Shown: positions 1 through 64,000 of the stretch, in pieces
Numbering within the stretch: position 1 is the stretch's first letter
How the letters are laid out: each line of letters starts with the position of its first letter
Assembly (NCBI GenBank): GCA_030017685.1
Contig: JASEHH010000001.1
Span: 1 to 64,000, forward strand
DNA from: Thermodesulfobacteriota bacterium
Lineage (GTDB): Bacteria; Desulfobacterota; BSN033; UBA1163
DNA length: 64,000 nt
Direction: 5' to 3'
The notes under the pieces: model-generated
Told to the model about the DNA's origin: nothing
Database searches by the model: none
Seen by the model: only the letters and a program-made list of their open reading frames with translations
Position numbers and translations under genes: made by a program

Positions 1-131
1 ATATCGACATTGGATTGTCTTCAAAAGGAAGATTAATTGTGGTATCATATAGTGAAAGAGGCGAAAAGATACGTATTATCAACAGCAGGGAAGCAACAAA
101 GAAGGAACAAGGAAAATATGAAAACAAGTAA
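1..131 (+). CDS. brnT: BrnT-like toxin, C-terminal fragment cut by window edge
   Basis: The frame starting at base 3 is open from the window edge to TAA at 129-131 and reads as the end of a BrnT ribonuclease toxin: the strand RLIVVSYSERGEKIRIINSR followed by EATKKE, the usual last beta strand and helix of the family. BrnT cleaves RNA and is neutralised by a partner antitoxin. Its 3' end overlaps the next gene if that gene starts at 118, the common toxin-first layout. The N-terminal half lies outside the window, so activity cannot be judged. Confidence 0.7.
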   Translation, partial: IDIGLSSKGRLIVVSYSERGEKIRIINSREATKKEQGKYENK

Positions 132-375
132 GAAAAACAACGAGGTTAATGAAATGAGAGAGGAATACGATTTTTCCGGTGGAGTTCGGGGGAAACATTA
201 TGAAGCCTATCGGAAAGGACATGCCGTCAAAATTGATAAACGGGACGGATCAGTTGAGGTGCATTATTTTACTCAAGAAGATGGAGCAGTCATGCTTGAC
301 CCCGACGTAAAAAAGCATTTCCCCGACTCCAAATCCGTCAACAAGGCTCTTCGTTCTCTTATTACGGTAGATTGA
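118..375 (+). CDS. Antitoxin of the BrnT-like pair
   Basis: An 85-residue protein with the motif YDFSGGVRGKHYEAY and the C-terminal signature LDPDVKKHFPDSKSVNKALR, typical of small antitoxins with a CopG/Arc-like DNA-binding end. The ATG at 118 overlaps the toxin gene by 14 bases; a second ATG at 154 has a GAGG ten bases upstream and could be the real start. It is expected to bind the toxin and repress its own promoter. Overlap with the BrnT-like frame supports a toxin-antitoxin operon. The precise antitoxin family is not certain; it is not a textbook BrnA sequence. Confidence 0.65.
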   Translation: MKTSKKNNEVNEMREEYDFSGGVRGKHYEAYRKGHAVKIDKRDGSVEVHYFTQEDGAVMLDPDVKKHFPDSKSVNKALRSLITVD

Positions 376-538
376 TCTGCTTTTTGTATGTTTTACCCCG
401 TAATCATGGCATCCCAGAAAGATACCGGAGTCAATAGGTAGGTGTTAAATGTAACTACTTTGAGTGAGGTTTATAAAAAGTTTTCGGAGCTTTTGAAAAG
501 GGAAGGGTGGGGGGCTATCCTATTGGAACGTTGGTAGA

Positions 539-611
539 ATGGAATACCGGAATAATGGGATTACATTATTATTTTCGATTGCAGATTGCAGAAGCCCAAA
601 ATCTGAAATTT
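539..611. repeat. Short-word array (octads then heptads)
   Basis: The gap between the antitoxin and hyuB holds octads at 539-562 (ATGGAATA, CCGGAATA, ATGGGATT) followed by heptads at 577-611 (GATTGCA twice, then degenerate units). The octad word is the same as in the arrays at 6313 and 43465. Nothing else was recognised between 376 and 538. Confidence 0.6.
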
Positions 612-615
612 GTGT

Positions 616-2340
616 TTAGCCTTTACTCAAACCCTCTCTCAGTTTCCTGGTCGCTTCTTCATCAACCTTCTTGGCTTTCGGATCGATGACCACTCCATAT
701 TCTTCTCTGGCTTTTTCGAGGCTGACATATCCTTCGAGCACATCCCTCTCGACCCTTTCAGGCTCACGCTCCAGTGGATTCCCACAGCCTCCTCCACCGG
801 CCGCATCGATCGTCACCACATCCCCTGTCTTGAGCTGTGTCAACCCAAAAGGATTTCCAGGGACTCCATTGACCAGGAATTGTGCCCTGGCTCCAGGGTT
901 TCCACCAAAGAGCCCTTCTGGGGCATGGATATGCCTTCCTGCCTGGATTCCAAGATTAACGGGTGACTGAGGTCCATACTGATCATCAGGGATTTTGAAG
1001 ACCTCCCTTTGTCCAAGACCTCCCTTCATCCTGCCCGGACCCCCGGAATCGATGAGGAGCTCCCTTTTTTCAATGATCAGAGGTGTGTCGCTTTCGATTA
1101 TTTCAACGGGCGTATTCGCACCATTGGCGGGAAAGATGTAAACATAATTCCCATCACTGGAGGTACTGGCTCCCATTCCTCCCCCCCTGATGATCACGGA
1201 ATGCCAGGGTTTCCCATTCCTCCTTTTCCCATAGAAAACATTCATCTGGGCGGGTGTTCCTCCGCTTGCGGCAATCACTTTATTGGGGGCGACTCCGGAG
1301 AGGGCTCGATAAATAATCTCGGTCAGAAAATGTCCGATGACCAGCCGTGCCGCCACGGCCGCGGGGAATTTACAGTTGACAACCGTACCCTCCGGGGCCT
1401 TGAGTGTGATGGGACTCGCGCAGCCGTCGTTGTTAGGGATGTCCGGGCCAAACATGCTTTTTATGGCCATGAATACATAGGCATAGGTGAAGTTATAAAC
1501 GACATTTCCTCCCCAGCTCACCTGAGGGGAAGACCCATCCAGGTTCACGGTGATATCGCTTCCTTTTACCTCGACTGCCGCCTTAATCACGACATCCTGT
1601 TGCTCCTTCATCTGTTCTATTTTGCCTTCGGCCCGGTAAATGCCATCCGGGACTTTCCCAATCTCTTCTCTCATGCCTTTTTCTGTATGGCTGATAATCT
1701 CATTTCCCAGATCACTGAGATCTTCCAGGCCGGTCTCCCTAAGCATCTGCTCTATCTTTTCGGCACAGACATGGTTAGCTGCGATCTGAGACCGGATATC
1801 TCCGACCACTTCATCCGGCGTCCTGACATTCCACCGGATCATATCGATTACGGACTGGTTGAGAATCCCTCCATCATAGAGCTTCACAAGTGGGATGAAG
1901 AGTCCTTCCTCAAAGACATCATGGTTATCCGAGGAGACACGACCCCCGATATCCGAATGGTGGAAGACACAGGCGGTGAAGGCCACCAGTTTTTCTTTAT
2001 AGAAGATGGGGCTCATTACGCAAACATCATTCAGGTGCCCGGCCAGAGCCCAGGGATCATTGGTGATGAAGACATCATCGGGCTTGTAGGTTTCGGGCGG
2101 AAGTCTTTTGACAAGATTTCTAATTCCAAGGGCCATGGCGCCGGATTGGCCGGGGGTGACAAACGTTCCCTGGGCAAGTTCCCGACCCTGGTGATCGGTG
2201 AACATGCAGGTGTAGTCATGAGCGTCTCTAAGCAGGCTCGAGAAGGCTGTCCGTGCCACTGTCCCGTCCGCTTCATCAACAATGGAAATCAACCTTCGCC
2301 AGAGAATTTCCAGGGTAATAGGGTCAAATATACGTCCCAT
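616..2340 (-). CDS. hyuB: Hydantoinase B/oxoprolinase-type subunit
   Basis: A 574-residue HyuB-family protein (N-methylhydantoinase beta, acetone or acetophenone carboxylase subunits). It opens with the family hallmark DPITLEILWRRL and contains GTFVTPGQSGAMALG, TNDPWALAGHLND and a glycine-rich end (DAAGGGGCGNP). GGGAGG precedes the ATG at 2340. It forms the last gene of the catabolic operon after hyuA, from which it is separated by a short-word array. HyuA and HyuB normally act together in ATP-dependent ring opening or ketone carboxylation. With a CoA ligase and acyl-CoA enzymes upstream, carboxylation is my inference; the substrate is unknown, and no small gamma subunit of acetone carboxylase is present. 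Confidence 0.85.
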   Translation of the reverse strand: MGRIFDPITLEILWRRLISIVDEADGTVARTAFSSLLRDAHDYTCMFTDHQGRELAQGTFVTPGQSGAMALGIRNLVKRLPPETYKPDDVFITNDPWALAGHLNDVCVMSPIFYKEKLVAFTACVFHHSDIGGRVSSDNHDVFEEGLFIPLVKLYDGGILNQSVIDMIRWNVRTPDEVVGDIRSQIAANHVCAEKIEQMLRETGLEDLSDLGNEIISHTEKGMREEIGKVPDGIYRAEGKIEQMKEQQDVVIKAAVEVKGSDITVNLDGSSPQVSWGGNVVYNFTYAYVFMAIKSMFGPDIPNNDGCASPITLKAPEGTVVNCKFPAAVAARLVIGHFLTEIIYRALSGVAPNKVIAASGGTPAQMNVFYGKRRNGKPWHSVIIRGGGMGASTSSDGNYVYIFPANGANTPVEIIESDTPLIIEKRELLIDSGGPGRMKGGLGQREVFKIPDDQYGPQSPVNLGIQAGRHIHAPEGLFGGNPGARAQFLVNGVPGNPFGLTQLKTGDVVTIDAAGGGGCGNPLEREPERVERDVLEGYVSLEKAREEYGVVIDPKAKKVDEEATRKLREGLSKG

Positions 2341-2359
2341 TTTCTCCTCCCTGAGAAAT

Positions 2360-2440
2360 ACGAATTACACGAATGTTAATGATAACGAATTACCCGAATA
2401 AAAATATTCGTGCTATTCGCTGTCATTTGCGTCATTCGCC
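2360..2440. repeat. Inverted short-word array between hyuA and hyuB
   Basis: The left arm (2360-2400) repeats CGAAT at intervals of 9 bp or about twice that; the right arm (2405-2440) repeats its complement ATTCG at the same 9-bp spacing. The arms can pair across a four-base AT centre. The right arm runs into the last codons of hyuA. Confidence 0.65.
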
Positions 2441-4561
2441 TTTAAGGTCGATCCACAGAAATCCAAAATCATCCACTGAAATCGAACCATCCTCGCCGAC
2501 AATGACCGTGGACTCTTTTTCTTCAATGATCGCAGGACCTGGAAACTTCGCCTTCGGAGAAAGTTTGTACCGATCGTAGACGGTATAGGAGATAAAGTCC
2601 CTCGCAATCGGAGAATAAGCCGAACGTTTCCCTTTCATCGCTTCATCAAGGGACTGCCCCTTCTGTCCGATTCTGGGGAGATGCAGGAGTCGTTCAGGAA
2701 GGCTGGCCCTGACTTTGAAATTGATGAACTCCACTTCAGAATCAGGATAGGTCCTTCCATATAACTTTTCATAGACCTCGTCAAAAAGACGGCGGACCTC
2801 CTCTTTCTTCATTCCGGTAAAATCTTTTTCAGAAACCGGGACATTCGTTTCCGATCCCTGACCAACAAACCGCATATCCAGGGACCTTTCGAATCTGACT
2901 CGTTCGGAAGGACTTCGTTGTTTCCTAGGGTGGTTATTATCCTCTGAGGCTTCCTTCTGGAGAATTTGTGTCGCCTCAGATTCGAGTTCTTTGAAAATCT
3001 TTTCGATCTCATTAAAATCGGCAGCGGTTAGTGAGACTTTATGGCTTCTGAGGAGATCAAATGCGCGGGGAGCAGTGAAAAAACCCAGAGCTGACCCCAC
3101 CCCCGCATTGGGCGGAACAAGCAGACGGGGCGCTCCCAGTTTCTTGGCCAGGCCATAGGCATGCACCGGTCCGGCCCCGCCGAAAGCAACAATCGTCACA
3201 ATTTTTGGATTTCCTCCTTTTTCAGCGATATGGGTCTTGGCCGCAGCGGCCATCGTCTCATTGATGAGATCATGAATTCCCCAGATGGCCTGAAGGGTTG
3301 AAACCCCGAGAGGTTTGGCAACCTTTTCCTCGACCCCACGCCTGGCGGCCTCCCTGTCAAGTTTCATTTCACCGCCCAGAAAGTAGCTTTCATCCAGATA
3401 CCCCAGCAGGAGATCGGCATCGGTGACGCAAGGGTCCATCCCTCCTATGCCATAACAGATGGGGCCAGGTTCTGCACCGGAGCTTTCCGGTCCCACCTGG
3501 AGTGTTCCCATCCGGCCCACCTTCGCAATGCTTCCGCCTCCTGCTCCAATCTCCATCAGGTCAACGACAGGCACCTGAATGGTGAGGCCGCTACCCTTCA
3601 TAAACCTCTGAACACGTCCCACCTCGAAGGTCGGGACAACACTTGCGACACCTTTCTGAATCAGGCAGGATTTGGCCGTTGTCCCTCCCATGTCGAAGCA
3701 GAACATCTCCGAGATATTGAAGAGCCGCCCGTAATATTGACCTGCAATGACCGCGGCTGTCGGACCGGACTCAATGATTCTTACGGGAAACTCGGCTGCT
3801 GTTTCAACGGAGGTAACTCCCCCACTGGAAAGCATGATGAAGAGTTTCCCCTTAAAACCAATGGCCTCCAGCCTTCCGGCCAATTTGGAAAGGTATCTGC
3901 CTGTCAGAGGTTTCACATAGGCGTTGGTCACCGTGGTGCTGGTCCTCTCGTACTCCTTAATCTGCGGCAAGACTTGGAATGAGATGGAGACCGATATTCG
4001 GGGCGCTTCCTTTTCAATGATCTCTTTGAGCATCCGTTCATGGGCTGGGTTCTCGAAAGAGTTGATCAGACAGACCGCAATCGATTCAATGCCCTTTTTG
4101 AGAAGGGTGCGGACGACCCGCGTGGCTTCTTCTGGGTCTAATGGTTTAAGGATACTCCCATCGCTTCGAATCCTCTCATCCACCTCGAAACGGAGATGCC
4201 TCGGAATGAGAGGCTTGGGAAATTCAGCAAATACATCATAAGTTGAATACCGAATGGACCTTCCGATCTCCAGGACATCCCTGAAGCCTTTCGTGGTGAT
4301 CAATCCTGTTTTGGCTCCCTTTCTCTCGATAATCGAATTGATCACCAGGGTTGTTCCATGGATCACTTCGTCCAGGTTTTCAACAAAGCCCGAAGTTTTT
4401 TTCTCCATCTCTCTTATTCCATGTTCAACGGCATCCGAAGGATCTCTGGGGGTGGTGAGACACTTGTAAGTTTTTATTTCTCCGGTTTGATCGTTAAGCA
4501 GGACAAAGTCCGTGAAGGTGCCTCCAATGTCACAACCCAACCGGTAAACCTTATCAGCCAT
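2432..4561 (-). CDS. hyuA: Hydantoinase A/oxoprolinase-type ATPase subunit
   Basis: A 709-residue HyuA-family protein of the ASKHA ATPase fold. Phosphate-binding loops are visible: DIGGTFTD at residues 11-18, GTTLVINSIIER near 69 and FDMGGTTAK near 289; a GAGGGSIA motif follows, with the HyuA C-terminal domain at the end. The start is taken at the ATG at 4561, because GGAGG lies five bases upstream; the frame itself is open further. In the family this subunit phosphorylates the substrate (carbonyl or amide oxygen) for hydrolysis or carboxylation. It is co-transcribed with the acyl-CoA ligase upstream and hyuB downstream. Confidence 0.85.
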   Translation of the reverse strand: MADKVYRLGCDIGGTFTDFVLLNDQTGEIKTYKCLTTPRDPSDAVEHGIREMEKKTSGFVENLDEVIHGTTLVINSIIERKGAKTGLITTKGFRDVLEIGRSIRYSTYDVFAEFPKPLIPRHLRFEVDERIRSDGSILKPLDPEEATRVVRTLLKKGIESIAVCLINSFENPAHERMLKEIIEKEAPRISVSISFQVLPQIKEYERTSTTVTNAYVKPLTGRYLSKLAGRLEAIGFKGKLFIMLSSGGVTSVETAAEFPVRIIESGPTAAVIAGQYYGRLFNISEMFCFDMGGTTAKSCLIQKGVASVVPTFEVGRVQRFMKGSGLTIQVPVVDLMEIGAGGGSIAKVGRMGTLQVGPESSGAEPGPICYGIGGMDPCVTDADLLLGYLDESYFLGGEMKLDREAARRGVEEKVAKPLGVSTLQAIWGIHDLINETMAAAAKTHIAEKGGNPKIVTIVAFGGAGPVHAYGLAKKLGAPRLLVPPNAGVGSALGFFTAPRAFDLLRSHKVSLTAADFNEIEKIFKELESEATQILQKEASEDNNHPRKQRSPSERVRFERSLDMRFVGQGSETNVPVSEKDFTGMKKEEVRRLFDEVYEKLYGRTYPDSEVEFINFKVRASLPERLLHLPRIGQKGQSLDEAMKGKRSAYSPIARDFISYTVYDRYKLSPKAKFPGPAIIEEKESTVIVGEDGSISVDDFGFLWIDLKGE

Positions 4562-4601
4562 GAAAACCTCCAACTTAAAGTTCGGAGTATTTGGTATTAA
4601 A

Positions 4602-4636
4602 ACTCCGAACTCTGAACTCCGAACTCACAACTTCGT
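4602..4636. repeat. Heptad array ACTCCGA between acyl-CoA ligase and hyuA
   Basis: Five consecutive heptads related to ACTCCGA (4602-4636) face one inverted unit, GTTCGGAG, about 20 bases to the left. The array overlaps the acyl-CoA ligase stop codon and supplies its last residues. Confidence 0.6.
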
Positions 4637-6172
4637 TCTTTTTTGGTGCCATTCTTTTAATATAAACTTCTGAATCTTACCACTGGCCGTCTTCGGAAGC
4701 TCATCAATGAATTCTACATATTTGGGGATCTTATACTTTCCAACTTTGCCCCGCAGTAATTCCAGGGCTTCCTGCTCAGTCAAGGTCTCGCTAGGTTTAA
4801 GGACGATATAGGCTTTTCCCACCTCGCCCCATTTCTCATCAGGCACGCCGATCACTCCAACATCGAAGACCTTTGGATGGCTAAAGAAGACCTTCTCAAT
4901 CTCAGCAGGATAAACATTTTCTCCACCACTGATATACATGTCTCTTTCACGGTCCACAATATAGACATATCCCTCCTCATCTTTTTTTGCCAGATCACCG
5001 GTATAGAGCCAACCATCCCGGATCGTTTCAGCAGTGAGGTCAGACCTGTTCCAGTATCCACTCATCAGGGTAGGGCCTTTGATGATGATTTCCCCCACTT
5101 CCCCCGGGAGCACAACCTTTCCCTCTTTATTGATGATCCTGACCTCCCCATGAAAGACCGGAAGGCCCACCGAACCGATTTTCGTGATTGCTTTCTCGGA
5201 AGAGAGAAAGGTGATGGTAGAGGCTTCGGTCTGACCGAAGATCTGGGAGAGGGTGATTCCCCTTTTCAAATATTCTTTTATTAAGGTCAACGGGATTCTT
5301 TCGCCACCCGTGAAGTAACAACGGACGGAACCAAGTTCGTACTGTGAGAGGTTACATTCCTGAAGGATAAACTGATAGACGGTGGCAGCCAATTCGAGAA
5401 TCGTCACCTTATATCTTGCCACTGTCTCGAGGATCTCTACGGGGCGGAACCGTTTCTTCAGGATGAGCGTTCCACCCTTATAAAGGATGGGAGCGGCCTC
5501 AACGAGAAGCCCTCCTGAGTGAAACATGGGCCGTGAGATGATCATGATGTCCCGGGAGGTGAGGTTGTAAACCATATCCGCATTGAGGACATTGAAGAAA
5601 GTCTTCCGATGTGAGAGGATCGCTCCCTTTGGGACACCGGTTGTCCCGGAGGTATACATGATGATATGAGGATCTTCGCCCCCTACCGAGTCATTGTTAA
5701 ATGGTTCGTGGACCGATTGTTTTGAGATCGCATTTTCATAACCGATTGACCAGTCAGGATGAGGCCCACCGATGGCAATATAATTCCCATTGGAAAGATT
5801 TAGATTGGGTCGGATCATCGCCACCACCTCTTCAAACTCCGGTTCAAAGATCAATATCCTGGAGCCACTGTCGTTGAGAATGAATTCGAGTTCCGGGCCT
5901 GCCAGCCTCCAGTTTAATGGAACAAGGATCGCTCCGATTTTAGAAATGGCAAAGAAGATCTCGAGGTATTGATGACAGTTGTGAAGAAGGACAGCGACCC
6001 GGTCTCCCTTAACGACTCTGCTTTCCAAAAGGTGGTGGCAAAGCTGATTGGTACGCTGGTTGACCTCCTGATAGGTGAAGGGGCGGTCCTCGAAAATCAG
6101 GGCATGCTTTTGAGGTCGGAGAAGGCTCCATTTTCTTATCCAGTCGCCAATATTGATCACAACATAACTCAT
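4625..6172 (-). CDS. AMP-forming acyl-CoA synthetase
   Basis: A 515-residue class I adenylate-forming enzyme (FadD/medium-chain ligase type), soluble and cytoplasmic. The P-loop YTSGTTGVPKGA is at residues 173-184, the adenine-binding FGQTEAST and the hinge region GDLAKKDEEGYVYIVDR follow, and the C-terminal catalytic lysine is in PKTASGKIQK. It activates a carboxylic acid to its CoA thioester with ATP. The gene lies between the dehydrogenase/hydratase fusion and hyuA, so it probably feeds or drains the same pathway. The ATG at 6172 lacks a clear ribosome-binding site. Chain length or aromatic preference cannot be read from the sequence. Confidence 0.88.
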   Translation of the reverse strand: MSYVVINIGDWIRKWSLLRPQKHALIFEDRPFTYQEVNQRTNQLCHHLLESRVVKGDRVAVLLHNCHQYLEIFFAISKIGAILVPLNWRLAGPELEFILNDSGSRILIFEPEFEEVVAMIRPNLNLSNGNYIAIGGPHPDWSIGYENAISKQSVHEPFNNDSVGGEDPHIIMYTSGTTGVPKGAILSHRKTFFNVLNADMVYNLTSRDIMIISRPMFHSGGLLVEAAPILYKGGTLILKKRFRPVEILETVARYKVTILELAATVYQFILQECNLSQYELGSVRCYFTGGERIPLTLIKEYLKRGITLSQIFGQTEASTITFLSSEKAITKIGSVGLPVFHGEVRIINKEGKVVLPGEVGEIIIKGPTLMSGYWNRSDLTAETIRDGWLYTGDLAKKDEEGYVYIVDRERDMYISGGENVYPAEIEKVFFSHPKVFDVGVIGVPDEKWGEVGKAYIVLKPSETLTEQEALELLRGKVGKYKIPKYVEFIDELPKTASGKIQKFILKEWHQKRTKL

Positions 6173-6175
6173 CTA

Positions 6176-6309
6176 TGATGGAATCGTAAAAAGTCGTCAT
6201 TCCCGTGAAAACGGGAATCCAGAGAATTCTAACTATCTAAAAATACTGGATTCCTGCTTGCGCAGGAATGACTGATATTGGGATTTTCAGACTTTTTACG
6301 AAACCATCA
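6176..6309. repeat. Nested palindromic intergenic element, copy 1
   Basis: Outer arms of about 20 bp (6176-6195 and 6290-6309, TCGTAAAAAGTC against GACTTTTTACGA) enclose an inner unit at 6196-6272. The inner unit begins GTCATTCC, ends GGAATGAC, and has two hairpins, ATTCCCGT/ACGGGAAT and ATTCCTGC/GCAGGAAT. The same inner design recurs at 8528. Confidence 0.75.
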
Positions 6310-6312
6310 TCT

Positions 6313-6430
6313 ATGGAATAATGGAAAATTGGAATAGTGGAATATTGAGTAATAAAGAGTTTTTAACCCCATTTTTCCATCATTCCATTATTCCCTGTCT
6401 GCCGACAGGCAGGCAGTCTTCCAATTTCCC
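6313..6430. repeat. Inverted octad array with palindrome inserted
   Basis: The left arm holds octads such as ATGGAATA, TTGGAATA and GTGGAATA (6313-6352). The right arm holds TTCCATCA, TTCCATTA and related units (6375-6398). The right arm is split by a GC-rich palindrome (CTGTCTGCC/GGCAGGCAG, about 6395-6416) before a further TTCCAATT unit. Confidence 0.65.
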
Positions 6431-6434
6431 GTGA

Positions 6435-8456
6435 TTAATTATGGACGAAGTCTGCATTGACCCTGGGGCCATTTTTCAAGAAGTTTTCGATTCCGATTTT
6501 CATGTCCTGGGTTAACAGGCATTCGCCAAAGGTTTTAGCTTCCAATTTCAGGCCTTCTTCAAGGGTTACCTTCGCGCCCTCGAGGGTTGCCCGCTGTATC
6601 AGAGAATCGATCTTTCTGCTCAGATGTCCGATGTCGACCTCCGGAAGGGTTGACGGGACAGGGATGGGTCCTTTTGGGATTGAAGGGACTTTGGCTTGTC
6701 CGGAAAGAATTCTTTTCACCCAATCGATGGCCCTCTCGATCAGGTCGCCTTCCACCTCTTCCTGGATGAGCCCCATCTCTTTTGCCTGGGCGGAAGAGAT
6801 GGGATTGGCATTTCTCAACATGGGCCAGGCTTTCTCCATGCCGATCAACCTCGGAAGTCTCTGTGTTCCCCCATTTCCCGGGATGATGCCGAGCCTGGGT
6901 TCGGGCTGGGCGACGAATATTTTCTGGCCCTTTGAAGCAATGCGTGCCGTGCAAGACATCGCCATTTCATTTCCTCCGCCAAAGGCCAGGCCGTTCATAG
7001 CGCAAACCACTGGTTTCCCAAGATTTTCAATCAGGTCCAGAACCGACATGCTCTTGAGACAGAATGCCTCAGCCTCCTCCGGCGTTTTTTGAGCGGCCAA
7101 CATTCCGATGTCTGCTCCTGAAACAAATGCCCTTGTCCCGAATCCGGTCAGCACTGCCCCCTTAATCTTCGGGTCCTTCTGAATCCCGGCGAAAATCTCC
7201 CTTAATTGCTCAAAGACATCCGCATTGAGGGCATTGAGGACTTTGGGCCTCCGGATTTTAACGAGGGCGACCTCTCCCTTGTCTTCCCTGAAGACAACCG
7301 GTATCTTCCAGGGTTGAGTTGAAGCGGCCTGTTTTTTCAGCATGTCAGCCACTTTAAACCCGGTGTTCTCACCGGCATAAGCTTCCACCAGTTCAAGCGC
7401 CTTTTTGACGCCGATTTTATTCATCATGGAGAAGGGGGAATTCAGAACCAGTCCGGCATCCATGGCCAGCTCCAAATCGCCGATACTGGAAATGCCACTT
7501 TCCACAATTTCACAAACCATTCCAAAATAAGCCCCAATGACCCGATTCGAAACCGCCTCATAAGTCTCAGGGCTATATTCTACCGTTTCTCCTTTGCCTG
7601 CGGTCTCCCAGGGCTTGCCAGATTTCACCTGGTCGTCGAGTATTTTGGGAGAGCGATACCAGGGCATGATCTTTGAGTTCATTTCGGATAATCCATGCTG
7701 GGTGATGGGGTTTCCTCCTGCGAGGTTATGAGCGGTGAATGGACCTACGCCCATTCCAAGAGTTTTCTGGACGATCACATCCGCCTGTTTGACATTGGCC
7801 AGCCCTTTTTCGACGGTTAATGCGGTCGCCTCAAAAAGGCCTTCGAAGATGGGATCAACCGCATAACCATAACGGCTTTTCGCTTTGATTGGGGCCTTAC
7901 CGATGAATTCGTATAATTTCATCAAATATTCCGTCAGGGCAGGGTCCGTATCTTTTCCGGGAACAATTTCAACCAGGATATTTCTTTCAGCCGGAAAGAA
8001 GTAATGGATGACCAGGCACCGTCTTTTATCTTCCATTTTTTCAAAGATCACTTCAGGCTCCATGTGGGACGAGTTGGAGGCGAAGATGGCCGTTTTCGGA
8101 CAGGCGGCCTGACATTGATCGAAGATCTTATGCTTGACATCCGCTCGCTCAAAGGCGGCTTCAATCACAAAGTCAGCATCAGCGATTTTCCCATAATCGG
8201 TCGTGAAGAGGATGTTTTTGAAGATGGCATCAGCGACCTCTTTCCTGAATATTTTCTTTTCAGCGGCTTTCGCCATCTTCGATTCCGCCTTCTTGGAGCC
8301 TGCATCGAGGGCTGCCTGAACGATATCTACCACCACGACAGGCACCCCGTATAAATACAGACTCTGGCTGAAATGAAGAGCAATGTCCGGGCCGATATTC
8401 CCCGAACCAATGACACCGATCTTCCGAATGGTCCGACCGAATAGTGTAAATGGCAT
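6435..8456 (-). CDS. 3-hydroxyacyl-CoA dehydrogenase / enoyl-CoA hydratase fusion (inverted order)
   Basis: A 673-residue bifunctional beta-oxidation enzyme. The NAD-binding dehydrogenase domain is N-terminal (GVIGSGNIG near residue 15, then SNSSHMEPEVI and VIHYFFPAE), followed by the dehydrogenase C-terminal domain. The crotonase domain occupies roughly residues 385-670, with the oxyanion-hole segments SGADIGML and AFGGGNEMAMS and the acid region EPRLGIIPGNGGTQRL. Classical FadB has the reverse order. It hydrates an enoyl-CoA and oxidises the hydroxyacyl-CoA. The start at 8456 is set by AGGAGG just upstream. It lies between the mutase catalytic gene and the acyl-CoA ligase. Confidence 0.88.
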   Translation of the reverse strand: MPFTLFGRTIRKIGVIGSGNIGPDIALHFSQSLYLYGVPVVVVDIVQAALDAGSKKAESKMAKAAEKKIFRKEVADAIFKNILFTTDYGKIADADFVIEAAFERADVKHKIFDQCQAACPKTAIFASNSSHMEPEVIFEKMEDKRRCLVIHYFFPAERNILVEIVPGKDTDPALTEYLMKLYEFIGKAPIKAKSRYGYAVDPIFEGLFEATALTVEKGLANVKQADVIVQKTLGMGVGPFTAHNLAGGNPITQHGLSEMNSKIMPWYRSPKILDDQVKSGKPWETAGKGETVEYSPETYEAVSNRVIGAYFGMVCEIVESGISSIGDLELAMDAGLVLNSPFSMMNKIGVKKALELVEAYAGENTGFKVADMLKKQAASTQPWKIPVVFREDKGEVALVKIRRPKVLNALNADVFEQLREIFAGIQKDPKIKGAVLTGFGTRAFVSGADIGMLAAQKTPEEAEAFCLKSMSVLDLIENLGKPVVCAMNGLAFGGGNEMAMSCTARIASKGQKIFVAQPEPRLGIIPGNGGTQRLPRLIGMEKAWPMLRNANPISSAQAKEMGLIQEEVEGDLIERAIDWVKRILSGQAKVPSIPKGPIPVPSTLPEVDIGHLSRKIDSLIQRATLEGAKVTLEEGLKLEAKTFGECLLTQDMKIGIENFLKNGPRVNADFVHN

Positions 8457-8527
8457 AAGCACCTCCTCTCAAAAGATCATTGCAAAATAGCCAATTATAT
8501 ACAGCGTCATTAATTACAACAGAGCAC

Positions 8528-8589
8528 GTCATTCCTGCGAAAGCAGGAATCCAGGAAAACACTGGATTCCGGGTCAAGCCCGGAATGAC
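8528..8589. repeat. Palindromic intergenic element, copy 2
   Basis: Same inner design as at 6196: GTCATTCC, hairpin TCCTGC/GCAGGA, GGAATCCAG, short spacer, CTGGATTCC, hairpin GGG/CCC, GGAATGAC. Shared ends with different but still paired stem bases indicate a repeat family whose hairpins are conserved. Confidence 0.75.
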
Positions 8590-8623
8590 AAACCGGTTAA
8601 GATTTATGTCGCTATGTATAACA

Positions 8624-8683
8624 ATGCAAAATTATCAATGAAAGAGAAATGCTAACTTTGCAATGCTAATTTTGAATTGCTAA
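8624..8683. repeat. Heptad array ATGCTAA
   Basis: Exact seven-base register from 8649 to 8683 (ATGCTAA, CTTTGCA, ATGCTAA, TTTTGAA, TTGCTAA), preceded by looser units from 8624 (ATGCAAA). It lies directly downstream of the mutase gene stop codon. Confidence 0.6.
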
Positions 8684-8690
8684 CTGTTCT

Positions 8691-10319
8691 TTAAAAGATA
8701 TTCGGTTCTTTGAATTCTCCGTAAACCTCTTTGAAGACCCTGGTCATCTCTCCCACGGTGGCATAGGCCTTACAGCATTCGAGAAGATAGGGCATCACAT
8801 TTCTTTCCGCTCTTGCGGCGCTTTCAAGATCTTTCAATAATTGGGTCACCTTTCGATTATCCCTCTCGCGCCTCACTTCTTGGGTTCGCCGGATCTGTTC
8901 CTCGGCAGAAGTTAGGCGGTATTCATGAAGGTCCACCTCCATCTCCTCGCCTTCGGTATATTTATTCACTCCAACTTTAATCAATTCGGCCTTCTGGACG
9001 CCCCTCTCGAATTCATAGGCCTGTCTTGCCACCTCTCTTTGAACATAGCCCGTTTCCACTGCCTTGGTCATTCCACCCATCTCATCGACCCGTTTCATCT
9101 CTTCCACGATCTTCTCTTCCATCTGCTTTGTCAGGGTTTCGATGAAATAGGAACCGGCTAAGGGATCAACCGTGTCGCGTATTCCCGTCTCCTCCATCAG
9201 AATCTGAAATGTCCTGAGAGAGAGAAGGGCTGCCCTCGGTGTGGGGATGGTATAGGCCTCATCAAAGGAGCAGAGCGCAGTGGTCTGGGCGCCGCCCAAC
9301 GCAGCGGCAAGCGCATAGTAAGCGCCACGGATGATATTGTTTTCAGGCTGGGCTTTCGTCATACCATATCCTCCGCCTCCGAAGATGCCGCGAAGAAGAA
9401 GAGACCGATTATCCTTTGCCCCGTAACGTTCTTTGAGATTTTTCGCCCAGAGTTTTCTTGCTGCCCGGAACTTCGTGACCTGTTCCCAGAGGTTACCAAA
9501 GACATTGAGATTGAAGGTAAATCCTCTGACGAAATCGTCGATTGAATGGCCTCGACGGAGAACCTCTTCGATATATGTGTTGGCAATCTGGAAGGCGTAG
9601 GCAATTTCCTGAGCGGGGGAACACCCTGATTCACGGATATGATATCCGCAGATGCTGACCGGATTCGTCCGGGGAAGCTCCTTCATCGAATATTCGATCG
9701 TGTCACCGATCAGACGAACCGAAGGCTTCACCGGAAAGATCCAGGCTCCCCGGCCAATCATTTCTTTAAGGATATCGTTTTGAGGGGTCGCGCTCACCCG
9801 ATCCTTTTTAAATCCAGACTTTTCGGCCGTCGCCTGAAACATGGCGAGCATAATACTTGCCACGGCATTGATCGTGAGTCCCACACCAATCCGGTCGAGG
9901 GGGATTTCCCGAAAGGCCACCTCAAAATCTCTCAGGGAATCAACAGCCATACCGACTCTTCCGACTTCTCCTTCGGCCAATGGATCATCGGAATCGAGAC
10001 CCATCTGGGTGGGAAGGTCGAAGGCGACATTGAGGCCGGTCTGCCCATGGGAGATCATCAGTTTGAAGCGTTCATTGGTCTCTTCTGGAGTCCCGAAACC
10101 CGTATACTGGCGGGTTGTCCATTCCCGGCTCCGATACCCCTGCGGATGAATCCCTCTGGTAAAGGGATATTCACCGGGATGGGCCAAATCCTTCTCAGGA
10201 TCGAAGCCGACCTCCTCCATATCCTTCTGGGTATAGACCGGTTTGATATGGATGCCCGACTGGAGAATCACATCAAGTATTTCATCTTTATCGTTTTTGA
10301 TATACCTGGCGACACCCAT
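8691..10319 (-). CDS. Methylmalonyl-CoA-type mutase, catalytic subunit
   Basis: A 542-residue acyl-CoA mutase large subunit (TIM-barrel substrate domain without the B12 domain). RQYTGFGTPEETN contains Tyr72 and PSVRLIGD contains Arg202, matching the tyrosine and arginine that bind the methylmalonyl carboxylate in known mutases; isobutyryl- and 2-hydroxyisobutyryl-CoA mutases change these positions. The conserved His is in CGYHIRESG (about 227). GGAG precedes the ATG at 10319. The enzyme rearranges a carbon skeleton with adenosylcobalamin supplied by the separate subunit encoded at 10872. Specificity for methylmalonyl-CoA is inferred from these residues and is not certain. Confidence 0.85.
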   Translation of the reverse strand: MGVARYIKNDKDEILDVILQSGIHIKPVYTQKDMEEVGFDPEKDLAHPGEYPFTRGIHPQGYRSREWTTRQYTGFGTPEETNERFKLMISHGQTGLNVAFDLPTQMGLDSDDPLAEGEVGRVGMAVDSLRDFEVAFREIPLDRIGVGLTINAVASIMLAMFQATAEKSGFKKDRVSATPQNDILKEMIGRGAWIFPVKPSVRLIGDTIEYSMKELPRTNPVSICGYHIRESGCSPAQEIAYAFQIANTYIEEVLRRGHSIDDFVRGFTFNLNVFGNLWEQVTKFRAARKLWAKNLKERYGAKDNRSLLLRGIFGGGGYGMTKAQPENNIIRGAYYALAAALGGAQTTALCSFDEAYTIPTPRAALLSLRTFQILMEETGIRDTVDPLAGSYFIETLTKQMEEKIVEEMKRVDEMGGMTKAVETGYVQREVARQAYEFERGVQKAELIKVGVNKYTEGEEMEVDLHEYRLTSAEEQIRRTQEVRRERDNRKVTQLLKDLESAARAERNVMPYLLECCKAYATVGEMTRVFKEVYGEFKEPNIF

Positions 10320-10360
10320 AAAAGACTCCGTACTTGAAAAACGGTTCAAGGATCGCTCCG

Positions 10361-10844
10361 CTTGAGGAGCGTTTCACTCGAGGCAAAAGCCTCATTTTCT
10401 GCTCCTTAAGGAGTTTATCAGTCCGTGTAATTTCCGATCAATGATTTCGGCCTGATCTCTGATCTCCATAGATTCTTTCTCTTTAAAAAGCTTTCTACGT
10501 TTCAATATCTCCGTTAATGTAAGAACTTCGAAAAGTGATCCTTCTGCAATATATAGATATTGAATAAACTCTTTCTTATATTGTCTACCTTTTCCCTCAG
10601 CGATATTCTGCGGGATGCTCGAGACGGCTGCCTCCATTTGGCAAACAACTCTCGAATATTTATTGGGTGGAAAAGAATCCACAATGTTGAGAACATAATC
10701 GGCGAAGTCAACAGCAAGATGCCAAACTTCAAGTTTCTCAAAAGGGAATATGAATTCACTGTTCATTAATCTTCACCCTCTATCCTTAAATGAAATGATC
10801 CTCAGGGCCCCAAGAGCCGCTCCTAAAGTGAAACGCTCCTCAAG
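10361..10844. repeat. 18-bp perfect inverted repeat bracketing a four-helix-bundle gene
   Basis: The 18 bases at 10361-10378 (CTTGAGGAGCGTTTCACT) occur as the exact reverse complement at 10827-10844. Between them lies only the four-helix-bundle gene. Further small palindromes (CTCCTTAAGGAG at 10402-10413, GGGAACGAAGTTCCC just outside the right copy) accompany the ends. The block separates the two mutase subunit genes and looks inserted; no transposase is present. Confidence 0.75.
10392..10766 (-). CDS. Four-helix-bundle (23S rRNA intervening-sequence type) protein
   Basis: A 124-residue protein with the family signature: FEKLEVWHLAVDFAD at the N-terminus, AAVSSIPQNIAEGKGR in the middle and EFIQYLYIAEGSLFEVLT after it. 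Such proteins are encoded in 23S rRNA intervening sequences and as stand-alone genes; the related Avd acts in diversity-generating retroelements. Their molecular role is largely unknown, RNA or nucleic-acid binding being the usual proposal. Here the gene has the operon's orientation and sits between the B12 and catalytic subunit genes of the mutase, enclosed by an 18-bp inverted repeat, which suggests it is a passenger. Confidence 0.85.
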   Translation of the reverse strand: MNSEFIFPFEKLEVWHLAVDFADYVLNIVDSFPPNKYSRVVCQMEAAVSSIPQNIAEGKGRQYKKEFIQYLYIAEGSLFEVLTLTEILKRRKLFKEKESMEIRDQAEIIDRKLHGLINSLRSRK

Positions 10845-10871
10845 GGAACGAAGTTCCCGCTCCTCTATCCT

Positions 10872-11270
10872 CTATCTGCTTTTGAGATGTTCCTTAATCC
10901 ACTTAATCGATTCGTCAAAAGGAGTGCCTCCGGGGAAAACCCCCTCGATCCCCATCTTTTGCAAGAGGGGGATATCCCTTGTGGGAATGACACCGCCGAC
11001 CACGACGGTGGTGTCCTCGAATCCCTTTTCCTTCATCTTCTTCATTAATTTTTCACAGATGGGCAGATGGGCACCTGACATGATGGATAAGCCGATGACA
11101 TCCACATCCTCCTGGAGGGCGGTTTGGATGATCTGATCAACCGTTTGATGAAGACCAGTATAGATTATCTCCATTCCGGCATCCCGAAGGGCCTGAGCGA
11201 CCACTTTCGCTCCTCGATCATGACCGTCCAAACCAGGTTTAGCCACAAGGATGCGAATTATTTTATCCAC
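10872..11270 (-). CDS. Cobalamin-binding subunit of acyl-CoA mutase
   Basis: A 132-residue B12-binding domain protein. The base-off/His-on motif DxHxxG is seen as DGHDRG at residues 15-20, followed by the VDVIGLS and GGVIPTRDIPLL segments of the Rossmann-like cobalamin fold. It should form the mutase together with the catalytic subunit encoded at 8691. The two genes are separated by about 550 bp carrying the four-helix-bundle insert. The gene lies 46 bp downstream of the GntR regulator gene. Confidence 0.9.
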   Translation of the reverse strand: MDKIIRILVAKPGLDGHDRGAKVVAQALRDAGMEIIYTGLHQTVDQIIQTALQEDVDVIGLSIMSGAHLPICEKLMKKMKEKGFEDTTVVVGGVIPTRDIPLLQKMGIEGVFPGGTPFDESIKWIKEHLKSR

Positions 11271-11282
11271 TTTATCTCCTCG

Positions 11283-11317
11283 ATCTACGATCTACCATCT
11301 ACAATCTGAAATCTAAC
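11283..11317. repeat. Five heptads of ATCTAC type
   Basis: Five exact seven-base units (ATCTACG, ATCTACC, ATCTACA, ATCTGAA, ATCTAAC) fill the gap between the B12-subunit gene and the GntR gene and reach the GntR stop codon. Confidence 0.65.
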
Positions 11318-12003
11318 TATGGAACCATTCTTCCTTCAGTGATCTCTTTGAGAACGATTTCCATTCCCTTTTCAAGATGGGTTCGGACAAGACTCTCCAC
11401 AAGCCGGGGGTTATTTTTCTTCATCGCTTCGATCATCTGACGATGGTCTGCAATAGAAGTCTTAAAACCGTTGGGTGTATGGAGCAGGGCAGAACGGTAA
11501 CGGTAAAAATAGTCGCGATAGCCATTGATCATTTCGATCAATTTTTTGCTCTTGCAGGATTTATAAAGGAGGTCATGAAATTCCGTATAGAGCTGAACCG
11601 CCTTCTCATCCTCTCCTTTTTTCAGGGCCTTCTCCGATTCATCCGCCTTTTCTTCGAGGGCCGCGATTTTGTCGGGCGTAATGTGTGTGGCAGCCAGATA
11701 AGCGGCATAGCTTTCAAGAGCAATCCGAATGCCGAAGATTTCTTCCACATCCTCATTTGTGAATTCCCTGACGGCAAACCCTCCCTTTGGAAGCCGTGAG
11801 ACGAGATCGTCTCGTTCCAGTTTGTGAAAGGCCTCTCTGACAGGGGTGCGACTGATCCCTATCTGGTTGGCCAGCGTTTCTTCAATCAGCCGTTGCTTAG
11901 CCTTTAATTTTCCGTGAAGAATGGATTTCTTTAAAGAATCATAGACCACTTCTCGAAGAGGTTTCCTCTTCCCTATCTTTATTGCTCCAAATATGTTTTC
12001 CAT
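11317..12003 (-). CDS. GntR-family (FCD) transcriptional regulator
   Basis: A 228-residue regulator with an N-terminal winged helix (about residues 14-75, including ISRTPVREAFHKLERD) and an all-helical FCD ligand domain (VEEIFGIRIALE..., then the metal/ligand histidines in TEFHDLLY and SIADHRQMIEA). FCD regulators usually sense organic acids or acyl-CoA and repress a neighbouring catabolic operon. AGGAGG precedes the ATG. It is the first gene of the minus-strand operon running to hyuB, so it probably controls that operon. A GTATAC core at 12029-12034 upstream may be its operator, but the palindrome does not extend further. Confidence 0.85.
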   Translation of the reverse strand: MENIFGAIKIGKRKPLREVVYDSLKKSILHGKLKAKQRLIEETLANQIGISRTPVREAFHKLERDDLVSRLPKGGFAVREFTNEDVEEIFGIRIALESYAAYLAATHITPDKIAALEEKADESEKALKKGEDEKAVQLYTEFHDLLYKSCKSKKLIEMINGYRDYFYRYRSALLHTPNGFKTSIADHRQMIEAMKKNNPRLVESLVRTHLEKGMEIVLKEITEGRMVP

Positions 12004-12159
12004 GGGGTCCTCCTTGCTGGTCGGTTCTGTATACTGTATCCAATCCTAACTTTTTATACGCTAAGGGTGTGAGGTTGTCAAGATTTATTTGGGAGATTTT
12101 CTGAAAACCCTGGAAATCTCTGTCATCGGTTTTGAAATCTGAGTAAATAAGAGGTTGGA

Positions 12160-12849
12160 TTAGTTTTTCAAAGCTCTCTTTGGCAACTTTCTTCTCCATC
12201 GGATGAAGCATTGGGGCCTGATCCTCGATCTGAGGATATGGCCGGCGAGATCGTATATTTTTGGGGACCGATCGATGATGGCGGTATCGGTTGTTGCAAC
12301 GATTCCTGAGAATCCAATCAGTATCTTCTCCGGAACTTTCATCGTCCGTGCATCACCTGGGATGCCTTCTATTTTCAACCGGTTACTTATCTCCTGGGCC
12401 AATTCTCCACTCCTGCTTATGGGGGAATCAAAAAGAAAGAGGGTATGTCTGGGCCTTCCTCTCTTGAGGGCGTTGAAGATCAGTAAGAGCGCCTCTTCTG
12501 TCTTTTGTGACTTCCTGTAGTTTCCGGATAGGCCGGAGATATCGCGTATGAAACCATCATCCCCGAGTATGAGGGGCAGGCCGGAGAGACCGGCTTCAAG
12601 GGTAATGACCAAATTATAGCCATCGATGGCCAGGTCTCTGCCTCGAATTTGGTAAAAAGGGATTCTCCTTCCCTTCCTCCATTTTGAATCCTCGTCAGAG
12701 AAGACGCCCCGATGGAGGAGGTGACGCTCATCTGCGTTGAGTTGATATCGATTTCCTACCAGTTCCAATGCCGCTTTTCTTGGAAATCCTCGGTTAAGAA
12801 GGTAACGAAAATCCTCGGCAGCATTTTGAAGGGATTTGCTCTCTGCCAT
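12160..12849 (-). CDS. DUF434-family protein
   Basis: A 229-residue conserved protein of unknown function. The N-terminal third is helical (DFRYLLNRGFPRKAALELVGNRYQL). The rest contains the conserved stretch IDGYNLVITLEAGLSGLPLILGDDGFIRD and, later, LFLFDSPISRSGELA. The acidic, Asp-rich core (IDGYN, DDGFIRD, FDSP) resembles a PIN/NYN-type nuclease fold, but that is a guess. It is divergent from the seleno-glutaredoxin gene, with about 120 bp between the starts. Confidence 0.65.
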   Translation of the reverse strand: MAESKSLQNAAEDFRYLLNRGFPRKAALELVGNRYQLNADERHLLHRGVFSDEDSKWRKGRRIPFYQIRGRDLAIDGYNLVITLEAGLSGLPLILGDDGFIRDISGLSGNYRKSQKTEEALLLIFNALKRGRPRHTLFLFDSPISRSGELAQEISNRLKIEGIPGDARTMKVPEKILIGFSGIVATTDTAIIDRSPKIYDLAGHILRSRIRPQCFIRWRRKLPKRALKN

Positions 12850-12893
12850 AATTGAACATTATAGCCCAATTGTAGGAAAGAAAAAAACACTCA

Positions 12894-12923
12894 TTGACAA
12901 TTGAAATGGGACGGATGTAATAA
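12894..12923 (+). promoter_or_regulatory. Sigma-70-type promoter of the seleno-glutaredoxin gene
   Basis: TTGACA at 12894-12899 and TAATAA at 12918-12923, 18 bp apart, about 50 bp upstream of the ATG at 12973. Confidence 0.5.
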
Positions 12924-12972
12924 TAAAAGAGGGTTTTTCCCAGCTGAATATTACCTGAGAAAGGAGGATATG

Positions 12973-13233
12973 ATGGCGGCAGAAGAGATTAAGATTTATT
13001 CGACACCGACCTGACCTTACTGTAGGATGGCGAAAGAGTTTCTTTCGCAGAAGGGCTACGCTTTTACCGAATACGATGTGACCAAGGATCGAGCGGCTTT
13101 AGATGAGATGGTGAAAATATCGGGCGCTCGAAGTGTCCCCGTGATCGCTGCCTGCAATGAGGTGATGGTCGGGTTTGAAAAAAATCGCATTGAGCAGATG
13201 CTCAGTTGTATCAAACAGAGAAGCGAAGTCTAA
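12973..13233 (+). CDS. Selenocysteine-containing glutaredoxin
   Basis: Read through the in-frame TGA at 13012-13014, the frame encodes an 86-residue glutaredoxin whose active site is Sec-Pro-Tyr-Cys instead of Cys-Pro-Tyr-Cys: IKIYSTPT, Sec, PYCRMAKEFL, then the cis-proline motif RSVPVIAAC and GFEKNRIEQML. AGGAGG at 12962-12967 places the start at ATG 12973; a plain reading would begin at 13027 and lose the active site. A perfect 7-bp stem (13030-13036 with 13042-13048) with an AGUUU loop lies about 15 bases after the TGA, as expected for a bacterial SECIS element. It should reduce disulfides or glutathione adducts. Seleno-glutaredoxins are known in some anaerobes. Confidence 0.9.
13030..13048 (+). 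promoter_or_regulatory. Candidate bacterial SECIS hairpin
   Basis: GCGAAAG (13030-13036) pairs exactly with CTTTCGC (13042-13048). The five-base loop contains a G near its 5' side. Distance and shape fit SelB recognition inside the coding region just after UGA. Confidence 0.7.
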
Positions 13234-13241
13234 AAAAAGAA

Positions 13242-13316
13242 TTAGGTTAAGGTTGAGGTCAAGGTTAAGATTTATATCAATAAGTCTCAACCTAAGCCTT
13301 AACCTGAACCTTAATC
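13242..13316. repeat. Inverted hexad array between convergent genes
   Basis: The left arm is in six-base register (TTAGGT, TAAGGT, TGAGGT, CAAGGT, TAAGAT at 13242-13271). The right arm (about 13287-13316) carries the complementary units AACCT with the same spacing. The right arm forms the last codons of uvrA. It may act as a two-way terminator hairpin, though no T-run is present. Confidence 0.65.
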
Positions 13317-16066
13317 TTGTTGAGGCGTTGCCTTAAAAACTGTGCGGTAAAGGATTGTTTCGAGGCTATGATGGTTTCGAGGTCTCCCTCTACGACAATC
13401 CTACCTCCTTCTTCACCGCCTTCCGGTCCCAAATCGATGATATAGTCCGCACATCGAATCAAGTCAAGGTTGTGCTCGATCACGATGAGAGAATGGCCAT
13501 TGGAGAGGAGTTTTTCGAAGGTTTTCAGGAGAAGTTCAATATCAGCCATATGGAGTCCTGTTGTCGGCTCATCGAAGATAAAGAGATCCCTTCCCGGGTG
13601 GACCTGGCCGATGTGTTGAGCAAGTTTTAATCGCTGGGATTCCCCTCCGCTTAATGTATTGGTAGATTGACCCAGGGTGAGATAACCCAATCCAACCTCC
13701 TTCAGAATCTGAAGTTTTACGATGATCTTCTGATGGCCTTTAAAGAAGGTAAGAGCTTCTTCAACGGTCATGTTCAACACTTCTGAGATGTTGAGGTCCT
13801 GATAACGAATCTTTAAGACCTCAGGGCGAAACCTTTTTCCATCACACGCCTCACAGGTAATGATCACATCCTCTAAAAATTGCATATCCAGAACCTGAAG
13901 CCCAGCTCCCTGGCAGGCTTCGCATCGGCCTCCTTCGGTATTGAAGGAGAAATGGCGGGGCTTAAATCCATTTCTTTTAGCCTCTCGAGTTCGGGCAAAA
14001 AGGTCCCGGATATCGCCGAAGACCTTGATGTAGGTAGCGGCATTTGATCGGAGGCTTTTACCAATCGGGGATTGATTGACCAAAACGAGGTCATTAATTT
14101 GATCTAACCCTTCGATGGAATCAAAAGAACCTTTTTCAAACTCAGAATTTTCATTCCTTTTGGCTCCGGCATAGAGGATGTTATGGACCAGAGTGGTCTT
14201 TCCTGCACCGGACACGCCTGTGATGCAGACCATCAACCCAAGGGGAATACGGACATCAATTTCTTTAAGATTATGCTGGCGGGCATTGCGGATGGTCACC
14301 CACCCCGCAGGTGTCCTGTGCGATTTAATCGGAAGAAAAGGGATTCCATCCCTCAGGTATCGGGCAGTGATGGAGTCCTCTTTTTTTATAAGGGACTCGA
14401 GATCTCCTTCAAAAATGACATGGCCTCCCTCTCTTCCTGCTCCGGGACCGAGATCGATGATCGAATCGGCAGCCCGAATCATATCCGGATCGTGCTCCAC
14501 CACGACAATGGTATTGCCACGGTTTCGTAAATAAAAAAGTGTCCTGAGGAGTCGGTCTGTATCTCTGGCATGGAGGCCAATGCTCGGTTCATCGAGAACG
14601 TAGAGCGTGTCAGTCAGGGATGAGCCCAGGGCCCTGGCCAGGGTAATGCGCTGGTATTCACCGCTCGAAAGGGTACGGGTTTGTCGGGAAAGAGAAAGAT
14701 ATCCCAATCCGACATCGACTATGAAACCGAGGCGATCGTTGATCTCCTTGAGAAGGCGTTCTGCCACCTGTCGCTGAAAATCTTTTAGGGGGATGTTTTT
14801 GAAGAATTCCTGAAGTTCGGAGACAGACATTTCGCTGAGCTGGCAGATATGTTTTCCAGCCAGACGGACATAGAGCGCTTCTTCTTTGAGCCGGGACTCA
14901 TGACAGGCGGGGCAGGGGGTATAGGCCCGGTATTTGCTGAGAAAGACCCGGTAATGGACTTTATATCGTTTTCCCTCCATCCAATCGAAGAATCCCTTCA
15001 GACCTATGAATTCCCCTTTTCCATTGAGAAGGATCTCTTTCTGGTGGGATTCGAGTTCCTCAAAAGGCTTCTGAATTGAAATACGATGCCTGCGGCAGGC
15101 TTTCCACAGATACTCGTAAAGGTCCTCATAGGCAGGTGTGTTCCAGGGAGCAAAAGGTTTCTCTTTCAAAGTTTTTTTGGGGTCGGGGATAACCTTCTGC
15201 CAATCGATCCCAATAACCCTACCAAAACCCTGACAGGTTGGGCAGGCTCCGACCGGACTGTTAAAGGAGAAGAAGAGGGGGGCCGGTTCTGAAAATGTTT
15301 TTCCGCAACGATTGCAGGAATGGCTGCGGTTAAAGGTCATCCTCTTTCCGTCTTCTCCGATGACTTCAACTTTTCCGCCTCCTGCATGGAATCCACTCTG
15401 GATGGCTTCGGTGAGCCTCGATCTATTCTTTTCCTCGGATGACAAACGATCGATGAGCAGAAGAAATTGCCGTCGATTTTGGAGAAAGGAAGGAGGAAGG
15501 GTTGTAAGGTCGAGCACCTCTCCTCCTTCCCAGATTCGATAATATCCATTTTGAATCAGTTCTTTTATCTTGGCGTCTGCCTTTTCTTCTCGGGCCAATG
15601 AGACCGGACTAAGAATAGACACTTTCTTTTTAAGATATTCGCTCAGCAGGACTTCAGAAACGGTTTCAACCGTATCTCCCGAAACCTTTATCTGGCACTG
15701 TGGACAGAAAACTTCTCCAATCTTGGCGAAAAGAAGCCTTAAGTAGTCGTAAATCTCGGAGGCTGTCCCCACGGTGGATCGTGCATTCTTCACTGTGTTT
15801 TTCTGCTCAATGGCAATGGCAGGAGGGATCCCGTGAATAGCCTCCACATCGGGCCGGTCCATCTTTTCGAGGAACTGCCGGGCATAGGTGGACAGGGATT
15901 CGATATAACGCCTCTGACCTTCTGCAAAAAGAGTATCGAAGGCCAGAGTTGATTTCCCCGAGCCGGATACACCGGTTATGACCGTGATTTTGCCTCTCGG
16001 TACCCTGCAGGAAATGTTTTTGAGGTTATGAGATCTTGCGCCAATGATCTCGATGAACTTTTGCAT
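13292..16066 (-). CDS. uvrA: Excinuclease ABC subunit A
   Basis: About 924 residues, the usual UvrA length. Two ABC ATPase halves: Walker A GVSGSGKSTLAFDTLF near the N-terminus and GVSGAGKTTLVHNILY in the second half; Walker B/signature LDEPSIGLH and FDEPTTGLH. The zinc modules show CPQC, CNRCGKTF with CPTCQGFG, and CEACQGAG with CEACDGKRF. The first signature reads LSSGEYQR instead of LSGGE. UvrA recognises DNA lesions for nucleotide excision repair with UvrB. The start is taken at ATG 16066; an alternative GTG is at 16093, and neither has a good ribosome-binding site. The C-terminal tail KIKVQVKA is encoded by the hexad array. Confidence 0.92.
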   Translation of the reverse strand: MQKFIEIIGARSHNLKNISCRVPRGKITVITGVSGSGKSTLAFDTLFAEGQRRYIESLSTYARQFLEKMDRPDVEAIHGIPPAIAIEQKNTVKNARSTVGTASEIYDYLRLLFAKIGEVFCPQCQIKVSGDTVETVSEVLLSEYLKKKVSILSPVSLAREEKADAKIKELIQNGYYRIWEGGEVLDLTTLPPSFLQNRRQFLLLIDRLSSEEKNRSRLTEAIQSGFHAGGGKVEVIGEDGKRMTFNRSHSCNRCGKTFSEPAPLFFSFNSPVGACPTCQGFGRVIGIDWQKVIPDPKKTLKEKPFAPWNTPAYEDLYEYLWKACRRHRISIQKPFEELESHQKEILLNGKGEFIGLKGFFDWMEGKRYKVHYRVFLSKYRAYTPCPACHESRLKEEALYVRLAGKHICQLSEMSVSELQEFFKNIPLKDFQRQVAERLLKEINDRLGFIVDVGLGYLSLSRQTRTLSSGEYQRITLARALGSSLTDTLYVLDEPSIGLHARDTDRLLRTLFYLRNRGNTIVVVEHDPDMIRAADSIIDLGPGAGREGGHVIFEGDLESLIKKEDSITARYLRDGIPFLPIKSHRTPAGWVTIRNARQHNLKEIDVRIPLGLMVCITGVSGAGKTTLVHNILYAGAKRNENSEFEKGSFDSIEGLDQINDLVLVNQSPIGKSLRSNAATYIKVFGDIRDLFARTREAKRNGFKPRHFSFNTEGGRCEACQGAGLQVLDMQFLEDVIITCEACDGKRFRPEVLKIRYQDLNISEVLNMTVEEALTFFKGHQKIIVKLQILKEVGLGYLTLGQSTNTLSGGESQRLKLAQHIGQVHPGRDLFIFDEPTTGLHMADIELLLKTFEKLLSNGHSLIVIEHNLDLIRCADYIIDLGPEGGEEGGRIVVEGDLETIIASKQSFTAQFLRQRLNKIKVQVKA

Positions 16067-16195
16067 CACATCATTATAATATAGGCTCTTCACGTAAGCG
16101 AGTGTGCCATTTTCGCTTTTTTTCTCCTCTTAAAGACCCTCCCCACCTCCCTCCTTCAACAGGCTCAGGATGGTAAGCATCCCGAACCATTTGCC

Positions 16196-16220
16196 AAAGG
16201 GAGGAGAAATACTTCCCCCT
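16196..16220. repeat. 25-bp direct repeat, copy 1 (left side of cassette island 1)
   Basis: Starts AAAGGGAGGAGAAATAC and ends TTCCCCCT; identical over 25 bases to 59214-59238 on the left side of cassette island 2. Confidence 0.85.
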
Positions 16221-16267
16221 ATATCGAATAAATGCCTGTAATTCAATAGGATTTAGCTAAAAATACC

Positions 16268-16296
16268 TTGACACTTTCCTCCCACATGCATATAAT
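16268..16296 (+). promoter_or_regulatory. Consensus sigma-70 promoter, candidate cassette promoter Pc of island 1
   Basis: TTGACA at 16268-16273, a 17-bp spacer, and TATAAT at 16291-16296: both hexamers are perfect. It points into the first cassette and ends 33 bp before the GTT boundary. Confidence 0.75.
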
Positions 16297-16328
16297 TCCT
16301 CCATCTATAGAATAAACTTAAAAAATAA

Positions 16329-16335
16329 TGTTCGG
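16329..16335 (+). other. Cassette boundary (attI-like) GTTCGGC
   Basis: A GTT-type heptamer 33 bp after the -10 box. Its exact complement GCCGAAC ends the first cassette at 16675-16681, as integron recombination requires. A full attI cannot be defined without the integrase. Confidence 0.6.
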
Positions 16336-16379
16336 CTTGAATCGGTGTCGCAACCTGAACTCAGAAAGGAGGGAGAAGC

Positions 16380-16664
16380 ATGAAGATCAAGAATATCAAC
16401 GGAACGTCCCAGACCACGTGCGTTTGCGGTTCATGGCTGAAACATTGGGAGAAGTTCAGCGGCCAGACGGCCACCTATTGTCCTGTCACTGGATGCTTGA
16501 AGAAAGACTTGGTGGGTGCTCACGTCCAGAAAGCCAACGGCTCCGACGACAAGTGGTATATCTACCCGCTTTGCAACGCTCACAACCAAAGCACGGGTGT
16601 ACTGGAGGTCTCCGATTCCTACAAACTCGTTTCGGCAAACAAGAAGGAAACGTGCGAAAAGTAG
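16380..16664 (+). CDS. Cys/His-rich HNH-like small protein (cassette gene)
   Basis: A 94-residue protein with paired metal-ligand candidates: CVCGSW, then CPVTGC, GAHV and PLCNAHN. The layout resembles a treble-clef HNH-type zinc site (two Cys pairs with His residues), though the catalytic histidine cannot be assigned. I have seen conserved hypothetical proteins of this type, but no function is known. AAAGGAGGG precedes the ATG. The gene occupies the first cassette of island 1, between the GTT boundary at 16329 and its own attC at 16675, and would be expressed from the consensus promoter at 16268. Confidence 0.7.
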   Translation: MKIKNINGTSQTTCVCGSWLKHWEKFSGQTATYCPVTGCLKKDLVGAHVQKANGSDDKWYIYPLCNAHNQSTGVLEVSDSYKLVSANKKETCEK

Positions 16665-16674
16665 ATAAAGAGGA

Positions 16675-16737
16675 GCCGAACAAGGTTTTCCACCGGACGC
16701 GCAAAGAGACGCGCGCCGGTGAAAACTGCCGTTACGA
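16675..16737 (+). other. attC: attC recombination site of cassette 1, island 1
   Basis: 63 bp from GCCGAAC (16675-16681) to GTTACGA (16731-16737). The inner arms pair as GTTTTC/GAAAAC, ACCGG/CCGGT and CGCGC/GCGCG, with single unpaired bases on one side, the usual attC architecture. GCCGAAC is the exact complement of the upstream boundary GTTCGGC. Confidence 0.8.
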
Positions 16738-16799
16738 TGAATAAAATAGATAAAATTTAAAAAATAGCTGATATATAAATAGAAAAACGAGGTAAGAGA

Positions 16800-17218
16800 T
16801 GGCCGGTAAACTAACAGAGATATTCACCGATAAAAACCTTGTAGAAAAAATTAAGAAACGAATGCCCTATTTATAAAAAATACCTGTTGAATACCGCCCA
16901 GCTCTGCTGGGCGGATGAAAACAGGTTCGCGAAGCGATAAAACATGGTATAAGTTGGGCATGAGCCCGATAAAATGAACAAGTCATGCAGTTTTGGGGAG
17001 GAGATTTTTGGGGTGATGGGTATTTTGTTCGGTCTGTTTGGGACAAGGTAACCTCAGACGTTATACGTCGATACATAAAGTATAAGCACCACAAGCAGTT
17101 GGGTTTTGATTTTTAATACCCCGCAGCTCTGCTGCGGGGTAATTTATTCCAACTTGCTGAATTAGAAAGTTCTCGGGCTGGCAAAACAGGAATGGAGGTA
17201 GTGATATATGGTAAATAA
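16800..17218 (+). pseudogene. Type II restriction endonuclease (ThaI-like), interrupted and truncated
   Basis: The frame at 16800 reads MAGKLTEIFTDKNLVEKIKK, then RMPYL, and stops. After the 273-bp insert at 16875-17147 the same protein resumes at 17147 with FQLAELESSRAGKTGMEV and runs to TAA at 17218. Joined at the insertion point the codons are continuous, so the insert split the gene. Together these are only the first 45 or so residues; the rest of the enzyme is missing, replaced by the zinc-ribbon gene. Assignment to the ThaI family is from memory of its N-terminal sequence. The enzyme must be inactive. Confidence 0.55.
16875..17147 (+). mobile_element. IS200-like insertion remnant
   Basis: A 273-bp insert with subterminal hairpins at both ends: CCGCCCAGC/GCTGGGCGG (16894-16914) and TACCCCGCAGC/GCTGCGGGGTA (17117-17141), both with a TCT loop. 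Between them, 16988-17116 encodes a fragment matching the C-terminal part of IS200-type TnpA (FWGGDFWGDGYFVRSV, then VIRRYIKY), closed by TAA. The upstream transposase frame carries stops and the catalytic N-terminal part is gone. TTTAT occurs at the left target and at the right end of the element, in line with tetra/pentanucleotide-targeted IS200/IS605 insertion without classic duplication. Confidence 0.7.
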
Positions 17219-17438
17219 CAAAAAGTTCGAACGGAAACATTGCGGTAATTGTGGCTCGGTTTTAGATACCATTTGGTTTACTGCTTTAATGACAGAAGAA
17301 TGGTCTTGGAACGGGGAAGGGTATAATGAGTGTACTGCAAAACATAGCCTAACAAATGATCCAGACTCAAAAGTAATATGTCCAAAGTGTGAGAAAGTGG
17401 TTGGAACTGGATGTGATTTTGGATTTAATAAAGCATAG
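17208..17438 (+). CDS. Small zinc-ribbon protein
   Basis: A 76-residue protein with two CxxC pairs, CGNC near the N-terminus and CPKC near the C-terminus, as in zinc ribbons, plus single cysteines. No family was recognised. GGAGG lies eight bases before the ATG and itself sits in the remnant of the restriction enzyme gene. It may be a controller or accessory protein of the restriction-modification region, but only position supports this. Confidence 0.6.
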   Translation: MVNNKKFERKHCGNCGSVLDTIWFTALMTEEWSWNGEGYNECTAKHSLTNDPDSKVICPKCEKVVGTGCDFGFNKA

Positions 17439-17498
17439 GTATCAAAGCGAATAATAATTACACCTGAATCATATCATTTCCAAAGGAGGTATCAAATA

Positions 17499-18368
17499 AT
17501 GGGTCAAGAATATCCGGCGATTATTAGAAGCCAAAGCCAAATCGCATACAATTATGCTACTATTAGAATTACCAAAAGTAGACTTGATAAGGGACTATTA
17601 GCAATTCCTGTTTCACTAATTCAATGGTTTCCCAAACAAAATTGCCAGATTAATGTTTTCCTTGATGATTCAGTACATTCTCAATTAAAAACTTATACTT
17701 CATATACTAGCCGTAGCCGTGAGTGCAGAATTGGTGGATTGCCTGAATGGTTTAGGGAAAATCAAATCAAAGAAGGAGATGAAATCGTACTTCAAGTAGT
17801 CGATAAAAATAATTATGTCTATAGGTTAATACCCGAAGTGAAATTTATAACCAAAACGAAACAAATCCAAGCTGAATTTGATAATTCTACAGATGAATTA
17901 AATGCCGAACAGAATTTATTCAGAATAGCGGATTGGACAAGGACAGATGAAAAAACAGCTAAGTTAACGGAGTTCTTTAGATTAATCAAACAACCTATTA
18001 TTAAAGAAAGACAACTCATTAGCAAAAAAGGGTCTTTTGGTAAAGAATCTACACCATCTAATATAAGAATTTTACTTGGCAAAATATATTTAGGACATTG
18101 TCAGGTTTGCGATTTCTGGTTTCTAAGAAAGGATAAAAAACCTTATTACGAAATTCATCATCTAAATCCTAAAATCGGCAATCATATTAAAAATCTAATA
18201 CTAGTTTGTGGAAACTGCCATAATCAATTTGAATATGCCGATACAAAGGAAGAGTTTAAAGATGGATGGCTAGCAAAAGTATATTTTAACAATAGAATAT
18301 TCGTTATCAATCAGATAATTTCAAAACATAAAATAGAAGAAGGGGCAAAAACAATCTTCGTCAACTAA
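17499..18368 (+). CDS. HNH endonuclease with putative N-terminal DNA-binding domain (restriction enzyme candidate)
   Basis: A 289-residue protein. The C-terminal part holds an HNH zinc nuclease: CQVCDFWFLR, then EIHHLNPKIGNHIKNLILVC and GNCHNQFEYAD. The N-terminal 120 residues contain GLPEWFRENQIKEGDEIVLQ, which resembles the B3/EcoRII-N DNA-binding fold. With the methyltransferase gene 17 bp downstream this makes a plausible type II restriction enzyme. AAAGGAGG precedes the ATG. The region is AT-rich compared with the flanking chromosome, consistent with transfer. The frame may originally have continued into the methyltransferase. Confidence 0.7.
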   Translation: MGQEYPAIIRSQSQIAYNYATIRITKSRLDKGLLAIPVSLIQWFPKQNCQINVFLDDSVHSQLKTYTSYTSRSRECRIGGLPEWFRENQIKEGDEIVLQVVDKNNYVYRLIPEVKFITKTKQIQAEFDNSTDELNAEQNLFRIADWTRTDEKTAKLTEFFRLIKQPIIKERQLISKKGSFGKESTPSNIRILLGKIYLGHCQVCDFWFLRKDKKPYYEIHHLNPKIGNHIKNLILVCGNCHNQFEYADTKEEFKDGWLAKVYFNNRIFVINQIISKHKIEEGAKTIFVN

Positions 18369-18385
18369 ATAATAGTGTTCATCTA

Positions 18386-19198
18386 ATGGTGACATCACCA
18401 CCTTATAATGTTGGTAAGCAATATGACGAGAATCTTTCGCTCAATGAATACAGGACGTTTCTTAAACTGGTCTGGAGCGAGGTCAAGAGGGTTATAGTGC
18501 CCGGCGGTCGTGTCTGTATAAATATTGCTAATTTAGGCCGCAGGCCCTATATTCCGTTACATGCTTATATTGTAGAAGATATGCTTGATTTGGGTTTTTT
18601 GATGAGGGGTGAGGTTATCTGGAATAAAGCATCAAGCGGCAGCCCTTCCACGGCCTGGGGGAGTTGGTTATCTGCAAAAAATCCGATTCTTAGAGACATT
18701 CACGAATATATTTTGGTTTTTTCTAAAGGGCTATTTTTCAGAGAAAACACCAATGGGAAAAAAAGCACTATTTCTAAAGAAGAATTTTTGGAATTCACTA
18801 AAAGTGTCTGGACGTTTTCTGCCGAGTCTGCCCGAAAGGTCGGTCATCCGGCACCTTTCCCTGTTGAATTACCACTTCGAGTGATCAAGCTATACACCTT
18901 TGAAAATGATGTAGTGTTGGACCCGTTTATGGGAAGTGGGCAGACCGCTATAGCCGCCCTGAAGGCAAGTCGTCATTATGTCGGCTATGATATCTCAAAA
19001 GAATATGTAACCCTTGCCCAAAAAAGGATAAAGGGATATTTGCAGGAACAAATCACTTTATTCCCTGAGCTAATAGATACTAAACCGCTGGTAATCGCCG
19101 AAAGACCAAGAGGGAAAGAATATCAAGTCAAAAGTAAACATAGAAATAAGCAAACAATCAGAAGCACTGATAGAAATATAAAAAAAATAAATTCATGA
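18386..19198 (+). CDS. Type II DNA methyltransferase (N4-cytosine/N6-adenine, beta class)
   Basis: A 270-residue enzyme with catalytic motif IV TSPPYNVGK at the N-terminus and AdoMet motif I DPFMGSGQT near residue 190, the beta-class order; SPPY favours N4-cytosine methylation. Upstream of ATG 18386 the same frame stays open for about 20 codons and reads NNLRQLNNSVHL, the normal segment before motif IV, but offers no start codon. One extra A in the A5 run at 18347-18351 would join it in frame to the HNH gene, so the 5' end is either frameshifted or the gene was a fusion. The stop codon overlaps an attC-like site. Confidence 0.8.
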   Translation: MVTSPPYNVGKQYDENLSLNEYRTFLKLVWSEVKRVIVPGGRVCINIANLGRRPYIPLHAYIVEDMLDLGFLMRGEVIWNKASSGSPSTAWGSWLSAKNPILRDIHEYILVFSKGLFFRENTNGKKSTISKEEFLEFTKSVWTFSAESARKVGHPAPFPVELPLRVIKLYTFENDVVLDPFMGSGQTAIAALKASRHYVGYDISKEYVTLAQKRIKGYLQEQITLFPELIDTKPLVIAERPRGKEYQVKSKHRNKQTIRSTDRNIKKINS

Positions 19199-19252
19199 AC
19201 AAGACAATGCAGCGGACGGCAAAAGACGCCGCCACGGATTTTTGTGTTTTTT
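19194..19252 (+). other. attC: attC-like site closing island 1
   Basis: 59 bp from CATGAAC to GTTTTTT. Its interior is strongly similar to attC7 at 63285: both read AAGACA, then CAGCGGACGGC, then a GCCGCC arm and GATTTT. The stop codon of the methyltransferase lies inside its first heptamer, as in cassettes. The left heptamer does not complement the boundary GTTACGA at 16731, so the unit in between is composite. Confidence 0.6.
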
Positions 19253-19294
19253 TAAAAGCGGTGGTCCAACATGCGAGAAAGAATGGCACCTTCA

Positions 19295-20113
19295 TTAAAC
19301 TTTCAGAGTAACTTCATCTTCTTCGAGGGAAAGGGGTTCTCCGCAATGATGGCAGACCCATGCCTTTGAGGAGACCATCTTTCCACAGGCCTGACATGGC
19401 CGGGTCAACCGTCTGGGCAATAGATGGGTGGTTCTGAAGGGTGAGACTGCCTGAGCCTTTTTGACCAGGATAAAGGTCAATATCAATCCAAAGACCCAGA
19501 CCAGAAGTCCAAGAAGAAAGAACCATTCCGATTTCTTAAATGTCCCCGCGACAATGAAAAAGTTATAAAACCAGTGGAGAGAGATGGCCAGAATAAAACC
19601 GACCCAGAGCTGATTTCCATCTTTTTCTATCTTCGCCTTCCCCATGTAATATCCTAAGATGGCCGAGAAGGAGAGATGGGCCAGGTAGGAGAGAATGGCC
19701 CTGAGGAGACCGACAGAGAATCCGAATCCCAGCATATACCCGACATTTTCAGCGGCCGCAAAACCCATCGCCGCTGAGACCATGTAGATCATCCCATCCA
19801 TCACCTCGTTGAATTCGCTCGAGCGGTAAACCGTCAAGCGAACAGCTAAAAATTTAAAGGTTTCCTCCACTATCCCGACCCAAAGGAATAGAAAAAAGAG
19901 GTCACGGATCAGGGGAGGGTGATAGGAGCTTGTCATCTGGAAAGGAGCCTCTAAGAGAATGGAGGGGATGGTGGAAAGAACTCCGGCAAAAAAGGTGAGG
20001 TAGATGAGACGTTCCGGCTCCTTCTCAAATTTATCCATTCTCCGGAACCTGCCAAGCCAGAAGAGGGCGACCAGAAGAGAGAAGAGAAGGGCGATGATCA
20101 CAAGGACTCCCAC
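19295..20113 (-). CDS. PrsW-family intramembrane metalloprotease with C-terminal zinc ribbon
   Basis: A 272-residue protein with about eight membrane segments. The PrsW/CAAX-like catalytic motifs are present: EETFK at residues 83-87, FNEVMDGMIY at 101-110 with AAAENVGY after it, and HLSFSAILGYY near 147. Such proteases cut membrane-anchored regulators (for example anti-sigma factors). Beyond the membrane part, residues 240-265 form a zinc ribbon (CQAC and CHHC), an addition not present in classical PrsW and likely cytoplasmic. The start overlaps the end of the TIM-barrel gene by 16 bases, so the two are translationally coupled. Confidence 0.8.
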   Translation of the reverse strand: MGVLVIIALLFSLLVALFWLGRFRRMDKFEKEPERLIYLTFFAGVLSTIPSILLEAPFQMTSSYHPPLIRDLFFLFLWVGIVEETFKFLAVRLTVYRSSEFNEVMDGMIYMVSAAMGFAAAENVGYMLGFGFSVGLLRAILSYLAHLSFSAILGYYMGKAKIEKDGNQLWVGFILAISLHWFYNFFIVAGTFKKSEWFFLLGLLVWVFGLILTFILVKKAQAVSPFRTTHLLPRRLTRPCQACGKMVSSKAWVCHHCGEPLSLEEDEVTLKV

Positions 20114-20892
20114 ATCTTTTTCATCTTCTCTTTGCTCATCCTGAGATAGTCCTTATCTTTGGAGAAGACTTCAATTGTCATGGTCTCGTCATAGGAGGTT
20201 TGCTTAAGGATTTTGATGATTCTATCGAAATCGATGATTCCGGCTCCGATGGGAAGGTGATTGTCCTCCTTGCCGAAATTGTCATTGGCGTGGATGTGGC
20301 CGATGCGGTAACCATAACGCTGAATAAATTCGATGGCCCTGTTTCTATCGCCCCCAAGGTTCGCATGCCCAATGTCGAGCGCAAGACGGATTTCAGGGAA
20401 GATATCAAAGACTTCTTGAAATTCGTGGGGCTGGGTGAGAAAGTTGGCCTGAGGGAACATATTCTCAATACAGAGGGTCATGCCGAGGCTGTTTGCCCTC
20501 TTCAGGATAGCCTCAATCGACTCCAGGCCGTATCCCTTAGCCTTATCGATGACGAACTTACCCATTCCGGTGATGTAACCCGGGTGAAGGACAAGCTTTT
20601 CAATTCCCAGTTCTGCTGAGGCTTCGATGGCCTCAACATTCTCGTGAAGAGAGGCTTTTCTCAGACTTTCGTATAGATCCGATGTCCAGACAAAGGTTGG
20701 AAGGTGTCCGGTGATTCCCATCTTATAACGATTGAGTAGATTCAGGATCGATTTTTTTTGAGCAAGGACCTTCTGAGGAGCCGCTTCAGGTGGGTCCATG
20801 GTCAGCTCCACATAATCGAAGCCCAGCTCCCCGATTTCTTCAATCTCCTTTAGGAGAGGTTTGACCGGGAAATTCATTGCACCATATCTCAT
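20098..20892 (-). CDS. Sugar-phosphate isomerase/epimerase-like TIM-barrel protein
   Basis: A 264-residue member of the xylose-isomerase-like/AP endonuclease 2 superfamily. The metal-ligand pattern is visible: ELTMDPPE, KLVLHPGY, LCIENMF, LALDIGHANL, GHIHANDNFGKEDNHLPIG and TIEVFS. GAGGT precedes the ATG at 20892. Members are isomerases, epimerases or endonuclease IV-like enzymes; no specific substrate can be named. The gene is coupled to the PrsW-type protease gene downstream. Confidence 0.75.
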   Translation of the reverse strand: MRYGAMNFPVKPLLKEIEEIGELGFDYVELTMDPPEAAPQKVLAQKKSILNLLNRYKMGITGHLPTFVWTSDLYESLRKASLHENVEAIEASAELGIEKLVLHPGYITGMGKFVIDKAKGYGLESIEAILKRANSLGMTLCIENMFPQANFLTQPHEFQEVFDIFPEIRLALDIGHANLGGDRNRAIEFIQRYGYRIGHIHANDNFGKEDNHLPIGAGIIDFDRIIKILKQTSYDETMTIEVFSKDKDYLRMSKEKMKKMWESL

Positions 20893-20984
20893 GATTTTAC
20901 CTCGTGATGGGTGACTCGTGATTTGTGCTTGTAGCGCCCCCATTTACTGGGGGCGAGCTATTTCGTCAGCAATAAATGCCGACG

Positions 20985-22421
20985 CTACTCTTTTAATTCG
21001 GAACTCCTGTACGGAACGATTTCTACCGATCTCCTAACTTTTCGAGCTTCTCTCACCCAAAGTTTCATTTTCTCTTTGTGGGGGATAGGCCTACCCGGAA
21101 AATTTTGGATCATCTTTTCATAAAGCATGTCAGGGTCTTGTTCTGCAAGGGCCGAAATGGAATGGATGCCAGCTGGTTCTAAAAACCGAAGATTCTCGAC
21201 CCCCAATCCCATTACATTAACCAATTGAGCCTTTTCCACCCACTGGATCAGTTTCTCTTTCGGAATGAGAAGACGGAGGGCAAGCTCATCCCTCTCCTTT
21301 TTTCCCTTTGTTTTTAAGATAAGGTCATCGAGGGTGGCAATTCCCACTCTCGGGAGTTCTTTTTGATATTCCGGTCCGATCCAGTAGGCGTCCTTGAGAC
21401 GGGGATAATAAGAATCAACTGTTTTGAGGTCGATTGCCTTGAAAATGAGAATGGAGAAGGCAACTATCAGGATCGATATCAAGACCGCTGTCAGTGGTCT
21501 TGTCTTCTTTTCAGTATTGAGTTGATAGGTGGATTCCTCCCATCCTCTGCCAGAACGAAACAGGGAGATGAGGTTATACATCACATAAACCTGAACTGCA
21601 AATGGCGGAAAGCCGAGAAATCCAAGAAGGGGCATTTCAAACGCCTTCACCTCCTCGAAGAAAGGAACCGTATAAACCCATCTTGAAAGAGCCCAGAAAT
21701 TCCAGAACTCCCATAGAAATCCGCAGATCAGCCCGGCAATGAGAAGGAGATATATTTTTCTTGGATTTCCCTCTTCCAGGTCCTTTAAAAGGGATTTTCC
21801 TCCAAATCGGTAAAGGAGAGGCTCTAAGAGAAATATGAATCCTACCCAGATAAGAGGGAAAAAGTACTGCGGAATGACAATAGAGGAGATAATGCAGAGA
21901 GTTCCCAATGCAATCAGGACTTGATGGCCACCCTGTGAGATGAGAGTTTTTTTAATTGAAGCATTTTTAAACAGGCCAAGGGTTTCCAGTAACCCCATCG
22001 TTTCGAATATCCCGGGAAGGACAGTGCCGTAAGCGATTGCATAACCCAGCCATCTCTCAACAATGGAGTTCGGCAGATTGATATAGTACCAGTTCTCTAA
22101 GGAAAGATTGGCCGCCTCAAAGATCAGCCAGATGAATACTGACCATGGGATCAGGAGAAAGAATTCTTTCCTTCGATTGATGAGAAGGGAATTGCTTTTC
22201 AAACGGTAGATGATCGCATCGATAAAGAGGATATAAGACCACCAGGCAAAACAATAAAACCAACTATAGAAGGGCTCGACCTTCTTGAGATGGAAGAACT
22301 CAGAGAGAATCAGAAGGAGAAGTCCAATTACCCCATGGAGCGGGAAACTCTTTTTCATCAAGGATGAATTTAGCATATTCTGTAACCCAGGACAATTATT
22401 AAAAGATGTTTTCGTTGTCAT
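20985..22421 (-). CDS. Polytopic membrane protein with C-terminal helix-hairpin domain
   Basis: A protein of up to 478 residues. The first about 330 residues hold roughly ten hydrophobic segments. The last 120 residues are soluble and resemble DUF4332-type helix-hairpin-helix repeats (LPRVGIATLDDLILKTKG, VMGLGVENLRFLEPAGIHS, ALAEQDPDMLYEKM). Function unknown. The start at 22421 would leave only 12 bp to the divergent nucleotidyltransferase start, so the ATG at 22358 (MKKSFPLHG) is an attractive alternative. Confidence 0.6.
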   Translation of the reverse strand: MTTKTSFNNCPGLQNMLNSSLMKKSFPLHGVIGLLLLILSEFFHLKKVEPFYSWFYCFAWWSYILFIDAIIYRLKSNSLLINRRKEFFLLIPWSVFIWLIFEAANLSLENWYYINLPNSIVERWLGYAIAYGTVLPGIFETMGLLETLGLFKNASIKKTLISQGGHQVLIALGTLCIISSIVIPQYFFPLIWVGFIFLLEPLLYRFGGKSLLKDLEEGNPRKIYLLLIAGLICGFLWEFWNFWALSRWVYTVPFFEEVKAFEMPLLGFLGFPPFAVQVYVMYNLISLFRSGRGWEESTYQLNTEKKTRPLTAVLISILIVAFSILIFKAIDLKTVDSYYPRLKDAYWIGPEYQKELPRVGIATLDDLILKTKGKKERDELALRLLIPKEKLIQWVEKAQLVNVMGLGVENLRFLEPAGIHSISALAEQDPDMLYEKMIQNFPGRPIPHKEKMKLWVREARKVRRSVEIVPYRSSELKE

Positions 22422-22433
22422 TTCCTAGGTAAT

Positions 22434-22922
22434 ATGATACCTTATAAGCACAAATTGCAACCCCAAATGGGAAGGGAAACTCCTCAGACGATGACCCCGA
22501 AAAAGAAGAAAGAAATTATAAAAAACATCTGTGACAACTACGGTATAGATATCCTTTACGCCTTTGGAAGTCGTTCAAGGGAGGTGGCAGATTTCTTATT
22601 TGGAGAGGGGGCAAATCTTATTTCAGGACCTTCGGATGTGGATGTAGGGGTGAAAATGGTTTCGGGGAGAAAACTTGACGTTAAGGAGAAAGTTTTTCTA
22701 TCCATTTCCCTTGAAGACCTTTTAGGAGTTGGAAGAGTTGATCTTGTCGTCCTTTCAGAAGCAGATCCTTTTCTGGCCGCAGAAATCATTCGGGGAGAAA
22801 GGCTTTTTGCGATGGATGATACAGGAGCGGATGAATTTGAACTTTACATTCTGAGAAGAGCGGGCGATCTCATTCCCCTGGAGAGAGAAAGAGAAAGTCT
22901 GATTTTTAAGGAGGAACGATGA
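22434..22922 (+). CDS. mntA: MntA-type minimal nucleotidyltransferase antitoxin
   Basis: A 162-residue (or shorter) MNT protein. The nucleotidyltransferase core reads LYAFGSRSREV followed by SDVDVGVKM, giving the GS and DxD catalytic elements, then the third acidic strand VDLVVLS. About 21 residues separate GS from DVD, twice the usual spacing. MntA antitoxins inactivate HepT by adenylylating its active-site tyrosine. The stop overlaps the HepT start by four bases (ATGA), the classical pair layout. ATGs at 22467 and 22491 are alternative starts. Confidence 0.75.
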   Translation: MIPYKHKLQPQMGRETPQTMTPKKKKEIIKNICDNYGIDILYAFGSRSREVADFLFGEGANLISGPSDVDVGVKMVSGRKLDVKEKVFLSISLEDLLGVGRVDLVVLSEADPFLAAEIIRGERLFAMDDTGADEFELYILRRAGDLIPLERERESLIFKEER

Positions 22923-23377
22923 CACCCAGGTTGATTTCAAAAAAAGTGGTGTCGGATCGTTTGAACTGGGTAGAGAAGCTGATAACGGAGATACGTTCAC
23001 TACCTCTCCATAGTTATCAAGAATTTATTGGCGATAGCCGGAATGTTTGGTCCGCCGAATCCTGTCTGAGGAGAAGTCTCGAAGCCTTGCTGGATATTGG
23101 AAGGCATATATTGGCCAAGGGTTTTGGCACGGGGGTGACCGAATATAAAGAGATAGCTCAAAGACTTGGTGAAGTTGGGGTCTTCTCTCCTTCCGATGCC
23201 GGGATTTTGAGGATTCTGGCAGGATACCGGAACCGCCTGATCCATTTTTATCATGAGATAAGGGAGGAGGAGCTATATAAAATCTGCAAAGAACAACTTG
23301 GGGATTTAGAGATAGTCAGAGATGCTTACCTCCGCTGGCTAAAAGATCATCCGAACAAAATAGATGAGAGGCTTTAA
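22919..23377 (+). CDS. hepT: HepT-like HEPN toxin (DUF86)
   Basis: A 152-residue all-helical HEPN protein. The catalytic RNase motif is present as YRNRLIHFYHEI (R, four residues, H, one residue, Y), near residues 104-112. HepT toxins cleave RNA and are silenced by MntA-mediated AMP addition on the motif tyrosine, which is retained here. It is translationally coupled to mntA upstream. The lipoprotein gene follows after 17 bp. Confidence 0.8.
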   Translation: MTPRLISKKVVSDRLNWVEKLITEIRSLPLHSYQEFIGDSRNVWSAESCLRRSLEALLDIGRHILAKGFGTGVTEYKEIAQRLGEVGVFSPSDAGILRILAGYRNRLIHFYHEIREEELYKICKEQLGDLEIVRDAYLRWLKDHPNKIDERL

Positions 23378-23394
23378 AACAGATATACCCTTTC

Positions 23395-24039
23395 ATGATG
23401 AATAGAAAGTTGTTTTCCGGGATTTTTGGGGTAATCCTTCTTTTCTCTCTTTTCTTTTCTTGCGACCGGCCCCAGAAATCCGGCATGGATTTTGATAGTA
23501 TTGATACCTCAGGGGATCCCATCCAGACCTCTTATAAATCCGAAGACCCCATCGTTAAAGAAATCAAGAATGGGCAATTTACGATTACCCCAGTGGCGGA
23601 GTATAAATTGTCGGGCATGGTGGTCAGTAAGGAGACCTACTCTGATGATTGGGGAGGAAAAATATCACCGGTCGATTTAGCCATCGTCTGGGGAAAACTG
23701 GCCGAGTCTGAATACGCCCCGTATATCACTTATAGCCAGAGTAACCGGTGGTATTTTTATCAGTATAAGCCAGATAGTCCTTTCGACAATTCTTATGTGA
23801 TCTCCCATTCTGCAAACAATCATATTATACCTGCCAATGAGAATATTCTTGAGGCGGTTAAGACGATCGGGAAAAGAGACAGGATTGTATTAGAAGGCTT
23901 TTTAGTGAATATAAAGGGAACCTATGAGGGGAGACCGGTCACCCGGAACACAAGTATGACACGGAAAGACACAGGAGATGGCTCTTGCGAGATTGTCTAT
24001 GTAACTAAAATAAGGGTCAATACAGATGTCTATGAGTGA
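23395..24039 (+). CDS. Conserved hypothetical lipoprotein
   Basis: A 214-residue protein with a lipoprotein signal peptide: charged MMNRK, hydrophobic core, then lipobox LFFSC (Cys about residue 23). The mature part contains VAEYKLSGMVVSKETYSDDW, SPVDLAIVWG, RWYFYQY, SHSANNHIIPAN and a C-terminal RIVLEGFLVNIKG with GSCEIVYVTKI. This conserved pattern is seen in uncharacterised envelope proteins; a beta-rich fold is likely. No function is known. Confidence 0.65.
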   Translation: MMNRKLFSGIFGVILLFSLFFSCDRPQKSGMDFDSIDTSGDPIQTSYKSEDPIVKEIKNGQFTITPVAEYKLSGMVVSKETYSDDWGGKISPVDLAIVWGKLAESEYAPYITYSQSNRWYFYQYKPDSPFDNSYVISHSANNHIIPANENILEAVKTIGKRDRIVLEGFLVNIKGTYEGRPVTRNTSMTRKDTGDGSCEIVYVTKIRVNTDVYE

Positions 24040-24066
24040 TGATAAGACAAGAAAGGAGAAATAAAG

Positions 24067-25692
24067 TTGAGATTTACTTATAGCCGGAAAAGAGAATGGG
24101 AGAGTTCGGCAGGGCGTTCGGTGGTGATGGGAACCCAGGGGATGGTTGCGGCGAGTCAACCTCTGGCTACGCTCTCCGGTTATAAAGTTCTATCAAAGGG
24201 CGGGAATGCCATTGATGCGGCCGTAGCCATGATCAGTACGCTGAGCGTAGTAGAACCCTATAATGTGGGATTGGGCGGTGACGCTTTTGCGTTGATCTAT
24301 CTGGCAAAAGAGAAACGATTGATTGGGATGAATGCAAGTGGCCGATCTCCCTATGAGACTTCGATTCAAAAATATCGAGAAAGAGGGTTAAGCGGAATTC
24401 CGGAGCGCGGAATATTGGCAGTTACTGTTCCGGGTGCCCTTCATGGCTGGACTGAAGCCCTAAAACGACATGGAACCTTGACGCTTTCTGAAGTCTTTGA
24501 GGACGCCATCCATTATGCTCAAAACGGATTTCCTGTCACCGAGGTCATTGCCGGAGAATGGGGAGAGACAGAAAGCCTTCTTCTTTCCTCAGGGAGTTCA
24601 TCCAGGGCTTACCTGATAAACGGTAAGACTCCCCGAACCGGCCAGATATTCATCAACAAAGATCTGGCAAAGACCTATCATAAAGTTGTCCATGATGGGA
24701 TCAAGACCTTTTATGAAGGGGACATTTGCGATGCGATCATCAATGCTTCAAAGCAAAACGGAGGACTCTTCACTCATCAGGATTTCAAGGACCACTCCAC
24801 AACATGGGTAGAGCCCATCTCAACCAACTATCGAGGTTACACCCTCTATGAGCTCCCTCCAAACGGACAGGGGTTGACCGCCCTTGAAATGCTCAATATT
24901 CTCGAAGGATATGATATAAAAACCTTATCGCCTAATAGCCCGGACTACCTTCACCTTCTGGTCGAAGCCAAGAAGGCGGCTTTCGAAGACAGGGACAGAT
25001 TCATAACAGACCCTGAATTTGAAAAGATCCCCATGGATCGTCTTTTATCCAAGGACTATGCAAGAAAGGTCAGGGATAAGATCAGCCGGGAAATCGCCGT
25101 TCCTCCTTCCTCTTTTACTTTCCAGAATAGTGGTTCTGAAACCGTTTATGTAACAGCAGTGGATAAAGACAGGAATGCCGTTTCATTTATCAGCAGCCTG
25201 TTTATGGCCTTTGGATCGGGCGTCGTCGTAGATGGAACGGGGATTGTTTTGCAAAACCGGGGCAAATCATTCTCCCTGGATTCCAAACACCACAACAGGA
25301 TCGAACCTCACAAACGACCCATGCATACCATCATCCCGGGCATGGTATTTAAAGATGGTCACTTTTTAATGAGCTTCGGAGTGATGGGCGGGGATATGCA
25401 ACCGCAGGGCCATGTCCAGTTTCTGGTCAATCTCATCGACTTCGGGATGAATCTTCAGGAGGCCATGGATGCGCCGAGGATTCGGCATCTCAAGGGCATG
25501 GAGGTTTATCTGGAGGATGGGATTCCGGAGGAGACAGCGACCATTCTATCCAGAAAAGGCCATCACATCGTCAAGGAATTCTCACCGGTCAATCAGGTGG
25601 GTGGGGGACAGGCCATCTATTTAGACCGTGCTCAGAACGTTCTCCTGGGAGCCTCTGACCGGAGAAAAGATGGCTGTGCCCTTGGATATTAA
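24067..25692 (+). CDS. ggt: Gamma-glutamyltransferase family protein
   Basis: A 541-residue N-terminal-nucleophile hydrolase. Family stretches include GGNAIDAAVAMISTLSVVEP, GLGGDAFALIY, the PLPPNGQG-like YELPPNGQG and the small-subunit start SETVYVTAVDKDRNAVSF. Alignment with E. coli GGT places the catalytic, self-cleaving threonine at Thr359; the residue after it is Val rather than the usual Thr. The start is a TTG with AAAGGAG nine bases upstream. No signal peptide is seen, so it is probably cytoplasmic, unlike periplasmic GGT. Glutathione or another gamma-glutamyl or acyl compound may be the substrate. Confidence 0.85.
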   Translation: MRFTYSRKREWESSAGRSVVMGTQGMVAASQPLATLSGYKVLSKGGNAIDAAVAMISTLSVVEPYNVGLGGDAFALIYLAKEKRLIGMNASGRSPYETSIQKYRERGLSGIPERGILAVTVPGALHGWTEALKRHGTLTLSEVFEDAIHYAQNGFPVTEVIAGEWGETESLLLSSGSSSRAYLINGKTPRTGQIFINKDLAKTYHKVVHDGIKTFYEGDICDAIINASKQNGGLFTHQDFKDHSTTWVEPISTNYRGYTLYELPPNGQGLTALEMLNILEGYDIKTLSPNSPDYLHLLVEAKKAAFEDRDRFITDPEFEKIPMDRLLSKDYARKVRDKISREIAVPPSSFTFQNSGSETVYVTAVDKDRNAVSFISSLFMAFGSGVVVDGTGIVLQNRGKSFSLDSKHHNRIEPHKRPMHTIIPGMVFKDGHFLMSFGVMGGDMQPQGHVQFLVNLIDFGMNLQEAMDAPRIRHLKGMEVYLEDGIPEETATILSRKGHHIVKEFSPVNQVGGGQAIYLDRAQNVLLGASDRRKDGCALGY

Positions 25693-25722
25693 AAGAGAGG
25701 GAGCTGTCTGAGCAGGAAAAAC

Positions 25723-26487
25723 TTAAGGATTGACCTGTATCCCTTTTTGTCTTAGGTATTCCTTAACCTGTTTAATACCGAAGAGCCGGTAGTGAAAAAC
25801 CGATGCTGCTAACAGAACCTGCGCACCCCCCTGGACCACAGCTGCATAAAAATGCTCAAGCTTCCCAGCTCCCCCTGAGGCGACCACTGGCAAGTCCACT
25901 GCATCTGAAATGGCCTTTGTAAACTCAAGATCATAGCCTGCCTGGGTTCCATCGCCATCCATGCTGGTTGGAAGGATTACCCCTGCACCCAATTCCTGAC
26001 ACTGCTTTGCCCAGGCAACGGCATCCTGGCCTACAGGTTTGGTCCCACCCGATACCACCAACTCAAACCCAGATGGCATGGCCTTGTTTCTTCTCGCATC
26101 GATGGCCACGGTCCCCCTCTCTTTCCCAAACCTCTTTGCGGCCTGTTTCACCAGTTCTGGGTTCCTCACAGCAGCGCTGTTCATAGAGAATTTATTGGCT
26201 CCTGCCTCCAACACCAGTTCGATATCTTTCAGGGTAGAGATCCCTCCGCCCACCGTCAAAGGAATATGAATCACGGATGAGACATTCCTGATCCATTCGA
26301 GCCTGGTCTTCCGATTTTCTACTGTAGCCGCAATATCGAGCATGGCCAGCTCATCAGCGCCTTCCTTTTCATAAAAAGCGGCGTTTTCAACTGGATCGCC
26401 CGCATCTTTTAAGTTTATAAAATTAACACCTTTGACCACCCGGCCCTCTTTCATATCCAGACACGGCATGATTTTGATTGTACCCAT
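25723..26487 (-). CDS. hisF: HisF-type cyclase (imidazole glycerol phosphate synthase subunit)
   Basis: A 254-residue beta/alpha barrel of HisF type: IMPCLDMKEGRVVKGVNF with the first catalytic Asp, DPVENAAFYEKEGADEL, GGGIST, VAIDARR with the second catalytic Asp, and SMDGDGTQAGYD. HisF converts PRFAR plus ammonia to imidazole glycerol phosphate and AICAR. No hisH or other his genes lie nearby. The usual LLTSMDRDGT reads LPTSMDGDGT here. AAAGGGG precedes the ATG at 26487. It is either the housekeeping hisF at a scattered site or a paralogue. Confidence 0.8.
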   Translation of the reverse strand: MGTIKIMPCLDMKEGRVVKGVNFINLKDAGDPVENAAFYEKEGADELAMLDIAATVENRKTRLEWIRNVSSVIHIPLTVGGGISTLKDIELVLEAGANKFSMNSAAVRNPELVKQAAKRFGKERGTVAIDARRNKAMPSGFELVVSGGTKPVGQDAVAWAKQCQELGAGVILPTSMDGDGTQAGYDLEFTKAISDAVDLPVVASGGAGKLEHFYAAVVQGGAQVLLAASVFHYRLFGIKQVKEYLRQKGIQVNP

Positions 26488-26733
26488 CTTATCCCCTTTC
26501 TTTAAAAAAGTTATTTTTATTCTATTGTCAAAATCGATTGAAGTCAATGAGCACTTGGGAGAGCGGGACGTAAGAGGGAATAGGGGGGACTTTCCTGCGA
26601 AACATACAATGAAGTGATCGGAATGTAGGCCCTCTTTTGAGTATGATCATAACTTCCCTTTAAACTTTTCACTTCCATAAAGTTTAAGAAAGGTGTATAT
26701 TACAATTCCTATTTCACGATTATTAGGTGGCCT

Positions 26734-27081
26734 ATGAGAGACTGGACTGCTATCCAAGAACGCTATTTGCGCGATGACCTCCCTGTTCGTTTAGGTGGAC
26801 TGGCGGCAAACCTGAATCGGATTAAGTCATTTGCCAGTCACGACGCAAATCATGAGGTCGTTGAAAGCATACTGGATGAAAGCAAGTATTTTATCGAGTG
26901 GACCGCAGCAGAAGCCGAAATCGATACAGCCGCCGTATTGGTCGAGTTGCAAATTCAATTAGCGTGTTGGCAACGCCGATGGGCAAGCATTTGGGCTGAC
27001 CCAGTGCAGCGCAATAGAGTTGCTGAACAGTCAAGTGCATGGTCAAAACGCATATTGGATCTGTCGGGCTTGTTGGCCTGA
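26734..27081 (+). CDS. Hypothetical helical protein
   Basis: A 115-residue, tryptophan-rich, all-helical protein (MRDWTAIQERYLRD..., KYFIEWTAAEAEIDTAAVL, LACWQRRWASIWADP). No family recognised. It stands alone, with about 250 bp of noncoding DNA on each side. The stop codon lies in a short imperfect hairpin (27074-27117). Composition resembles accessory rather than core genes. Confidence 0.5.
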   Translation: MRDWTAIQERYLRDDLPVRLGGLAANLNRIKSFASHDANHEVVESILDESKYFIEWTAAEAEIDTAAVLVELQIQLACWQRRWASIWADPVQRNRVAEQSSAWSKRILDLSGLLA

Positions 27082-27348
27082 CATAAAACGGCTAAACCGC
27101 TCATGCTGGTTCAGGACCATTTAAGTTTGAATGAAACGGTGGCAATGACTCGATCCGTTCCCATCAGTGCAGAAAAGTTCAGTTCCTTAACCTTCTAAAT
27201 GATATATCCTTCAAGTTTCTTGCCATTTAATTTGCCTGAAATTATATTAACATTTGTGATTCCTCGGTTACAGTAATTTATAAAATTGAGAATCTTAATG
27301 AATTATTGTATCGTTGAATCATATACTTGGTGAAACGAGGCTCTATTC

Positions 27349-28056
27349 ATGACACCTCGGAAACCCTGCCATACTCTAAAATCCTTCCGGGAATTAATCT
27401 CTGTCCTCGATCTTACCTCTCTTCCTCTCGATCATCGTTTTAAACATCAAGTTCCTGAAGAAAAGCTCACCTCTGAATCAGAAGAGGAACTTTTTCAAAA
27501 AGAGATGGAGGGCGTAAAACCTGTTTTAGGGAAGAGACGCATTGGAAAAATAGCCAAAGCTGAGCTGGCAGAGGGTTTTAGGGAGAAAGATGATGCGGAA
27601 ACCTTAAAGAGGCTTGAGGCCCTTGTCCATCACGGAACAGGCTTCAATGTGGCTGATACCCCTGAGTATATCGAAGGCACCGGATACCATGTCCATCCTG
27701 AGATTGCGAAGCGGCTTCACCGGGGGGACTTTTCGATTCAGGCCCATCTCGACCTCCATGGGTTCATCGCAGAGGATGCCAAAGAGGTATTTGATCAGTT
27801 TATGAAATGGGTTGTGATCCATGGAAAGACAGGCATTTTAGTGACCCATGGCCGTGGTCTTTCCTCGCCTGCCGAACCAGTATTAAAAAGAAAGGTCGAA
27901 GAATGGCTAACCCGCGGTTCTTGGAGGAAATGGGTCGTCGCCTACTCAAGCGCAAGGAAATGTGATGGAGGGGCAGGGGCGACTTATGTTCTGCTCCGAA
28001 AGCATCCTGTTTCAAAACGGTTTAAAATCAGGAGAACTAGCGGCGGAAAACCTTAA
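27349..28056 (+). CDS. Smr-domain protein
   Basis: A 235-residue protein. The N-terminal 110 residues are charged and probably flexible. The C-terminal Smr domain shows its two signatures, DLHGFIAEDAKEVFDQF and VTHGRGLSSPAEPVLK, with VVAYSSARKCDGGAGATYVLL at the end. Smr domains of MutS2 and stand-alone proteins nick or bind DNA and RNA, and some act in ribosome rescue. Twelve to fifteen bases separate it from the Cys-rich gene, suggesting one transcript. Confidence 0.85.
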   Translation: MTPRKPCHTLKSFRELISVLDLTSLPLDHRFKHQVPEEKLTSESEEELFQKEMEGVKPVLGKRRIGKIAKAELAEGFREKDDAETLKRLEALVHHGTGFNVADTPEYIEGTGYHVHPEIAKRLHRGDFSIQAHLDLHGFIAEDAKEVFDQFMKWVVIHGKTGILVTHGRGLSSPAEPVLKRKVEEWLTRGSWRKWVVAYSSARKCDGGAGATYVLLRKHPVSKRFKIRRTSGGKP

Positions 28057-28071
28057 CAGGAATGAAAAGTG

Positions 28072-28311
28072 ATGAAGTGTCGAAATCATCCGAATCTTGA
28101 GGCTATTGCCACCTGCCAGAAGTATGAGGCTGGATTCTGCGGGGAGTGCTGTGAATGTCTTAACATCGATCATTGCTGTGAATGCATTGATCCAAAACTC
28201 TACTGCAAATTCAGGACCCAATGCCTCATCTGGGAGATGTCGAAGGATAGAAGGAAGGAAAAAATTGATACGGGGATAAGGAAGCCAGGAAACCAGGAAA
28301 TAACGAAATAA
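28072..28311 (+). CDS. Small cysteine-rich zinc-binding protein
   Basis: A 79-residue protein with 13 Cys and 2 to 3 His, in B-box-like spacing: CRNHPNLEAIATCQK, GFCGECCECL, HCCECIDPKLYCKFRTQC. It probably binds two zinc ions. Function unknown. The ATG at 28072 is preferred over the upstream GTG. The C-terminal tail (RKPGNQEITK) is encoded by the GGAAGCCA octad array, so the original protein may have been shorter. It follows the Smr gene directly. Confidence 0.65.
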   Translation: MKCRNHPNLEAIATCQKYEAGFCGECCECLNIDHCCECIDPKLYCKFRTQCLIWEMSKDRRKEKIDTGIRKPGNQEITK

Positions 28312-28347
28312 TAAGGTAGGGAAGCCAGGAAACCAGGAAGGTCAAGG
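28280..28347. repeat. Octad array GGAAGCCA/GGAAACCA
   Basis: Eight-base register: GGAAGCCA, GGAAACCA and two degenerate units at 28280-28311, then a second run from 28320 (GGAAGCCA, GGAAACCA, GGAAGGTC). The first run encodes the tail of the Cys-rich protein. Confidence 0.6.
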
Positions 28348-28412
28348 AAGGGAAAGTCGATTTGGTAGAAGAGTTGATTTTGGACATGGAAATCGGACAC
28401 GGACACGTTATT

Positions 28413-29327
28413 TCAGGAAGTACGGCAGTAGGGATACCAGATGCCTTCCCTTAAGATGAGACGAGTCGTATGATCGTTTGGTCGTGGAGGCCTTCCGTGG
28501 TTTATCGATGAAGGGGTATCACCTCTCTCGAAAACCTCATATTCCGGGTCCCATGGAAAGAGGATGGTCGGTTCGCCGGATATTTTTGTAAGTATGGGAA
28601 GAATAGGACAGATCTCATCCTTTTTTAAAGATATAAAGACATCATCAATCGTTTTGGACCGTGAGAGGTCTTCCAATGTTTTCAGGGTAGGGGGGCTTAA
28701 GGCTATTTTCCTATTTAAATTCTCTTCAAGAGCTCTCTGTGGAGATAACCAGATTCCTTCGATTGTCTCTTTTTGATCATAACTTGCCTCTTGTCCTTCA
28801 GGATGTCGAGCCAAAAAGAATCGGGTATCGAATCGTTCACTTCGTGCCTCCGGTGTGATCCAGTGGGCATAATAATGAAGTTGATCCAAAGCAAGGAGAA
28901 TATTTGACTCCTTTGCGATCTGGCAGATGGTTGTTTTTCCCTTCTGTAATTGATCCCGATAATCAATAAATCGTCGTCTATCCTCCTCATTTTTATATTC
29001 GAAAGGATTCCCTGTATGGTCATAGGCGAGAAGGATGCCTGCCTCCTCGAAAAGTTCCCGGATTCCCGCAATCCAGTGGGCAAAACTCTCCTCCGGTGAG
29101 AGTGCCCTTCCAAAAATCCGGTGGGAATCTTCAAACGTGGTTCCTCTGGAATAGGAGCATAATTCCAAAGACCCGTCTTCCCGATCCACCCTTCCTCCGG
29201 GATAGACAAAATTCCCCCCCATAAAACTGCTCTTTTCGTGGCGCTTGAGTAAAAAAACCTCAAAACCTTCAGGGTCGCATTCCCGAAGAAGAATGACAGT
29301 GGTTGCTTTCTTTGGGGTGGCAATCAT
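28413..29327 (-). CDS. Nudix hydrolase (NUDT19/NUDT7-like)
   Basis: A 304-residue Nudix protein. The box is split: FVYPGGRVDRED with the glycines at 44-45, a 40-residue insertion, then RELFEEAG at 90-97. This layout is that of the NUDT19/coenzyme A diphosphatase-like group. It would hydrolyse a nucleoside diphosphate derivative, CoA esters being a fitting guess in this acyl-CoA-rich genome. It is monocistronic, on the minus strand. Confidence 0.8.
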   Translation of the reverse strand: MIATPKKATTVILLRECDPEGFEVFLLKRHEKSSFMGGNFVYPGGRVDREDGSLELCSYSRGTTFEDSHRIFGRALSPEESFAHWIAGIRELFEEAGILLAYDHTGNPFEYKNEEDRRRFIDYRDQLQKGKTTICQIAKESNILLALDQLHYYAHWITPEARSERFDTRFFLARHPEGQEASYDQKETIEGIWLSPQRALEENLNRKIALSPPTLKTLEDLSRSKTIDDVFISLKKDEICPILPILTKISGEPTILFPWDPEYEVFERGDTPSSINHGRPPRPNDHTTRLILREGIWYPYCRTS

Positions 29328-29423
29328 AAGAATTTTACGCCTAAAATTGCGATCGCATTTTTAGTGGCAGATCACAATACGGGCATTTTGAGGTTTTGGG
29401 CTTGATGGATGGATGAAATGATT

Positions 29424-30077
29424 TCATTCGATCCATCGGATGAAATTCCCAATATCCTCCCTTGGAGATTTGAAACGATTAATTGGATTTTTTAGATCGG
29501 GGTAGCCTAAGGCGATTCCGATCACTACTATTTTATTCTCCGGAATATTAAGCAGCTCTTTGATCTCGTCTTCATAGGCTGTGATCAAACCGATGGGGCA
29601 GGTTCCCAATCCATATTCATTGGCAATAAGGAGTAGATAGCCGAGGACCAAACCGATGTCCACAAAGCGGGCTTTTGGGAAGGAATCATCGAGACAGATA
29701 AAAATGGCTGTGGGAGCTCCGTAAAAATTACAACTCCCCTCATTGATGAATTGATTTAGATCGGCTTTCATCTCTTCGAAGAAAGGGTTCATCAATTCGA
29801 GAGTCTTAGCCCCTCTTTTGGCATACGTCTTGGGAAGGGGTTTGACATTTCCTGGCCCGCAGGAGATCTGTTTTTCTTTGTATGCCTTGATGAGTCTCCG
29901 GCTCAATCTTTCCCTCTCTTCTCCCTTCACGACAATGAATTCCCATGGCTGTAGGTTAATGGCGGATGGGGCATGACTCGCTAATGTTAATATCTCTTGG
30001 ATCGTTTCTTTGGGAATGGGATCTTGCTTAAAGGCTCTGAAGCTCTTTCTCTCTCGGATGGTTTTAATGAGATCCAT
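29424..30077 (-). CDS. Nitroreductase-family FMN oxidoreductase
   Basis: A 217-residue nitroreductase-fold protein: RKSFRAFKQDPIPKE with the FMN-phosphate arginines, APSAINLQPWEFIVV, and the C-terminal GLGTCPIGLITAYEDEIKELL. Members use FMN and NAD(P)H to reduce nitro compounds, quinones, flavins or enones. The natural substrate is unknown. The upstream neighbour at 30171 is divergent, with 93 bp between the starts. Confidence 0.8.
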   Translation of the reverse strand: MDLIKTIRERKSFRAFKQDPIPKETIQEILTLASHAPSAINLQPWEFIVVKGEERERLSRRLIKAYKEKQISCGPGNVKPLPKTYAKRGAKTLELMNPFFEEMKADLNQFINEGSCNFYGAPTAIFICLDDSFPKARFVDIGLVLGYLLLIANEYGLGTCPIGLITAYEDEIKELLNIPENKIVVIGIALGYPDLKNPINRFKSPREDIGNFIRWIE

Positions 30078-30170
30078 GGTTTGCTCCTTATTGAAATGGT
30101 TGGATGCTTGACATTAAATGAAACCGCCGCTATTTTCAAGGTAAATATTTGGAAAAGGAGACCCTTTCAA

Positions 30171-30518
30171 ATGATACGAGCAAAATTGTGGTTTCGTTGT
30201 GCGGCGATGCATGACCCGGTCACCCCCATGATCGTTCAGCCAGCCCTGATCGGATGGGAAGCCAAACAGAGGCAGGTGGACCTTCATATCGAACGGCCCT
30301 TCAGCGGGGAGGAGCTGGTTCGTCGGATGAAGGGATGGGTGACGGTTGATCCTTCGAAAACGATCGAGGTGGTGAATCGATTTGGAAGGTTGAAGGTCTT
30401 AGATGATCGGGAGCTGGTCGTCGAGCTTGAGAAGATGGAAGACTTTGAGAACCTGGAGAGGGCTTTGAGCGAAGCCTTTGGGAAAGAGGTAACGATTGAA
30501 ATAAGAGGCAAGAAATAG
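30171..30518 (+). CDS. Conserved hypothetical protein
   Basis: A 115-residue protein starting at ATG 30171, where AAAGGAG lies ten bases upstream. It begins MIRAKLWFRCAAMHDPVTPM and continues with mixed alpha/beta sequence (VDLHIERPFSGEELVRRMKG, TIEVVNRFGRLKVLDDRELV). No family recognised; cytoplasmic. Divergent from the nitroreductase gene. Confidence 0.55.
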   Translation: MIRAKLWFRCAAMHDPVTPMIVQPALIGWEAKQRQVDLHIERPFSGEELVRRMKGWVTVDPSKTIEVVNRFGRLKVLDDRELVVELEKMEDFENLERALSEAFGKEVTIEIRGKK

Positions 30519-30602
30519 AAAGAGGGATAGACCCTTAAACGGGCTCAGAAAGACAATTTAGCAAAACCTTCCGGCGATAGAACTGAAAATGGATTTCTTT
30601 GT

Positions 30603-31457
30603 TTAAGCCTTAAGGAATTGAAGAATGGCTCGATTACGTGCTTCATTGGGTTGAAATAGGATCGTGTAATGATTGACTCCCTCCAGTTCCACTAATTCTG
30701 CATGGGGGATATCTTTGACCATTCGATTCGCCACATCCTCCGGCAGTACGAGATCATCTTCCGCTAACATGCCTCTGGTCGCACGAAGAATCAGGGTGGG
30801 ACAGGTCACCTTGGAGTAAAATTGAGTCGAATCTTCTTTTTTCAGGTTGGTCGCCTCTTCCTCAATATGCTCGGGATGGACACGGGAACGGACACCTCCC
30901 TCCACCTCTTCAACTTCGTATCGGAAATAAGCCTCCATATAAGAGTTCCAGGGTTGTAAAAACGGGGCCTGCTTCATCAGGGAAACATAGGCATCGAAAG
31001 TGGGGAAGACCTGTCCCAGGCGATCCAGAGAGGGCTTAATCCCTGTGAAGACTTTGGCCATCTGAGTTTTGGAGAGCTTTCCTCCGCCATCGACCAGGAT
31101 CAAACGATCCACCCTTTGAGGATGCTGAGCTGCAAAAACAAGGGATATGAATGCGCCCAGGGAGTGGCCCATGAGCACTGGGCGTTCCAAACCCTGATCG
31201 TTCATCAGGGCCAGGATGTCCTTGCAGTGGCGCTCGATGGAATATCCTGTATTAGGCTTATCTGAAAGCCCTCTGCCTCGAAGGTCCATCGCAATAACCC
31301 TGTGTTGCGGCGAAAGGGCCGAGGCTAAACAATCCCAGAATCGAAAGTTGGCTGTAAGACCGTGGATGCAGAGAATCTGTTTTCTTTTACCTTCCCACAC
31401 CGCCAATTGGATTTGAATCCCATCGCCTTTGGCTTTTATCATCCTTGGTCCGGGCAT
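30603..31457 (-). CDS. Alpha/beta hydrolase
   Basis: A 284-residue alpha/beta hydrolase. HG oxyanion motif at about 32-33, nucleophile elbow GHSLG with Ser99, MDLRGRGLSDKP, and the catalytic histidine in GVNHYTILF near the C-terminus. The ATG at 31457 follows GGAGGAAG; the open frame extends upstream only into the livM gene. It is the last gene of the first Liv transporter cluster and may cleave an ester or a C-C bond in the imported compound; this is positional inference. Confidence 0.82.
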   Translation of the reverse strand: MPGPRMIKAKGDGIQIQLAVWEGKRKQILCIHGLTANFRFWDCLASALSPQHRVIAMDLRGRGLSDKPNTGYSIERHCKDILALMNDQGLERPVLMGHSLGAFISLVFAAQHPQRVDRLILVDGGGKLSKTQMAKVFTGIKPSLDRLGQVFPTFDAYVSLMKQAPFLQPWNSYMEAYFRYEVEEVEGGVRSRVHPEHIEEEATNLKKEDSTQFYSKVTCPTLILRATRGMLAEDDLVLPEDVANRMVKDIPHAELVELEGVNHYTILFQPNEARNRAILQFLKA

Positions 31458-31476
31458 CGTCTTCTTCCTCCGTCCA

Positions 31477-32565
31477 TCAATCCTGGCTGTTTTTCCTTCT
31501 GGAAAAAATTTCCTGTGCCGTTCCAACGATTCCCTTAGGAAAGAAATAGACAATAATGATAAAAAGAAGACCAAAATAGAATAACCAGCGCTCGGATAAT
31601 CGGATGGCGAAGGGGACACCCGGCAGAAGAGAAGCGATAATGATTTGTAACTTTGGAAGAAAAGCACGGGTGACCATCAGGAAGGCCGCCCCAAAAATCC
31701 CACCATAAAGCGTTCCCATTCCTCCCACGATGACCATTAAGAGCACGTCTAACATAATGGGGACACTTAAACTGGAATCTGGGCTTACATATCGCACCCA
31801 AATGGCAAAACACCCGCCCGTAACAGCGGCAACACAACTGGCAAAGGAGGAGGCAATGACTTGAAAGAGGTAGGTCCTGTACCCTAAGGCAATGGACCGT
31901 GGTTCATTATCCCGAATGGATTGAAGAACCCGACCCACGGGTGAATGGACGAAACGAAGCATTAACAGAAATAGGATAACAGAAATGATCAGTATGAGAT
32001 AATAGCTCATTAGACGACCGGTCCATTCAATTCCCAATAATTTACCGTAACTAAAATCGACTGCTAAGATACCTGGGAGTTTGAAACTGATCCCATCATC
32101 TCCCCCGGTAATCGATCGCAACTGGCTCGAGAGGATAAAGGTAAATTCCATAAAAGCCAACGTGACCATAGCGAAGAAGATTGCCCGGATGCGAAGGGAG
32201 AATAGGCCGATCAATACAGAAAGGATTCCTGAGATCACAATGGCGATTAAAAAGGCAAGCGCCAGATGGCCGTAGGAAGTCCATCCTAATTTCCCCATGA
32301 AGATCCCAACAAAGTAAGAACCGATTCCAAAATACAAGACATGTCCCAAAGAGACGATCCCCGTGTACCCCAGAATCACATCATAACTTGCCACCAATGC
32401 TGAAAAAATGATGATCTTTAACACGACATCGAGCACCTCAAAAGATCGGAACATGAAAGGAGTGAGGACGAAGAATGCGAGCAGGAGGATTCTAAAAAAG
32501 AAAAAAGGGCTTCTGAAGCGGGCTTCTTTCTCTCCTAAGCGAAATCGTTGAACGGGATTCATCAT
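31477..32565 (-). CDS. livM: Branched-chain-type ABC importer, permease LivM (system 1)
   Basis: About 362 residues with ten predicted membrane helices. LivM signatures: ASYDVILGYTGIVSLGHVLYFGIGSY, ITGGDDGIS, SIRDNEPRSIALGY and the cytoplasmic coupling loop GGMGTLYGGIFGA. It pairs with LivH (32683) and the ATPases encoded at 33683 and 34395. Tandem ATGs at 32565 and 32562 follow GAAGG. The transporter may take up branched-chain amino acids or, as often in acid degraders, aromatic or other carboxylates. Confidence 0.87.
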   Translation of the reverse strand: MMNPVQRFRLGEKEARFRSPFFFFRILLLAFFVLTPFMFRSFEVLDVVLKIIIFSALVASYDVILGYTGIVSLGHVLYFGIGSYFVGIFMGKLGWTSYGHLALAFLIAIVISGILSVLIGLFSLRIRAIFFAMVTLAFMEFTFILSSQLRSITGGDDGISFKLPGILAVDFSYGKLLGIEWTGRLMSYYLILIISVILFLLMLRFVHSPVGRVLQSIRDNEPRSIALGYRTYLFQVIASSFASCVAAVTGGCFAIWVRYVSPDSSLSVPIMLDVLLMVIVGGMGTLYGGIFGAAFLMVTRAFLPKLQIIIASLLPGVPFAIRLSERWLFYFGLLFIIIVYFFPKGIVGTAQEIFSRRKNSQD

Positions 32566-32578
32566 GGCCTTCGTCCCA

Positions 32579-32670
32579 ATGCAAAATATAAAGTGCAAAA
32601 TGTAAATTGAGAAATGTATCTAAGCTTTATTTATTTTGAAATTTGCAATTTTAAATTTACAATTTGAAAT
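32579..32670. repeat. Inverted heptad array between livH and livM (system 1)
   Basis: Left arm in seven-base register at 32579-32620 (ATGCAAA, ATATAAA, GTGCAAA, ATGTAAA). Right arm at 32634-32670 (TTTTGAA, ATTTGCA, ATTTTAA, ATTTACA, ATTTGAA). TTTGCA and TTTACA on the right complement TGCAAA and TGTAAA on the left. Confidence 0.7.
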
Positions 32671-32682
32671 GGTCATATCGAA

Positions 32683-33669
32683 TCAGGTCCCTTCAGGAAA
32701 TAGTCCTGTTGGACGAATCGAAAGAATGATGACGAGAAGCAACATTGTAATTCCCAGGGCTGCCTTAGGAACCAGATAGGCCACGTAATTATAAGAGAGC
32801 CCTACCAACAGGGCTCCCACCACAGAACCCGTCATGCTTCCAAGGCCTCCGATGATGGCCACGATCAAGGCGAAAACAATGACTTCCCCACCCATGGCCG
32901 GGTGAATCGATTTCACGAAGGTGGCCCACATCCCACCTCCAATGGCGGCAAGAGCAGAGCCTGCTGCAAACACCCCTGTGAAGTAACGATAAATATTGTG
33001 GCCCATCACCTGAACCATTTCAGGATTTTCAACACCTGCCCTGACAATGGTTCCTATTTTTGTTTTTCTTAAGATCATAAAAAGGGTGAGATAAAGGATT
33101 AACCCTATGACAATAGCAATGAGAGGATATTTCGATACCACCACGTCAAAAAGATCCCAAGAACCCATAAACTTGATAGGGACCGGCATCACCTCATCAT
33201 TCGGTCCCCAGACAATGCGAATCAGTTCTTCCATGACAATCATGGCGCCGACGGTGATAAAGATCTGAAAAAGGTGACTCCCATAAACAGGACGGATCAC
33301 TATTCTTTCGGTGATAATGCCTAAGAGGGCGACAAGGAGACCGGCGATGATGAGCGCCAAGAGGAAAATGATAATATTCAAAAAGATAGAATCTGACCCA
33401 CCCCAACCCGTCCATTGATTGATCAGGGAAAATGAGGTAAAGCCGATATAAGCCCCCCAGGTGAAAAGGGCTCCATGGGCTAAATTGAGGACGCTCAGAA
33501 AGCCGAAGATCAGCGAAAACCCTGAGGCGACCAGAAAAAGAAGCATCCCCATCGCCAGACCGGAGATGGTCAGGGTGATATAGGTTTTGGGGCTGATCAA
33601 TAAAAGAGGCAACAGAAAGATGGCCAAAACAATCAGCGTTGGAAGCCATCTTTTCCATGGAGAGTTCAC
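32683..33669 (-). CDS. livH: Branched-chain-type ABC importer, permease LivH (system 1)
   Basis: A 328-residue membrane protein with about eight to nine helices. LivH signatures: LIFGFLSVLNLAHGALFTWGAY, the EAA-like loop GGLGSMTGSVVGALLVG and a C-terminal RPTGLFPEG. The start is GTG with AGGAG upstream. It follows livF by 13 bp and forms the channel with LivM. Confidence 0.88.
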   Translation of the reverse strand: MNSPWKRWLPTLIVLAIFLLPLLLISPKTYITLTISGLAMGMLLFLVASGFSLIFGFLSVLNLAHGALFTWGAYIGFTSFSLINQWTGWGGSDSIFLNIIIFLLALIIAGLLVALLGIITERIVIRPVYGSHLFQIFITVGAMIVMEELIRIVWGPNDEVMPVPIKFMGSWDLFDVVVSKYPLIAIVIGLILYLTLFMILRKTKIGTIVRAGVENPEMVQVMGHNIYRYFTGVFAAGSALAAIGGGMWATFVKSIHPAMGGEVIVFALIVAIIGGLGSMTGSVVGALLVGLSYNYVAYLVPKAALGITMLLLVIILSIRPTGLFPEGT

Positions 33670-33682
33670 AATCTTTTTTCTC

Positions 33683-34417
33683 CTAATTCGTACCTGAAAT
33701 GCCTAAATATTTTTTCTTCAATTTCTCATTTTGAACCAACTCTTCCATCTGGCCGTGGTAGACAGTCCTTCCATCATCAAAGAGGTAGAAATCGTTACCG
33801 AGGCTGCTGGCCATATAAAAATTTTGCTCGACAAGAATCATCACTGTAATTTCCTTCAATTTGTTGATGGAATCAATGAGGTGGTCAATGATAATGGGAG
33901 CCAATCCTTTGGAGGGTTCGTCGATCAAAAGAAGTTCATTCCGGTTCACCAGGGGACGGGCAATGGCGAGCATCTGCTTTTGTCCGCCACTTAAATTACC
34001 TGCCATTGTTTTCCAGAATTTTTTAAGATCAGGAAAAATCTCGAAGACGGTTTCCATCATCTCTCGAGTCTTCCCATCCTCCTGAAGCATGGCCACGCGG
34101 AAGTTTTCTTCGACAGTGAGAAGGTTATAGATGCCTCGATCCTCGGGAACGAAGCCAATGCCCAAACGGGAAATCTCATAAGGTTTCAACCCTTGTATCG
34201 TTCGATTTTTTAGTTGGATTGTTCCTTGAGATGGAGGGAGTAATCCCATGATCGACCTCAATGTGGTACTTTTTCCAGCTCCGTTTCTACCCAAAAGGAC
34301 CGTTACTTTGCCGGGATGGACCTCAAAAGAGACCCCCTGGAGGATATGATGTTTTCCAATGAAGGTGTGGATTCCCTCGACTTTGAGAATCGGTTCAACC
34401 ACGGGATCGACCTCCAC
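33683..34417 (-). CDS. livF: ABC importer ATPase LivF (system 1)
   Basis: A 244-residue ATP-binding protein with Walker A GRNGAGKST, signature LSGGQKQ and Walker B LLIDEPSKGLAP, the last typical of LivF. AGGAGG nine bases before GTG 34417 sets the start; the frame is open further upstream into livG. It overlaps livG by 23 bases, indicating coupled translation, and powers the LivHM channel. Confidence 0.87.
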   Translation of the reverse strand: MEVDPVVEPILKVEGIHTFIGKHHILQGVSFEVHPGKVTVLLGRNGAGKSTTLRSIMGLLPPSQGTIQLKNRTIQGLKPYEISRLGIGFVPEDRGIYNLLTVEENFRVAMLQEDGKTREMMETVFEIFPDLKKFWKTMAGNLSGGQKQMLAIARPLVNRNELLLIDEPSKGLAPIIIDHLIDSINKLKEITVMILVEQNFYMASSLGNDFYLFDDGRTVYHGQMEELVQNEKLKKKYLGISGTN

Positions 34418-35162
34418 CAAAATAGGCCTCCTGAACCTCCTTGTTTTTGCTGATGGTTTCAGGAGTATCATCTGCGATTAATTTCCCCTCATGAAGGACT
34501 GCAATGGAATCAGAAAGCGCCATTAGCACATCCATTTTGTGCTCAACCAGAAGGATCGTTTTGTCCCTCCGATTCTTAATCTGTTTGAGAAGTTCCAGAA
34601 TAGAAGGGACCTCCTCCAAGGCCATGCCGGCAGTGGGTTCATCAAGAAGAAGGACTTCTGTTTCTAAAGCAATTAAGATGGCTATTTCTAACTTTCGCTG
34701 TTCTCCATGAGTGAGACCGCTTGCAGGAACATTCCATTTTGTATCCAATAACACCATTTTTAAGATTTCATAGGCTCGGTCTTCCAATTCAGAAAAGTGA
34801 AGATAATTTTTCCAAAAGTTAAAACCGATATCCTTCTGAGATTGGATGGCCAACCGAACATTCTCCAATACGGTAAGGGAGAGGAAGACATTTGTAAGTT
34901 GGAAGGACCTTCCAATACCCAGTTGGGTTCGAATGGCAGGCGAGAGTGGAGTGATGTCTTTTCCTTTAAAAAAGACCTTTCCTTCTGTAGGACGGTATTG
35001 CCCAGAGATCATGTTAAAAAGGGTCGTTTTGCCCGCGCCATTGGGGCCAATAATTGATTTGAATGTAAATGGTGTGATTTGAAGGTTGACATGATCTACT
35101 GCGACGTGGCCGCCAAAGCGTATCGTGAGATCTTTAGTCTCAATGATGGGGGATGGAGTCAT
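34395..35162 (-). CDS. livG: ABC importer ATPase LivG (system 1)
   Basis: A 255-residue ATP-binding protein with Walker A GPNGAGKTT, signature LTHGEQRKLEIA and Walker B LLLDEPTAGM, the LivG pattern; HGEQ replaces the usual SGGQ, as is normal for this subunit. It overlaps livF at its 3' end and follows the binding-protein gene after 154 bp. That gap contains inverted GGGTTAAGG/CCTTAACCC words of the hexad type. Confidence 0.87.
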   Translation of the reverse strand: MTPSPIIETKDLTIRFGGHVAVDHVNLQITPFTFKSIIGPNGAGKTTLFNMISGQYRPTEGKVFFKGKDITPLSPAIRTQLGIGRSFQLTNVFLSLTVLENVRLAIQSQKDIGFNFWKNYLHFSELEDRAYEILKMVLLDTKWNVPASGLTHGEQRKLEIAILIALETEVLLLDEPTAGMALEEVPSILELLKQIKNRRDKTILLVEHKMDVLMALSDSIAVLHEGKLIADDTPETISKNKEVQEAYFGGGRSRG

Positions 35163-35192
35163 ACCGATTTAGAAGAGAAGTCTCTCGTCATG

Positions 35193-35300
35193 GGGTTAAG
35201 GTAATGATGCCAGTTTTGTCTTTCGGTAAGGGGTATAGCCTCATCTGTTGACGTAACCCTTTGACCTTAAACGAAACGGGCCTCTTAACCTTAACCCAGT
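35193..35300. repeat. Inverted GGTTAAGG/CCTTAACC words between livK and livG (system 1)
   Basis: GGGGTTAAGGT near 35192-35202 faces CTTAACCTTAACCC near 35283-35297. The word is the same hexad family as at 13242 and 42530. Intervening sequence shows nothing else. Confidence 0.5.
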
Positions 35301-35316
35301 GACCATTTATTTTATA

Positions 35317-36537
35317 TTACCTCTTCACCAGAATGGGAGGCATTCCTTCCTCGGGGGAGACTTCCCTTACGAGGACTGGGACAGCCCATTCCTTATCCGG
35401 CTTTGCCTCCAACTTGAAAATATACATTGACTGCATGGCTTGATGGTCTATGTTACGGAAATACATTCTACCCTTCGGGGTCATGAATTCCATCCCTTCC
35501 ATTGTTGTGATCAACTTTTCGGTATCGGTGGATTGTGCTTTTTCGAAGGCTCTGACGGCTGCCATGGCTGCAGCAAATCCTCCGCAGGTAAAGAAGTCAG
35601 GAGGCTCTTTAAACCGAGTCGTATGCTCCTTCACCAGCCAATCATTCACCGGATTTTTAGGAAGCTCATAATAGTAATAGGCTCCTCCTGTCATTCCTTT
35701 TAAGCTTTCATATGCCTTGAGCAGGGGAAGGGTGGCTTTCAGAACGGGAAGAATATTTCCACCCGTGGTGATCTTGATCCCATATTTTTCAACCTTCATG
35801 ACAGCCATCTGCTCGATAGGAGGGTTCTTCCCTGCCCACACCACGAAAACATATTTTTCACCTGGCTTGTCTTTCAGGGCATCGATGATCCTCTGAACAG
35901 AGGAAGTGTGATCGGTCTGGGCCATGGGGGCATACTCCTCATGAACCATCTTGGCCCCCAATTTTTCGGCGGCCACCTTGTAAGCGGCAACTCCATCTCT
36001 TCCGAATGCATAATCCTGGGCAATTGCGGCAAGGAAGACGCCTGGCTTGGCGACTGCTTTGGCATTGGAGATGGCGTCCTGGCCGGAGTTTCTTCCAGTT
36101 CTAAAGATGTAGCGGTTCCATGCACTGCCCGTGATCGAATCGGCCACTGCGGGTTCCACCAGCAAGATCTTTTTGAACTCCTGGGCCACCGGAAGCATGG
36201 CCAGTGCCGCAGCGCTGCTCGTGGTTCCAACCACAAGATCGACCTTGTCATCGGCGTAAAATTTTGTAATCAACCGTTTAGCGACATCGGGCTTTATCTG
36301 ATCGTCTTCAATGATCAATTCTATCTTTCGCCCGATGACTTCGTTCTTGCCCTTGGTCCCATACTCCAGACCCATCTTAAATCCGGTAAGCATCTGCTTG
36401 GCATAGGCCTCCAGTGCGCCGGAAAACCCCTGAACGACGCCGATCTTCAGGGGCTGTTGGGCATCTGATTGAATAGCGAAGAAAAAGACCAGAGAGGCAA
36501 CGAGCACTAAAACTCTTAATCCTTTGTTGATGAACAT
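35317..36537 (-). CDS. livK: ABC importer substrate-binding protein (LivK-like, system 1)
   Basis: A 406-residue periplasmic binding protein of the Leu/Ile/Val type with a signal peptide (MFINKGLRVLVLVASLVFFF, cleavage probably after SDA). Mature start QQPLKIGVVQGFSGALEAYA; conserved region DLVVGTTSSAAALAMLPVA and the Tyr/Gly-rich hinge. AGGAGG with eight-base spacing selects ATG 36537 over 36543. Ligand unknown; the nearby CoA-transferase genes argue for an organic acid. Confidence 0.87.
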   Translation of the reverse strand: MFINKGLRVLVLVASLVFFFAIQSDAQQPLKIGVVQGFSGALEAYAKQMLTGFKMGLEYGTKGKNEVIGRKIELIIEDDQIKPDVAKRLITKFYADDKVDLVVGTTSSAAALAMLPVAQEFKKILLVEPAVADSITGSAWNRYIFRTGRNSGQDAISNAKAVAKPGVFLAAIAQDYAFGRDGVAAYKVAAEKLGAKMVHEEYAPMAQTDHTSSVQRIIDALKDKPGEKYVFVVWAGKNPPIEQMAVMKVEKYGIKITTGGNILPVLKATLPLLKAYESLKGMTGGAYYYYELPKNPVNDWLVKEHTTRFKEPPDFFTCGGFAAAMAAVRAFEKAQSTDTEKLITTMEGMEFMTPKGRMYFRNIDHQAMQSMYIFKLEAKPDKEWAVPVLVREVSPEEGMPPILVKR

Positions 36538-36678
36538 AATCATGACCTCCTTTCTTTTTTATAACCCTTTAGGGTAGGGACATCTCATCTCTATTTATCA
36601 CGTTTTAAGATATGAGTCTAATAAAATTTTACCATCTTGCCGTTGGGCTTGAATCCCATTTTCCTTTCGGTCTCCATT

Positions 36679-37479
36679 TCAATTCTCTTCCTTACTATTT
36701 TTATCCCCCCGGCTTAAAACGATACGAAAAGGGTCGACTTTTTCACGGAGGACGCTCAATTCCTCATCCGTTGGCGGAGGAAGCTGTTTTAAATCCTCTG
36801 TGATTAAAAGCTCAAATCCAGTATTCTGGATGACCTCGTCCAGAGTCACTTCCGGAAGAAGTCCGATCAATCTCATCCTCTTTGTCCTCTCTTCAAAATC
36901 GAGCAAGGCCTTGTCAGTAAAAACCCGGTAAGGTCCGGTTCCCGGAGGAAGCCCTGCTTTCTCTCTTGCCCCAGGCCCATCGATATAACCCGGAGTGGTA
37001 ATGAAATCTACCTTCTCAATGAACCTCCTCTTTTCATGGTTCATGATGATCATGGTCCGCCAGCAGAGTGATCCAAATGCATTGGCCCCTCCACTGCCAG
37101 GCCATCGTACTGATGGCGCCTCATATCGGCCCTTCACCGTTGAATTGATGTTCCCATATTGATCCACCTGGGCTCCACCTAAAAATGCATAATGGGCTAT
37201 GCCCAACTGAGCCATTTCGAATATCTCCGGCATGTCGCAGGTTCGAATCGCCCTATAAGTGGTCCTCGAGCAACCCACGGAGGTGGGCAGGGTTGGCATC
37301 TGGGGAGCCACTCCACCCGCCTCAAAAACGGGGACGATGTTGGGGGCATGCATATGTTGGGCTAAACTGGCGGCCAGCATCGGAATGCCTGTACCGATGT
37401 AGATGACTGCCCGATCCTCAATTTCTCTCGCCGCAATAATGGCCATCAATTCGATGATATTGTAATCTCTGTTTCTCAT
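36679..37479 (-). CDS. CoA-transferase subunit B (family I)
   Basis: A 266-residue family I CoA-transferase small-domain subunit. IYIGTGIPMLAASLAQ and VFEAGGVAPQ with Glu53 fit the glutamate that carries CoA during catalysis; FLGGAQVDQYGNINSTVKG is the typical glycine-rich element. With subunit A upstream (gap 19 bp) it would move CoA from acetyl- or another acyl-CoA to a free acid. Sequence is closer to the glutaconate/ketosteroid-catabolism-like group than to acetoacetate transferases, in my judgement. Confidence 0.82.
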   Translation of the reverse strand: MRNRDYNIIELMAIIAAREIEDRAVIYIGTGIPMLAASLAQHMHAPNIVPVFEAGGVAPQMPTLPTSVGCSRTTYRAIRTCDMPEIFEMAQLGIAHYAFLGGAQVDQYGNINSTVKGRYEAPSVRWPGSGGANAFGSLCWRTMIIMNHEKRRFIEKVDFITTPGYIDGPGAREKAGLPPGTGPYRVFTDKALLDFEERTKRMRLIGLLPEVTLDEVIQNTGFELLITEDLKQLPPPTDEELSVLREKVDPFRIVLSRGDKNSKEEN

Positions 37480-37498
37480 AACAAGCCTTTCGCACTAT

Positions 37499-38512
37499 TC
37501 ATCTTACCCTTAGATGTTCGAGATCCTCCAAATAGTGGAGCCTTTCCTTTCCACCGACCTTCTCGAGATACTCCGCGAAATTTTTAACGCCAAAGATATA
37601 TTTATTATAATATTCCTCAAGCGAGGAACGATCTCTTGCGGCAGCCACATACTCTTTCATATGATCGATATCGACATAATACATGCCAGGCATGTTGGTC
37701 GGATGCGTTCCATAGGGGATCTCCACAACCGCATCCACATAGAAGCAGGGGATCAGGGTTCGATCAGGGGCGAGCCGGATCTCATCCGTATCAATAATCT
37801 TTTCTGTCGTGATGATCAAACGCTTTGCCGATTTTGACTTTCCAAGGTCTTCGTTCAGCGCTCCTTCGATCTGGGCATTCCCATAGATATCGCACCGATG
37901 AACATGGATGATACAGACATCCGCATAGATGGCGGGAACCAGGACTAACTCCTCACCCGTGAAGGGACATCGAATTTTTATGGCCGCACTGTGCTTAAAC
38001 CCATCCGCCCCCATCATATTCCTAATAGGAAGAAATGGAATACCCATGGCCGCGGCCTTGTGACGCCAGGCCATGCTGGCATTATCATACTCGGCAATCC
38101 CCATCTCTCCATCGGTGATCATTCTCTCGGCATTTTTCCGGGTCATATAGGGGATGCCGAAGATCTCCATTCCCGTAATATAGCCACAGTCGATATTCTT
38201 CACACACCCCGCATCTAACATGAGGTTGAAATCATAGGTCCGGGTTCCGGCCGCCAGATTCAGATTCCTCTTCTTCTGACGTATCATCTCATGGACAGCG
38301 GCCATAGAGAGTCTGACGAAGCTGACCCCTCCCATCGTCAGGTAGTCTCCATCGTGAACAAATTGCTGGATGGCGGTTTTGATGTCTATCCTTTTATCCC
38401 GCCAGGCATTCTTCACCTTTTCTCTCATATGTTCCCGAAATTCATTGGGTGTGATCTTGGAGAATATCTGGCCGGATCCTTCCTCCAGTATTTCTATCAC
38501 CTTTCCTGACAT
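37499..38512 (-). CDS. CoA-transferase subunit A (family I)
   Basis: A 337-residue CoA-transferase alpha subunit: GGVSFVRLSMAAVHEMIRQ, NLNLAAGTRTYDFNLMLDAG and CIIHVHRCDIYGNAQIEG. It is the first gene of the CoA-transferase/livK1 transcript, with its own promoter 30-60 bp upstream. The length exceeds typical alpha subunits (about 230-320) by a C-terminal helical extension (DHMKEYVAAARDRSSLEEYY). Works with the subunit encoded at 36679. Confidence 0.82.
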   Translation of the reverse strand: MSGKVIEILEEGSGQIFSKITPNEFREHMREKVKNAWRDKRIDIKTAIQQFVHDGDYLTMGGVSFVRLSMAAVHEMIRQKKRNLNLAAGTRTYDFNLMLDAGCVKNIDCGYITGMEIFGIPYMTRKNAERMITDGEMGIAEYDNASMAWRHKAAAMGIPFLPIRNMMGADGFKHSAAIKIRCPFTGEELVLVPAIYADVCIIHVHRCDIYGNAQIEGALNEDLGKSKSAKRLIITTEKIIDTDEIRLAPDRTLIPCFYVDAVVEIPYGTHPTNMPGMYYVDIDHMKEYVAAARDRSSLEEYYNKYIFGVKNFAEYLEKVGGKERLHYLEDLEHLRVR

Positions 38513-38540
38513 TTATCTCCACCTCAATTAATTTTAGGAA

Positions 38541-38570
38541 TCTATAAATCAATCCTGATAAAGTTGTCAA
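38541..38570 (-). promoter_or_regulatory. Sigma-70-type promoter upstream of the CoA-transferase genes
   Basis: On the minus strand TTGACA (38565-38570) and TATAGA (38541-38546) are 18 bp apart, or TTATAG at 17 bp. It lies 29-58 bp before the subunit A start. Confidence 0.55.
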
Positions 38571-38616
38571 TCATCATTCTCGAGAGCTCTGAAAAACTAC
38601 TTTTTGCTTTCTGATT

Positions 38617-38658
38617 ACACAGATTTCAAAAAAAGATTCCACAGATTTTTCTTTATTT
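38617..38658. repeat. GATTACACAGATT-type word repeat
   Basis: GATTACACAGATT followed by GATTCCACAGATT in the gap between CoA-transferase and dehydrogenase genes. The 13-mer GATTACACAGATT recurs near 52981 and 55318. Confidence 0.5.
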
Positions 38659-38672
38659 CAAATAAAGGCATT

Positions 38673-39598
38673 TCAATCGTTTAAGAAATTGACGATCCCG
38701 TTCTTGCACCTTTTCCCCACCTTTTCGGGAGGATATGAGAAAAAGCCTTCTCCGGTCTTTACTCCGAGCTTCCCTTGACTTACCATCTCCTTAAGTAATT
38801 CCGGAGGTTCAGTCGACCGATCAATTACTTCAAAGAGATACTGGGAGATGGTGAGAAAGGTGTCAAGACCGCCGAAGTCGCTCGTTTCCAGGGGGCCAAG
38901 TGTCGGAAAGCGAAACCCAAAGGAGCCTTTGACTGCCGTATCAATATCCTCTGCCGAAGCCACTCCTTCTTTGAGACAGGCCAAGGCTTCTCGATAAAGG
39001 GCGAACTGAAGACGGTTTCCCAAAAAACCTGGGACTTCTTTCAATATCTTTACGGGTTTCTTTCCGATGGTTTTTAGGAGCTGGCAGACCAGATCGACAG
39101 TTTGATCGGAAGTAAATTGACCTTTGACCACCTTCACCACAGGAATGATATGAGGAGGATTCCACCAGTGGGTGATGACCGGTCGATCCTGGCGATGAAT
39201 TCCAGAAGCCATCTCGGTCAAACTTAAGCCAGAAGTATTGCTTGCGATGATCGTATGGGGAGGGCAGTATTTGTCCAACTCTTTGAAGGCGCTTTTTTTA
39301 GATCCATCACCTCTGGAAGGGCCTCTACCACAAAGTCAGATTCCTCGGCGGTTGCTTTTAAGTTCTTGTTCGTTTTGATCCTTTCGAAAGCCTCCCGGGC
39401 TGCCACGGGTGTTGTGATTCCGAACTCAATGAAGGTATCAAGATTTGAACGGATGCGCCGGAGGGCCTTCTCCAATATGGCCTCACTGATGTCCTTTAAC
39501 ATGACCTCGTATCCAGCGAGGGCGAAGGTCTGGCCGATGCCATGTCCCATGATTCCTGAACCGATGACGCCGATCTTCTTTATCTGGGAAAGTTTCAT
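38673..39598 (-). CDS. 3-hydroxyacyl-CoA dehydrogenase, frameshifted at A7
   Basis: Two frames together give one complete enzyme of about 310 residues. The first (39598 down to about 39290) has the NAD motif GVIGSGIMGHGIG and ends in VVEALPEVMDLKK; the second (to 38673) continues FKELDKYCPPHTIIASNTSG with the catalytic Ser/His/Glu segments (SNTSG, THWWNPP, KEVPGFLGNRLQ). The switch is at seven A residues on the coding strand (39293-39299 as T7). Slipping back one base there restores the frame. It may be a sequencing error, a mutation, or slippage on A_AAA_AAA. Start at 39598 has GGAG upstream. Role: oxidises a hydroxyacyl-CoA beside MaoC. Confidence 0.75.
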
Positions 39599-39613
39599 GA
39601 GGGGCTCCAAGTT

Positions 39614-40039
39614 TTACTCCTTTTGGGGAGGCATGGCCCAGGCCATGCCATCAACCACTTCCTTCCCATCCTGATTGATGCAGGTCGTTCTAAATCTCAC
39701 TCTGTTCTTCTCAGGGAGAATCTCCATCACCTCCACCCTAACGGTCAGGGTATCTCCAATTCTCACAGGAGCGAGGAATCGAATCTCGTGAGAGAGGTAG
39801 ATGGTTCCGTGACCTGGCAGGATGTTCCCGAGGATAGCGGAGAGGAGGCCGATGGAAAGGGCACCGTGAGCAATTCTCCCTTTAAACAGGGTTTTTTCCG
39901 CATAGGCTTGATCGGTATGAATGGGATTGTGATCTCCAATGGCGTGGGCAAAGAGTTCAACGTCTCTTTCTGTAATCGTCCGGGTGATCTGTGCTGAATC
40001 CCCGACCTTCAGTTCGTGAATGGTTTTTCCTCCCGGCAT
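39614..40039 (-). CDS. MaoC-like (R)-specific enoyl-CoA hydratase
   Basis: A 141-residue hot-dog-fold hydratase. The catalytic motif AHAIGDHNPIHTD has Asp36 and His41, followed by GRIAHGALSIGLLSAILG, the signature of (R)-specific hydratases. It hydrates enoyl-CoA, or dehydrates hydroxyacyl-CoA, in concert with the frameshifted dehydrogenase gene 15 bp downstream. Both form the end of the second Liv cluster. Confidence 0.87.
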   Translation of the reverse strand: MPGGKTIHELKVGDSAQITRTITERDVELFAHAIGDHNPIHTDQAYAEKTLFKGRIAHGALSIGLLSAILGNILPGHGTIYLSHEIRFLAPVRIGDTLTVRVEVMEILPEKNRVRFRTTCINQDGKEVVDGMAWAMPPQKE

Positions 40040-40105
40040 AAAAACGGATTCCTTCTCAAAGGGAGTAAATGTTGCGGAATGGATTCGGGTGACAAAAGGG
40101 TGGAT

Positions 40106-40804
40106 TCAAACCATCAGGTATTTCTTTTTGACTTCCTCATTCTTTCTCAATTCTTCAATCGTCCCCTGGTAGCGGATCGTTCCTTTATCCATCAGATAGG
40201 CCCGATCGCTCAGGGCCGTGGCTAAACCCACATTATGTTCACAGATGAGCATGGTCGTTCCCAATTTCTTGATCTCTCCCAATTGGTGTTCCATCGCTCT
40301 AATGACCAAAGGAGCCAATCCTTCACCCGGTTCATCCAAAAGAAGCAGTTGAGGGTTGGTCATTAAGGTTCTGGCGATGGTGAGCATCTGCTGTTCTCCA
40401 CCGCTGAGTTGATTTCCCATATGGGAATCTAACTCTTTCAATTTAGGGAAGAGGGAATAAACCCGATTGAGATCCCAGATGGCGCCTAATTTTTCTCTCC
40501 GGGCGACGAGAATATTCTGTCGAACGGTCAGGTCAGGAAAAATCCGGCGGTCATCAGGAACAAAACCAATCCCCAGCGGAGCAATTCGGTAGGGAGGTTT
40601 CCCGATGATCTCCTGGCCCTTGAATTTAATGCTTCCCGAACGAGGGGGCGTCAGGCCAATGATGCTTCGCAAGGTGGTCGTCTTACCCGCCCCATTTCTT
40701 CCCAGGAGACAGACAACCTCTCCGTCATTGACCTCCAGCGAAATGCCAAAGAGGATATGACTTGTCCCATAATAGGTATGGATCTCTTTGACTTCAAGGA
40801 TCAT
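40106..40804 (-). CDS. livF: ABC importer ATPase LivF (system 2)
   Basis: A 232-residue ATP-binding protein with Walker A GRNGAGKTT, signature LSGGEQQM and Walker B LLLDEPGEGLAP. Its ATG overlaps the livG stop (ATGA at 40801-40804). It belongs to the complete second Liv system at 40106-44874. Confidence 0.9.
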   Translation of the reverse strand: MILEVKEIHTYYGTSHILFGISLEVNDGEVVCLLGRNGAGKTTTLRSIIGLTPPRSGSIKFKGQEIIGKPPYRIAPLGIGFVPDDRRIFPDLTVRQNILVARREKLGAIWDLNRVYSLFPKLKELDSHMGNQLSGGEQQMLTIARTLMTNPQLLLLDEPGEGLAPLVIRAMEHQLGEIKKLGTTMLICEHNVGLATALSDRAYLMDKGTIRYQGTIEELRKNEEVKKKYLMV

Positions 40805-41541
40805 GCTGTTCCACCCAGATAGATTTTCTGAACCTCATCATTCGCTCTCACCTCATCGGGCTTTCCATCCGCGATCAGGGTTCCCTGGTGAAGAACGGAG
40901 ATTCGTTTGGCAATGCCGAAAACGACGCTCATGTCATGTTCAGTAAAAAGGATCGTCAACCCCTTTTCTTCCACTAACTTCCGGATGAAAATCATTGTGC
41001 TCTCTGTTTCTTCGGGAGACATGCCGCAGGTGGGTTCATCCAAAAGCAGGAGCTCAGGTTCGGTTCCTAAGGTGATGCCCAATTCCAGCCTCTTTTTATC
41101 TCCGTGCGAGATGGAATCCCCAAGGGTGTCTGCCTGGTCTGCCAGTCCTACGTCTTCCAGAATCCGGTAAACCTCTTCCTTAAAGAATTTCTTTGAGGCG
41201 GAGAAAAAGCTGAGCGTGACTCCGCGATGGGATAGGAGACCCATCAAAACGCTTTCGTAGACCGTGAATTTAGGAAAGATGCTGGTGATCTGGAAGGATC
41301 GGGTGATGCCGTGTTTGCACCTCCTGTAGGCAGGCAGATGGGTGATCTCCTCCCCTTTAAATAATACCTTTCCGGAAGTCGCCTGATGGTAACCCGTGAT
41401 GAGATTGAAATAGGTGCTTTTCCCGGCGCCATTCGGGCCGATGATGGCGTGAATATCCCCCTTGCGGATATCGAGGCTCACCTGATTGACCGCACGAAGT
41501 TTACCAAACTCTTTTGTGATCCCCTGGGTCTGAAGAAACAT
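40801..41541 (-). CDS. livG: ABC importer ATPase LivG (system 2)
   Basis: A 246-residue ATP-binding protein with Walker A GPNGAGKST, LivG-type signature ISHGDKKRLELG and Walker B LLLDEPTCGMSPEE. It starts two bases after the livM stop and overlaps livF by four bases, so translation is tightly coupled. Confidence 0.9.
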   Translation of the reverse strand: MFLQTQGITKEFGKLRAVNQVSLDIRKGDIHAIIGPNGAGKSTYFNLITGYHQATSGKVLFKGEEITHLPAYRRCKHGITRSFQITSIFPKFTVYESVLMGLLSHRGVTLSFFSASKKFFKEEVYRILEDVGLADQADTLGDSISHGDKKRLELGITLGTEPELLLLDEPTCGMSPEETESTMIFIRKLVEEKGLTILFTEHDMSVVFGIAKRISVLHQGTLIADGKPDEVRANDEVQKIYLGGTA

Positions 41542-41543
41542 GT

Positions 41544-42524
41544 CTAAGGTGACCCCTTCGCTGATTTCATTCTCTCCTGTCTCTCCTTTAACTTCACTTT
41601 GGCAAACTCAAGGATTCCACCGGGCAAGGCGAAGATGATGATGAGGATGATCGTCCCCATGATGATAGGCCAGAAATGCGTAAAACCAAGGATGTAGGCA
41701 TGGATGAAGGTCATAATAAACATCCCCAAAACCGGCCCGAAGAAGGTGCTTGCCCCTCCCAGGATCGCGGCCATCACAGGTTCTCCGGATTTGATCCACA
41801 TCAGATAAAAGGGTGCGACAGAACGGTAAAAGGGTACCCAGAGCGCACCCGCCAGACCGGCAAAGGCGGCGGCAATGACAAAGGTGATGAGCTGGTATCT
41901 CGCAATATGGATGCCCAGAAATTCCGTTCTCTCAGGGTTTTCTCGCATGGCCTTCAGGGTGTGACCGAAGGGAGAGTTGACGATCCGCCATAAGATGAAA
42001 GCTGAGGCGATGAAGACGAGGAGAACAAAATAATAGTAGACAATTGGAATTTTGAGGATACCAGGTGGAAAGACCCCCTGGATTCCATCGTCACCGCCTG
42101 TGAAATCGTGCCATTTATAGATGATGACGAAGAGAAGCTGACCGAAGGCCAGTGTCAGAACCGCAAAGTAGATTCCCCTCAGGCGAACACAAAAGAACCC
42201 TACGATCAAACCGACAAAGCCTGCCACTCCGACTCCGGCCAGAAGGCTGAGCCAGAAATTGAAATTGACTTTGGTGATGAGCATGGCCACCGTATAGCCT
42301 CCGAGTCCGTAAAAGGCGGCCTGACCAAAAGAGAGCTGTCCCATGTAGCCGAAGAGAAGGTTGAAGCTGAGGGCGAAGAGGCTCATAATGAGCGCCTCGA
42401 TCAGTATGACCAGGTAAAAATCGGAGATCACATGGGGGGCGATGATAGCCCCGGCCAACAGAAGAATCAACCACCATCCTCTTTTGACCATCGACTCATT
42501 TTGTTCCATCTTTTGGATTACCAT
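41544..42524 (-). CDS. livM: Branched-chain-type ABC importer, permease LivM (system 2)
   Basis: About 326 residues with ten membrane helices. LivM signatures: FNLLFGYMGQLSFGQAAFYGLGGY, DFTGGDDGIQGV, RENPERTEFLGI and GGASTFFGPVLGMF. The frame is open to 42551, but the first nine residues (MRLRLRLNG) would be encoded by the hexad array at 42530; ATG 42524, with AAGG upstream, is the more likely start. Partner of LivH at 42564. Confidence 0.87.
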   Translation of the reverse strand: MVIQKMEQNESMVKRGWWLILLLAGAIIAPHVISDFYLVILIEALIMSLFALSFNLLFGYMGQLSFGQAAFYGLGGYTVAMLITKVNFNFWLSLLAGVGVAGFVGLIVGFFCVRLRGIYFAVLTLAFGQLLFVIIYKWHDFTGGDDGIQGVFPPGILKIPIVYYYFVLLVFIASAFILWRIVNSPFGHTLKAMRENPERTEFLGIHIARYQLITFVIAAAFAGLAGALWVPFYRSVAPFYLMWIKSGEPVMAAILGGASTFFGPVLGMFIMTFIHAYILGFTHFWPIIMGTIILIIIFALPGGILEFAKVKLKERQERMKSAKGSP

Positions 42525-42529
42525 ACCAT

Positions 42530-42553
42530 TTAACCTTAGCCTTAACCTCAACC
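42530..42553. repeat. Hexad array TTAACC
   Basis: Four units in exact six-base register (TTAACC, TTAGCC, TTAACC, TCAACC) at the livH/livM junction. Same word family as the array at the uvrA end (13242-13316). Confidence 0.65.
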
Positions 42554-42563
42554 TATGTTAAAT

Positions 42564-43445
42564 TTACCTTTCCGGTCTTCCGAAGATTCCCCAGGGTCGT
42601 ATGATCAGAACGGCTGCCATAACCATAAAGATAAAAGCCAGGGCCAATTCGGGTTTAAACATAATTCCAAAGGCATAGACTTGCCCAACGATAAAAGAAC
42701 CGAGAAGTGTTCCGGGCAGGCTTCCCATCCCGCCGATGACGACCACGGCAAAACATTCAACGATGATTTCAATATCCATGCCCAGAGCGATTGCTCCATA
42801 GGGGCCTGCAACCCCTCCGCTCAAACCGGCGATCATAGCCCCAAGGACAAATATCCAGGTGAATAACCATGGGATGGGTATCCCCAGGGCCGCCACCATC
42901 TCACGGTCGTGAGCGGCCGCCCTGATGATGTCGCCAATCCGGGTCCGATAAACAAGCCACCAGAGAAAGATGACAAGGGCCAGGCCCAGCAGGATGACGA
43001 AAAAATTATAAGAAGGGAATGGAAAGCCAAAAAGAGAGACAGCACCCTTGAAGGGTACGGGCCGAGGTATCGAAAGAAATTCACCCCCCCAGCCCAATTT
43101 GACTAGGTCGGTGATGATCAGGACAAGGGCATAAGTAACCAAAAGCTGTTCTGGCCAACCCCTGGCGTAGAGGCGTCTGAGCAAGAAAAATTCTATGATG
43201 ATGCCAATCCCTCCCATAACAAGGGCGGCCAGAAATGTTGCAATATAGAAACCGACCACAGGGATGAGGAGGCCTTTCCAGATGGAGTAGGTGACAAAGG
43301 CCCCGAGCATGTAGAGGGATCCATGAGCAAAATTGAGGACCCTCAGAACTCCGAAAGTGAGGGAAAGGCCCGAGGCGACCAGAAAAAGAAGGGACGCCCG
43401 GGCAATTCCACTCATAAATTGGTTGAAGAGGATGTCAAAGGACAT
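42564..43445 (-). CDS. livH: Branched-chain-type ABC importer, permease LivH (system 2)
   Basis: A 293-residue membrane protein with about eight helices; LivH signatures LTFGVLRVLNFAHGSLYMLGAF and GGMGSLPGTLLGSFIVG, ending RPWGIFGRPER. ATG 43445 is preferred over the in-frame TTG/GTG codons just upstream. It is separated from livK by an inverted octad array. Confidence 0.88.
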   Translation of the reverse strand: MSFDILFNQFMSGIARASLLFLVASGLSLTFGVLRVLNFAHGSLYMLGAFVTYSIWKGLLIPVVGFYIATFLAALVMGGIGIIIEFFLLRRLYARGWPEQLLVTYALVLIITDLVKLGWGGEFLSIPRPVPFKGAVSLFGFPFPSYNFFVILLGLALVIFLWWLVYRTRIGDIIRAAAHDREMVAALGIPIPWLFTWIFVLGAMIAGLSGGVAGPYGAIALGMDIEIIVECFAVVVIGGMGSLPGTLLGSFIVGQVYAFGIMFKPELALAFIFMVMAAVLIIRPWGIFGRPER

Positions 43446-43464
43446 AACCAACACCAAAGAGAAA

Positions 43465-43566
43465 GTGGAATAGTGGAAGAATGGAATACTGGAATGATGG
43501 GTTTTTAGGCAAATGGCTTTTCATTTTTCCAATATTCAATCATTCCAACGCTCCATTATTCCTATT
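43465..43566. repeat. Inverted octad array between livK and livH (system 2)
   Basis: Left arm 43465-43496 in eight-base register: GTGGAATA, GTGGAAGA, ATGGAATA, CTGGAATG. Right arm 43527-43566: TTCCAATA, TTCAATCA, TTCCAACG, CTCCATTA. Same word family as at 539 and 6313. Confidence 0.7.
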
Positions 43567-43572
43567 TGTGCC

Positions 43573-44874
43573 TTATCTGACGACTCCTGTTTTTTTCCAG
43601 ACCTCTCGAACGCTCTCCTCGGAACGCCAGACCTGATCTCCGGGGACACGGGAGATATCCTTCCAGATTTTGAAAGGATAGGCAGGATCTTTTGCAATCG
43701 TTCCCTGATAGCAGGGGACACTGCCCATATGGTCCAAGGGACGAATGGTGAATCGCCCTCTCAAACTATCAATAGATATTCCTTCCATTGCTTTAATGAC
43801 TGCCTCTGTTTCAGAGGTCTTGGCTTTTTCGACGGCTGCTTTGAGCAGATAGACTCCATCATAAGCCTGAACAGCCCAGGAGTCCGGATAGGCCCCCCGT
43901 ACCTTTTTATATTTATCGACGAATTCAAGCATTTTAGGATTGGGGTCCATAAAGAAACAGCCCCTTCCGAAACCAAAGGTCCCTTCTGGAGCATCCGGTC
44001 CCAAAGCTAACAGGACAGGGAGGTCATAAAGGGCGATAAAAGGGGTCTTGAAGAACTCATAAGGGGCGGCCTGCTTTGTAAAAGCCACTAAGTCTCCACC
44101 GAAGAGAGAGCTATGAACCGCATCGGGTTTTTTCGCCATGATGGCTGTGATGAATGCGGTAAAATCTTTCTCCCCTGGTTTGGGCCATGCCTCATAGAGG
44201 ATTTCAGCATCAGGCACCAGCTTGGTGATTTCTTCCTTGAAGGCGGCAAACTCACGGCGACCAAATTCATAATCGGGATTGATCGTAGCAAACTTTTTCG
44301 CTGTGGGAACCTTCTTGTGGAGGTAACGTGTTGCGGCCTTCGCTTCCATATAGGTATTGGGAACGATCTGAACGATGTAGGGGGTGAATTTGTCTACCAC
44401 CTGACCTTCTGTGTTCGCCATGGTTGTCACTCGGATGACTTTATACTCAGAGTGGACTACCTGCATCGCCAATCCAACACCACTACTGCACGGACCCTCA
44501 AGGAAATTGACTTTCTCCCTGAGAATCAGGTCTTTAACCTCTCTTGCACCAACATCCACCTTCATCTCAGTGTCCCTGACAATTACATCAAGTTTTCTGC
44601 CCATGATTCCGCCCTTGGCATTGATTTCATCGGCAGCGATCCTGATGCCATTAATGGCTGATTCGGAATACATGTAACAGGGGCCTGCAAAGCAATAGAT
44701 GGCTCCCAATTTAATAGGTTCCTTGGGGGCGGCGGGTTTTGCTACTGGTTTTGCCTGGGCAGGAGCTTTTGCCGGCTCTTTGGCGGGAGTAGGTTTGGCC
44801 TGGGCCATCACCATCGGGACGACCAATAGGCTTAGTACAAAAACAATAGTAATTAAGACTGCAATTCTTTTCAT
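43573..44874 (-). CDS. livK: ABC importer substrate-binding protein (LivK-like, system 2)
   Basis: A 433-residue periplasmic binding protein. Signal peptide MKRIAVLITIVFVLSLLVVP, cleavage after VMA; then a 30-residue Ala/Pro/Lys linker (repeated AKP and KEP) before the binding fold starts at PIKLGAIYCFAGPCYMYSES. The linker is unusual and probably spaces the domain from the membrane or wall. Periplasmic-binding type 1 elements (NFLEGPCSSGVGLAMQVV, YEFGRREFAAFKEEI) follow. AGGAGG precedes the ATG. First gene of system 2. Confidence 0.87.
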   Translation of the reverse strand: MKRIAVLITIVFVLSLLVVPMVMAQAKPTPAKEPAKAPAQAKPVAKPAAPKEPIKLGAIYCFAGPCYMYSESAINGIRIAADEINAKGGIMGRKLDVIVRDTEMKVDVGAREVKDLILREKVNFLEGPCSSGVGLAMQVVHSEYKVIRVTTMANTEGQVVDKFTPYIVQIVPNTYMEAKAATRYLHKKVPTAKKFATINPDYEFGRREFAAFKEEITKLVPDAEILYEAWPKPGEKDFTAFITAIMAKKPDAVHSSLFGGDLVAFTKQAAPYEFFKTPFIALYDLPVLLALGPDAPEGTFGFGRGCFFMDPNPKMLEFVDKYKKVRGAYPDSWAVQAYDGVYLLKAAVEKAKTSETEAVIKAMEGISIDSLRGRFTIRPLDHMGSVPCYQGTIAKDPAYPFKIWKDISRVPGDQVWRSEESVREVWKKTGVVR

Positions 44875-44941
44875 ACGTTTCCTCCTTTCATGATGAATAA
44901 GTTGAAATCACTGAAACCTTCTCTCTCTTGTTCACGGCTTC

Positions 44942-44968
44942 AATATAATGGAATGGAAATGTTGTCAA
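44942..44968 (-). promoter_or_regulatory. Sigma-70-type promoter of Liv system 2
   Basis: Minus strand TTGACA (44963-44968) and TATATT (44942-44947), spacer 15 bp, or TATTGA at 17 bp; about 70 bp before the livK start. Confidence 0.4.
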
Positions 44969-44975
44969 GTGGAAT

Positions 44976-45923
44976 CTACCCATAAATGTCAGGATGGGCC
45001 TGAACCTCTTTGATAAAGTCCTCTACTGTTTCTTTAAGAAAATACTTCGTTTTCCACCCCCATTCCTCACCGGCCCTGGATTCATCAAGATATTTCGGCC
45101 AGCTCCGGACAATTTCCGTTAATTCACGATCAGACTTAAATTCAATGTCTGCATTGGGAATCACTCTTTTCACCTCGTTCACAATATCTCTTGCAGTAGG
45201 TGAAAAGCCTGCAATGCAGTAGACTCTTCTTTTTAATTTAGCATTGTCCACTTCGTATAAACGGATAAGACAGTTCACGCAATCCTTGATATAAAGGATC
45301 GGCATGATGACATCTTCCTCGACCGTCACCGCATACGGTCTTTTTAGAGCCGGTTCTGAGATCATCAAAGTGCTGTAGGCTGAGGCTCCGCCGGCTCCTC
45401 TCCCAGGTCCAATAATCGAAGGAAGCCTTACTGCTCGGAAGTCGACTCCAAATTTTCTGTGGTAATACTCCCCAAGCCTTTCAGAGAAGACTTTGGTCAC
45501 CCCATACATGGAGATAGGCATTTGGATGGTATCTTCGTTAACCCTATGGAGACCCAAACCATAACTCGCAATGGTACTTGTAAATATTACTCGTTCCACA
45601 TTAAATAACCTTGCGGCTTCAAGAATATTAAATGTTCCCCCTGCGTTGACCTGATAGGCGGTGATTGGCTTTTCTTCAGCGGAGGCAGAAAGTAGGGCGC
45701 CGGTATGATAAATACCGTCAATTTTATATTGTTTGACAACTTCCAGAACTTCTGCCCATGAGGCGAGGTCACCCTGAACAATTTTTACCTTATCTTTAAT
45801 ATCGTGAATGAGGGGAGATTTCGTCACGACATCGAAGAGGACCACCTCTTCACTCTTCTTCAAGAGGGCTCGGGCAAGATAGGTGCCTATAAAACCCAAA
45901 CCTCCTGTAATTAATTTTGCCAT
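44976..45923 (-). CDS. NAD-dependent epimerase/dehydratase-type SDR (threonine dehydrogenase-like)
   Basis: A 315-residue extended short-chain dehydrogenase. Nucleotide-binding GGLGFIGTYLA at residues 7-17, the Ser/Thr of FTSTIASYG, and the catalytic YxxxK in MYGVTKVFSE. Overall length and the C-terminal part (AGFSPTARDIVNEVKRVIP) resemble SDR-type L-threonine 3-dehydrogenases and UDP-sugar epimerases. It is alone on the minus strand and preceded by a sigma-54 promoter and an operator cluster next to the activator gene, so its expression is probably induced by that activator. Its substrate is unknown. Confidence 0.8.
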   Translation of the reverse strand: MAKLITGGLGFIGTYLARALLKKSEEVVLFDVVTKSPLIHDIKDKVKIVQGDLASWAEVLEVVKQYKIDGIYHTGALLSASAEEKPITAYQVNAGGTFNILEAARLFNVERVIFTSTIASYGLGLHRVNEDTIQMPISMYGVTKVFSERLGEYYHRKFGVDFRAVRLPSIIGPGRGAGGASAYSTLMISEPALKRPYAVTVEEDVIMPILYIKDCVNCLIRLYEVDNAKLKRRVYCIAGFSPTARDIVNEVKRVIPNADIEFKSDRELTEIVRSWPKYLDESRAGEEWGWKTKYFLKETVEDFIKEVQAHPDIYG

Positions 45924-45970
45924 AAGTTTATTTTAAATTTTGTTTCTTCAGGCGGGGATAAATTTAGAAG

Positions 45971-45986
45971 AGCAAAAATCGAGCCA
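45971..45986 (-). promoter_or_regulatory. Sigma-54 (-24/-12) promoter of the SDR gene
   Basis: Minus strand TGGCTC, five bases, TTGCT: GG and GC lie at exact -24/-12 spacing, with one mismatch to TGGCAC. It ends about 48 bases before the start codon of the SDR gene. Confidence 0.65.
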
Positions 45987-46072
45987 GATAGACTTTGCTT
46001 CCATATAATCGCTAACTCTTTGAATTTTAATTACTTTTAATTTAATAGGGGACGCATATCTTTTTTTGTAAA

Positions 46073-46177
46073 TGTAGAAATAATTCTACATAACATGGAG
46101 AATTGAGTAAATTTCAATTAAATTACAAGAAGTTATTGTTTGTGTAGAATAAAATCTATATGTAGAAAATTTTCTAC
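46073..46177. promoter_or_regulatory. Three TGTAGAA/TTCTACA operators, candidate enhancer sites
   Basis: Palindrome 1 at 46073-46090 (TGTAGAA, ATAA, TTCTACA); palindrome 2, imperfect, at 46143-46160; palindrome 3 at 46162-46177 (GTAGAAAATTTTCTAC). They lie 85-190 bp upstream of the -24/-12 promoter, the usual place for activator binding. The rest of 45987-46072 is AT-rich without features. Confidence 0.65.
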
Positions 46178-46181
46178 GGTT

Positions 46182-47576
46182 TTAGGGTATATTCTGCGAG
46201 ATATTCAGTTTTTTCATTTTTTTATAGAGTGCTGTTCTGTGAATTCCAAGAAGTTTTGCCGCCTTATTCTTATTATCGTTTGATACACGAATGGCGTGAA
46301 GCAGAGCCTCTTTTTCCATATCTTCACGGAGCCGCTTGAGGTGTGAGGGTTGAGTCTTAATGGATCCTGGCCTCATCCTCTGGAGGAAGAAAGGGAGATG
46401 GTGAACCTCAATCGTGTCTCCCTCAACTGCATAGAGGGTCCTCTCTAAAATATTGGCAAGCTCCCTGACATTTCCAGGCCAATCATAATTTTCGAATATC
46501 GTCAATACCTCAGACGGGATTCTTGGCACACCCGTCCCGAGATCCTTGTTCAATATTTCAATGAGGTTGCCGGCAATATACGGAATATCCTCTTTGCGCT
46601 CCCGGAGAGGAGGGATAGGGATGGGGATAACATTGAGACGATAATATAGGTCTTTTCTGAATTTGCCCTGTTCCACGCTTTTTTCGAGGTTTTCATGGGT
46701 GGCCGCGATCAATCGAAAATTACTCTTGGTAATGCGTGTTCCTCCCAATCGCTCGGTCTCCTTCTCTTCGAGGACGCGAAGGAGTTTCGGTTGCATCTCG
46801 AGGGGAAGATCACTGATCTCATCAAGAAAGATCGTGCCATGATGAGCCAGCTCGAACTTCCCGGGCTTCCCCTTGGCCCCCGCGCCCGTGAAGGCCCCGG
46901 GCTCATAGCCGAAAAGTTCAGACTCCAGGAGGTCTTTTGGAATGGCCGCGCAGTTGAGCCGAATAAAGGGATGGGGCCTTCGATCGCTTGCATGATGGAT
47001 GGCATGGGCAAAGAGCTCTTTTCCTGTTCCGCTTTCCCCGATTAACAAAACCGGAGAATTGGTTTGGGCCGCCTTCAAGGCCAATTTTTTCAACTCGGCT
47101 ATACGCTCGCTCTTTCCCACAATATTGTTGATGGTATATTTAGAAGACCTTAAACTCTCCAGTTCTTTTTCATAAAACTCGACCTTCGATTCAAGAACAT
47201 TGAGCTTCTTCGAGAGGGCATGGACATCCCTTACATCTTTAAACATCACCTGACCGTATACGGCGATCACTTCTCCATTCATCTCAATCGGAATGCGCTG
47301 GACGACCATATCCTGATCCTTAATCCGATGGGGCTGATTGATTTCAGGGGTCCCGGTTTTTGCAACAATATGCATCCGGGTATTTTCCAGCACCTCGGTA
47401 CAGTGCTTTCCCACCATCCGGTCGGGATCGACCCCGAGAAAATTACCATAGGTCTTACTGAAGAAAATGATTTTCCCATCCGGATCGGTGATCATCACCC
47501 CATTATGGATGTTATCGAGGATCGTTTCGTAGAATTGGATCTTTTCATTGAGTTCGTTAAAGCTTTTGGTTTCCAT
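46182..47576 (-). CDS. Sigma-54-dependent activator with PAS sensor
   Basis: A 464-residue NtrC-family regulator without a receiver domain. PAS domain about residues 12-115 (NGVMITDPDGKIIFFSKTYG), coiled-coil linker 118-145, AAA+ domain with Walker A GESGTGKE at 180-187, the sigma-54-contacting GAFTGA at 227-232, Walker B TIFLDEISDL, and a C-terminal Fis-type helix-turn-helix (NKAAKLLGIHRTALYKKMK). The PAS domain likely senses a small molecule. AGGAG precedes the ATG. The downstream SDR gene with matching promoter and palindromes is the most likely target. Confidence 0.9.
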   Translation of the reverse strand: METKSFNELNEKIQFYETILDNIHNGVMITDPDGKIIFFSKTYGNFLGVDPDRMVGKHCTEVLENTRMHIVAKTGTPEINQPHRIKDQDMVVQRIPIEMNGEVIAVYGQVMFKDVRDVHALSKKLNVLESKVEFYEKELESLRSSKYTINNIVGKSERIAELKKLALKAAQTNSPVLLIGESGTGKELFAHAIHHASDRRPHPFIRLNCAAIPKDLLESELFGYEPGAFTGAGAKGKPGKFELAHHGTIFLDEISDLPLEMQPKLLRVLEEKETERLGGTRITKSNFRLIAATHENLEKSVEQGKFRKDLYYRLNVIPIPIPPLRERKEDIPYIAGNLIEILNKDLGTGVPRIPSEVLTIFENYDWPGNVRELANILERTLYAVEGDTIEVHHLPFFLQRMRPGSIKTQPSHLKRLREDMEKEALLHAIRVSNDNKNKAAKLLGIHRTALYKKMKKLNISQNIP

Positions 47577-47714
47577 TTCTATTCTCCTGAGTCATTTGAC
47601 ATCAATCTATCATAATGAATGGATTTGTCAAAACCTTTCAGTGAGGAAGAAAGAGGGAGGAGAGAGAAGAGGTGTCGGATGGAACAGGCGGTTGTTTTTT
47701 AAAACAGATATTTC

Positions 47715-48083
47715 CTAACTCCGAACGCAACGCACATGGTAGGAGTTACTCTTATAGTAACTGAGCACATAGTCGCCATCGAACATGACGATCCATGCGT
47801 TTTTCGTATCCGCCTCGAAGGTTGTGGATGACCAATAGGAGCGATTGTCAAGAAAGGGAACCTCCCCACGCATCACGGCCCTTCCATCTGATCGGGCCTT
47901 CCGCCTGTCGAGAAGGGATTCCAATTCTGCCAACGCGGGGAGACGCCAATCATTCTTGCCGTCCAAAGAGAGGGATCCGGCATAGGCCTTGGCCTCATGC
48001 CAGGTCATCTCTCCTGGAGATTCACACTGCCATTCAAGACCGGTTTTAGGGTCGGTCCAGGTGAGAGAGGAATGTTTTGCAGG
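47715..48083 (-). CDS. DUF1566 (Lcl-like) protein
   Basis: A protein of about 122 residues if started at ATG 48083 (the frame stays open to a TTG at 48161, inside a repeat array). Conserved pattern WTDPKTGLEWQ, TWHEAKAYAGSL, NDWRLPALAELESLLD, YWSSTTFE, WIVMFDGDYVLSYYKSNSY and HVRCVRS, the DUF1566/Lcl C-terminal fold also found in fimbrial and secreted proteins. No signal peptide was seen. Function unknown. Confidence 0.7.
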   Translation of the reverse strand, partial: PAKHSSLTWTDPKTGLEWQCESPGEMTWHEAKAYAGSLSLDGKNDWRLPALAELESLLDRRKARSDGRAVMRGEVPFLDNRSYWSSTTFEADTKNAWIVMFDGDYVLSYYKSNSYHVRCVRS

Positions 48084-48117
48084 TTCCATCGTAAGGAAAA
48101 AACGAAAGGATTCATAA

Positions 48118-48210
48118 AGGGGTTCTAGGGGCCAAGGATTCGAGGGGTCAAGAATAATCAAAAAAGAGTTTACTTGAACCCTTGACCCCTTGAATCCTTG
48201 AACCCTTCTT
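48118..48210. repeat. Inverted octad array TTGAACCC
   Basis: Right arm: four exact octads at 48174-48205 (TTGAACCC, TTGACCCC, TTGAATCC, TTGAACCC). Left arm at about 48118-48152 is their reverse complement with few mismatches (CCAAGGATTC, GAGGGGTCAAG). Lies between the Fe-S/GltD gene and the DUF1566 gene. Confidence 0.7.
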
Positions 48211-48218
48211 AGTTTATT

Positions 48219-50120
48219 TTACAGTCCCGCATAAACCTCTTTAGGAAACTCCTTGGGATTCCCCCAGAAGATGCACCGGGTAGGGCAGATGGCGTAACAG
48301 GCAGGGATCTCATTCCGTCCCCGTTTCTCAACACAGAGGTCGCACTTGACCGCCTTTGTGACTTCGTGATTAAACTGCATTACATCATAAGGACAGGTCT
48401 GGACACAGCAAGTCCCGCATGAAATACACCTCTTTGCCTCCTGAAGGGTCACTCCTTTGGTAAGCCCCTTTTGGACTTCATTAAAGTTCTTGATTCGCTT
48501 CTTGGGTTCCAGGTAAGGCATCGGAGCTCGGGCGGCCCGATCGTATTTCCCTTTCTGGGGTTGTTCGATTGCTTTCAATGGCATATCCCTACCCAATCGA
48601 AGGTTCTCGCCACTTAAATACCGGTTAATGGAAATCGCGGCATGTCTTCCGTCTGCAATGGCTTCGATCACGGTCTTAGGACCTCTTGCTGCGTCTCCCC
48701 CTGTGAAGATATCAGGATCATCACTTTGAAACGTCAGGGGATCAATCTTCATGGTTCCCCATTCGGTCAATGTACAGGCACACTCGGGCGTCAAACAGCA
48801 CCAATCCGATTCCTGCCCCAGGGCTGTGATCACCGCCTCCACTTTAATAGTAAATTCAGAACCAAGGATAGGTTCTGGTTTTCTCCGTCCGCTCTCGTCA
48901 GGCTCTGTCAGGCGCATTTTAATGCATTCGATCGCTTTGACCCGACCATTGTTACTGATGAACCGCACAGGTTGAGCCAAAGTCTTGATAGGGATCTTTT
49001 CTTCCCGACACTGCTTAATCTCTTCCGGTGTAGAAGGCATTTCCTCCAAACCTCGTCGGTAAAGAATAAACGCCTTTTCAGATCCCAACCTTCGGGCAGA
49101 CCTGACCGCATCCATCGCCACATTCCCTCCACCGATCACCGCAACCCTTTCCCCGAGTCTCACGGGTTTTCCAAGGTTGAGTTGACGGAGGTAATCCAAT
49201 CCTCTATAAACCCCGTCCAGATCTTCACCTGGAACACCCAGCCGAAGACTCTCTTGAGCACCGATAGCGAGGAAAAAGGCCTTAAATCCGTCTTTACGCA
49301 ATTGAGCAATCGTCTTATCCTTGCCCACTTCGACCTTTGTCTTCATGGTCACGCCCATATTGCGAATCATCTTGATCTCAGCATCGACAATGTTTCGCGG
49401 CAGACGATACGAAGGAATACCTCCGGTAAGCATCCCGCCCAATACCTTCGCTTTTTCAAAGATCGTTACCTTGTAACCATCTTGAGCAAGAAAGTAAGCA
49501 CAAGTCAAACCTGCAGGGCCTGATCCGATAATTGCAACCTTCTCCCTCCTCTTTGGTTTCATCTCTGGCACATAGCGCTTCTTTGCCTTCAGATCCATAT
49601 CCCCCAAGAAACGCTCAATCGCATGGATGGCCACGGGTTTGTCGATTTGATCGCGGTAACACTCAGACTCACAGGGATGGGGACAGACCCTCCCGCAAAT
49701 AGAAGGGAACGGGCTTGCAAGCTTGATGAGTTGCAAGGCCTCCTTGAATTTTCCCTTAACAGCAAGGCTCACAAATCCTTGGACATCGATATGTGCGGGG
49801 CATCCCACCTTGCATGCGGAAGTCTCCTGTTTTTCAGCTCCAGACTTTCCCGCCACCGCATTGCAGCCGTTACACTTCTCGCTGTTAACAAGAACCACTC
49901 CGGTCTTGGGGTCTTTGGTAATTGCGCTTTCTGGACAGGCCAGGGCGCAGGGCGAATCTTCACAATGGTGACAAAATAGGGGCTTAAAATAGGGGGCCCT
50001 CTCAATCACTTTTATTACTCTTGGGCCGACACCAAGCCCATGTTCCTGTTTACAGGCCACTTCACAGGCATGGCAACCCATACATTCAACTTCGTTAAGC
50101 ATTAAGGATACTTTTCCCAT
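48219..50120 (-). CDS. Ferredoxin/GltD-type NAD(P)H oxidoreductase fusion (nested)
   Basis: A 633-residue iron-sulfur flavoprotein. N-terminal HycB/DmsB-like ferredoxin clusters CMGCHACEVAC and CHHCEDSPCALACP, then a broken third motif KCNGC. Next comes a complete GltD-like unit: CKVGCPAHIDV, CGRVCPHPCESEC, FAD motif IIGSGPAGLTCAYFL and NAD(P) motif VIGGGNVAMDAVRSA. After it the ferredoxin resumes with RCISCGTCCVQTCP and CDLC...PACYAICP. It should pass electrons between NAD(P)H and the molybdopterin enzyme encoded upstream. AGGAGG precedes the ATG. Confidence 0.85.
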   Translation of the reverse strand: MGKVSLMLNEVECMGCHACEVACKQEHGLGVGPRVIKVIERAPYFKPLFCHHCEDSPCALACPESAITKDPKTGVVLVNSEKCNGCNAVAGKSGAEKQETSACKVGCPAHIDVQGFVSLAVKGKFKEALQLIKLASPFPSICGRVCPHPCESECYRDQIDKPVAIHAIERFLGDMDLKAKKRYVPEMKPKRREKVAIIGSGPAGLTCAYFLAQDGYKVTIFEKAKVLGGMLTGGIPSYRLPRNIVDAEIKMIRNMGVTMKTKVEVGKDKTIAQLRKDGFKAFFLAIGAQESLRLGVPGEDLDGVYRGLDYLRQLNLGKPVRLGERVAVIGGGNVAMDAVRSARRLGSEKAFILYRRGLEEMPSTPEEIKQCREEKIPIKTLAQPVRFISNNGRVKAIECIKMRLTEPDESGRRKPEPILGSEFTIKVEAVITALGQESDWCCLTPECACTLTEWGTMKIDPLTFQSDDPDIFTGGDAARGPKTVIEAIADGRHAAISINRYLSGENLRLGRDMPLKAIEQPQKGKYDRAARAPMPYLEPKKRIKNFNEVQKGLTKGVTLQEAKRCISCGTCCVQTCPYDVMQFNHEVTKAVKCDLCVEKRGRNEIPACYAICPTRCIFWGNPKEFPKEVYAGL

Positions 50121-50171
50121 TGCTTTCCTCCTATTGACCTACCCAAAGGTATTTGAATTCCTCTCGTTATT

Positions 50172-50365
50172 AAATCCGAAATCCGAATATCGAAATCCCT
50201 GCCTTTGCCGAAGCGGCTTCGCGCAGGCAGGCGAAACAAATTCAAATTTTCAAAATCAAATTACTTAAACTTTTACTTGTTTCGAATATTTGAATTTGGG
50301 TCATTTGAGATTGTTTCGAATTGATCCCTTCGGGATGCTTCGCCCGGATTTCGTGCTTCGGATTT
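50172..50365. repeat. Inverted heptad array AAATCCG with palindrome insert
   Basis: Heptads AAATCCG twice, AATATCG, AAATCCC at 50172-50199 face CGGATTT, CGTGCTT, CGGATTT at 50345-50365. A GC palindrome (CTGCC...GGCAGG with GAAGCGGCTTC core, about 50199-50231) follows the left arm, and looser TTTGAA/TTCAAA words fill the middle. Confidence 0.65.
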
Positions 50366-50394
50366 AGAACTCGCTCCATCACTATAATTCTTAT

Positions 50395-52494
50395 CTATTC
50401 TTCACACGGAGCTATATTGCATAGACAGACTCTCAGATTGGTTGAACCCATGGCAGGGTCGAGAGTCTCATAGGCATTATCAGTAAGAATGTTGACATTG
50501 GACACATCCCAGCCGTGACCGGAGTCTTTTATCTCCGGAAACCACCATCCATGCTCGGCTACAACCACTCTTGGATCGATGTTGTCGTTCAGTTTTGCAC
50601 ACTGTTTGATGCGGCCTCTCGGCGACGCAATATAGACCCATTGCCCGTTTTTTATGTGATGTTTTTTAGCCGTCTCGGGGTGGATCTCCACGATAGGATC
50701 CGGCCGGATCTCCCTCAGCCACGGTATTTGTCGATTCGCCGAATGGAAAAAGGTTGGGGTCCGCAATCCTGCATTCAGAATATACGGGTAGTCTTTGAGA
50801 AGATGGGGTGTGGAAACCGGACTCTCCGGAATTTCAACATATTTGGGAAGGGGGTCATACCCCCATTTCTCCAGAACAGTCGAATAGAGTTCCACTTTCT
50901 TGGTCGGGGTGGAAAAACCTCTCTGTTTATATTTCTGATAAACCATCTCGCCCTGGAGATAGCCTTTCTCTTTGAATTGTTCCCAGGTCAGCCCGGAAGG
51001 TTCGAGAAGGTAATCGAGCGCATCCTCCACGGTGTTTGGCCATTCCTGGCCCATTCGTTTGCCCAATTCCAGAAATATCTTGTGGTCCTGCCAGCACTCA
51101 CCAATCTCGGCACACTTCTGCCTGGCCAATACAAAACCATGCCTTTTCCAGTTGTCGGCCACATGGTTCTGTTCGAGCCAGGTGCCTGAGGGGAGAAAGA
51201 TATCAGCCAGTTCTGCCGTGGGAGTGAGGAAGAAATCGATGACAGCGAGGAAGTCGATCTTCTTTAACGCCTCGTAGGCCTCTTTGGCATTGGCCCTTGT
51301 GATCACCGGATTGCTACCGCATAGAATTCCTGCCTTGAGAGGGTAGGGCTGACCGGTGACGATGGCATCCCATGCCTTCTTTGGATTGATCAGGGCGACC
51401 CTGGCGCCAAGTTTAAATTGTTCTCCGCCGAGTCTCTTCTTCTGCTGCTCCGGAGAAAGATCCCTGTGCCGGGCAAATTCAGCCACCGTTCGTGTAGGCG
51501 GATTCACAAAGAGGGCGTTTCCTCCGGGCGCATCGAGATTGCCCGTGATGGCCATCAATCCAGCGGTGGTGCGCGTATAATTGACACAGTTGATGGTCTG
51601 CTCCGTGGGGACACCCCAATGGATACAGGCGGGTTTGGTGGTCGCATACATTCTGGCCGCCTTACGGATGAGGTCCTTGTCCACCCAGGTGATCTCCTGA
51701 ACCTTCTCGAGGGGGTAGTCCTTCATCACCCTTTCCTTGAAGGGCTCCCATCCATTGATATAATTTTCCACAAACTCTTTGTCGTAAAGCTCCTCTTCAA
51801 TGATGACACGGTGAAAACCCAGGGAGAGAGCGGCATCTGTTCCGGGCCGTATTTGAAGCCAGAGATCGGCTTTATTGGCTATAAAGCCCTTTCGAGGATC
51901 GATGCAGATCAACTTAACTCCCTTTTTGTAGGCCCTCCAGAAAGCCTCTCCCTTGTATTCGTCCGGGTTGGTCCACTGCGGGTTGCAGGCCCACATCACG
52001 ATGCATTTGGGCCCGCCATCATAATCCGCGATGGGCAGGGTGCCGCAGGTGATCAGGGTTGAGCCGACCCTTGAGACATAGCACATATGGCCGGCGGTCA
52101 GAACATTGGGCGTTCCCAAAAGATTGGCAAAACGGTAGAGATGACTTTCGTAATCCCGTCCGGTTCCCTGACCGACAACGATCGATTCGGACCCGTATTC
52201 AGCAATCACGTTTTTGAATTTTTCGACGATGGTATTTAACGCCTCGTCCCAGGTGATCCGTTCCCATTTGCCTTCCCCTTTGGCCCCCGCTCTTTTCATG
52301 GGATAGAGGACCCGATCGGGATGGTAGGCCAGTTGCGTGATGGCCAGGCCTTTGGTGCACAGGGTTCCATGGCTGATCGGAGAATCCGGATCTCCCTCCA
52401 CTTTGACCACCCTGCCGTCTTTGACATGGGCGATAACGCCGCAACCCCCGTGACAGCTCCGGCAAGCCGTTCGAATCTTTTTTACCTCTTCCAT
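50395..52494 (-). CDS. Molybdopterin oxidoreductase, Fe-S catalytic subunit
   Basis: A 699-residue DMSO-reductase-family enzyme. N-terminal [4Fe-4S] ligands CRSCHGGC at 11-18 and a fourth Cys in GTLCTKG. The position that binds Mo or W shows Cys in AGHMCYVSR, and no in-frame TGA occurs. Bis-MGD binding and C-terminal molydopterin-dinucleotide domains follow (HPETAKKHHIKNGQWVYI). No Tat leader, so cytoplasmic. AGGAGG fixes ATG 52494. With the ferredoxin/GltD fusion encoded 274 bp downstream it makes an NAD(P)-linked redox enzyme; the substrate (formate, aldehyde, hydratase-type) is open. Confidence 0.82.
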   Translation of the reverse strand: MEEVKKIRTACRSCHGGCGVIAHVKDGRVVKVEGDPDSPISHGTLCTKGLAITQLAYHPDRVLYPMKRAGAKGEGKWERITWDEALNTIVEKFKNVIAEYGSESIVVGQGTGRDYESHLYRFANLLGTPNVLTAGHMCYVSRVGSTLITCGTLPIADYDGGPKCIVMWACNPQWTNPDEYKGEAFWRAYKKGVKLICIDPRKGFIANKADLWLQIRPGTDAALSLGFHRVIIEEELYDKEFVENYINGWEPFKERVMKDYPLEKVQEITWVDKDLIRKAARMYATTKPACIHWGVPTEQTINCVNYTRTTAGLMAITGNLDAPGGNALFVNPPTRTVAEFARHRDLSPEQQKKRLGGEQFKLGARVALINPKKAWDAIVTGQPYPLKAGILCGSNPVITRANAKEAYEALKKIDFLAVIDFFLTPTAELADIFLPSGTWLEQNHVADNWKRHGFVLARQKCAEIGECWQDHKIFLELGKRMGQEWPNTVEDALDYLLEPSGLTWEQFKEKGYLQGEMVYQKYKQRGFSTPTKKVELYSTVLEKWGYDPLPKYVEIPESPVSTPHLLKDYPYILNAGLRTPTFFHSANRQIPWLREIRPDPIVEIHPETAKKHHIKNGQWVYIASPRGRIKQCAKLNDNIDPRVVVAEHGWWFPEIKDSGHGWDVSNVNILTDNAYETLDPAMGSTNLRVCLCNIAPCEE

Positions 52495-52526
52495 CAGTTC
52501 TCCTCCTTGACTGATTAAACTCAAAA

Positions 52527-52690
52527 CCCTAAACACTAAATCCTAAATAAACACAAAACTTAAAACCCAAATGTTCAAAAAGGCTTATCTGGGCTTGTGT
52601 TGTTCCTAAGTCATACAGTTTCAGGTTTTGTATTTTGGACATTTAAGTTTATTTAGAGTTTAGGGTTTTGAATTTAGAGTTTTATTTCTT
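52527..52690. repeat. Inverted heptad array CCCTAAA/TTTAGGG
   Basis: Left arm CCCTAAA, CACTAAA, TCCTAAA in seven-base register at 52527-52547; right arm TTTAGAG, TTTAGGG, TTTTGAA, TTTAGAG at 52652-52679. About 100 bp with looser related words separate them. Confidence 0.7.
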
Positions 52691-52708
52691 TGTTTCGGAT
52701 TTTAAACT

Positions 52709-52888
52709 TCATGCCCTGTCTGGTTCCCCGGCGAGCCGGGAGTTAGGGGTAATAAACTTAAGAATATAGACAAAGGTCAAAAGGATATCCGCGTTCTTAA
52801 GGATGGCAGGATTATCCTGTGCCAGTGTCTGCAGCCTTTTAGCGCTTTCCTCGATCCTTTCGATCTCATTTCTTATCTGCTCATTCAT
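52709..52888 (-). CDS. Small helical protein (59 residues)
   Basis: A short frame from ATG 52888 to TGA 52709 with a strong ribosome-binding site (AAGGAG, five bases before the ATG). The product begins MNEQIRNEIERIEESAKRLQ and continues with an amphipathic helix ending in NADILLTFVYILKFITP. No family recognised. It lies between the phenylacetate-CoA-ligase-like gene and the molybdopterin enzyme gene in the same orientation. The last residues overlap a GC-rich palindrome. Confidence 0.5.
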   Translation of the reverse strand: MNEQIRNEIERIEESAKRLQTLAQDNPAILKNADILLTFVYILKFITPNSRLAGEPDRA

Positions 52889-53014
52889 TTTTATCTCCTT
52901 CCCTTAAGTGAGAGCTCTAAAAAAATCTTCACGCTCTCATGATGACACACCTGCCTACCGCAGGCAGGGATTTCAAAAAAGATTACACAGATTTGCAGAG
53001 ATTTCTGGACTTTT

Positions 53015-54316
53015 TCAGATATCTCTTAAGTCTTTAAAGCGTTTTGCCTTGAGCATATACCGTGGTAGAGAACCCGGAGGTTCCATAATGATATGGAAGG
53101 TCAGGTTGGTAGCGATCTTAAGGCTCTCGTGCAGGTGGGTCTTTATTTGCTCAATGGAACTTACCGGAAGTTGGGGATTGACCTCCGCCCTGAGCGTGAT
53201 GACGTCCATCAAGCCTCTTCTCTCCACAACGATCTCGAATTCCTCGACCTCCTGAAACTCCTTCCTCACCACCTCCTCCACTGTCTTCGGCGAGAAGAGA
53301 ACTCCCCGGACCTTTCGAAGATCGTCCGTTCTTCCCACTACCTCCTTGATCTTTCTTGAGGTCCTTCCACAGGAGCAGGAATTCTTCCCTTTGATCACGA
53401 GATCCTTCGTATTGAAACGGATCAGGGGGAAAGACCTTCTTCCCAGAGGGGTGACCACTGCGACTCCAATCTCACCTTCGTCCACTTCTTTTTGGAGTGT
53501 TTCACGGTCAAGGATTTCGACCATAAAGAAAGGCTCGATGATATGCATCCCGTCCTTAGCCTCACACATGCCAGCCCAGGCGCAGGGTTCGGTTCCGCCG
53601 ATGTGGTCAAAAACATGGCATTGGTAAAGTTCCTCCAGTCGTTTTCTCGTTGCGGGCGGCATCGGTTCTCCTGCACAGAGCATTCTTTCGATTCCGAGAG
53701 AGGCCGGATCAATGCCCATGGATTTAGCCTCCTCGGCGATGTGCAGTCCGTAGGTCGGCGTGTTCATCATCCCGTTGGCACGGATCTCAAGAATCTTGTG
53801 AATCCTTCCCTTTGTGTCGAGCGCCCCTCCGGGAACAAGCTCACAGCCCACTTTTTCAGAGGCAAAATGGGCTTCCCAGAAGGCGACATAGACATTATAG
53901 CCGAAAGGGAGAAAAACACGGTGACGGGGCCTGAACCCGGCCATATAGAGGATATGACACCAGGCTTCGATCCTCCATTGCCAGCTCTCATAGGTTTCGG
54001 GAACGTAAATCGGCTTTCCGGTCGTGCCGCTGGTCTGTCTGAAGGTGGTCACCTTTTCGATATCGCTTCCGAGAAGTCCTCCGTAAGGGAAGGGCTCCAC
54101 TTCCTGATATTTCCTCATCTCCTCTTTTTCAGTGAGGGGAATCTTCTTGAGGTCGTCAAGAGATCGAATCTCCTTTCCCTCCATTCCTTTCAGCTTGTCA
54201 CGATAGAGGGCGGAATGCTCCTTCGCAAAGGAGAACATCCTCCAGAAGTAAGAAAGCTCAATTTGATCATACGCCTCTCTGGGCAGCGTCTCCAGGTATG
54301 GATTCCAATAGTTCAT
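53015..54316 (-). CDS. Phenylacetate-CoA ligase-like adenylate-forming enzyme
   Basis: A 433-residue PaaK-family ligase. ATP-binding SGTTGKP at residues 96-102, the conserved HIGGTEP region, SFPLIRFNTKDLV and the C-terminal PaaK domain with GRTDDLRKVRGVLFSP and a final lysine in MLKAKRFKDL. Four cysteines around residues 300-320 (KNSCSCGRTSRK) are typical of PaaK-type enzymes. It activates an aryl- or arylacetic-type acid. The IclR regulator gene starts 8 bp upstream of its start codon, suggesting one operon. Confidence 0.85.
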   Translation of the reverse strand: MNYWNPYLETLPREAYDQIELSYFWRMFSFAKEHSALYRDKLKGMEGKEIRSLDDLKKIPLTEKEEMRKYQEVEPFPYGGLLGSDIEKVTTFRQTSGTTGKPIYVPETYESWQWRIEAWCHILYMAGFRPRHRVFLPFGYNVYVAFWEAHFASEKVGCELVPGGALDTKGRIHKILEIRANGMMNTPTYGLHIAEEAKSMGIDPASLGIERMLCAGEPMPPATRKRLEELYQCHVFDHIGGTEPCAWAGMCEAKDGMHIIEPFFMVEILDRETLQKEVDEGEIGVAVVTPLGRRSFPLIRFNTKDLVIKGKNSCSCGRTSRKIKEVVGRTDDLRKVRGVLFSPKTVEEVVRKEFQEVEEFEIVVERRGLMDVITLRAEVNPQLPVSSIEQIKTHLHESLKIATNLTFHIIMEPPGSLPRYMLKAKRFKDLRDI

Positions 54317-54324
54317 TATCCCTC

Positions 54325-55170
54325 CTATTTCCCTGCGTTTCTTGATTGTTTTGGGTAGATGGTTTCAACATTAGCGCCGAGTTTTTGTGAGATTTGGAAA
54401 GCCATATCGGCCACCTTTGGTCCGTATTCCTGAATTCTCTTCTCCGGAAAGGTTCCGATGAGGATGAGGCAGCCAATCAATTTCTCATGGTTCGCGAACA
54501 AGGGGGCGCTGACCACATTGACTCCAGGAGTGATGTTGCCAATATCCTGCGAATATCCAAGGGCTCTGCATCTCGTCAGCTCCTCCCTAAGAAGTTCCCT
54601 GTCCACGCGGGATGGATCCCAATAGAAGAAGACCTTCTTTCGAGAAAGTATTTTTTCCCTTTCAGTCTCAGGCATGAAAGCTAAAATGGATTTCCCGTGT
54701 GCGCCCAGAGTGATATGAAACTGGTGTCCAAGCCGCACGGTAAACCCGATATTCTGATTTCCTTCATGCTTGCCGACCACAATGACATGTTCGCCATTGA
54801 TCAATCCGAATATGGCGGTTCCATTCGTTTCAACAGCGAGGCGCTGGAGAAAGGGAGCGACCACTTCCGGATAACGAATGTTATCCAAAACATGCCGTGA
54901 TAGGGAAAGGAGGCCGGGACCGAGGGAGTAAGTTTTGGTCTGGAGATCTTTTTCCACAAACCCGAACTGGTTCAGGGTGTTGAGGATGGAGAACCCTTTG
55001 CTTTTATGAATCCCGACTTCTCTGGAAATCTCGGTAAGCCCCATCTTGAAATTGGAATTTTTACTCAAACAGAGAAGGATCCGGGAGGCCTGTTCCACCG
55101 CCGGGACAAGCGGCTTGTAAGAGGATTCCCTCTTACTTGATTTCTTTTTCTCCTGACGAAGACTTCTCAC
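54325..55170 (-). CDS. IclR-family transcriptional regulator
   Basis: A 281-residue regulator. N-terminal winged helix with GLTEISREVGIHKSKGFSIL and LNQFGFVEKD (residues about 35-90), then the IclR effector domain (GHQFHITLGAHGKSILAFMP, GYSQDIGNITPGVNVVSAPLF). IclR proteins often govern aromatic-acid pathways, matching the ligase gene directly downstream. A GTTCT-6-AGAAC palindrome lies 22 bp before its start, a likely auto-operator. Confidence 0.87.
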   Translation of the reverse strand: MRSLRQEKKKSSKRESSYKPLVPAVEQASRILLCLSKNSNFKMGLTEISREVGIHKSKGFSILNTLNQFGFVEKDLQTKTYSLGPGLLSLSRHVLDNIRYPEVVAPFLQRLAVETNGTAIFGLINGEHVIVVGKHEGNQNIGFTVRLGHQFHITLGAHGKSILAFMPETEREKILSRKKVFFYWDPSRVDRELLREELTRCRALGYSQDIGNITPGVNVVSAPLFANHEKLIGCLILIGTFPEKRIQEYGPKVADMAFQISQKLGANVETIYPKQSRNAGK

Positions 55171-55191
55171 AGGATGGCACCCTCAAGGGGA

Positions 55192-55207
55192 GTTCTATAT
55201 ACAGAAC
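55192..55207. promoter_or_regulatory. Candidate IclR operator
   Basis: GTTCTATATACAGAAC, perfect 5-bp arms with a 6-bp centre, 22-37 bp upstream of the regulator start codon. The half GTTCTGTATA also occurs upstream of the GntR gene (12024-12033). Confidence 0.5.
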
Positions 55208-55429
55208 AGTGTTACAAAAACCACCTGAATATTACTGGAATCCTCATGCCCTGTCAAGAGATTTTTTGAGATTTCCAAAAAAGCTTGGAAATCTCTGATT
55301 CCATTGATTAGGAACCGATTACACAGATTAGAAACACTTCTCCTCCCCTGCCTTCGCCGAAGCGCTTCGCGCAGGCAGGCTTTGGCAAAGGGAGGGATTT
55401 TATAAATACGACCTCAAACCGCTAAATCA

Positions 55430-56758
55430 TTATAATTCTTTTTCCTCTTCGGTGATGCACTCGCCTAAGATCCGAATTGCTTCATCGATCTCCTCTTTAC
55501 GGATAATGAGGGGCGGGGCAAATTCGAGGGCCTGTCCCATTGTCTTAATGATCAATCCTTTCTTCTTAGCCCGATCGGTCAATCGGACGACCCGATTCGG
55601 AGGAAAAGGGGTCTTCTTTCCTTTGTCCAGCGTGAAATCGATGCCTGTCCACAGTCCGGTTCCTCTGGCTTCTCCTACTATGCGATGGGACTCGAGAGTT
55701 TTTAATCCATCTAAAAAGTAGGCTCCTATTTCACGGGAACGGTCGATCAAATTCTCATTCTTCATGATTTCGAGATTCTTGAGCGCAACCGCACAGGCAA
55801 CCGGATGATTCGAATAGGTATGAAGATGGTGAAAGATCTCGATGGGCTCCATCACCCGATCCGTGCATCCCACCCCTCCGAGGGGGACATAGCCGCTCGA
55901 GATCCCTTTTGCCATGGTGATCATGTCGGGTTGAATGTCGAAATGGTCGATCCCAAACCACTTGCCCGTCCTTCCAAATCCGCAGATCACCTCATCGATG
56001 ATGAGGAGGATTCCATACCGGTCGCAGATCTCCCGAACGATCTTCCAATATTCTTTGGGAGGGGCGTAGGCGCCGAATCCCTGCTGGATGGGCTCGCCGA
56101 TGAAGGCGGAGATCTGTTCGGGGTCCTCAAACTGGATAATACGTTCAATGTCCTTTGCGCAGGCCATCTCGCAACCGGGATAGGAAAGATGTAAAGGACA
56201 GCGGTAACAATAGGGAGATTCTACAAAAATTGTTCCCGGAGCCAGCGGCTCCATGATCTGGCGCATGGGAAGCGCAGTGCCCAGGACATTTAAAGCGCCA
56301 CCCGTGACCCCATGATAGGCCCCCCGTCTGGAGATGATCTTGTAGCGTTTTTTATCTCCCCTGAAAAAGTGATAATGTTTGGCCAGTTTGATGGCCGACT
56401 CCACGGCCTCCGAACCGCTGGAGACAAAGAAGAATTGATTGATATTTCCAGGAGCGATTTCAGATAGGACCTCTGCCAGCTTGAGGGCAGGTTCGTTTGC
56501 GAATTCCATCGGGGTAAAGTAACAGAGTTTAACCAGTTGGTCATAGGCAGCCTGTGCAATCTCCTTTCGGCCATAACCAACATGGACGGGCCGAGTCATC
56601 CCTGCTTCAAGGTCGAGGTATTGCTTTCCATCCTGATCGAAGACCCGAACGCCTTCCCCTTTCATGATCACTGTGAGATTGTCTCTGATCCGATCTCGAT
56701 GAGTCCTCGCCAGGATTAGATGGGATGATTGATTCTTAAGGTTTTGCCTGGGTGTCAT
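55430..56758 (-). CDS. Class III PLP-dependent aminotransferase
   Basis: A 442-residue fold-type I aminotransferase. PLP lysine K284 in TMAKGISSGYVPLGG, Asp255 in IIDEVICGFGRTG, SSGSEAVESAIKLA for phosphate binding and GAYHGVTGG. A Cys-rich segment at 184-200 (CYRCPLHLSYPGCEMAC) is an insertion seen in part of the family. Substrates of the class are omega-amino acids, diamines and related keto acids. AGGAG lies upstream of the ATG. It is separated from the IclR gene by about 260 bp of repeat-rich DNA. Confidence 0.85.
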   Translation of the reverse strand: MTPRQNLKNQSSHLILARTHRDRIRDNLTVIMKGEGVRVFDQDGKQYLDLEAGMTRPVHVGYGRKEIAQAAYDQLVKLCYFTPMEFANEPALKLAEVLSEIAPGNINQFFFVSSGSEAVESAIKLAKHYHFFRGDKKRYKIISRRGAYHGVTGGALNVLGTALPMRQIMEPLAPGTIFVESPYCYRCPLHLSYPGCEMACAKDIERIIQFEDPEQISAFIGEPIQQGFGAYAPPKEYWKIVREICDRYGILLIIDEVICGFGRTGKWFGIDHFDIQPDMITMAKGISSGYVPLGGVGCTDRVMEPIEIFHHLHTYSNHPVACAVALKNLEIMKNENLIDRSREIGAYFLDGLKTLESHRIVGEARGTGLWTGIDFTLDKGKKTPFPPNRVVRLTDRAKKKGLIIKTMGQALEFAPPLIIRKEEIDEAIRILGECITEEEKEL

Positions 56759-56881
56759 ACAATCTCTCCTTTGTATGAATATGCTGTAGGATGCTTCGCC
56801 TTATGGGTAGAGATGAATACAGCCAATCAAATTTCGGTAGGCGGGACATTCTTGTCCCGCCGGCATTTTGCTCAATTGGAA

Positions 56882-58009
56882 TTAAGCCACGCTCCATACC
56901 CCTGGGATTTTCTCTTTGCAAAAGGGGCAGAGTCCATTCTTAACCTGATTCTTAAGAACAATAAAGTGAGTCCGTTCGATCAACTTCTTACCACATTTCG
57001 GGCAATAAGTGCTATTGGCAGGGTGTCCCACCACATTTCCGACATAGACATATTTCATCCCTTCGGATTTTGCCACCTCCATGGCCTCTTCGAGGGTTTT
57101 AATGGGCGTATAAGGGAGATGAGTCATTTTATATTGAGGTGAGAAACGTGTGAAATGGATCGGAGTTTCCCTTCCGAGATTATGGACGATCCAGCGGCAC
57201 ATTTTTCGGATATCGCCCATGTCGTCATTGAGGGTGGGAATGATGAGGTTGACGATTTCGAGATGTTTGCCGGATTCTCGAATGGTTTTCAAAGTCTCCA
57301 AAACAGGTTCGAGTTTTGCCTCGGATATATCCTGATAAAATTTTGGATTGAAGGATTTCAGATCAACCGTCACCCCGTCAAGGAATTTCAGAAGTTCGAT
57401 CATCGGAGTCCGGGCTATTCCTCCGTTCGTATGGCAGAGGGTTAAGAGCCCCTTCTCCTTGGCTTTCTGTGCCACCTCGTACATCATCTCAAAAAAGACG
57501 GTTGGTTCGTTGATGCTGTGGGAGATAGACTGACAGCCCTGTTTCAGGGTTTCTTCAACGATCTCTTTCGGGGTGGATTTCAGCGCCCTGATTTGTTCAG
57601 GCGCCGACTGAGAAATGGACCAGTTTTGGCAGTGCTTGCATCGAAAGTTACATGACGCCGTATAGACGCAGAGGTTTTTATGTCCCGGGACCATATGGTA
57701 CATCGGTTCAAGTTCAATTGGATCGATCTGAAGGCCAACCGGCCTTCCATAAACCAGGCTTCGAAGCTCCCCTTTCTGGTTTTCCCTTACCCTGCAGAAG
57801 CCCCTTTGCCCCTCGGGAATGAGACATCGCCTGAAGCAGAGTTCACACTGGAGGAGGTTGCCCTCCACTTTTTTAAAAAACATGGCCTTTCTATCCCCCG
57901 CTTCTCCTGCCTGAGGGGATGAAGAGAAGAGTTCAGACATGGCTCCCATGGATAAGCAACAGAGGAACGACCTTTTTAAAAAGGACCTGCGGTTCAATGT
58001 TATGCCCAT
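56882..58009 (-). CDS. AmmeMemoRadiSam-type radical SAM enzyme with Tat leader (copy 2)
   Basis: A 375-residue radical SAM protein. N-terminal twin-arginine leader NRRSFLKRSFLCC followed by a hydrophobic stretch; extra Cys clusters CELCFRRC and GFCRVRENQKGE; the radical SAM triad CNFRCKHC; and C-terminal zinc-type CPKC and CPFC. This is the pattern of the radical SAM member of AMMECR1/Memo systems, related to pyruvate-formate-lyase activators. Its ATG (58009) overlaps the end of the paralogue upstream. Radical SAM proteins are normally cytoplasmic, so the leader is odd. No AMMECR1 or Memo gene is in the window. Confidence 0.8.
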   Translation of the reverse strand: MGITLNRRSFLKRSFLCCLSMGAMSELFSSSPQAGEAGDRKAMFFKKVEGNLLQCELCFRRCLIPEGQRGFCRVRENQKGELRSLVYGRPVGLQIDPIELEPMYHMVPGHKNLCVYTASCNFRCKHCQNWSISQSAPEQIRALKSTPKEIVEETLKQGCQSISHSINEPTVFFEMMYEVAQKAKEKGLLTLCHTNGGIARTPMIELLKFLDGVTVDLKSFNPKFYQDISEAKLEPVLETLKTIRESGKHLEIVNLIIPTLNDDMGDIRKMCRWIVHNLGRETPIHFTRFSPQYKMTHLPYTPIKTLEEAMEVAKSEGMKYVYVGNVVGHPANSTYCPKCGKKLIERTHFIVLKNQVKNGLCPFCKEKIPGVWSVA

Positions 58010-59136
58010 CTCCCTGCCACCGGAACATTGCAAAACTTACATCTACCATTCACTACGCTCATTTCAACGATGTCGAAGTGTGATCGATGGATAATCGTTC
58101 TATTACAAGATGGACAGTAGGTTGAATTGCGAATATGGCCTGGAACATTGCCAATATAAACATATCGCAAACCATTCCTCTTTGCAATCTCATAGGCAGA
58201 TTCTAAGGTTGAAACAGGGGTAGGGGAAAGATGGGTCAGTTTATAATTTGGGAAAAACCGGGTGAAGTGAATCGGTGTATCCACGCTGAGGTTCTCTTTA
58301 ATCCATCGGCACATCTCGTCGATCATCTTCGGATCATCGTTTAAGGTGGGGACCACGAGATTGACAATTTCCAGCCATACCTTCTCTTTTTTCACGGTGA
58401 CGAGGGATTCGAGAACGGGCTTCAGGGTGGCCGAGCAGACCTCTTCGTAAAATTTCTCGCTGAACCCCTTGAGATCGATCTTGACGGCATCGAGGACCTT
58501 CAGGAGTTGAAGAAGGGGTTCTCGATTAATATACCCGTTCGACACGATAGAAGTTTTTATTCCGCTCTGCCTGGCAATGGCAGAGATATCATAGAGGTAC
58601 TCATAGTAGACCGTGGGCTCGGTATAGGTGAAGGAGATGGATGAAAGTTGATGGTTCTTTGCCTGCCGAACGATTTCGGACGGAGAATAGGAGTGATAAT
58701 TCAGTTCCTCAAGACTTCTCTGCGAAAGATGCCAGTTCTGGCAATATTTGCAGCGGAGGTTACAACTGGCACAGGTGAGGCAGAGCCTGGAGTGACCGGG
58801 GATGAAATGATAGAGTGGTGCTTTTTCAATCGGTCCAATGTCAACGACAGCCGGTTTTCCATAAACGATGGTATAGAGTTTACCTTTCTGGTTTTCCCGA
58901 TTCCTGCAAAACCCTCTTTTCCCATCACCGATCACACACTGCCTCGGACAGAGGAGACATTGGACAGTTTGACCATCCAATTTGGTATAGAACATGGCTT
59001 CACGATGCGGTGTGGGTGTGGATGATTTCCCGGCCGCCTCATTCAGGCGGGATAAGCCTCCCGTTGCGGAAAGAAGCGCAAACATTTTTTTAAAAAAGCT
59101 CCTCCGATCAAACATATCGTAAAACCACAATCCCAA
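58000..59136 (-). CDS. AmmeMemoRadiSam-type radical SAM enzyme with Tat leader (copy 1)
   Basis: A 378-residue paralogue of the next gene: leader FDRRSFFKKMFALLSATGG, clusters CLLCPRQC and GFCRNRENQKGK, radical SAM triad CNLRCKYC, and C-terminal CPSC and CKFC. The two proteins align along their whole length, so this is a tandem duplication with overlapping ends. The start is probably TTG 59136 (AAGGAAG upstream); ATG 59115 is the alternative. Function presumably amino-acid or protein modification by a glycyl- or adenosyl-radical; unknown. Confidence 0.8.
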   Translation of the reverse strand: MGLWFYDMFDRRSFFKKMFALLSATGGLSRLNEAAGKSSTPTPHREAMFYTKLDGQTVQCLLCPRQCVIGDGKRGFCRNRENQKGKLYTIVYGKPAVVDIGPIEKAPLYHFIPGHSRLCLTCASCNLRCKYCQNWHLSQRSLEELNYHSYSPSEIVRQAKNHQLSSISFTYTEPTVYYEYLYDISAIARQSGIKTSIVSNGYINREPLLQLLKVLDAVKIDLKGFSEKFYEEVCSATLKPVLESLVTVKKEKVWLEIVNLVVPTLNDDPKMIDEMCRWIKENLSVDTPIHFTRFFPNYKLTHLSPTPVSTLESAYEIAKRNGLRYVYIGNVPGHIRNSTYCPSCNRTIIHRSHFDIVEMSVVNGRCKFCNVPVAGRWA

Positions 59137-59213
59137 ATCTTCCTTTTCCTTGGCAATCTTTCATGATGGGTCATCACCTTCGAACCATGAAAATCCCTTT
59201 AAGTCCCCCTTTA

Positions 59214-59238
59214 AAAGGGAGGAGAAATACTTCCCCCT
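59214..59238. repeat. 25-bp direct repeat, copy 2 (left side of cassette island 2)
   Basis: Identical to 16196-16220. Here it is the centre of a longer inverted element (about 59193-59272: AAATCCC...CCCCCTTT against AAAGGGGGA...GGGGGATTT). The rest of 59137-59478 is AT-rich; I found no integrase fragment in it on either strand. Confidence 0.85.
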
Positions 59239-59478
59239 TTGGAAAGGGGGATTGAGGGGGATTTAGGATATCATAGCGCTTTGATCAGGACTCTTTTTCA
59301 AAAAACTAAAATGTTACAGAGGTTTTAATTGTATGCAATATAACATTAATTTTCAAACAAATTATTCAAGGTCAAAAGAAGGTCCATAACAATCAACAAA
59401 ACGATAACCATATGATATTACATGGATAAATAGCGATTTGCTGTCCCGTTAAAATCTTATGAGTTCCCCAGAATTTGT

Positions 59479-59507
59479 TTGACAAAATTGATTAGCAAGT
59501 ATAGTAT
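59479..59507 (+). promoter_or_regulatory. Candidate cassette promoter Pc of island 2
   Basis: TTGACA at 59479-59484 and TAGTAT at 59502-59507, 17 bp apart (TATAGT at 15 bp overlaps). The -10 box ends 33 bp before the first GTT boundary, exactly as in island 1. Confidence 0.65.
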
Positions 59508-59539
59508 TGCAAGAAATTACACCTTGCAGTTCAATAATT

Positions 59540-59546
59540 GTTAGGC
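59540..59546 (+). other. First cassette boundary (attI-like) GTTAGGC
   Basis: Left end of the array. Its complement GCCTAAC ends cassette 1 at 59959-59965, which marks the recombination register. Confidence 0.7.
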
Positions 59547-59571
59547 CAAGAAATTTTGCAGGGAGGTAGAT

Positions 59572-59964
59572 ATGTTGAAATATGTTCTCGCGTGGCTGCC
59601 GTTGGTCATGATCGCTATGCTAAACGGAGCACTTCGAGAGGGCTTGTATGGGAAATATCTTACTGAGTTACAAGCCCATCAGGTTTCTACTGTTTCGGGC
59701 GTTTTACTTTTTGGCATTTACATCTGGGCGCTTGTGCGTCTTCGGAGGCCCGCATCATCAAAGCAAGCCATTAGTATCGGGTTTGTTTGGCTCGGTCTCA
59801 CAGTCGCATTTGAGTTTCTTTTCATGCATTACGTAGCAGGTCGTTCTTGGGACGTACTTTTGCATGATTACAATATTTTTACTGGGCGTGTGTGGGTGGT
59901 GGTACTCGTTTGGGTCATGGTCGCACCGTACATTTTCTGTCGGTTGCAGAAGCCAATGGCCTAA
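59572..59964 (+). CDS. Cassette 1: small four-helix membrane protein
   Basis: A 130-residue protein with four predicted membrane helices (YVLAWLPLVMIAML, VSGVLLFGIYIWALV, ISIGFVWLGLTVAFEFLF, VWVVVLVWVMVAPYIF). A conserved hypothetical of the type seen in mobile contexts; function unknown. GGGAGG precedes the ATG. Its TAA lies inside the first heptamer of attC1, the standard cassette layout. Confidence 0.75.
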   Translation: MLKYVLAWLPLVMIAMLNGALREGLYGKYLTELQAHQVSTVSGVLLFGIYIWALVRLRRPASSKQAISIGFVWLGLTVAFEFLFMHYVAGRSWDVLLHDYNIFTGRVWVVVLVWVMVAPYIFCRLQKPMA

Positions 59965-60039
59965 CAACGCCATCAACACGGACGTGCAAAAGCGCCGCTT
60001 CGCTCTGCTTTTGCACGCCGGTTATGGCGAACGTTAGGA
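59959..60039 (+). other. attC: attC1
   Basis: 81 bp from GCCTAAC to GTTAGGA, with a long hairpin (GTGCAAAAGC/GCTTTTGCAC) and inner AACGCC/GGCGAACG arms. Confidence 0.88.
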
Positions 60040-60066
60040 GAAAATAAGAATAGAAAGGAGAAACTC

Positions 60067-60336
60067 ATGAAGACCCAAAACACTATCAGCCATGAAGAGA
60101 TGCACGCATTTTACATGACCTTATTCAATCTTATTTTTCGTTATGATGACCGCCTTCGATCAACAGCTGTTGAAGCGATCCGAAGGATCACACAGAACCC
60201 AATTCCGAGTCATCCATTGACTCCAGCCGTACAAGAGCTACTACGTTCGCTACGAGACGACTTACTTGCGACCCCAGATCCAAACATTGTTGCAGCGTTA
60301 AGCCAGTCCCCACTACATCCGATTGATAAAAAGTGA
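60067..60336 (+). CDS. Cassette 2: small helical protein
   Basis: An 89-residue soluble helical protein (HEEMHAFYMTLFNLIFRYDD, AVQELLRSLRDDLLATPDPN). No family recognised. AAAGGAG precedes the ATG. Cassette start GTTAGGA and end TCCTAAC are exact complements. Confidence 0.65.
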   Translation: MKTQNTISHEEMHAFYMTLFNLIFRYDDRLRSTAVEAIRRITQNPIPSHPLTPAVQELLRSLRDDLLATPDPNIVAALSQSPLHPIDKK

Positions 60337-60358
60337 AATTATTAGAAACCATAAACCC

Positions 60359-60420
60359 TCCTAACCAGCGGTTGGAGGCGATGGCTAACAAACCGCCCCG
60401 CCTCACCCTTATCGTTATGC
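60359..60420 (+). other. attC: attC2
   Basis: 62 bp from TCCTAAC to GTTATGC; arms AGCGG...GGAGGCG against CGCCT; resembles attC5. Confidence 0.85.
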
Positions 60421-60449
60421 ACAAATGAGAATAATATAGAGGCATCAAA

Positions 60450-61184
60450 TTGACAAAAGAAAAACAAGACCAACTTGCTAATAAATCTAATGACGAACAG
60501 GAAATAGCTGTTCATCTGAAAGAATACGAAATGCTTTCGGCATCAATAAGAACGGACATAGAACGTATAGACAAAATAATTGGAATCTATGCCATCGCCG
60601 TTTTTGGTATTATCGCTTTCTTTTTGAAAACTGCAAATATCGATGAATTCATGAAGAACATTGATAAACAGACTGAATTGATCGGATTAGTTCTTGCTAT
60701 TCCTATAATAAATGCAATCCTTTTAATTCATGCTGTCTCTTCTTTTCAAGTTATACTTGTTAAGGCTCGTTGCGCAACTTATGTAATTGGCGAGCGGTTA
60801 CGCAGTCTTCTTCAGCGGGATGTTTTATTATTTGATAGAATTCATGATCTAGATAAGCAAGCTTGGCTCAACCAGAGAACTACTGTTGGCATATTTTACT
60901 GCCTTCTTTCTTCTGCCATTTCCTTTCTTGTACTTTATCGGTATTCTTATGTATTACTATTTTCACGGGGCATTTCCGTTTTTATCCTATGGATTATAAG
61001 TTGTTTCACTGTTTCTTTATCTCTTTCTTTTCTTGCAAGACATCAATTTATCAATAAACATTTTGCAACTCTTCATAAGACACCAATTAGGGAGTCTTTT
61101 CCTTTAAAGTTTTGGATTCTTACAAGCTCATGTTTTATTATTCTGTTTGGCTTATTTAGATTTTTTGGCTATAGGACATGTTAA
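60450..61184 (+). CDS. Cassette 3: membrane protein with N-terminal coiled coil
   Basis: A 244-residue protein starting at TTG 60450 (GAGG seven bases upstream). Charged helical N-terminus (about 1-40), then roughly five membrane segments (IGIYAIAVFGIIAFFL, LIGLVLAIPIINAILL, IFYCLLSSAISFLVLY and two more). No family recognised. AT-rich relative to the chromosome. Cassette ends GTTATGC/GCATAAC match exactly. Confidence 0.7.
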   Translation: MTKEKQDQLANKSNDEQEIAVHLKEYEMLSASIRTDIERIDKIIGIYAIAVFGIIAFFLKTANIDEFMKNIDKQTELIGLVLAIPIINAILLIHAVSSFQVILVKARCATYVIGERLRSLLQRDVLLFDRIHDLDKQAWLNQRTTVGIFYCLLSSAISFLVLYRYSYVLLFSRGISVFILWIISCFTVSLSLSFLARHQFINKHFATLHKTPIRESFPLKFWILTSSCFIILFGLFRFFGYRTC

Positions 61185-61208
61185 TCTAATATAAAAATGA
61201 AAAACAAT

Positions 61209-61272
61209 GCATAACAATCGGCTCCACCGGATCGCCGATAAATCCGGCTCCCGGTGAGCCTTTTCGTTAGCT
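61209..61272 (+). other. attC: attC3
   Basis: 64 bp from GCATAAC to GTTAGCT; stem GGCTCCACCGG/CCGGTGAGCC; very similar to attC8. Confidence 0.88.
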
Positions 61273-61291
61273 TCATAAAAAGGAGGGACAA

Positions 61292-61711
61292 ATGTCATCA
61301 AAAGCACAACGAACTGGGATGATAGGTGTATATCTTGTTGCAGCACAACTCACAAACCGAGGACTAATAGCCTCTCCCACTTCTCGAAGTGCATTTGGTG
61401 CAGATATTCTTCTTACAGATCAATTATGTTCAAAATCTTATTCAGTTCAAGTAAAAACAAATTCGAAACCAACTTCTACCTGGTTACTTAATAAAAAATC
61501 AAAAGAAATAGTTGGCAAAAACCATGTTTATGTATTCGTTAATTTAAGAAAAACGGAATCATCACTTGATGCTGATTATTACATTGTGCCGAGCAAAGTC
61601 GTTTCAAAGTACATGCAAAAAGTTAAAAGGCCAAATTCAACATGGTATGCTTTTTATCTTGAAGATGCACAGGACTATAAAGATCAATGGTCTATATTTG
61701 GAGTTAAATAA
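61292..61711 (+). CDS. Cassette 4: PD-(D/E)XK-like protein
   Basis: A 139-residue protein: RTGMIGVYLVAAQLTNRG, then AFGADILLTD with Asp38 and YSVQVKTNSK with Gln53 and Lys55, i.e. D...QxK, the nuclease-like core of DUF4365-type proteins. YYIVPSKVV and STWYAFYLEDAQDYKDQW complete the fold. It may be a small restriction or defence nuclease. AAGGAGG precedes the ATG. Cassette ends GTTAGCT/AGCTAAC match exactly. Confidence 0.7.
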   Translation: MSSKAQRTGMIGVYLVAAQLTNRGLIASPTSRSAFGADILLTDQLCSKSYSVQVKTNSKPTSTWLLNKKSKEIVGKNHVYVFVNLRKTESSLDADYYIVPSKVVSKYMQKVKRPNSTWYAFYLEDAQDYKDQWSIFGVK

Positions 61712-61719
61712 AGATCATA

Positions 61720-61805
61720 AGCTAACAAGTCAATCAAGGCGACGGGTGATAGCCCGTCGCTATCTACGGAGGCTGTGCCCCCGCGCCTTATTTCTGGCGT
61801 TAGCC
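61720..61805 (+). other. attC: attC4
   Basis: 86 bp from AGCTAAC to GTTAGCC; arms CAAGGCG/CGCCTTA and inner GACGGG/CCCGTC hairpin; similar to attC6. Confidence 0.88.
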
Positions 61806-61834
61806 CAAAATAAATTACAAAGGAGACACCACAA

Positions 61835-62032
61835 ATGAATCGAGACGAAGCCGCCAGATGTTTTAACGAAAACCGTACTTCATTTAGCAACCCGCAAACC
61901 ACACCAGAAAAATTCAATCTGTCCAATGGTCTTGAATGTATGGCCGTCATGGTTCAGGCCCTATTATCAAAGGTCGAACATCTTGAACATGAGATTGACA
62001 TTTTGAGGCGGGAGCTAACCCCAGCTCGCTAA
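61835..62032 (+). CDS. Cassette 5: small coiled-coil protein
   Basis: A 65-residue protein (MNRDEAARCFNENRTSFSNP..., ending in a coiled coil VQALLSKVEHLEHEIDILRR). AGGAG nine bases before the ATG. Its 3' end overlaps the opposing small gene by 86 bases. Function unknown. Confidence 0.6.
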   Translation: MNRDEAARCFNENRTSFSNPQTTPEKFNLSNGLECMAVMVQALLSKVEHLEHEIDILRRELTPAR

Positions 62033-62147
62033 TTATTTTTTCGGTGCGTGCCTCAATCGCCTCTTCCAAATAAAACAAGAAACTGTTATCGAGGGCGGTT
62101 TGAGCTTTCAATGTGATGCTACCGTCAGCATTCTTAACCAATAACAT
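61947..62147 (-). CDS. Cassette 5: opposing small gene
   Basis: A 66-residue frame on the minus strand, starting at ATG 62147 with GGGAGG four bases upstream. Product begins MLLVKNADGSITLKAQTALD and contains LEEAIEARTEKIISELG. The first 38 residues lie outside the plus-strand gene. Cassette 7 shows the same arrangement. Confidence 0.5.
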   Translation of the reverse strand: MLLVKNADGSITLKAQTALDNSFLFYLEEAIEARTEKIISELGLAPASKCQSHVQDVRPLIIGPEP

Positions 62148-62159
62148 AAAGACCTCCCA

Positions 62160-62243
62160 GACTAACCAGCGGGTCGAGGCGAGCGTCAATATCCCGCCGA
62201 AGTGGTTTGGTGAGTGCTCGCCGCCTCACCCTTATCGTTGGGC
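62160..62243 (+). other. attC: attC5
   Basis: 84 bp from GACTAAC to GTTGGGC; arms CGAGGCGAGCG/CGCCGCCTC. The left heptamer has one mismatch to the cassette's own start (GTTAGCC would need GGCTAAC). Confidence 0.85.
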
Positions 62244-62272
62244 GCTTGATTACCCTACTCAAAAGGTGAGAC

Positions 62273-62653
62273 ATGGCCAAGACAAAGCCCAGACAGAATA
62301 AGGTCCGAGAGGAACGCATAGAGATGGAGATCATCGTCGATGCCTACGGCCCTGAAGAACAAGCGATGGGATGGTATTATTACCTCGAAGAGAAGCTTCA
62401 ATTTCCATTTACTGCAGTTTGCAGCGCAAAGCGTGCTATCTCGCCATTGCAGATTAAAGACGAGGTTGACGTCCTTGGGATGGCTCCTGAAGAGGAGTGC
62501 GAGAAAGAAATGTTCGTTATGATCCGATGGGAGAAGGATGGTTTGGCAGTTCCGTTGTCCCAACTCACCGCCATCAATTCCACTGACGAACAAACCAAAC
62601 AGGCGATCGAGGATTGGCACTATTGGGTGCAGATGGGGTACCAGTTCGGGTGA
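62273..62653 (+). CDS. Cassette 6: CcbP-like calcium-binding protein
   Basis: A 126-residue protein with the conserved sequence of the CcbP calcium-binding family (described from Anabaena): EIIVDAYGPEEQAMGWYYYL, VDVLGMAPEEECEKEMFVMI and AIEDWHYWVQMGYQF. Acidic residues in these segments could bind Ca2+. Such proteins are common integron and accessory genes. GGTGAG precedes the ATG. Cassette ends GTTGGGC/GCCCAAC match exactly. Confidence 0.75.
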   Translation: MAKTKPRQNKVREERIEMEIIVDAYGPEEQAMGWYYYLEEKLQFPFTAVCSAKRAISPLQIKDEVDVLGMAPEEECEKEMFVMIRWEKDGLAVPLSQLTAINSTDEQTKQAIEDWHYWVQMGYQFG

Positions 62654-62658
62654 TACCG

Positions 62659-62749
62659 GCCCAACAAATCAATCAAGGCGATGGGGAATAAGCCTCTGTG
62701 GTTTCTTGCAAAGGTTGGTTGGCCCCGCGCCTTATTTCAGTCGTTAAAT
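62659..62749 (+). other. attC: attC6
   Basis: 91 bp from GCCCAAC to GTTAAAT; AATCAATCAAGGCGATGGGG on the left, CCCCGCGCCTTATTTC on the right. Confidence 0.88.
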
Positions 62750-62800
62750 CGCAAAATCAAATGATATATTGTTAAAAATACAAATCGAAAGGAGACCCCC

Positions 62801-63124
62801 ATGGATAAACAGCAACGAGGAATACTTCTTGCAGACCAGGAGGAAGCCGAACAAAAAATCAACGAGATCAAAAACAAACTAATCCCCATGGGACAATTTC
62901 TTAAAACTCTTTCCGAAATGCTATTATTACAACCAGAAAACATAGCTTTCACCAATGCAAAACCACCAGAGTTAGGAAATGCCCCATTCCAGACCAACCT
63001 CCGTTACTTTAATTGGGACGAATTTCCCCAGAGGGAGGACATGGCCCGTCTCATTCAGGATTTAAGGCACGAACAAAATCGTCTCGCGAACATACAACGA
63101 ACCCTTCACCCCGTAACATTTTAG
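62801..63124 (+). CDS. Cassette 7: coiled-coil protein
   Basis: A 107-residue protein: N-terminal coiled coil (LLADQEEAEQKINEIKNKL), middle QPENIAFTNAKPPELGNAPF, C-terminal helix (LIQDLRHEQNRLANIQRTL). GGAG lies six bases before the ATG. Its 3' end overlaps the opposing small gene by 74 bases. Function unknown. Confidence 0.65.
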   Translation: MDKQQRGILLADQEEAEQKINEIKNKLIPMGQFLKTLSEMLLLQPENIAFTNAKPPELGNAPFQTNLRYFNWDEFPQREDMARLIQDLRHEQNRLANIQRTLHPVTF

Positions 63125-63251
63125 AGGAGATGGAGGGAAAACATGTAACTGCTAAACGAAACCATTCAAAGCAAAATCGTGAAAAATTTTCTTTTTCGTC
63201 AAGGGTAACTTCAATCTTAAACTCATAAAAACGATAATCTTTTTCGGGCAT
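63051..63251 (-). CDS. Cassette 7: opposing small gene
   Basis: A 66-residue minus-strand frame starting at ATG 63251 with GGAGGT five to six bases upstream. Product begins MPEKDYRFYEFKIEVTLDEK, likely beta-rich. The first 42 residues are outside the plus-strand gene. Same length, orientation and overlap as the minus gene in cassette 5. Confidence 0.5.
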   Translation of the reverse strand: MPEKDYRFYEFKIEVTLDEKENFSRFCFEWFRLAVTCFPSISSKMLRGEGFVVCSRDDFVRALNPE

Positions 63252-63284
63252 AAAACACCTCCATGAAATAGAATGATAAAAGCG

Positions 63285-63342
63285 ATTTAACAAGACACTC
63301 CAGCGGACGGCTGACAGCCGCCGCTGATTTTAGCCGTTGGAC
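63285..63342 (+). other. attC: attC7
   Basis: 58 bp from ATTTAAC to GTTGGAC; stem CAGCGG/CCGCTG with CGGCTGACAGCCG tip; interior closely similar to 19194-19252. Confidence 0.88.
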
Positions 63343-63374
63343 GAAAATGGAAAAATAGAAATAAGAAAAACACC

Positions 63375-63403
63375 TTGCATCTGTGTTCCGATTGTGATAC
63401 ATT
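63375..63403 (+). promoter_or_regulatory. Promoter of the cassette 8 toxin-antitoxin operon
   Basis: TTGCAT (63375-63380), 17 bp, TACATT (63398-63403). The -10 box ends six bases before the antitoxin ATG, so the transcript should be leaderless or nearly so. Confidence 0.65.
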
Positions 63404-63409
63404 GAAGTT

Positions 63410-63667
63410 ATGAAAACCTCAGTCGTCCACGCACGGATTGAACCGCAAACCAAGCATAAGGCAGAAGGGGTCCTTCGGAAACTTGGCCTTACTCCAACGG
63501 AGGCTATCCGTATTTTCTATAGACAAATATCTCTTCGTGGTGGTCTTCCTTTCTCTGTTGCGATTCCGAACAAACTTACGGCCTCCACCCTTAAGAAGAG
63601 CCGCCGGGGCGAAGACATTCAGGAATTCGAGTCGTTAGAGGCAATGTTCAAGGATTGGGAGAAATGA
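63410..63667 (+). CDS. Cassette 8: RelB/DinJ-family antitoxin
   Basis: An 85-residue protein: VVHARIEPQTKHKAEGVLRK, LGLTPTEAIRIFYRQI and RGGLPF, the ribbon-helix-helix signature of DinJ/RelB antitoxins. It represses its promoter and binds the toxin encoded by the next gene, with which it overlaps by four bases (ATGA). No ribosome-binding site is visible; see the promoter. Confidence 0.88.
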   Translation: MKTSVVHARIEPQTKHKAEGVLRKLGLTPTEAIRIFYRQISLRGGLPFSVAIPNKLTASTLKKSRRGEDIQEFESLEAMFKDWEK

Positions 63668-63936
63668 AGAAGGTCTCCCAGACCAGGCAGTTTTCTCGGG
63701 ATGTCAAACGCATGCGGAAACGAGGGAAGGACCTGCGCAAGCTGCAGGAGGTTGTCAAGCTTCTGGCCGAGGGCATCCCGCTTCCATCAAACTACAGAGA
63801 CCATCCGCTCACGGGACCGTGGCAGCCATCACGCGACTGCCACATTGAAGCCGACTGGATCTTGATTTATACAACCGATAAGGAATCGCTTCGGCTTGAA
63901 CGAACCGGCACGCACAGCGACCTCTTCAAAAAATGA
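63664..63936 (+). CDS. Cassette 8: YafQ/RelE-family mRNA interferase toxin
   Basis: A 90-residue RelE-fold toxin. YafQ-type active-site residues are present: His and Asp-Trp in DCHIEADWILIY, and His and Phe in GTHSDLFKK at the C-terminus. It cuts mRNA on the ribosome. The ATG at 63664 overlaps the antitoxin stop. Such modules stabilise cassette arrays. Confidence 0.88.
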   Translation: MKKVSQTRQFSRDVKRMRKRGKDLRKLQEVVKLLAEGIPLPSNYRDHPLTGPWQPSRDCHIEADWILIYTTDKESLRLERTGTHSDLFKK

Positions 63937-63940
63937 GATC

Positions 63941-64000
63941 GTCCAACAATCGGCTGCACCGGATTGCCAATAAACCTGGCAACCGGTGAGCTTTGGCGTT
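63941..64000 (+). other. attC: attC8, cut by window end
   Basis: From GTCCAAC (63941-63947) to the GTT at 63998-64000; stem GGCTGCACCGG/CCGGTGAGC. The array continues beyond the window. Confidence 0.85.

Follow-up and report, generated by a model that had tools for sequence, protein, structure and literature searches.

A Glutaredoxin Gene Probably Read Through an In-Frame TGA

The window, i.e. the complete stretch of 64,000 nucleotides analyzed here, contains a gene that, judged from its sequence, encodes with a probability of about 0.96 a glutaredoxin-family redoxin of the thioredoxin fold, in which selenocysteine (Sec, U14) is the nucleophile, C17 the resolving cysteine and Sec insertion depends on SelB. 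The sequence evidence for this reading covers the gene and its UGA, the exchange of Sec and Cys, a constraint on the hairpin that follows and the decoding machinery. The frame 12973-13233 is broken by one TGA (Table 1). When this codon is translated as Sec, a protein of 86 residues is obtained (MAAEEIKIYSTPTUPYCRMAKEFLSQKGYAFTEYDVTKDRAALDEMVKISGARSVPVIAACNEVMVGFEKNRIEQMLSCIKQRSEV) with the active site STPT-U-PYC. UPYC forms residues 14-17 and SVPV is present further on in the same protein; we take [C/U]PYC to be the glutaredoxin active site and VP to be the cis-Pro motif. The Sec-containing translation scored 67 bits against the Pfam family Glutaredoxin (PF00462, curated cut-off 22.9 bits), compared to 37.5 bits for the 68-aa ORF starting at the internal ATG. 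This agrees with the original prediction, according to which reading the TGA as Sec restores a glutaredoxin with Sec-Pro-Tyr-Cys and ordinary gene callers would report only an inactive part of it. The gene is a clear example of a gene shortened by standard gene calling.

Translation was assigned to start at ATG 12973; a second ATG is located at position 12970. In near relatives, the protein starts at the Met equivalent to 12973 and a GGAGG-like stretch is located in front of it, and the proposed ribosome-binding site was also found ahead of the window gene. A promoter scan revealed no promoter-like site upstream of the seleno-glutaredoxin gene, its single match falling inside the gene.

Table 1. 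Positions of the seleno-glutaredoxin gene, its signals and the Sec-decoding genes (numbers without prefix refer to the window, C numbers to contigs of the same genome).
Feature	Position	Strand	Basis or remark
Seleno-glutaredoxin gene, 86 aa with U14	12973-13233	+	Stop codon TAA 13231-13233
In-frame TGA read as Sec, first position of U-P-Y-C	13012-13014	+	Aligns with TGT/TGC (Cys) codons of homologs
Shine-Dalgarno sequence AAAGGAGG, 5 nt before ATG 12973	12960-12967	+	Sequence; GGAGG-like stretches in relatives
68-aa ORF from internal ATG, without active-site U	13027-13233	+	Product that an ordinary gene caller would report
bSECIS-like hairpin with a GUU apical loop on a stem of 8 bp	13030-13048	+	Folding, shuffles, suppressed silent divergence
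Long hairpin separating the convergent genes grx and uvrA	13237-13318	+	-37 kcal/mol, z -9.8
tRNA-Sec	C296:13853-13942		82 bits; ARAGORN anticodon tca (UCA)
selA	C296:19013-20389		632 bits; contig shared with tRNA-Sec
selB	C174:49683-51572		374 bits
selD, two copies	C295 (L015) and C121 (L016)		392 and 369 bits

Conservation of the TGA Codon

Protein searches detected the gene in 16 of the 17 genomes of the order (own genome included), each time with one TGA; none of these 16 genomes carries a Cys form, and the order member G011 (98% complete) gave no match to the seleno-glutaredoxin in the protein search. The active-site codon was TGA in all 15 order loci other than the window, and orthologs with TGA at the equivalent place were found at loci L018-L031 and L062-L076. 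Because every one of the 15 other order genomes with the gene has kept the TGA, chance or a sequencing error is excluded as its origin. For 15 order-level sequences, pN/pS was 0.055 for codons 5-13, located before the TGA, and 0.085 for codons 15-86. The value for codons 5-13 indicates that the sequence ahead of the TGA codes for protein and has been conserved.

These data bear on the explanation that the TGA is a true stop codon or a sequencing or assembly error, leaving either a pseudogene or a short protein made from ATG 13027. An ordinary 68-aa ORF with a glutaredoxin match of 37.5 bits does begin there, but a restart at this site would drop the nucleophile, a TGA is found at the equivalent codon in 16 of 16 order matches from separate assemblies, purifying selection is strong upstream of it, and a Shine-Dalgarno sequence precedes ATG 12973. 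We therefore consider this explanation highly improbable compared to a Sec codon.

Exchange of Sec and Cys at the Active-Site Codon

At the level of the phylum, 395 sampled genomes were analyzed, of which 60 had a match (64 matches in all). Reading of the DNA at the aligned codon gave TGA in 43 and TGT/TGC in 21 matches and nothing else; 12 of the TGA codons belong to the own family, and the remaining 52 matches consist of 31 TGA and 21 Cys forms. Among the 31 Sec forms from other families, 29 have kept the second Cys and two have Ser in its place. The public genome collection yielded 44 loci, 21 with Sec and 23 with Cys. As anticipated in the original prediction, the Cys homologs align with Cys at the position of the TGA, with PTCPYC at L045 and L107 and PGCPYC at L033 and L040. 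The phylum matches, 43 with Sec and 21 with Cys at a single codon, offer a ready data set for studying Sec/Cys exchange and hairpin requirements. Seleno-glutaredoxins had also been described as known but rare; they are indeed in print (PMC1088965, PMC1794560, PMC13188914), but rarity does not hold for this branch, where Sec is common (43/64 phylum matches).

Genome G028 carries both forms, a Sec protein with TPTUPFC and a Cys protein with TPTCPYC (L084 and L085). In genome G050, two copies (L123 and L127) have U..S (GULFS) in place of UxxC. In-frame TAG codons in matches from G284, G375 and G394, which belong to one family, were rejected as recoded stops, because in the DNA they simply end the reading frame at the C-terminus; the active sites of these matches are GCHYC, TCHYC or GCGYC, i.e. 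they contain Cys. Similarly, the TGA in the match of G303 (L080) was rejected as a Sec codon, being located near the C-terminus of a protein with Cys in the active site. Other in-frame TGA codons accompanied by redox-like motifs were also sought throughout the window; of the 54 candidates obtained mechanically, only the one at 13012 resembled a genuine redox site on inspection by eye.

A Constrained Hairpin Downstream of the UGA

The predicted hairpin (GCGAAAGA-GUU-UCUUUCGC) has a length of 19 nt and begins 15 nt past the TGA. According to PMC1088965, the apical loop of bacterial SECIS elements is small and contains a G, and the small apical loop GUU just past the UGA corresponds to this description. 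The fold of positions 13012-13050 had a free energy of -12 kcal/mol (z -2.37 versus dinucleotide shuffles, of which 4 of 200 were as good); longer stretches containing the hairpin were not outstanding against dinucleotide shuffles (z -0.91, -0.74, and -0.04). When compared to synonymous-codon shuffles, the window hairpin gave p 0.005, and p ≤ 0.05 was reached by 15 of 20 distinct Sec sequences (the exceptions being L029, L034, L038, L039, and L068) compared to 2 of 18 distinct Cys sequences (L041 and L054). This test omits ten loci that the motif expressions missed (L048, L049, L053, L058, L063, L065, L067, L069, L074, and L076). For the Sec forms L034, L035, L036, L038, and L039 of Desulfobacteria, the minimum-energy fold differs from a hairpin of the 13030-13048 type, and for L037, also a Sec form of Desulfobacteria, only a shortened part of the hairpin forms.

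Silent divergence is the most telling result on the hairpin. In the 15 order-level Sec sequences, codons +3 to +12 after Sec had a value of 0.32 compared to 0.69 overall and ranked second among 75 windows; the 10-codon window with the smallest value begins at +2. In five Sec sequences from Desulfobacteria (L034-L038), the same codons showed a value of 0.11 compared to 0.50 overall (rank 1 of 43), whereas a Cys group of ten, hand-picked from the 23 Cys loci and mostly from Patescibacteria, showed 1.04 compared to 0.81 overall (rank 52 of 57). The SECIS-like hairpin that had been postulated directly downstream of the TGA is backed by both folding and a suppression of silent changes in the Sec but not in the Cys group. 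The hairpin pairs were kept in 88.8% of cells versus at most 71.3% for slid versions of the hairpin. Covariation, in contrast, lends the hairpin no support: one cell was changed on both sides, and 139 of 500 shuffles scored as high.

The Cys form L040 (PGCPYC; 3034-3072) keeps most of the Sec-type hairpin (GAAAGAGUUUCUUUU, p 0.12), and this remnant could reflect a recent change from Sec to Cys.

Selenocysteine Decoding Machinery

The genome to which the window belongs (G000; 326 contigs, 92% complete) was searched for the genes required for Sec decoding, the absence of which would have spoken against the prediction that this organism decodes UGA as Sec. All of them were found, namely selA, selB, the tRNA-Sec gene (selC) with a UCA anticodon and two copies of selD (Table 1). 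Both selD genes have their own in-frame TGA at the active-site motif GUA[SA]K (GUASK or GUAAK), and the stretch after each of these TGA codons also folds into a hairpin. Together with the alignment of the TGA to Cys codons, these genes bear out the prediction and, as far as gene content can tell, show that the whole apparatus for reading UGA as Sec is present in an uncultured lineage.

Reassignment of UGA in this organism, e.g., to Trp or Gly, would place a residue other than Sec in the active site. We found no point supporting it, and several argue against it: the homologs have Cys (21/64) or TGA (43/64) and never Trp or Gly, a dedicated tRNA-Sec with UCA anticodon is present along with SelA and SelB, and 23 of the 53 open frames of at least 200 aa in the window end in TGA, a mechanical count in which not all frames are genes. 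Reassignment is in our view even less probable than a true stop codon or an error. The stop codons of six Pfam-backed neighbors are TAA or TAG with no TGA among them, and for this reason these neighbors do not bear on reassignment.

With UGA read as Sec, we infer Sec insertion itself, the catalytic mechanism, the substrates and the reductant as follows. SelB and Sec-tRNA(UCA) would bind the hairpin and Sec would be inserted at UGA 13012. The selenol of U14 would then attack disulfides, or oxidized thiols, of client proteins, and Cys17 would subsequently resolve the mixed selenenylsulfide. The steps proposed for U14 and Cys17 follow the CPxC mechanism described in PMC7642778.

Genomic Context

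Among the 14 nearest loci (L018-L031), a convergent uvrA gene follows the seleno-glutaredoxin gene in 11 and a divergent DUF434/DUF5616 gene precedes it in 8, several of the remaining loci being too short on the relevant side to tell. With such convergent and divergent neighbors, the gene seems to stand alone, outside an operon, and the gene context of these loci suggested no client protein.

The long hairpin between the gene and uvrA is possibly a bidirectional terminator or a repeat element. It is made of AGGTTA-like steps, and similar steps are present at 42358-42554 and 35283. Ten matches to these steps were found versus 0.73 expected, six of them within the hairpin. Rfam matches at 13235-13321 were rejected; their scores lie far below the gathering thresholds, and they result from the long inverted repeat.

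Electron Donor

No glutathione synthesis was detected in this organism, which raises the question of the electron donor of its glutaredoxin. In the own genome, at 92% completeness, no match was found to the gshB family PF02955 or to GCS2 (PF04107). Within the order, PF02955 was present in one of 17 genomes (G007) and PF04262 in none of 17; the E. coli control was positive each time. A thioredoxin reductase was detected above its cut-off in the own genome (C111:54437-55333, 398 bits). As the known families for glutathione synthesis were not found and a thioredoxin reductase was, the gene content suggests that the electrons may come from a donor other than glutathione. The label glutaredoxin describes the fold (PF00462, 67 bits); the use of glutathione that it implies is putative.

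A variant of the preferred reading is that the Sec protein works like NrdH or thioredoxin and is recharged by thioredoxin reductase instead of glutathione. The lack of matches to PF02955 and PF04107 in the own genome, the counts for the order (PF02955 in 1/17, PF04262 in 0/17), the thioredoxin reductase and a score of 59.7 bits for NCBIfam glutaredoxin 3 (TIGR02181), below the cut-off of 90, argue for this variant. However, NrdH (TIGR02194) also remained below its cut-off (53.5 versus 85.75), the search for glutathione synthesis covered PF02955, PF04107 and PF04262 and not further routes such as PF08886 or import, in a genome that is 92% complete, and the best PDB match, 7c10, is probably a protein that glutathione reduces (PMC7642778; see below). 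On balance, we regard recharging by thioredoxin reductase as a serious option with slightly less than even chances. The members of the order are deltaproteobacterial anaerobes that appear to lack glutathione synthesis; a little more tentatively, their seleno-glutaredoxin might have become a general Sec-redoxin that uses thioredoxin reductase or another donor and in which Sec, not Cys, is fixed.

Comparison with Known Selenoprotein Glutaredoxins

The Sec protein reached the cut-off of the NCBIfam family NF041212, Uxx-star family glutaredoxin-like (seleno)protein (73.8 versus 66 bits), and scored just under that of TIGR02196, GlrX_YruB (88.2 versus 88.55 bits). Its nearest solved chain was PDB 7c10, named 'Glutaredoxin' (phmmer, E 5e-16), which is probably cGrx1 of Clostridium oremlandii; a VGFD stretch (VGFE in the translation given above) was noted as common to 7c10 and the window protein.

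Glutaredoxin is listed with 10 sequences in the selenoprotein-family table of PMC1088965 (Sargasso Sea) and with three in a table of PMC1794560, which counts the Deltaproteobacteria among the groups rich in selenoproteins. As a UxxC protein with a biochemical reference, it appears in PMC13188914 and PMC9312934, the former giving WP_010943784.1 in a table as a UxxC selenoprotein glutaredoxin. Our literature search found no paper on a selenoprotein glutaredoxin in Syntrophaceae. Since UxxC seleno-glutaredoxins are already in print (PMC1088965, PMC1794560, PMC13188914), the window gene is a further member of a described selenoprotein family and not a new family. With the known UxxC proteins it has in common the glutaredoxin domain, Sec as first residue of UxxC, a hairpin after the UGA and Cys homologs; it adds a further lineage, and at the level of the published descriptions no distinguishing feature was found. 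Compared to the UXX-star 1 family, given as UxxT in PMC13188914, the window protein retains the second Cys (UPYC). Like the window protein, cGrx1 of C. oremlandii is a native selenoprotein with a U(C)PxC site; according to PMC7642778, cGrx1 is reduced by GSH and was proposed to reduce Sec-MsrA.

Follow-up and report, generated by a model that had tools for sequence, protein, structure and literature searches.

A probable orphaned chromosomal integron beside uvrA that has kept its cassette promoter and attI site

Clusters of integron cassettes without an integrase gene (intI) generally pass for dead integrons, and an attI site is normally not sought in them. The segment between uvrA and a PrsW-family protease gene in the genome described here, in which cassettes follow a promoter and a candidate attI, raises the question of what such a cluster once was and whether its cassettes changed after intI was gone. 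The stretch of DNA analysed, called the window, has a length of 64,000 bp and corresponds to positions 1-64000 of contig C13 of the host genome (G000), a draft MAG of 3.96 Mb in 326 contigs that is 92% complete. All genomes compared are draft MAGs as well. The features of the locus are the following.

13292-16093, minus strand: uvrA, left chromosomal flank (Pfam UvrA domains; orthologues present in the searched relatives)
16196-16220, unstranded: 25-bp sequence AAAGGGAGGAGAAATACTTCCCCCT, with an 18-bp core found in the genome only here and at 59220
16268-16296, plus strand: putative cassette promoter Pc, TTGACA-17-TATAAT (sequence match; place and spacing recur in several type-A leaders)
16309-16332, plus strand: putative attI of type A, AGAATAAACTTAAAAAATAATG^TT
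16331-16731, plus strand: cassette 1, with a single 94-aa gene (16380-16664)
16675-16737, plus strand: attC of cassette 1, 63 bp (covariance models and DNA fold)
16731-19252, plus strand: cassette 2, a damaged ThaI-type restriction-modification cassette (homology to an intact cassette in G007, contig C91)
16799-16874, plus strand: 5' part of a ThaI-family restriction gene, which resumes at 17142-17199; the rest is lost
16875-17141, plus strand: 267-bp insertion, missing from the G007 copy, that contains two hairpins rich in GC and an IS200-like remnant
17200-18368, plus strand: 1169-bp replacement segment with zinc-ribbon and B3/HNH ORFs, not in the G007 copy
18369-19198, plus strand: DNA methyltransferase (N6_N4_Mtase, PF01555, E 7e-46), first ~24 codons lost
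19194-19252, plus strand: putative decayed terminal attC of cassette 2
19295-20113, minus strand: PrsW-family protease gene, right chromosomal flank (PF13367, E 7e-33)

The promoter reported in an earlier note on this DNA was present and proved to be the only exact TTGACA-N17-TATAAT match in the window, with 0.01 expected in shuffled sequences. The same note had placed a GTTCGGC motif at 16329; the motif was confirmed, but it begins at 16330, 33 bp past the -10 box TATAAT. Pc is predicted to read into the cassettes, and the exchange point is predicted between 16330 and 16331. The type-A attI sequence (AGAATAAACTTAAAAAATAATGTT) and the promoter upstream of it were found nearly unchanged beside complete intI genes in G008 (contig C44) and G009 (contig C158). 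Because the same Pc-attI leader adjoins complete integrases in these two congeners, the segment before GTTCGGC appears, by homology, to be a genuine attI. G002, G003 and G006 also have the type-A leader with Pc, at unrelated loci, and G014 has it at uvrA.

A second island in the window, 43 kb away, is headed by a leader of another type.

59479-59546, plus strand: leader of the second island, Pc and putative attI of type B (TTGCAGTTCAATAATT^GTT), like intI-bearing loci in G005 and G011

This type-B attI (TTGCAGTTCAATAATTGTT) has its own promoter, and three more contigs of the host carry it with at most two mismatches. The radical-SAM gene that accompanies the type-B leader in the window is found there in G005 and G011 as well, together with a complete intI. 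A distance of 33 bp from the -10 box to GTT had been claimed for both islands; this is correct at 16 kb but off by one at 59 kb, where it is 34 bp (TATAGT, 15-bp spacer) or 32 bp (TAGTAT, 17-bp spacer; by-eye count). No similarity to intI was found in the window by tblastn, and there was no match on contig C13. Since the 59-kb leader matches the intI-bearing loci of G005 and G011, and the 16-kb leader those of G008 and G009, both islands seem to be former complete integrons that lost intI. The earlier description of two cassette-accepting loci without integrase is supported, although a count of two understates the situation: the host genome contains at least 47 attC sites spread over 17 contigs, in addition to the three further contigs with type-B orphan attI sites, and two complete integron integrases are encoded elsewhere (contigs C174 and C271). 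The 25-bp sequence AAAGGGAGGAGAAATACTTCCCCCT is common to both islands and is present at the uvrA locus of G007 too.

A simple hairpin scan for attC missed sites with R'' and R' in neighbouring cassettes, so covariance models were adopted. Model 1 was built from seven sites of the array at 59-64 kb and two sites on C271, model 2 from 43 sites, all outside the window; an Rfam search gave zero matches at gathering thresholds. The proposed 63-bp attC at 16675-16737 scored 30.2 bits with model 1 (E 1e-4 over 124 kb) and 36.3 bits with model 2 (E 2e-6 over the window). Its bottom strand folded far better than shuffled sequences (z -3.79), and its R''/L'' arm has two bases that stay unpaired, like those of a classical attC, so that R'' and R' boxes, a foldable bottom strand and extrahelical bases were all found. 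The R'' box GCCGAAC at 16675 complements, as had been seen before, the entry box GTTCGGC of the same cassette at every position (7/7); among the cassettes of the 59-kb array this complementarity was exact in seven of the eight and 6/7 in the other. Relatives of the 94-aa protein, 49-86% identical, occur in Chloroflexi, Bipolaricaulota, Omnitrophota, Bacillota, Treponema and others, and several of the related genes in other phyla are framed by complementary GTTCTGC/GCAGAAC boxes or by attC matches. Judged by these features, cassette 1 appears to be a sound cassette.

Cassette 2 could be understood by comparison with an intact copy at a different chromosomal site in G007. There, on contig C91, it occupies the first position after a type-B attI that is likewise an orphan. 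The homology begins exactly at window position 16731, the exchange point after the first attC, and stops inside the terminal attC, as expected for the same mobile unit at another site. The G007 copy encodes an intact ThaI restriction enzyme (PF15514, E 4e-94) and a full-length methyltransferase, in agreement with the decayed restriction enzyme gene described previously. In the window the restriction gene is split by the insertion at 16875-17141, which has ATTTAT on each side and contains an ORF (16985-17116) that is a C-terminal Y1_Tnp remnant of an IS200-like transposase (PF01797, E 1e-5). The segment 17200-18368 stands in for the 3' end of the restriction gene and the 5' end of the methyltransferase gene; the remaining methyltransferase is 97% identical to its counterpart on G007 C91, whose start is intact. 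The insertion with its IS200-like remains and the loss of the methyltransferase N-terminus had both been missed. Of the genes listed earlier for this region, the methyltransferase was confirmed, the zinc-ribbon ORF (17208-17438) gave a weak match, and the supposed HNH gene (17499-18368) matched both PF01844 (HNH) and PF02362 (B3) weakly.

The attC-like end proposed at 19194 was weak when taken alone, with 12.7-17.3 bits across models (17.2 bits with model 2), a fold z of -0.36 and a degraded R'. Its G007 counterpart (C91:24483-24539) is an attC at 39.7 bits, and because of this homology we read 19194-19252 as a probable decayed copy of a good attC. A missing attC was suspected from the mismatch between the start and end boxes of cassette 2; this was dropped, as the boxes of the G007 copy (GTTATGA versus TCATAGC) match at 6/7, which points to drift. 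With its end attC decayed, the right side of the island is probably frozen. With two attC sites, a strong one at 16675 and a weak one at 19194 that has a good site as its homologue, and no intI, the 16-kb locus is best classified from its sequence as a CALIN that kept Pc and attI.

The uvrA-PrsW junction differed between relatives. In G003, of the same genus, it is empty (approximately 150 bp, no attI and no cassettes). In G007, also of the same genus, homology to the window extends from uvrA across the promoter, likewise without intI, and ends exactly at GTTCGG (window position 16335). An unrelated gene follows, i.e. another cassette, whose first attC begins with CCGAAC and thus complements the boundary, in line with the boundary rule. 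An attC adjoins uvrA or PrsW in at least five further relatives (G002, G012, G013, G014, G015, G016). The comparison of relatives that the earlier note had called for therefore revealed cassette variation, and a shared segment without such variation, or failure of both sites in attC models, was not what was found.

Based on these comparisons we interpret the region 16.25-19.25 kb as an orphaned chromosomal integron consisting of Pc, a type-A attI and two cassettes, from which intI was deleted; we give this reading a probability of about 0.87, and infer in addition that cassettes were exchanged later in trans. An intI gene would once have been located between uvrA and Pc and later have been deleted. 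As G000 and G007 share the intI-less uvrA-leader junction, the deletion probably predates their split. Cassettes would enter and leave by recombination of the attI G^TT (16330/16331) with the folded bottom strand of a cassette attC, and Pc would read into the first cassette. Because there is no intI at the locus, any later exchange would need an integrase made elsewhere.

Exchange after the loss of intI is the part of this reading that a dead relic would contradict. According to that explanation, the cassettes entered while intI was local, nothing has been exchanged since, and later deletions alone account for the difference between G000 and G007. The missing intI, the decay of cassette 2 and its attC, and the progressive intI decay at other orphan loci would all agree with it. 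However, the first cassettes behind the shared intI-less junction differ at the exact exchange point, which deletion would rarely bring about. In addition, cassette 2 is 95.5-98.3% identical at the nucleotide level to the G007 C91 cassette (96% alike overall), against 80.9% for uvrA (81%), which argues that the cassette moved after the split of the two species; this similarity dates the movement of the cassette, not its arrival at the 16-kb locus. We therefore consider the relic rather unlikely, and cassette exchange after the loss of intI was presumably carried out by an IntI in trans. Homologous recombination that transferred the uvrA region could look like such an exchange, and intI could be missing from the draft MAGs, the host MAG being 92% complete.

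Leaders of types A and B occur at many unrelated loci, mostly without intI, and at uvrA itself four genomes have a type-A leader, G012 has one of type C, and G016 has an intI end of type B. Such a distribution would also be obtained if the leader of about 100 bp were a mobile unit, a docking pad that spreads by copying itself into further places on the chromosome. Several orphan type-B leaders, however, retain the intI promoter region or a decayed intI, and therefore descend from complete integrons: N-terminal remains were found on contig C223 of the host and C51 of G006; on C67 of G015 intI has an internal deletion, on C76 of G014 its ends are frameshifted, and on C161 of G007 it is split into pieces. 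Furthermore, the leader alignment shows no sharp common left end. With intI remains at several of the orphan sites, we set this explanation aside as very unlikely. In G016 a 125-aa intI end directly adjoins uvrA. This fragment was rejected as the lost cis-integrase of the window attI, as the integrase tree places it in lineage B and not in A; it appears to show that integrons occupied the uvrA locus, but not which one preceded the leader in the window.

Another explanation is a chance insertion of cassettes at a non-classical genomic site (attG) instead of an attI; IntI1 insertions of this kind are known, and the absence of intI at the 16-kb locus would fit. It predicts unrelated sequence at every site, whereas the approximately 100 bp before the boundary, perfect promoter included, match the attI regions that complete integrons have in the same genus, and are found again at other loci with cassettes. 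This leader alignment largely refutes the attG explanation, which was rejected as highly improbable. An assembly or binning artefact joining unrelated pieces, conceivable in a draft MAG of 326 contigs, has a negligible chance of being correct, since the independent assembly of G007 has uvrA and leader in the same arrangement, and the island has synteny with relatives on either side.

The orphaned integron at 16 kb resembles the CALINs of IntegronFinder 2.0, with attC-bounded cassettes and no nearby intI (PMC9024848). It differs from these in keeping a recognisable attI and Pc, and in that relatives show a series of intI decay and a change of cassettes at the same junction. IntegronFinder detects attI only for class 1, so that retention of attI at CALINs normally goes unassessed. 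In Xanthomonas, sedentary integrons at the ilvD locus form an ancestral chromosomal platform with widely inactivated intI and dispersed CALINs, and the attC clusters without intI, which occupy several fixed loci, can reportedly be mobilised in trans (PMC12444791). The ancestral platform, the widespread inactivation of intI and the intI-less attC clusters at fixed loci are common to both cases; here, in contrast, a single family contains five or more lineages of integrase together with several types of attI, and orphan attI-Pc sites occur chromosome-wide, with more than one type per genome. An integron remnant in Treponema phagedenis likewise has attC sites left after the loss of intI and was judged static by its authors (PMC3607928), whereas here the cassette content differs between species that share an intI-less junction. 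The content of cassette 2 corresponds to the ThaI restriction-modification system (PF15514 and an N6_N4 methyltransferase), intact in G007; unlike that system it is carried as a two-gene integron cassette, and the window copy is broken. Compared with the open-access PMC literature, the new elements are the retained, identifiable attI and promoter, the presence of several attI types on one chromosome, and the comparative evidence for content change at an intI-less junction.

Which integrase would act on the 16-kb attI can be considered from the tree of integrases, which has five or more lineages. Both complete integrases of the host could act on this site in trans. They fall outside the lineages tied to type-A and type-B attI and, for that reason, may not recognise it. 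No complete integron integrase was found in G007, a 97%-complete assembly, yet it has approximately 31 attC matches. That this sister species has the same stump with other cassettes suggests that such stumps are still reloadable by an integrase encoded elsewhere. As a tentative and rather doubtful extension, the family may have scattered intI-less Pc-attI docking sites of several types, served in trans by a few integrases, resident or passing.

At this locus attI and its promoter are identifiable by comparison, and the decay of intI is visible in stages, which makes it a testable question whether an orphan attI still receives genes via integrases in trans. If docking sites are served in this way, loss of intI would not end cassette exchange at a locus, and integron activity would be underestimated wherever intI serves as the marker.

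The genome that holds the window is unusually rich in gene cassettes. The attC matches in it number 47 and are spread over 17 contigs (C271, C174, C50, C239, C286, C138 and 11 others). C271 and C174 each also encode a complete integron integrase, and the two enzymes belong to different lineages.

The uvrA junction, where the 16-kb island of the window lies, was compared in related draft genomes. In G012 (locus L043) a type-C attI is present at the same chromosomal junction, and in G016 (locus L047) this junction carries the end of a lineage-B integrase gene; a single spot at uvrA has thus hosted different integrons. In G009 (locus L038) a gene for a transposase of the REP-associated type, identified by eye, is located directly 5' of uvrA, the position of the cassettes in other relatives.

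Both cassette islands of the window are preceded at their 5' side by the 25-bp sequence AAAGGGAGGAGAAATACTTCCCCCT (16196-16220 and 59214-59238), which may be a piece of a REP-like repeat. A search of the own genome showed that its 18-bp core is confined to these two positions, and the core was found again at the uvrA locus of the relative G007.

Within the broken restriction-modification cassette of the 16-kb island, positions 17499-18368 encode a protein with weak matches to B3 and HNH domains. Possibly this is a further nuclease whose gene has entered the cassette; no relatives of the protein were found among the loci examined from related genomes.

An orphan attI of type A, followed by the same first cassette in both genomes, is common to the relatives G003 and G006 (loci L104 and L108); it adjoins a CrtC/AttH-like gene that was identified by eye. 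This attI provides a second place where cassette turnover can be compared.
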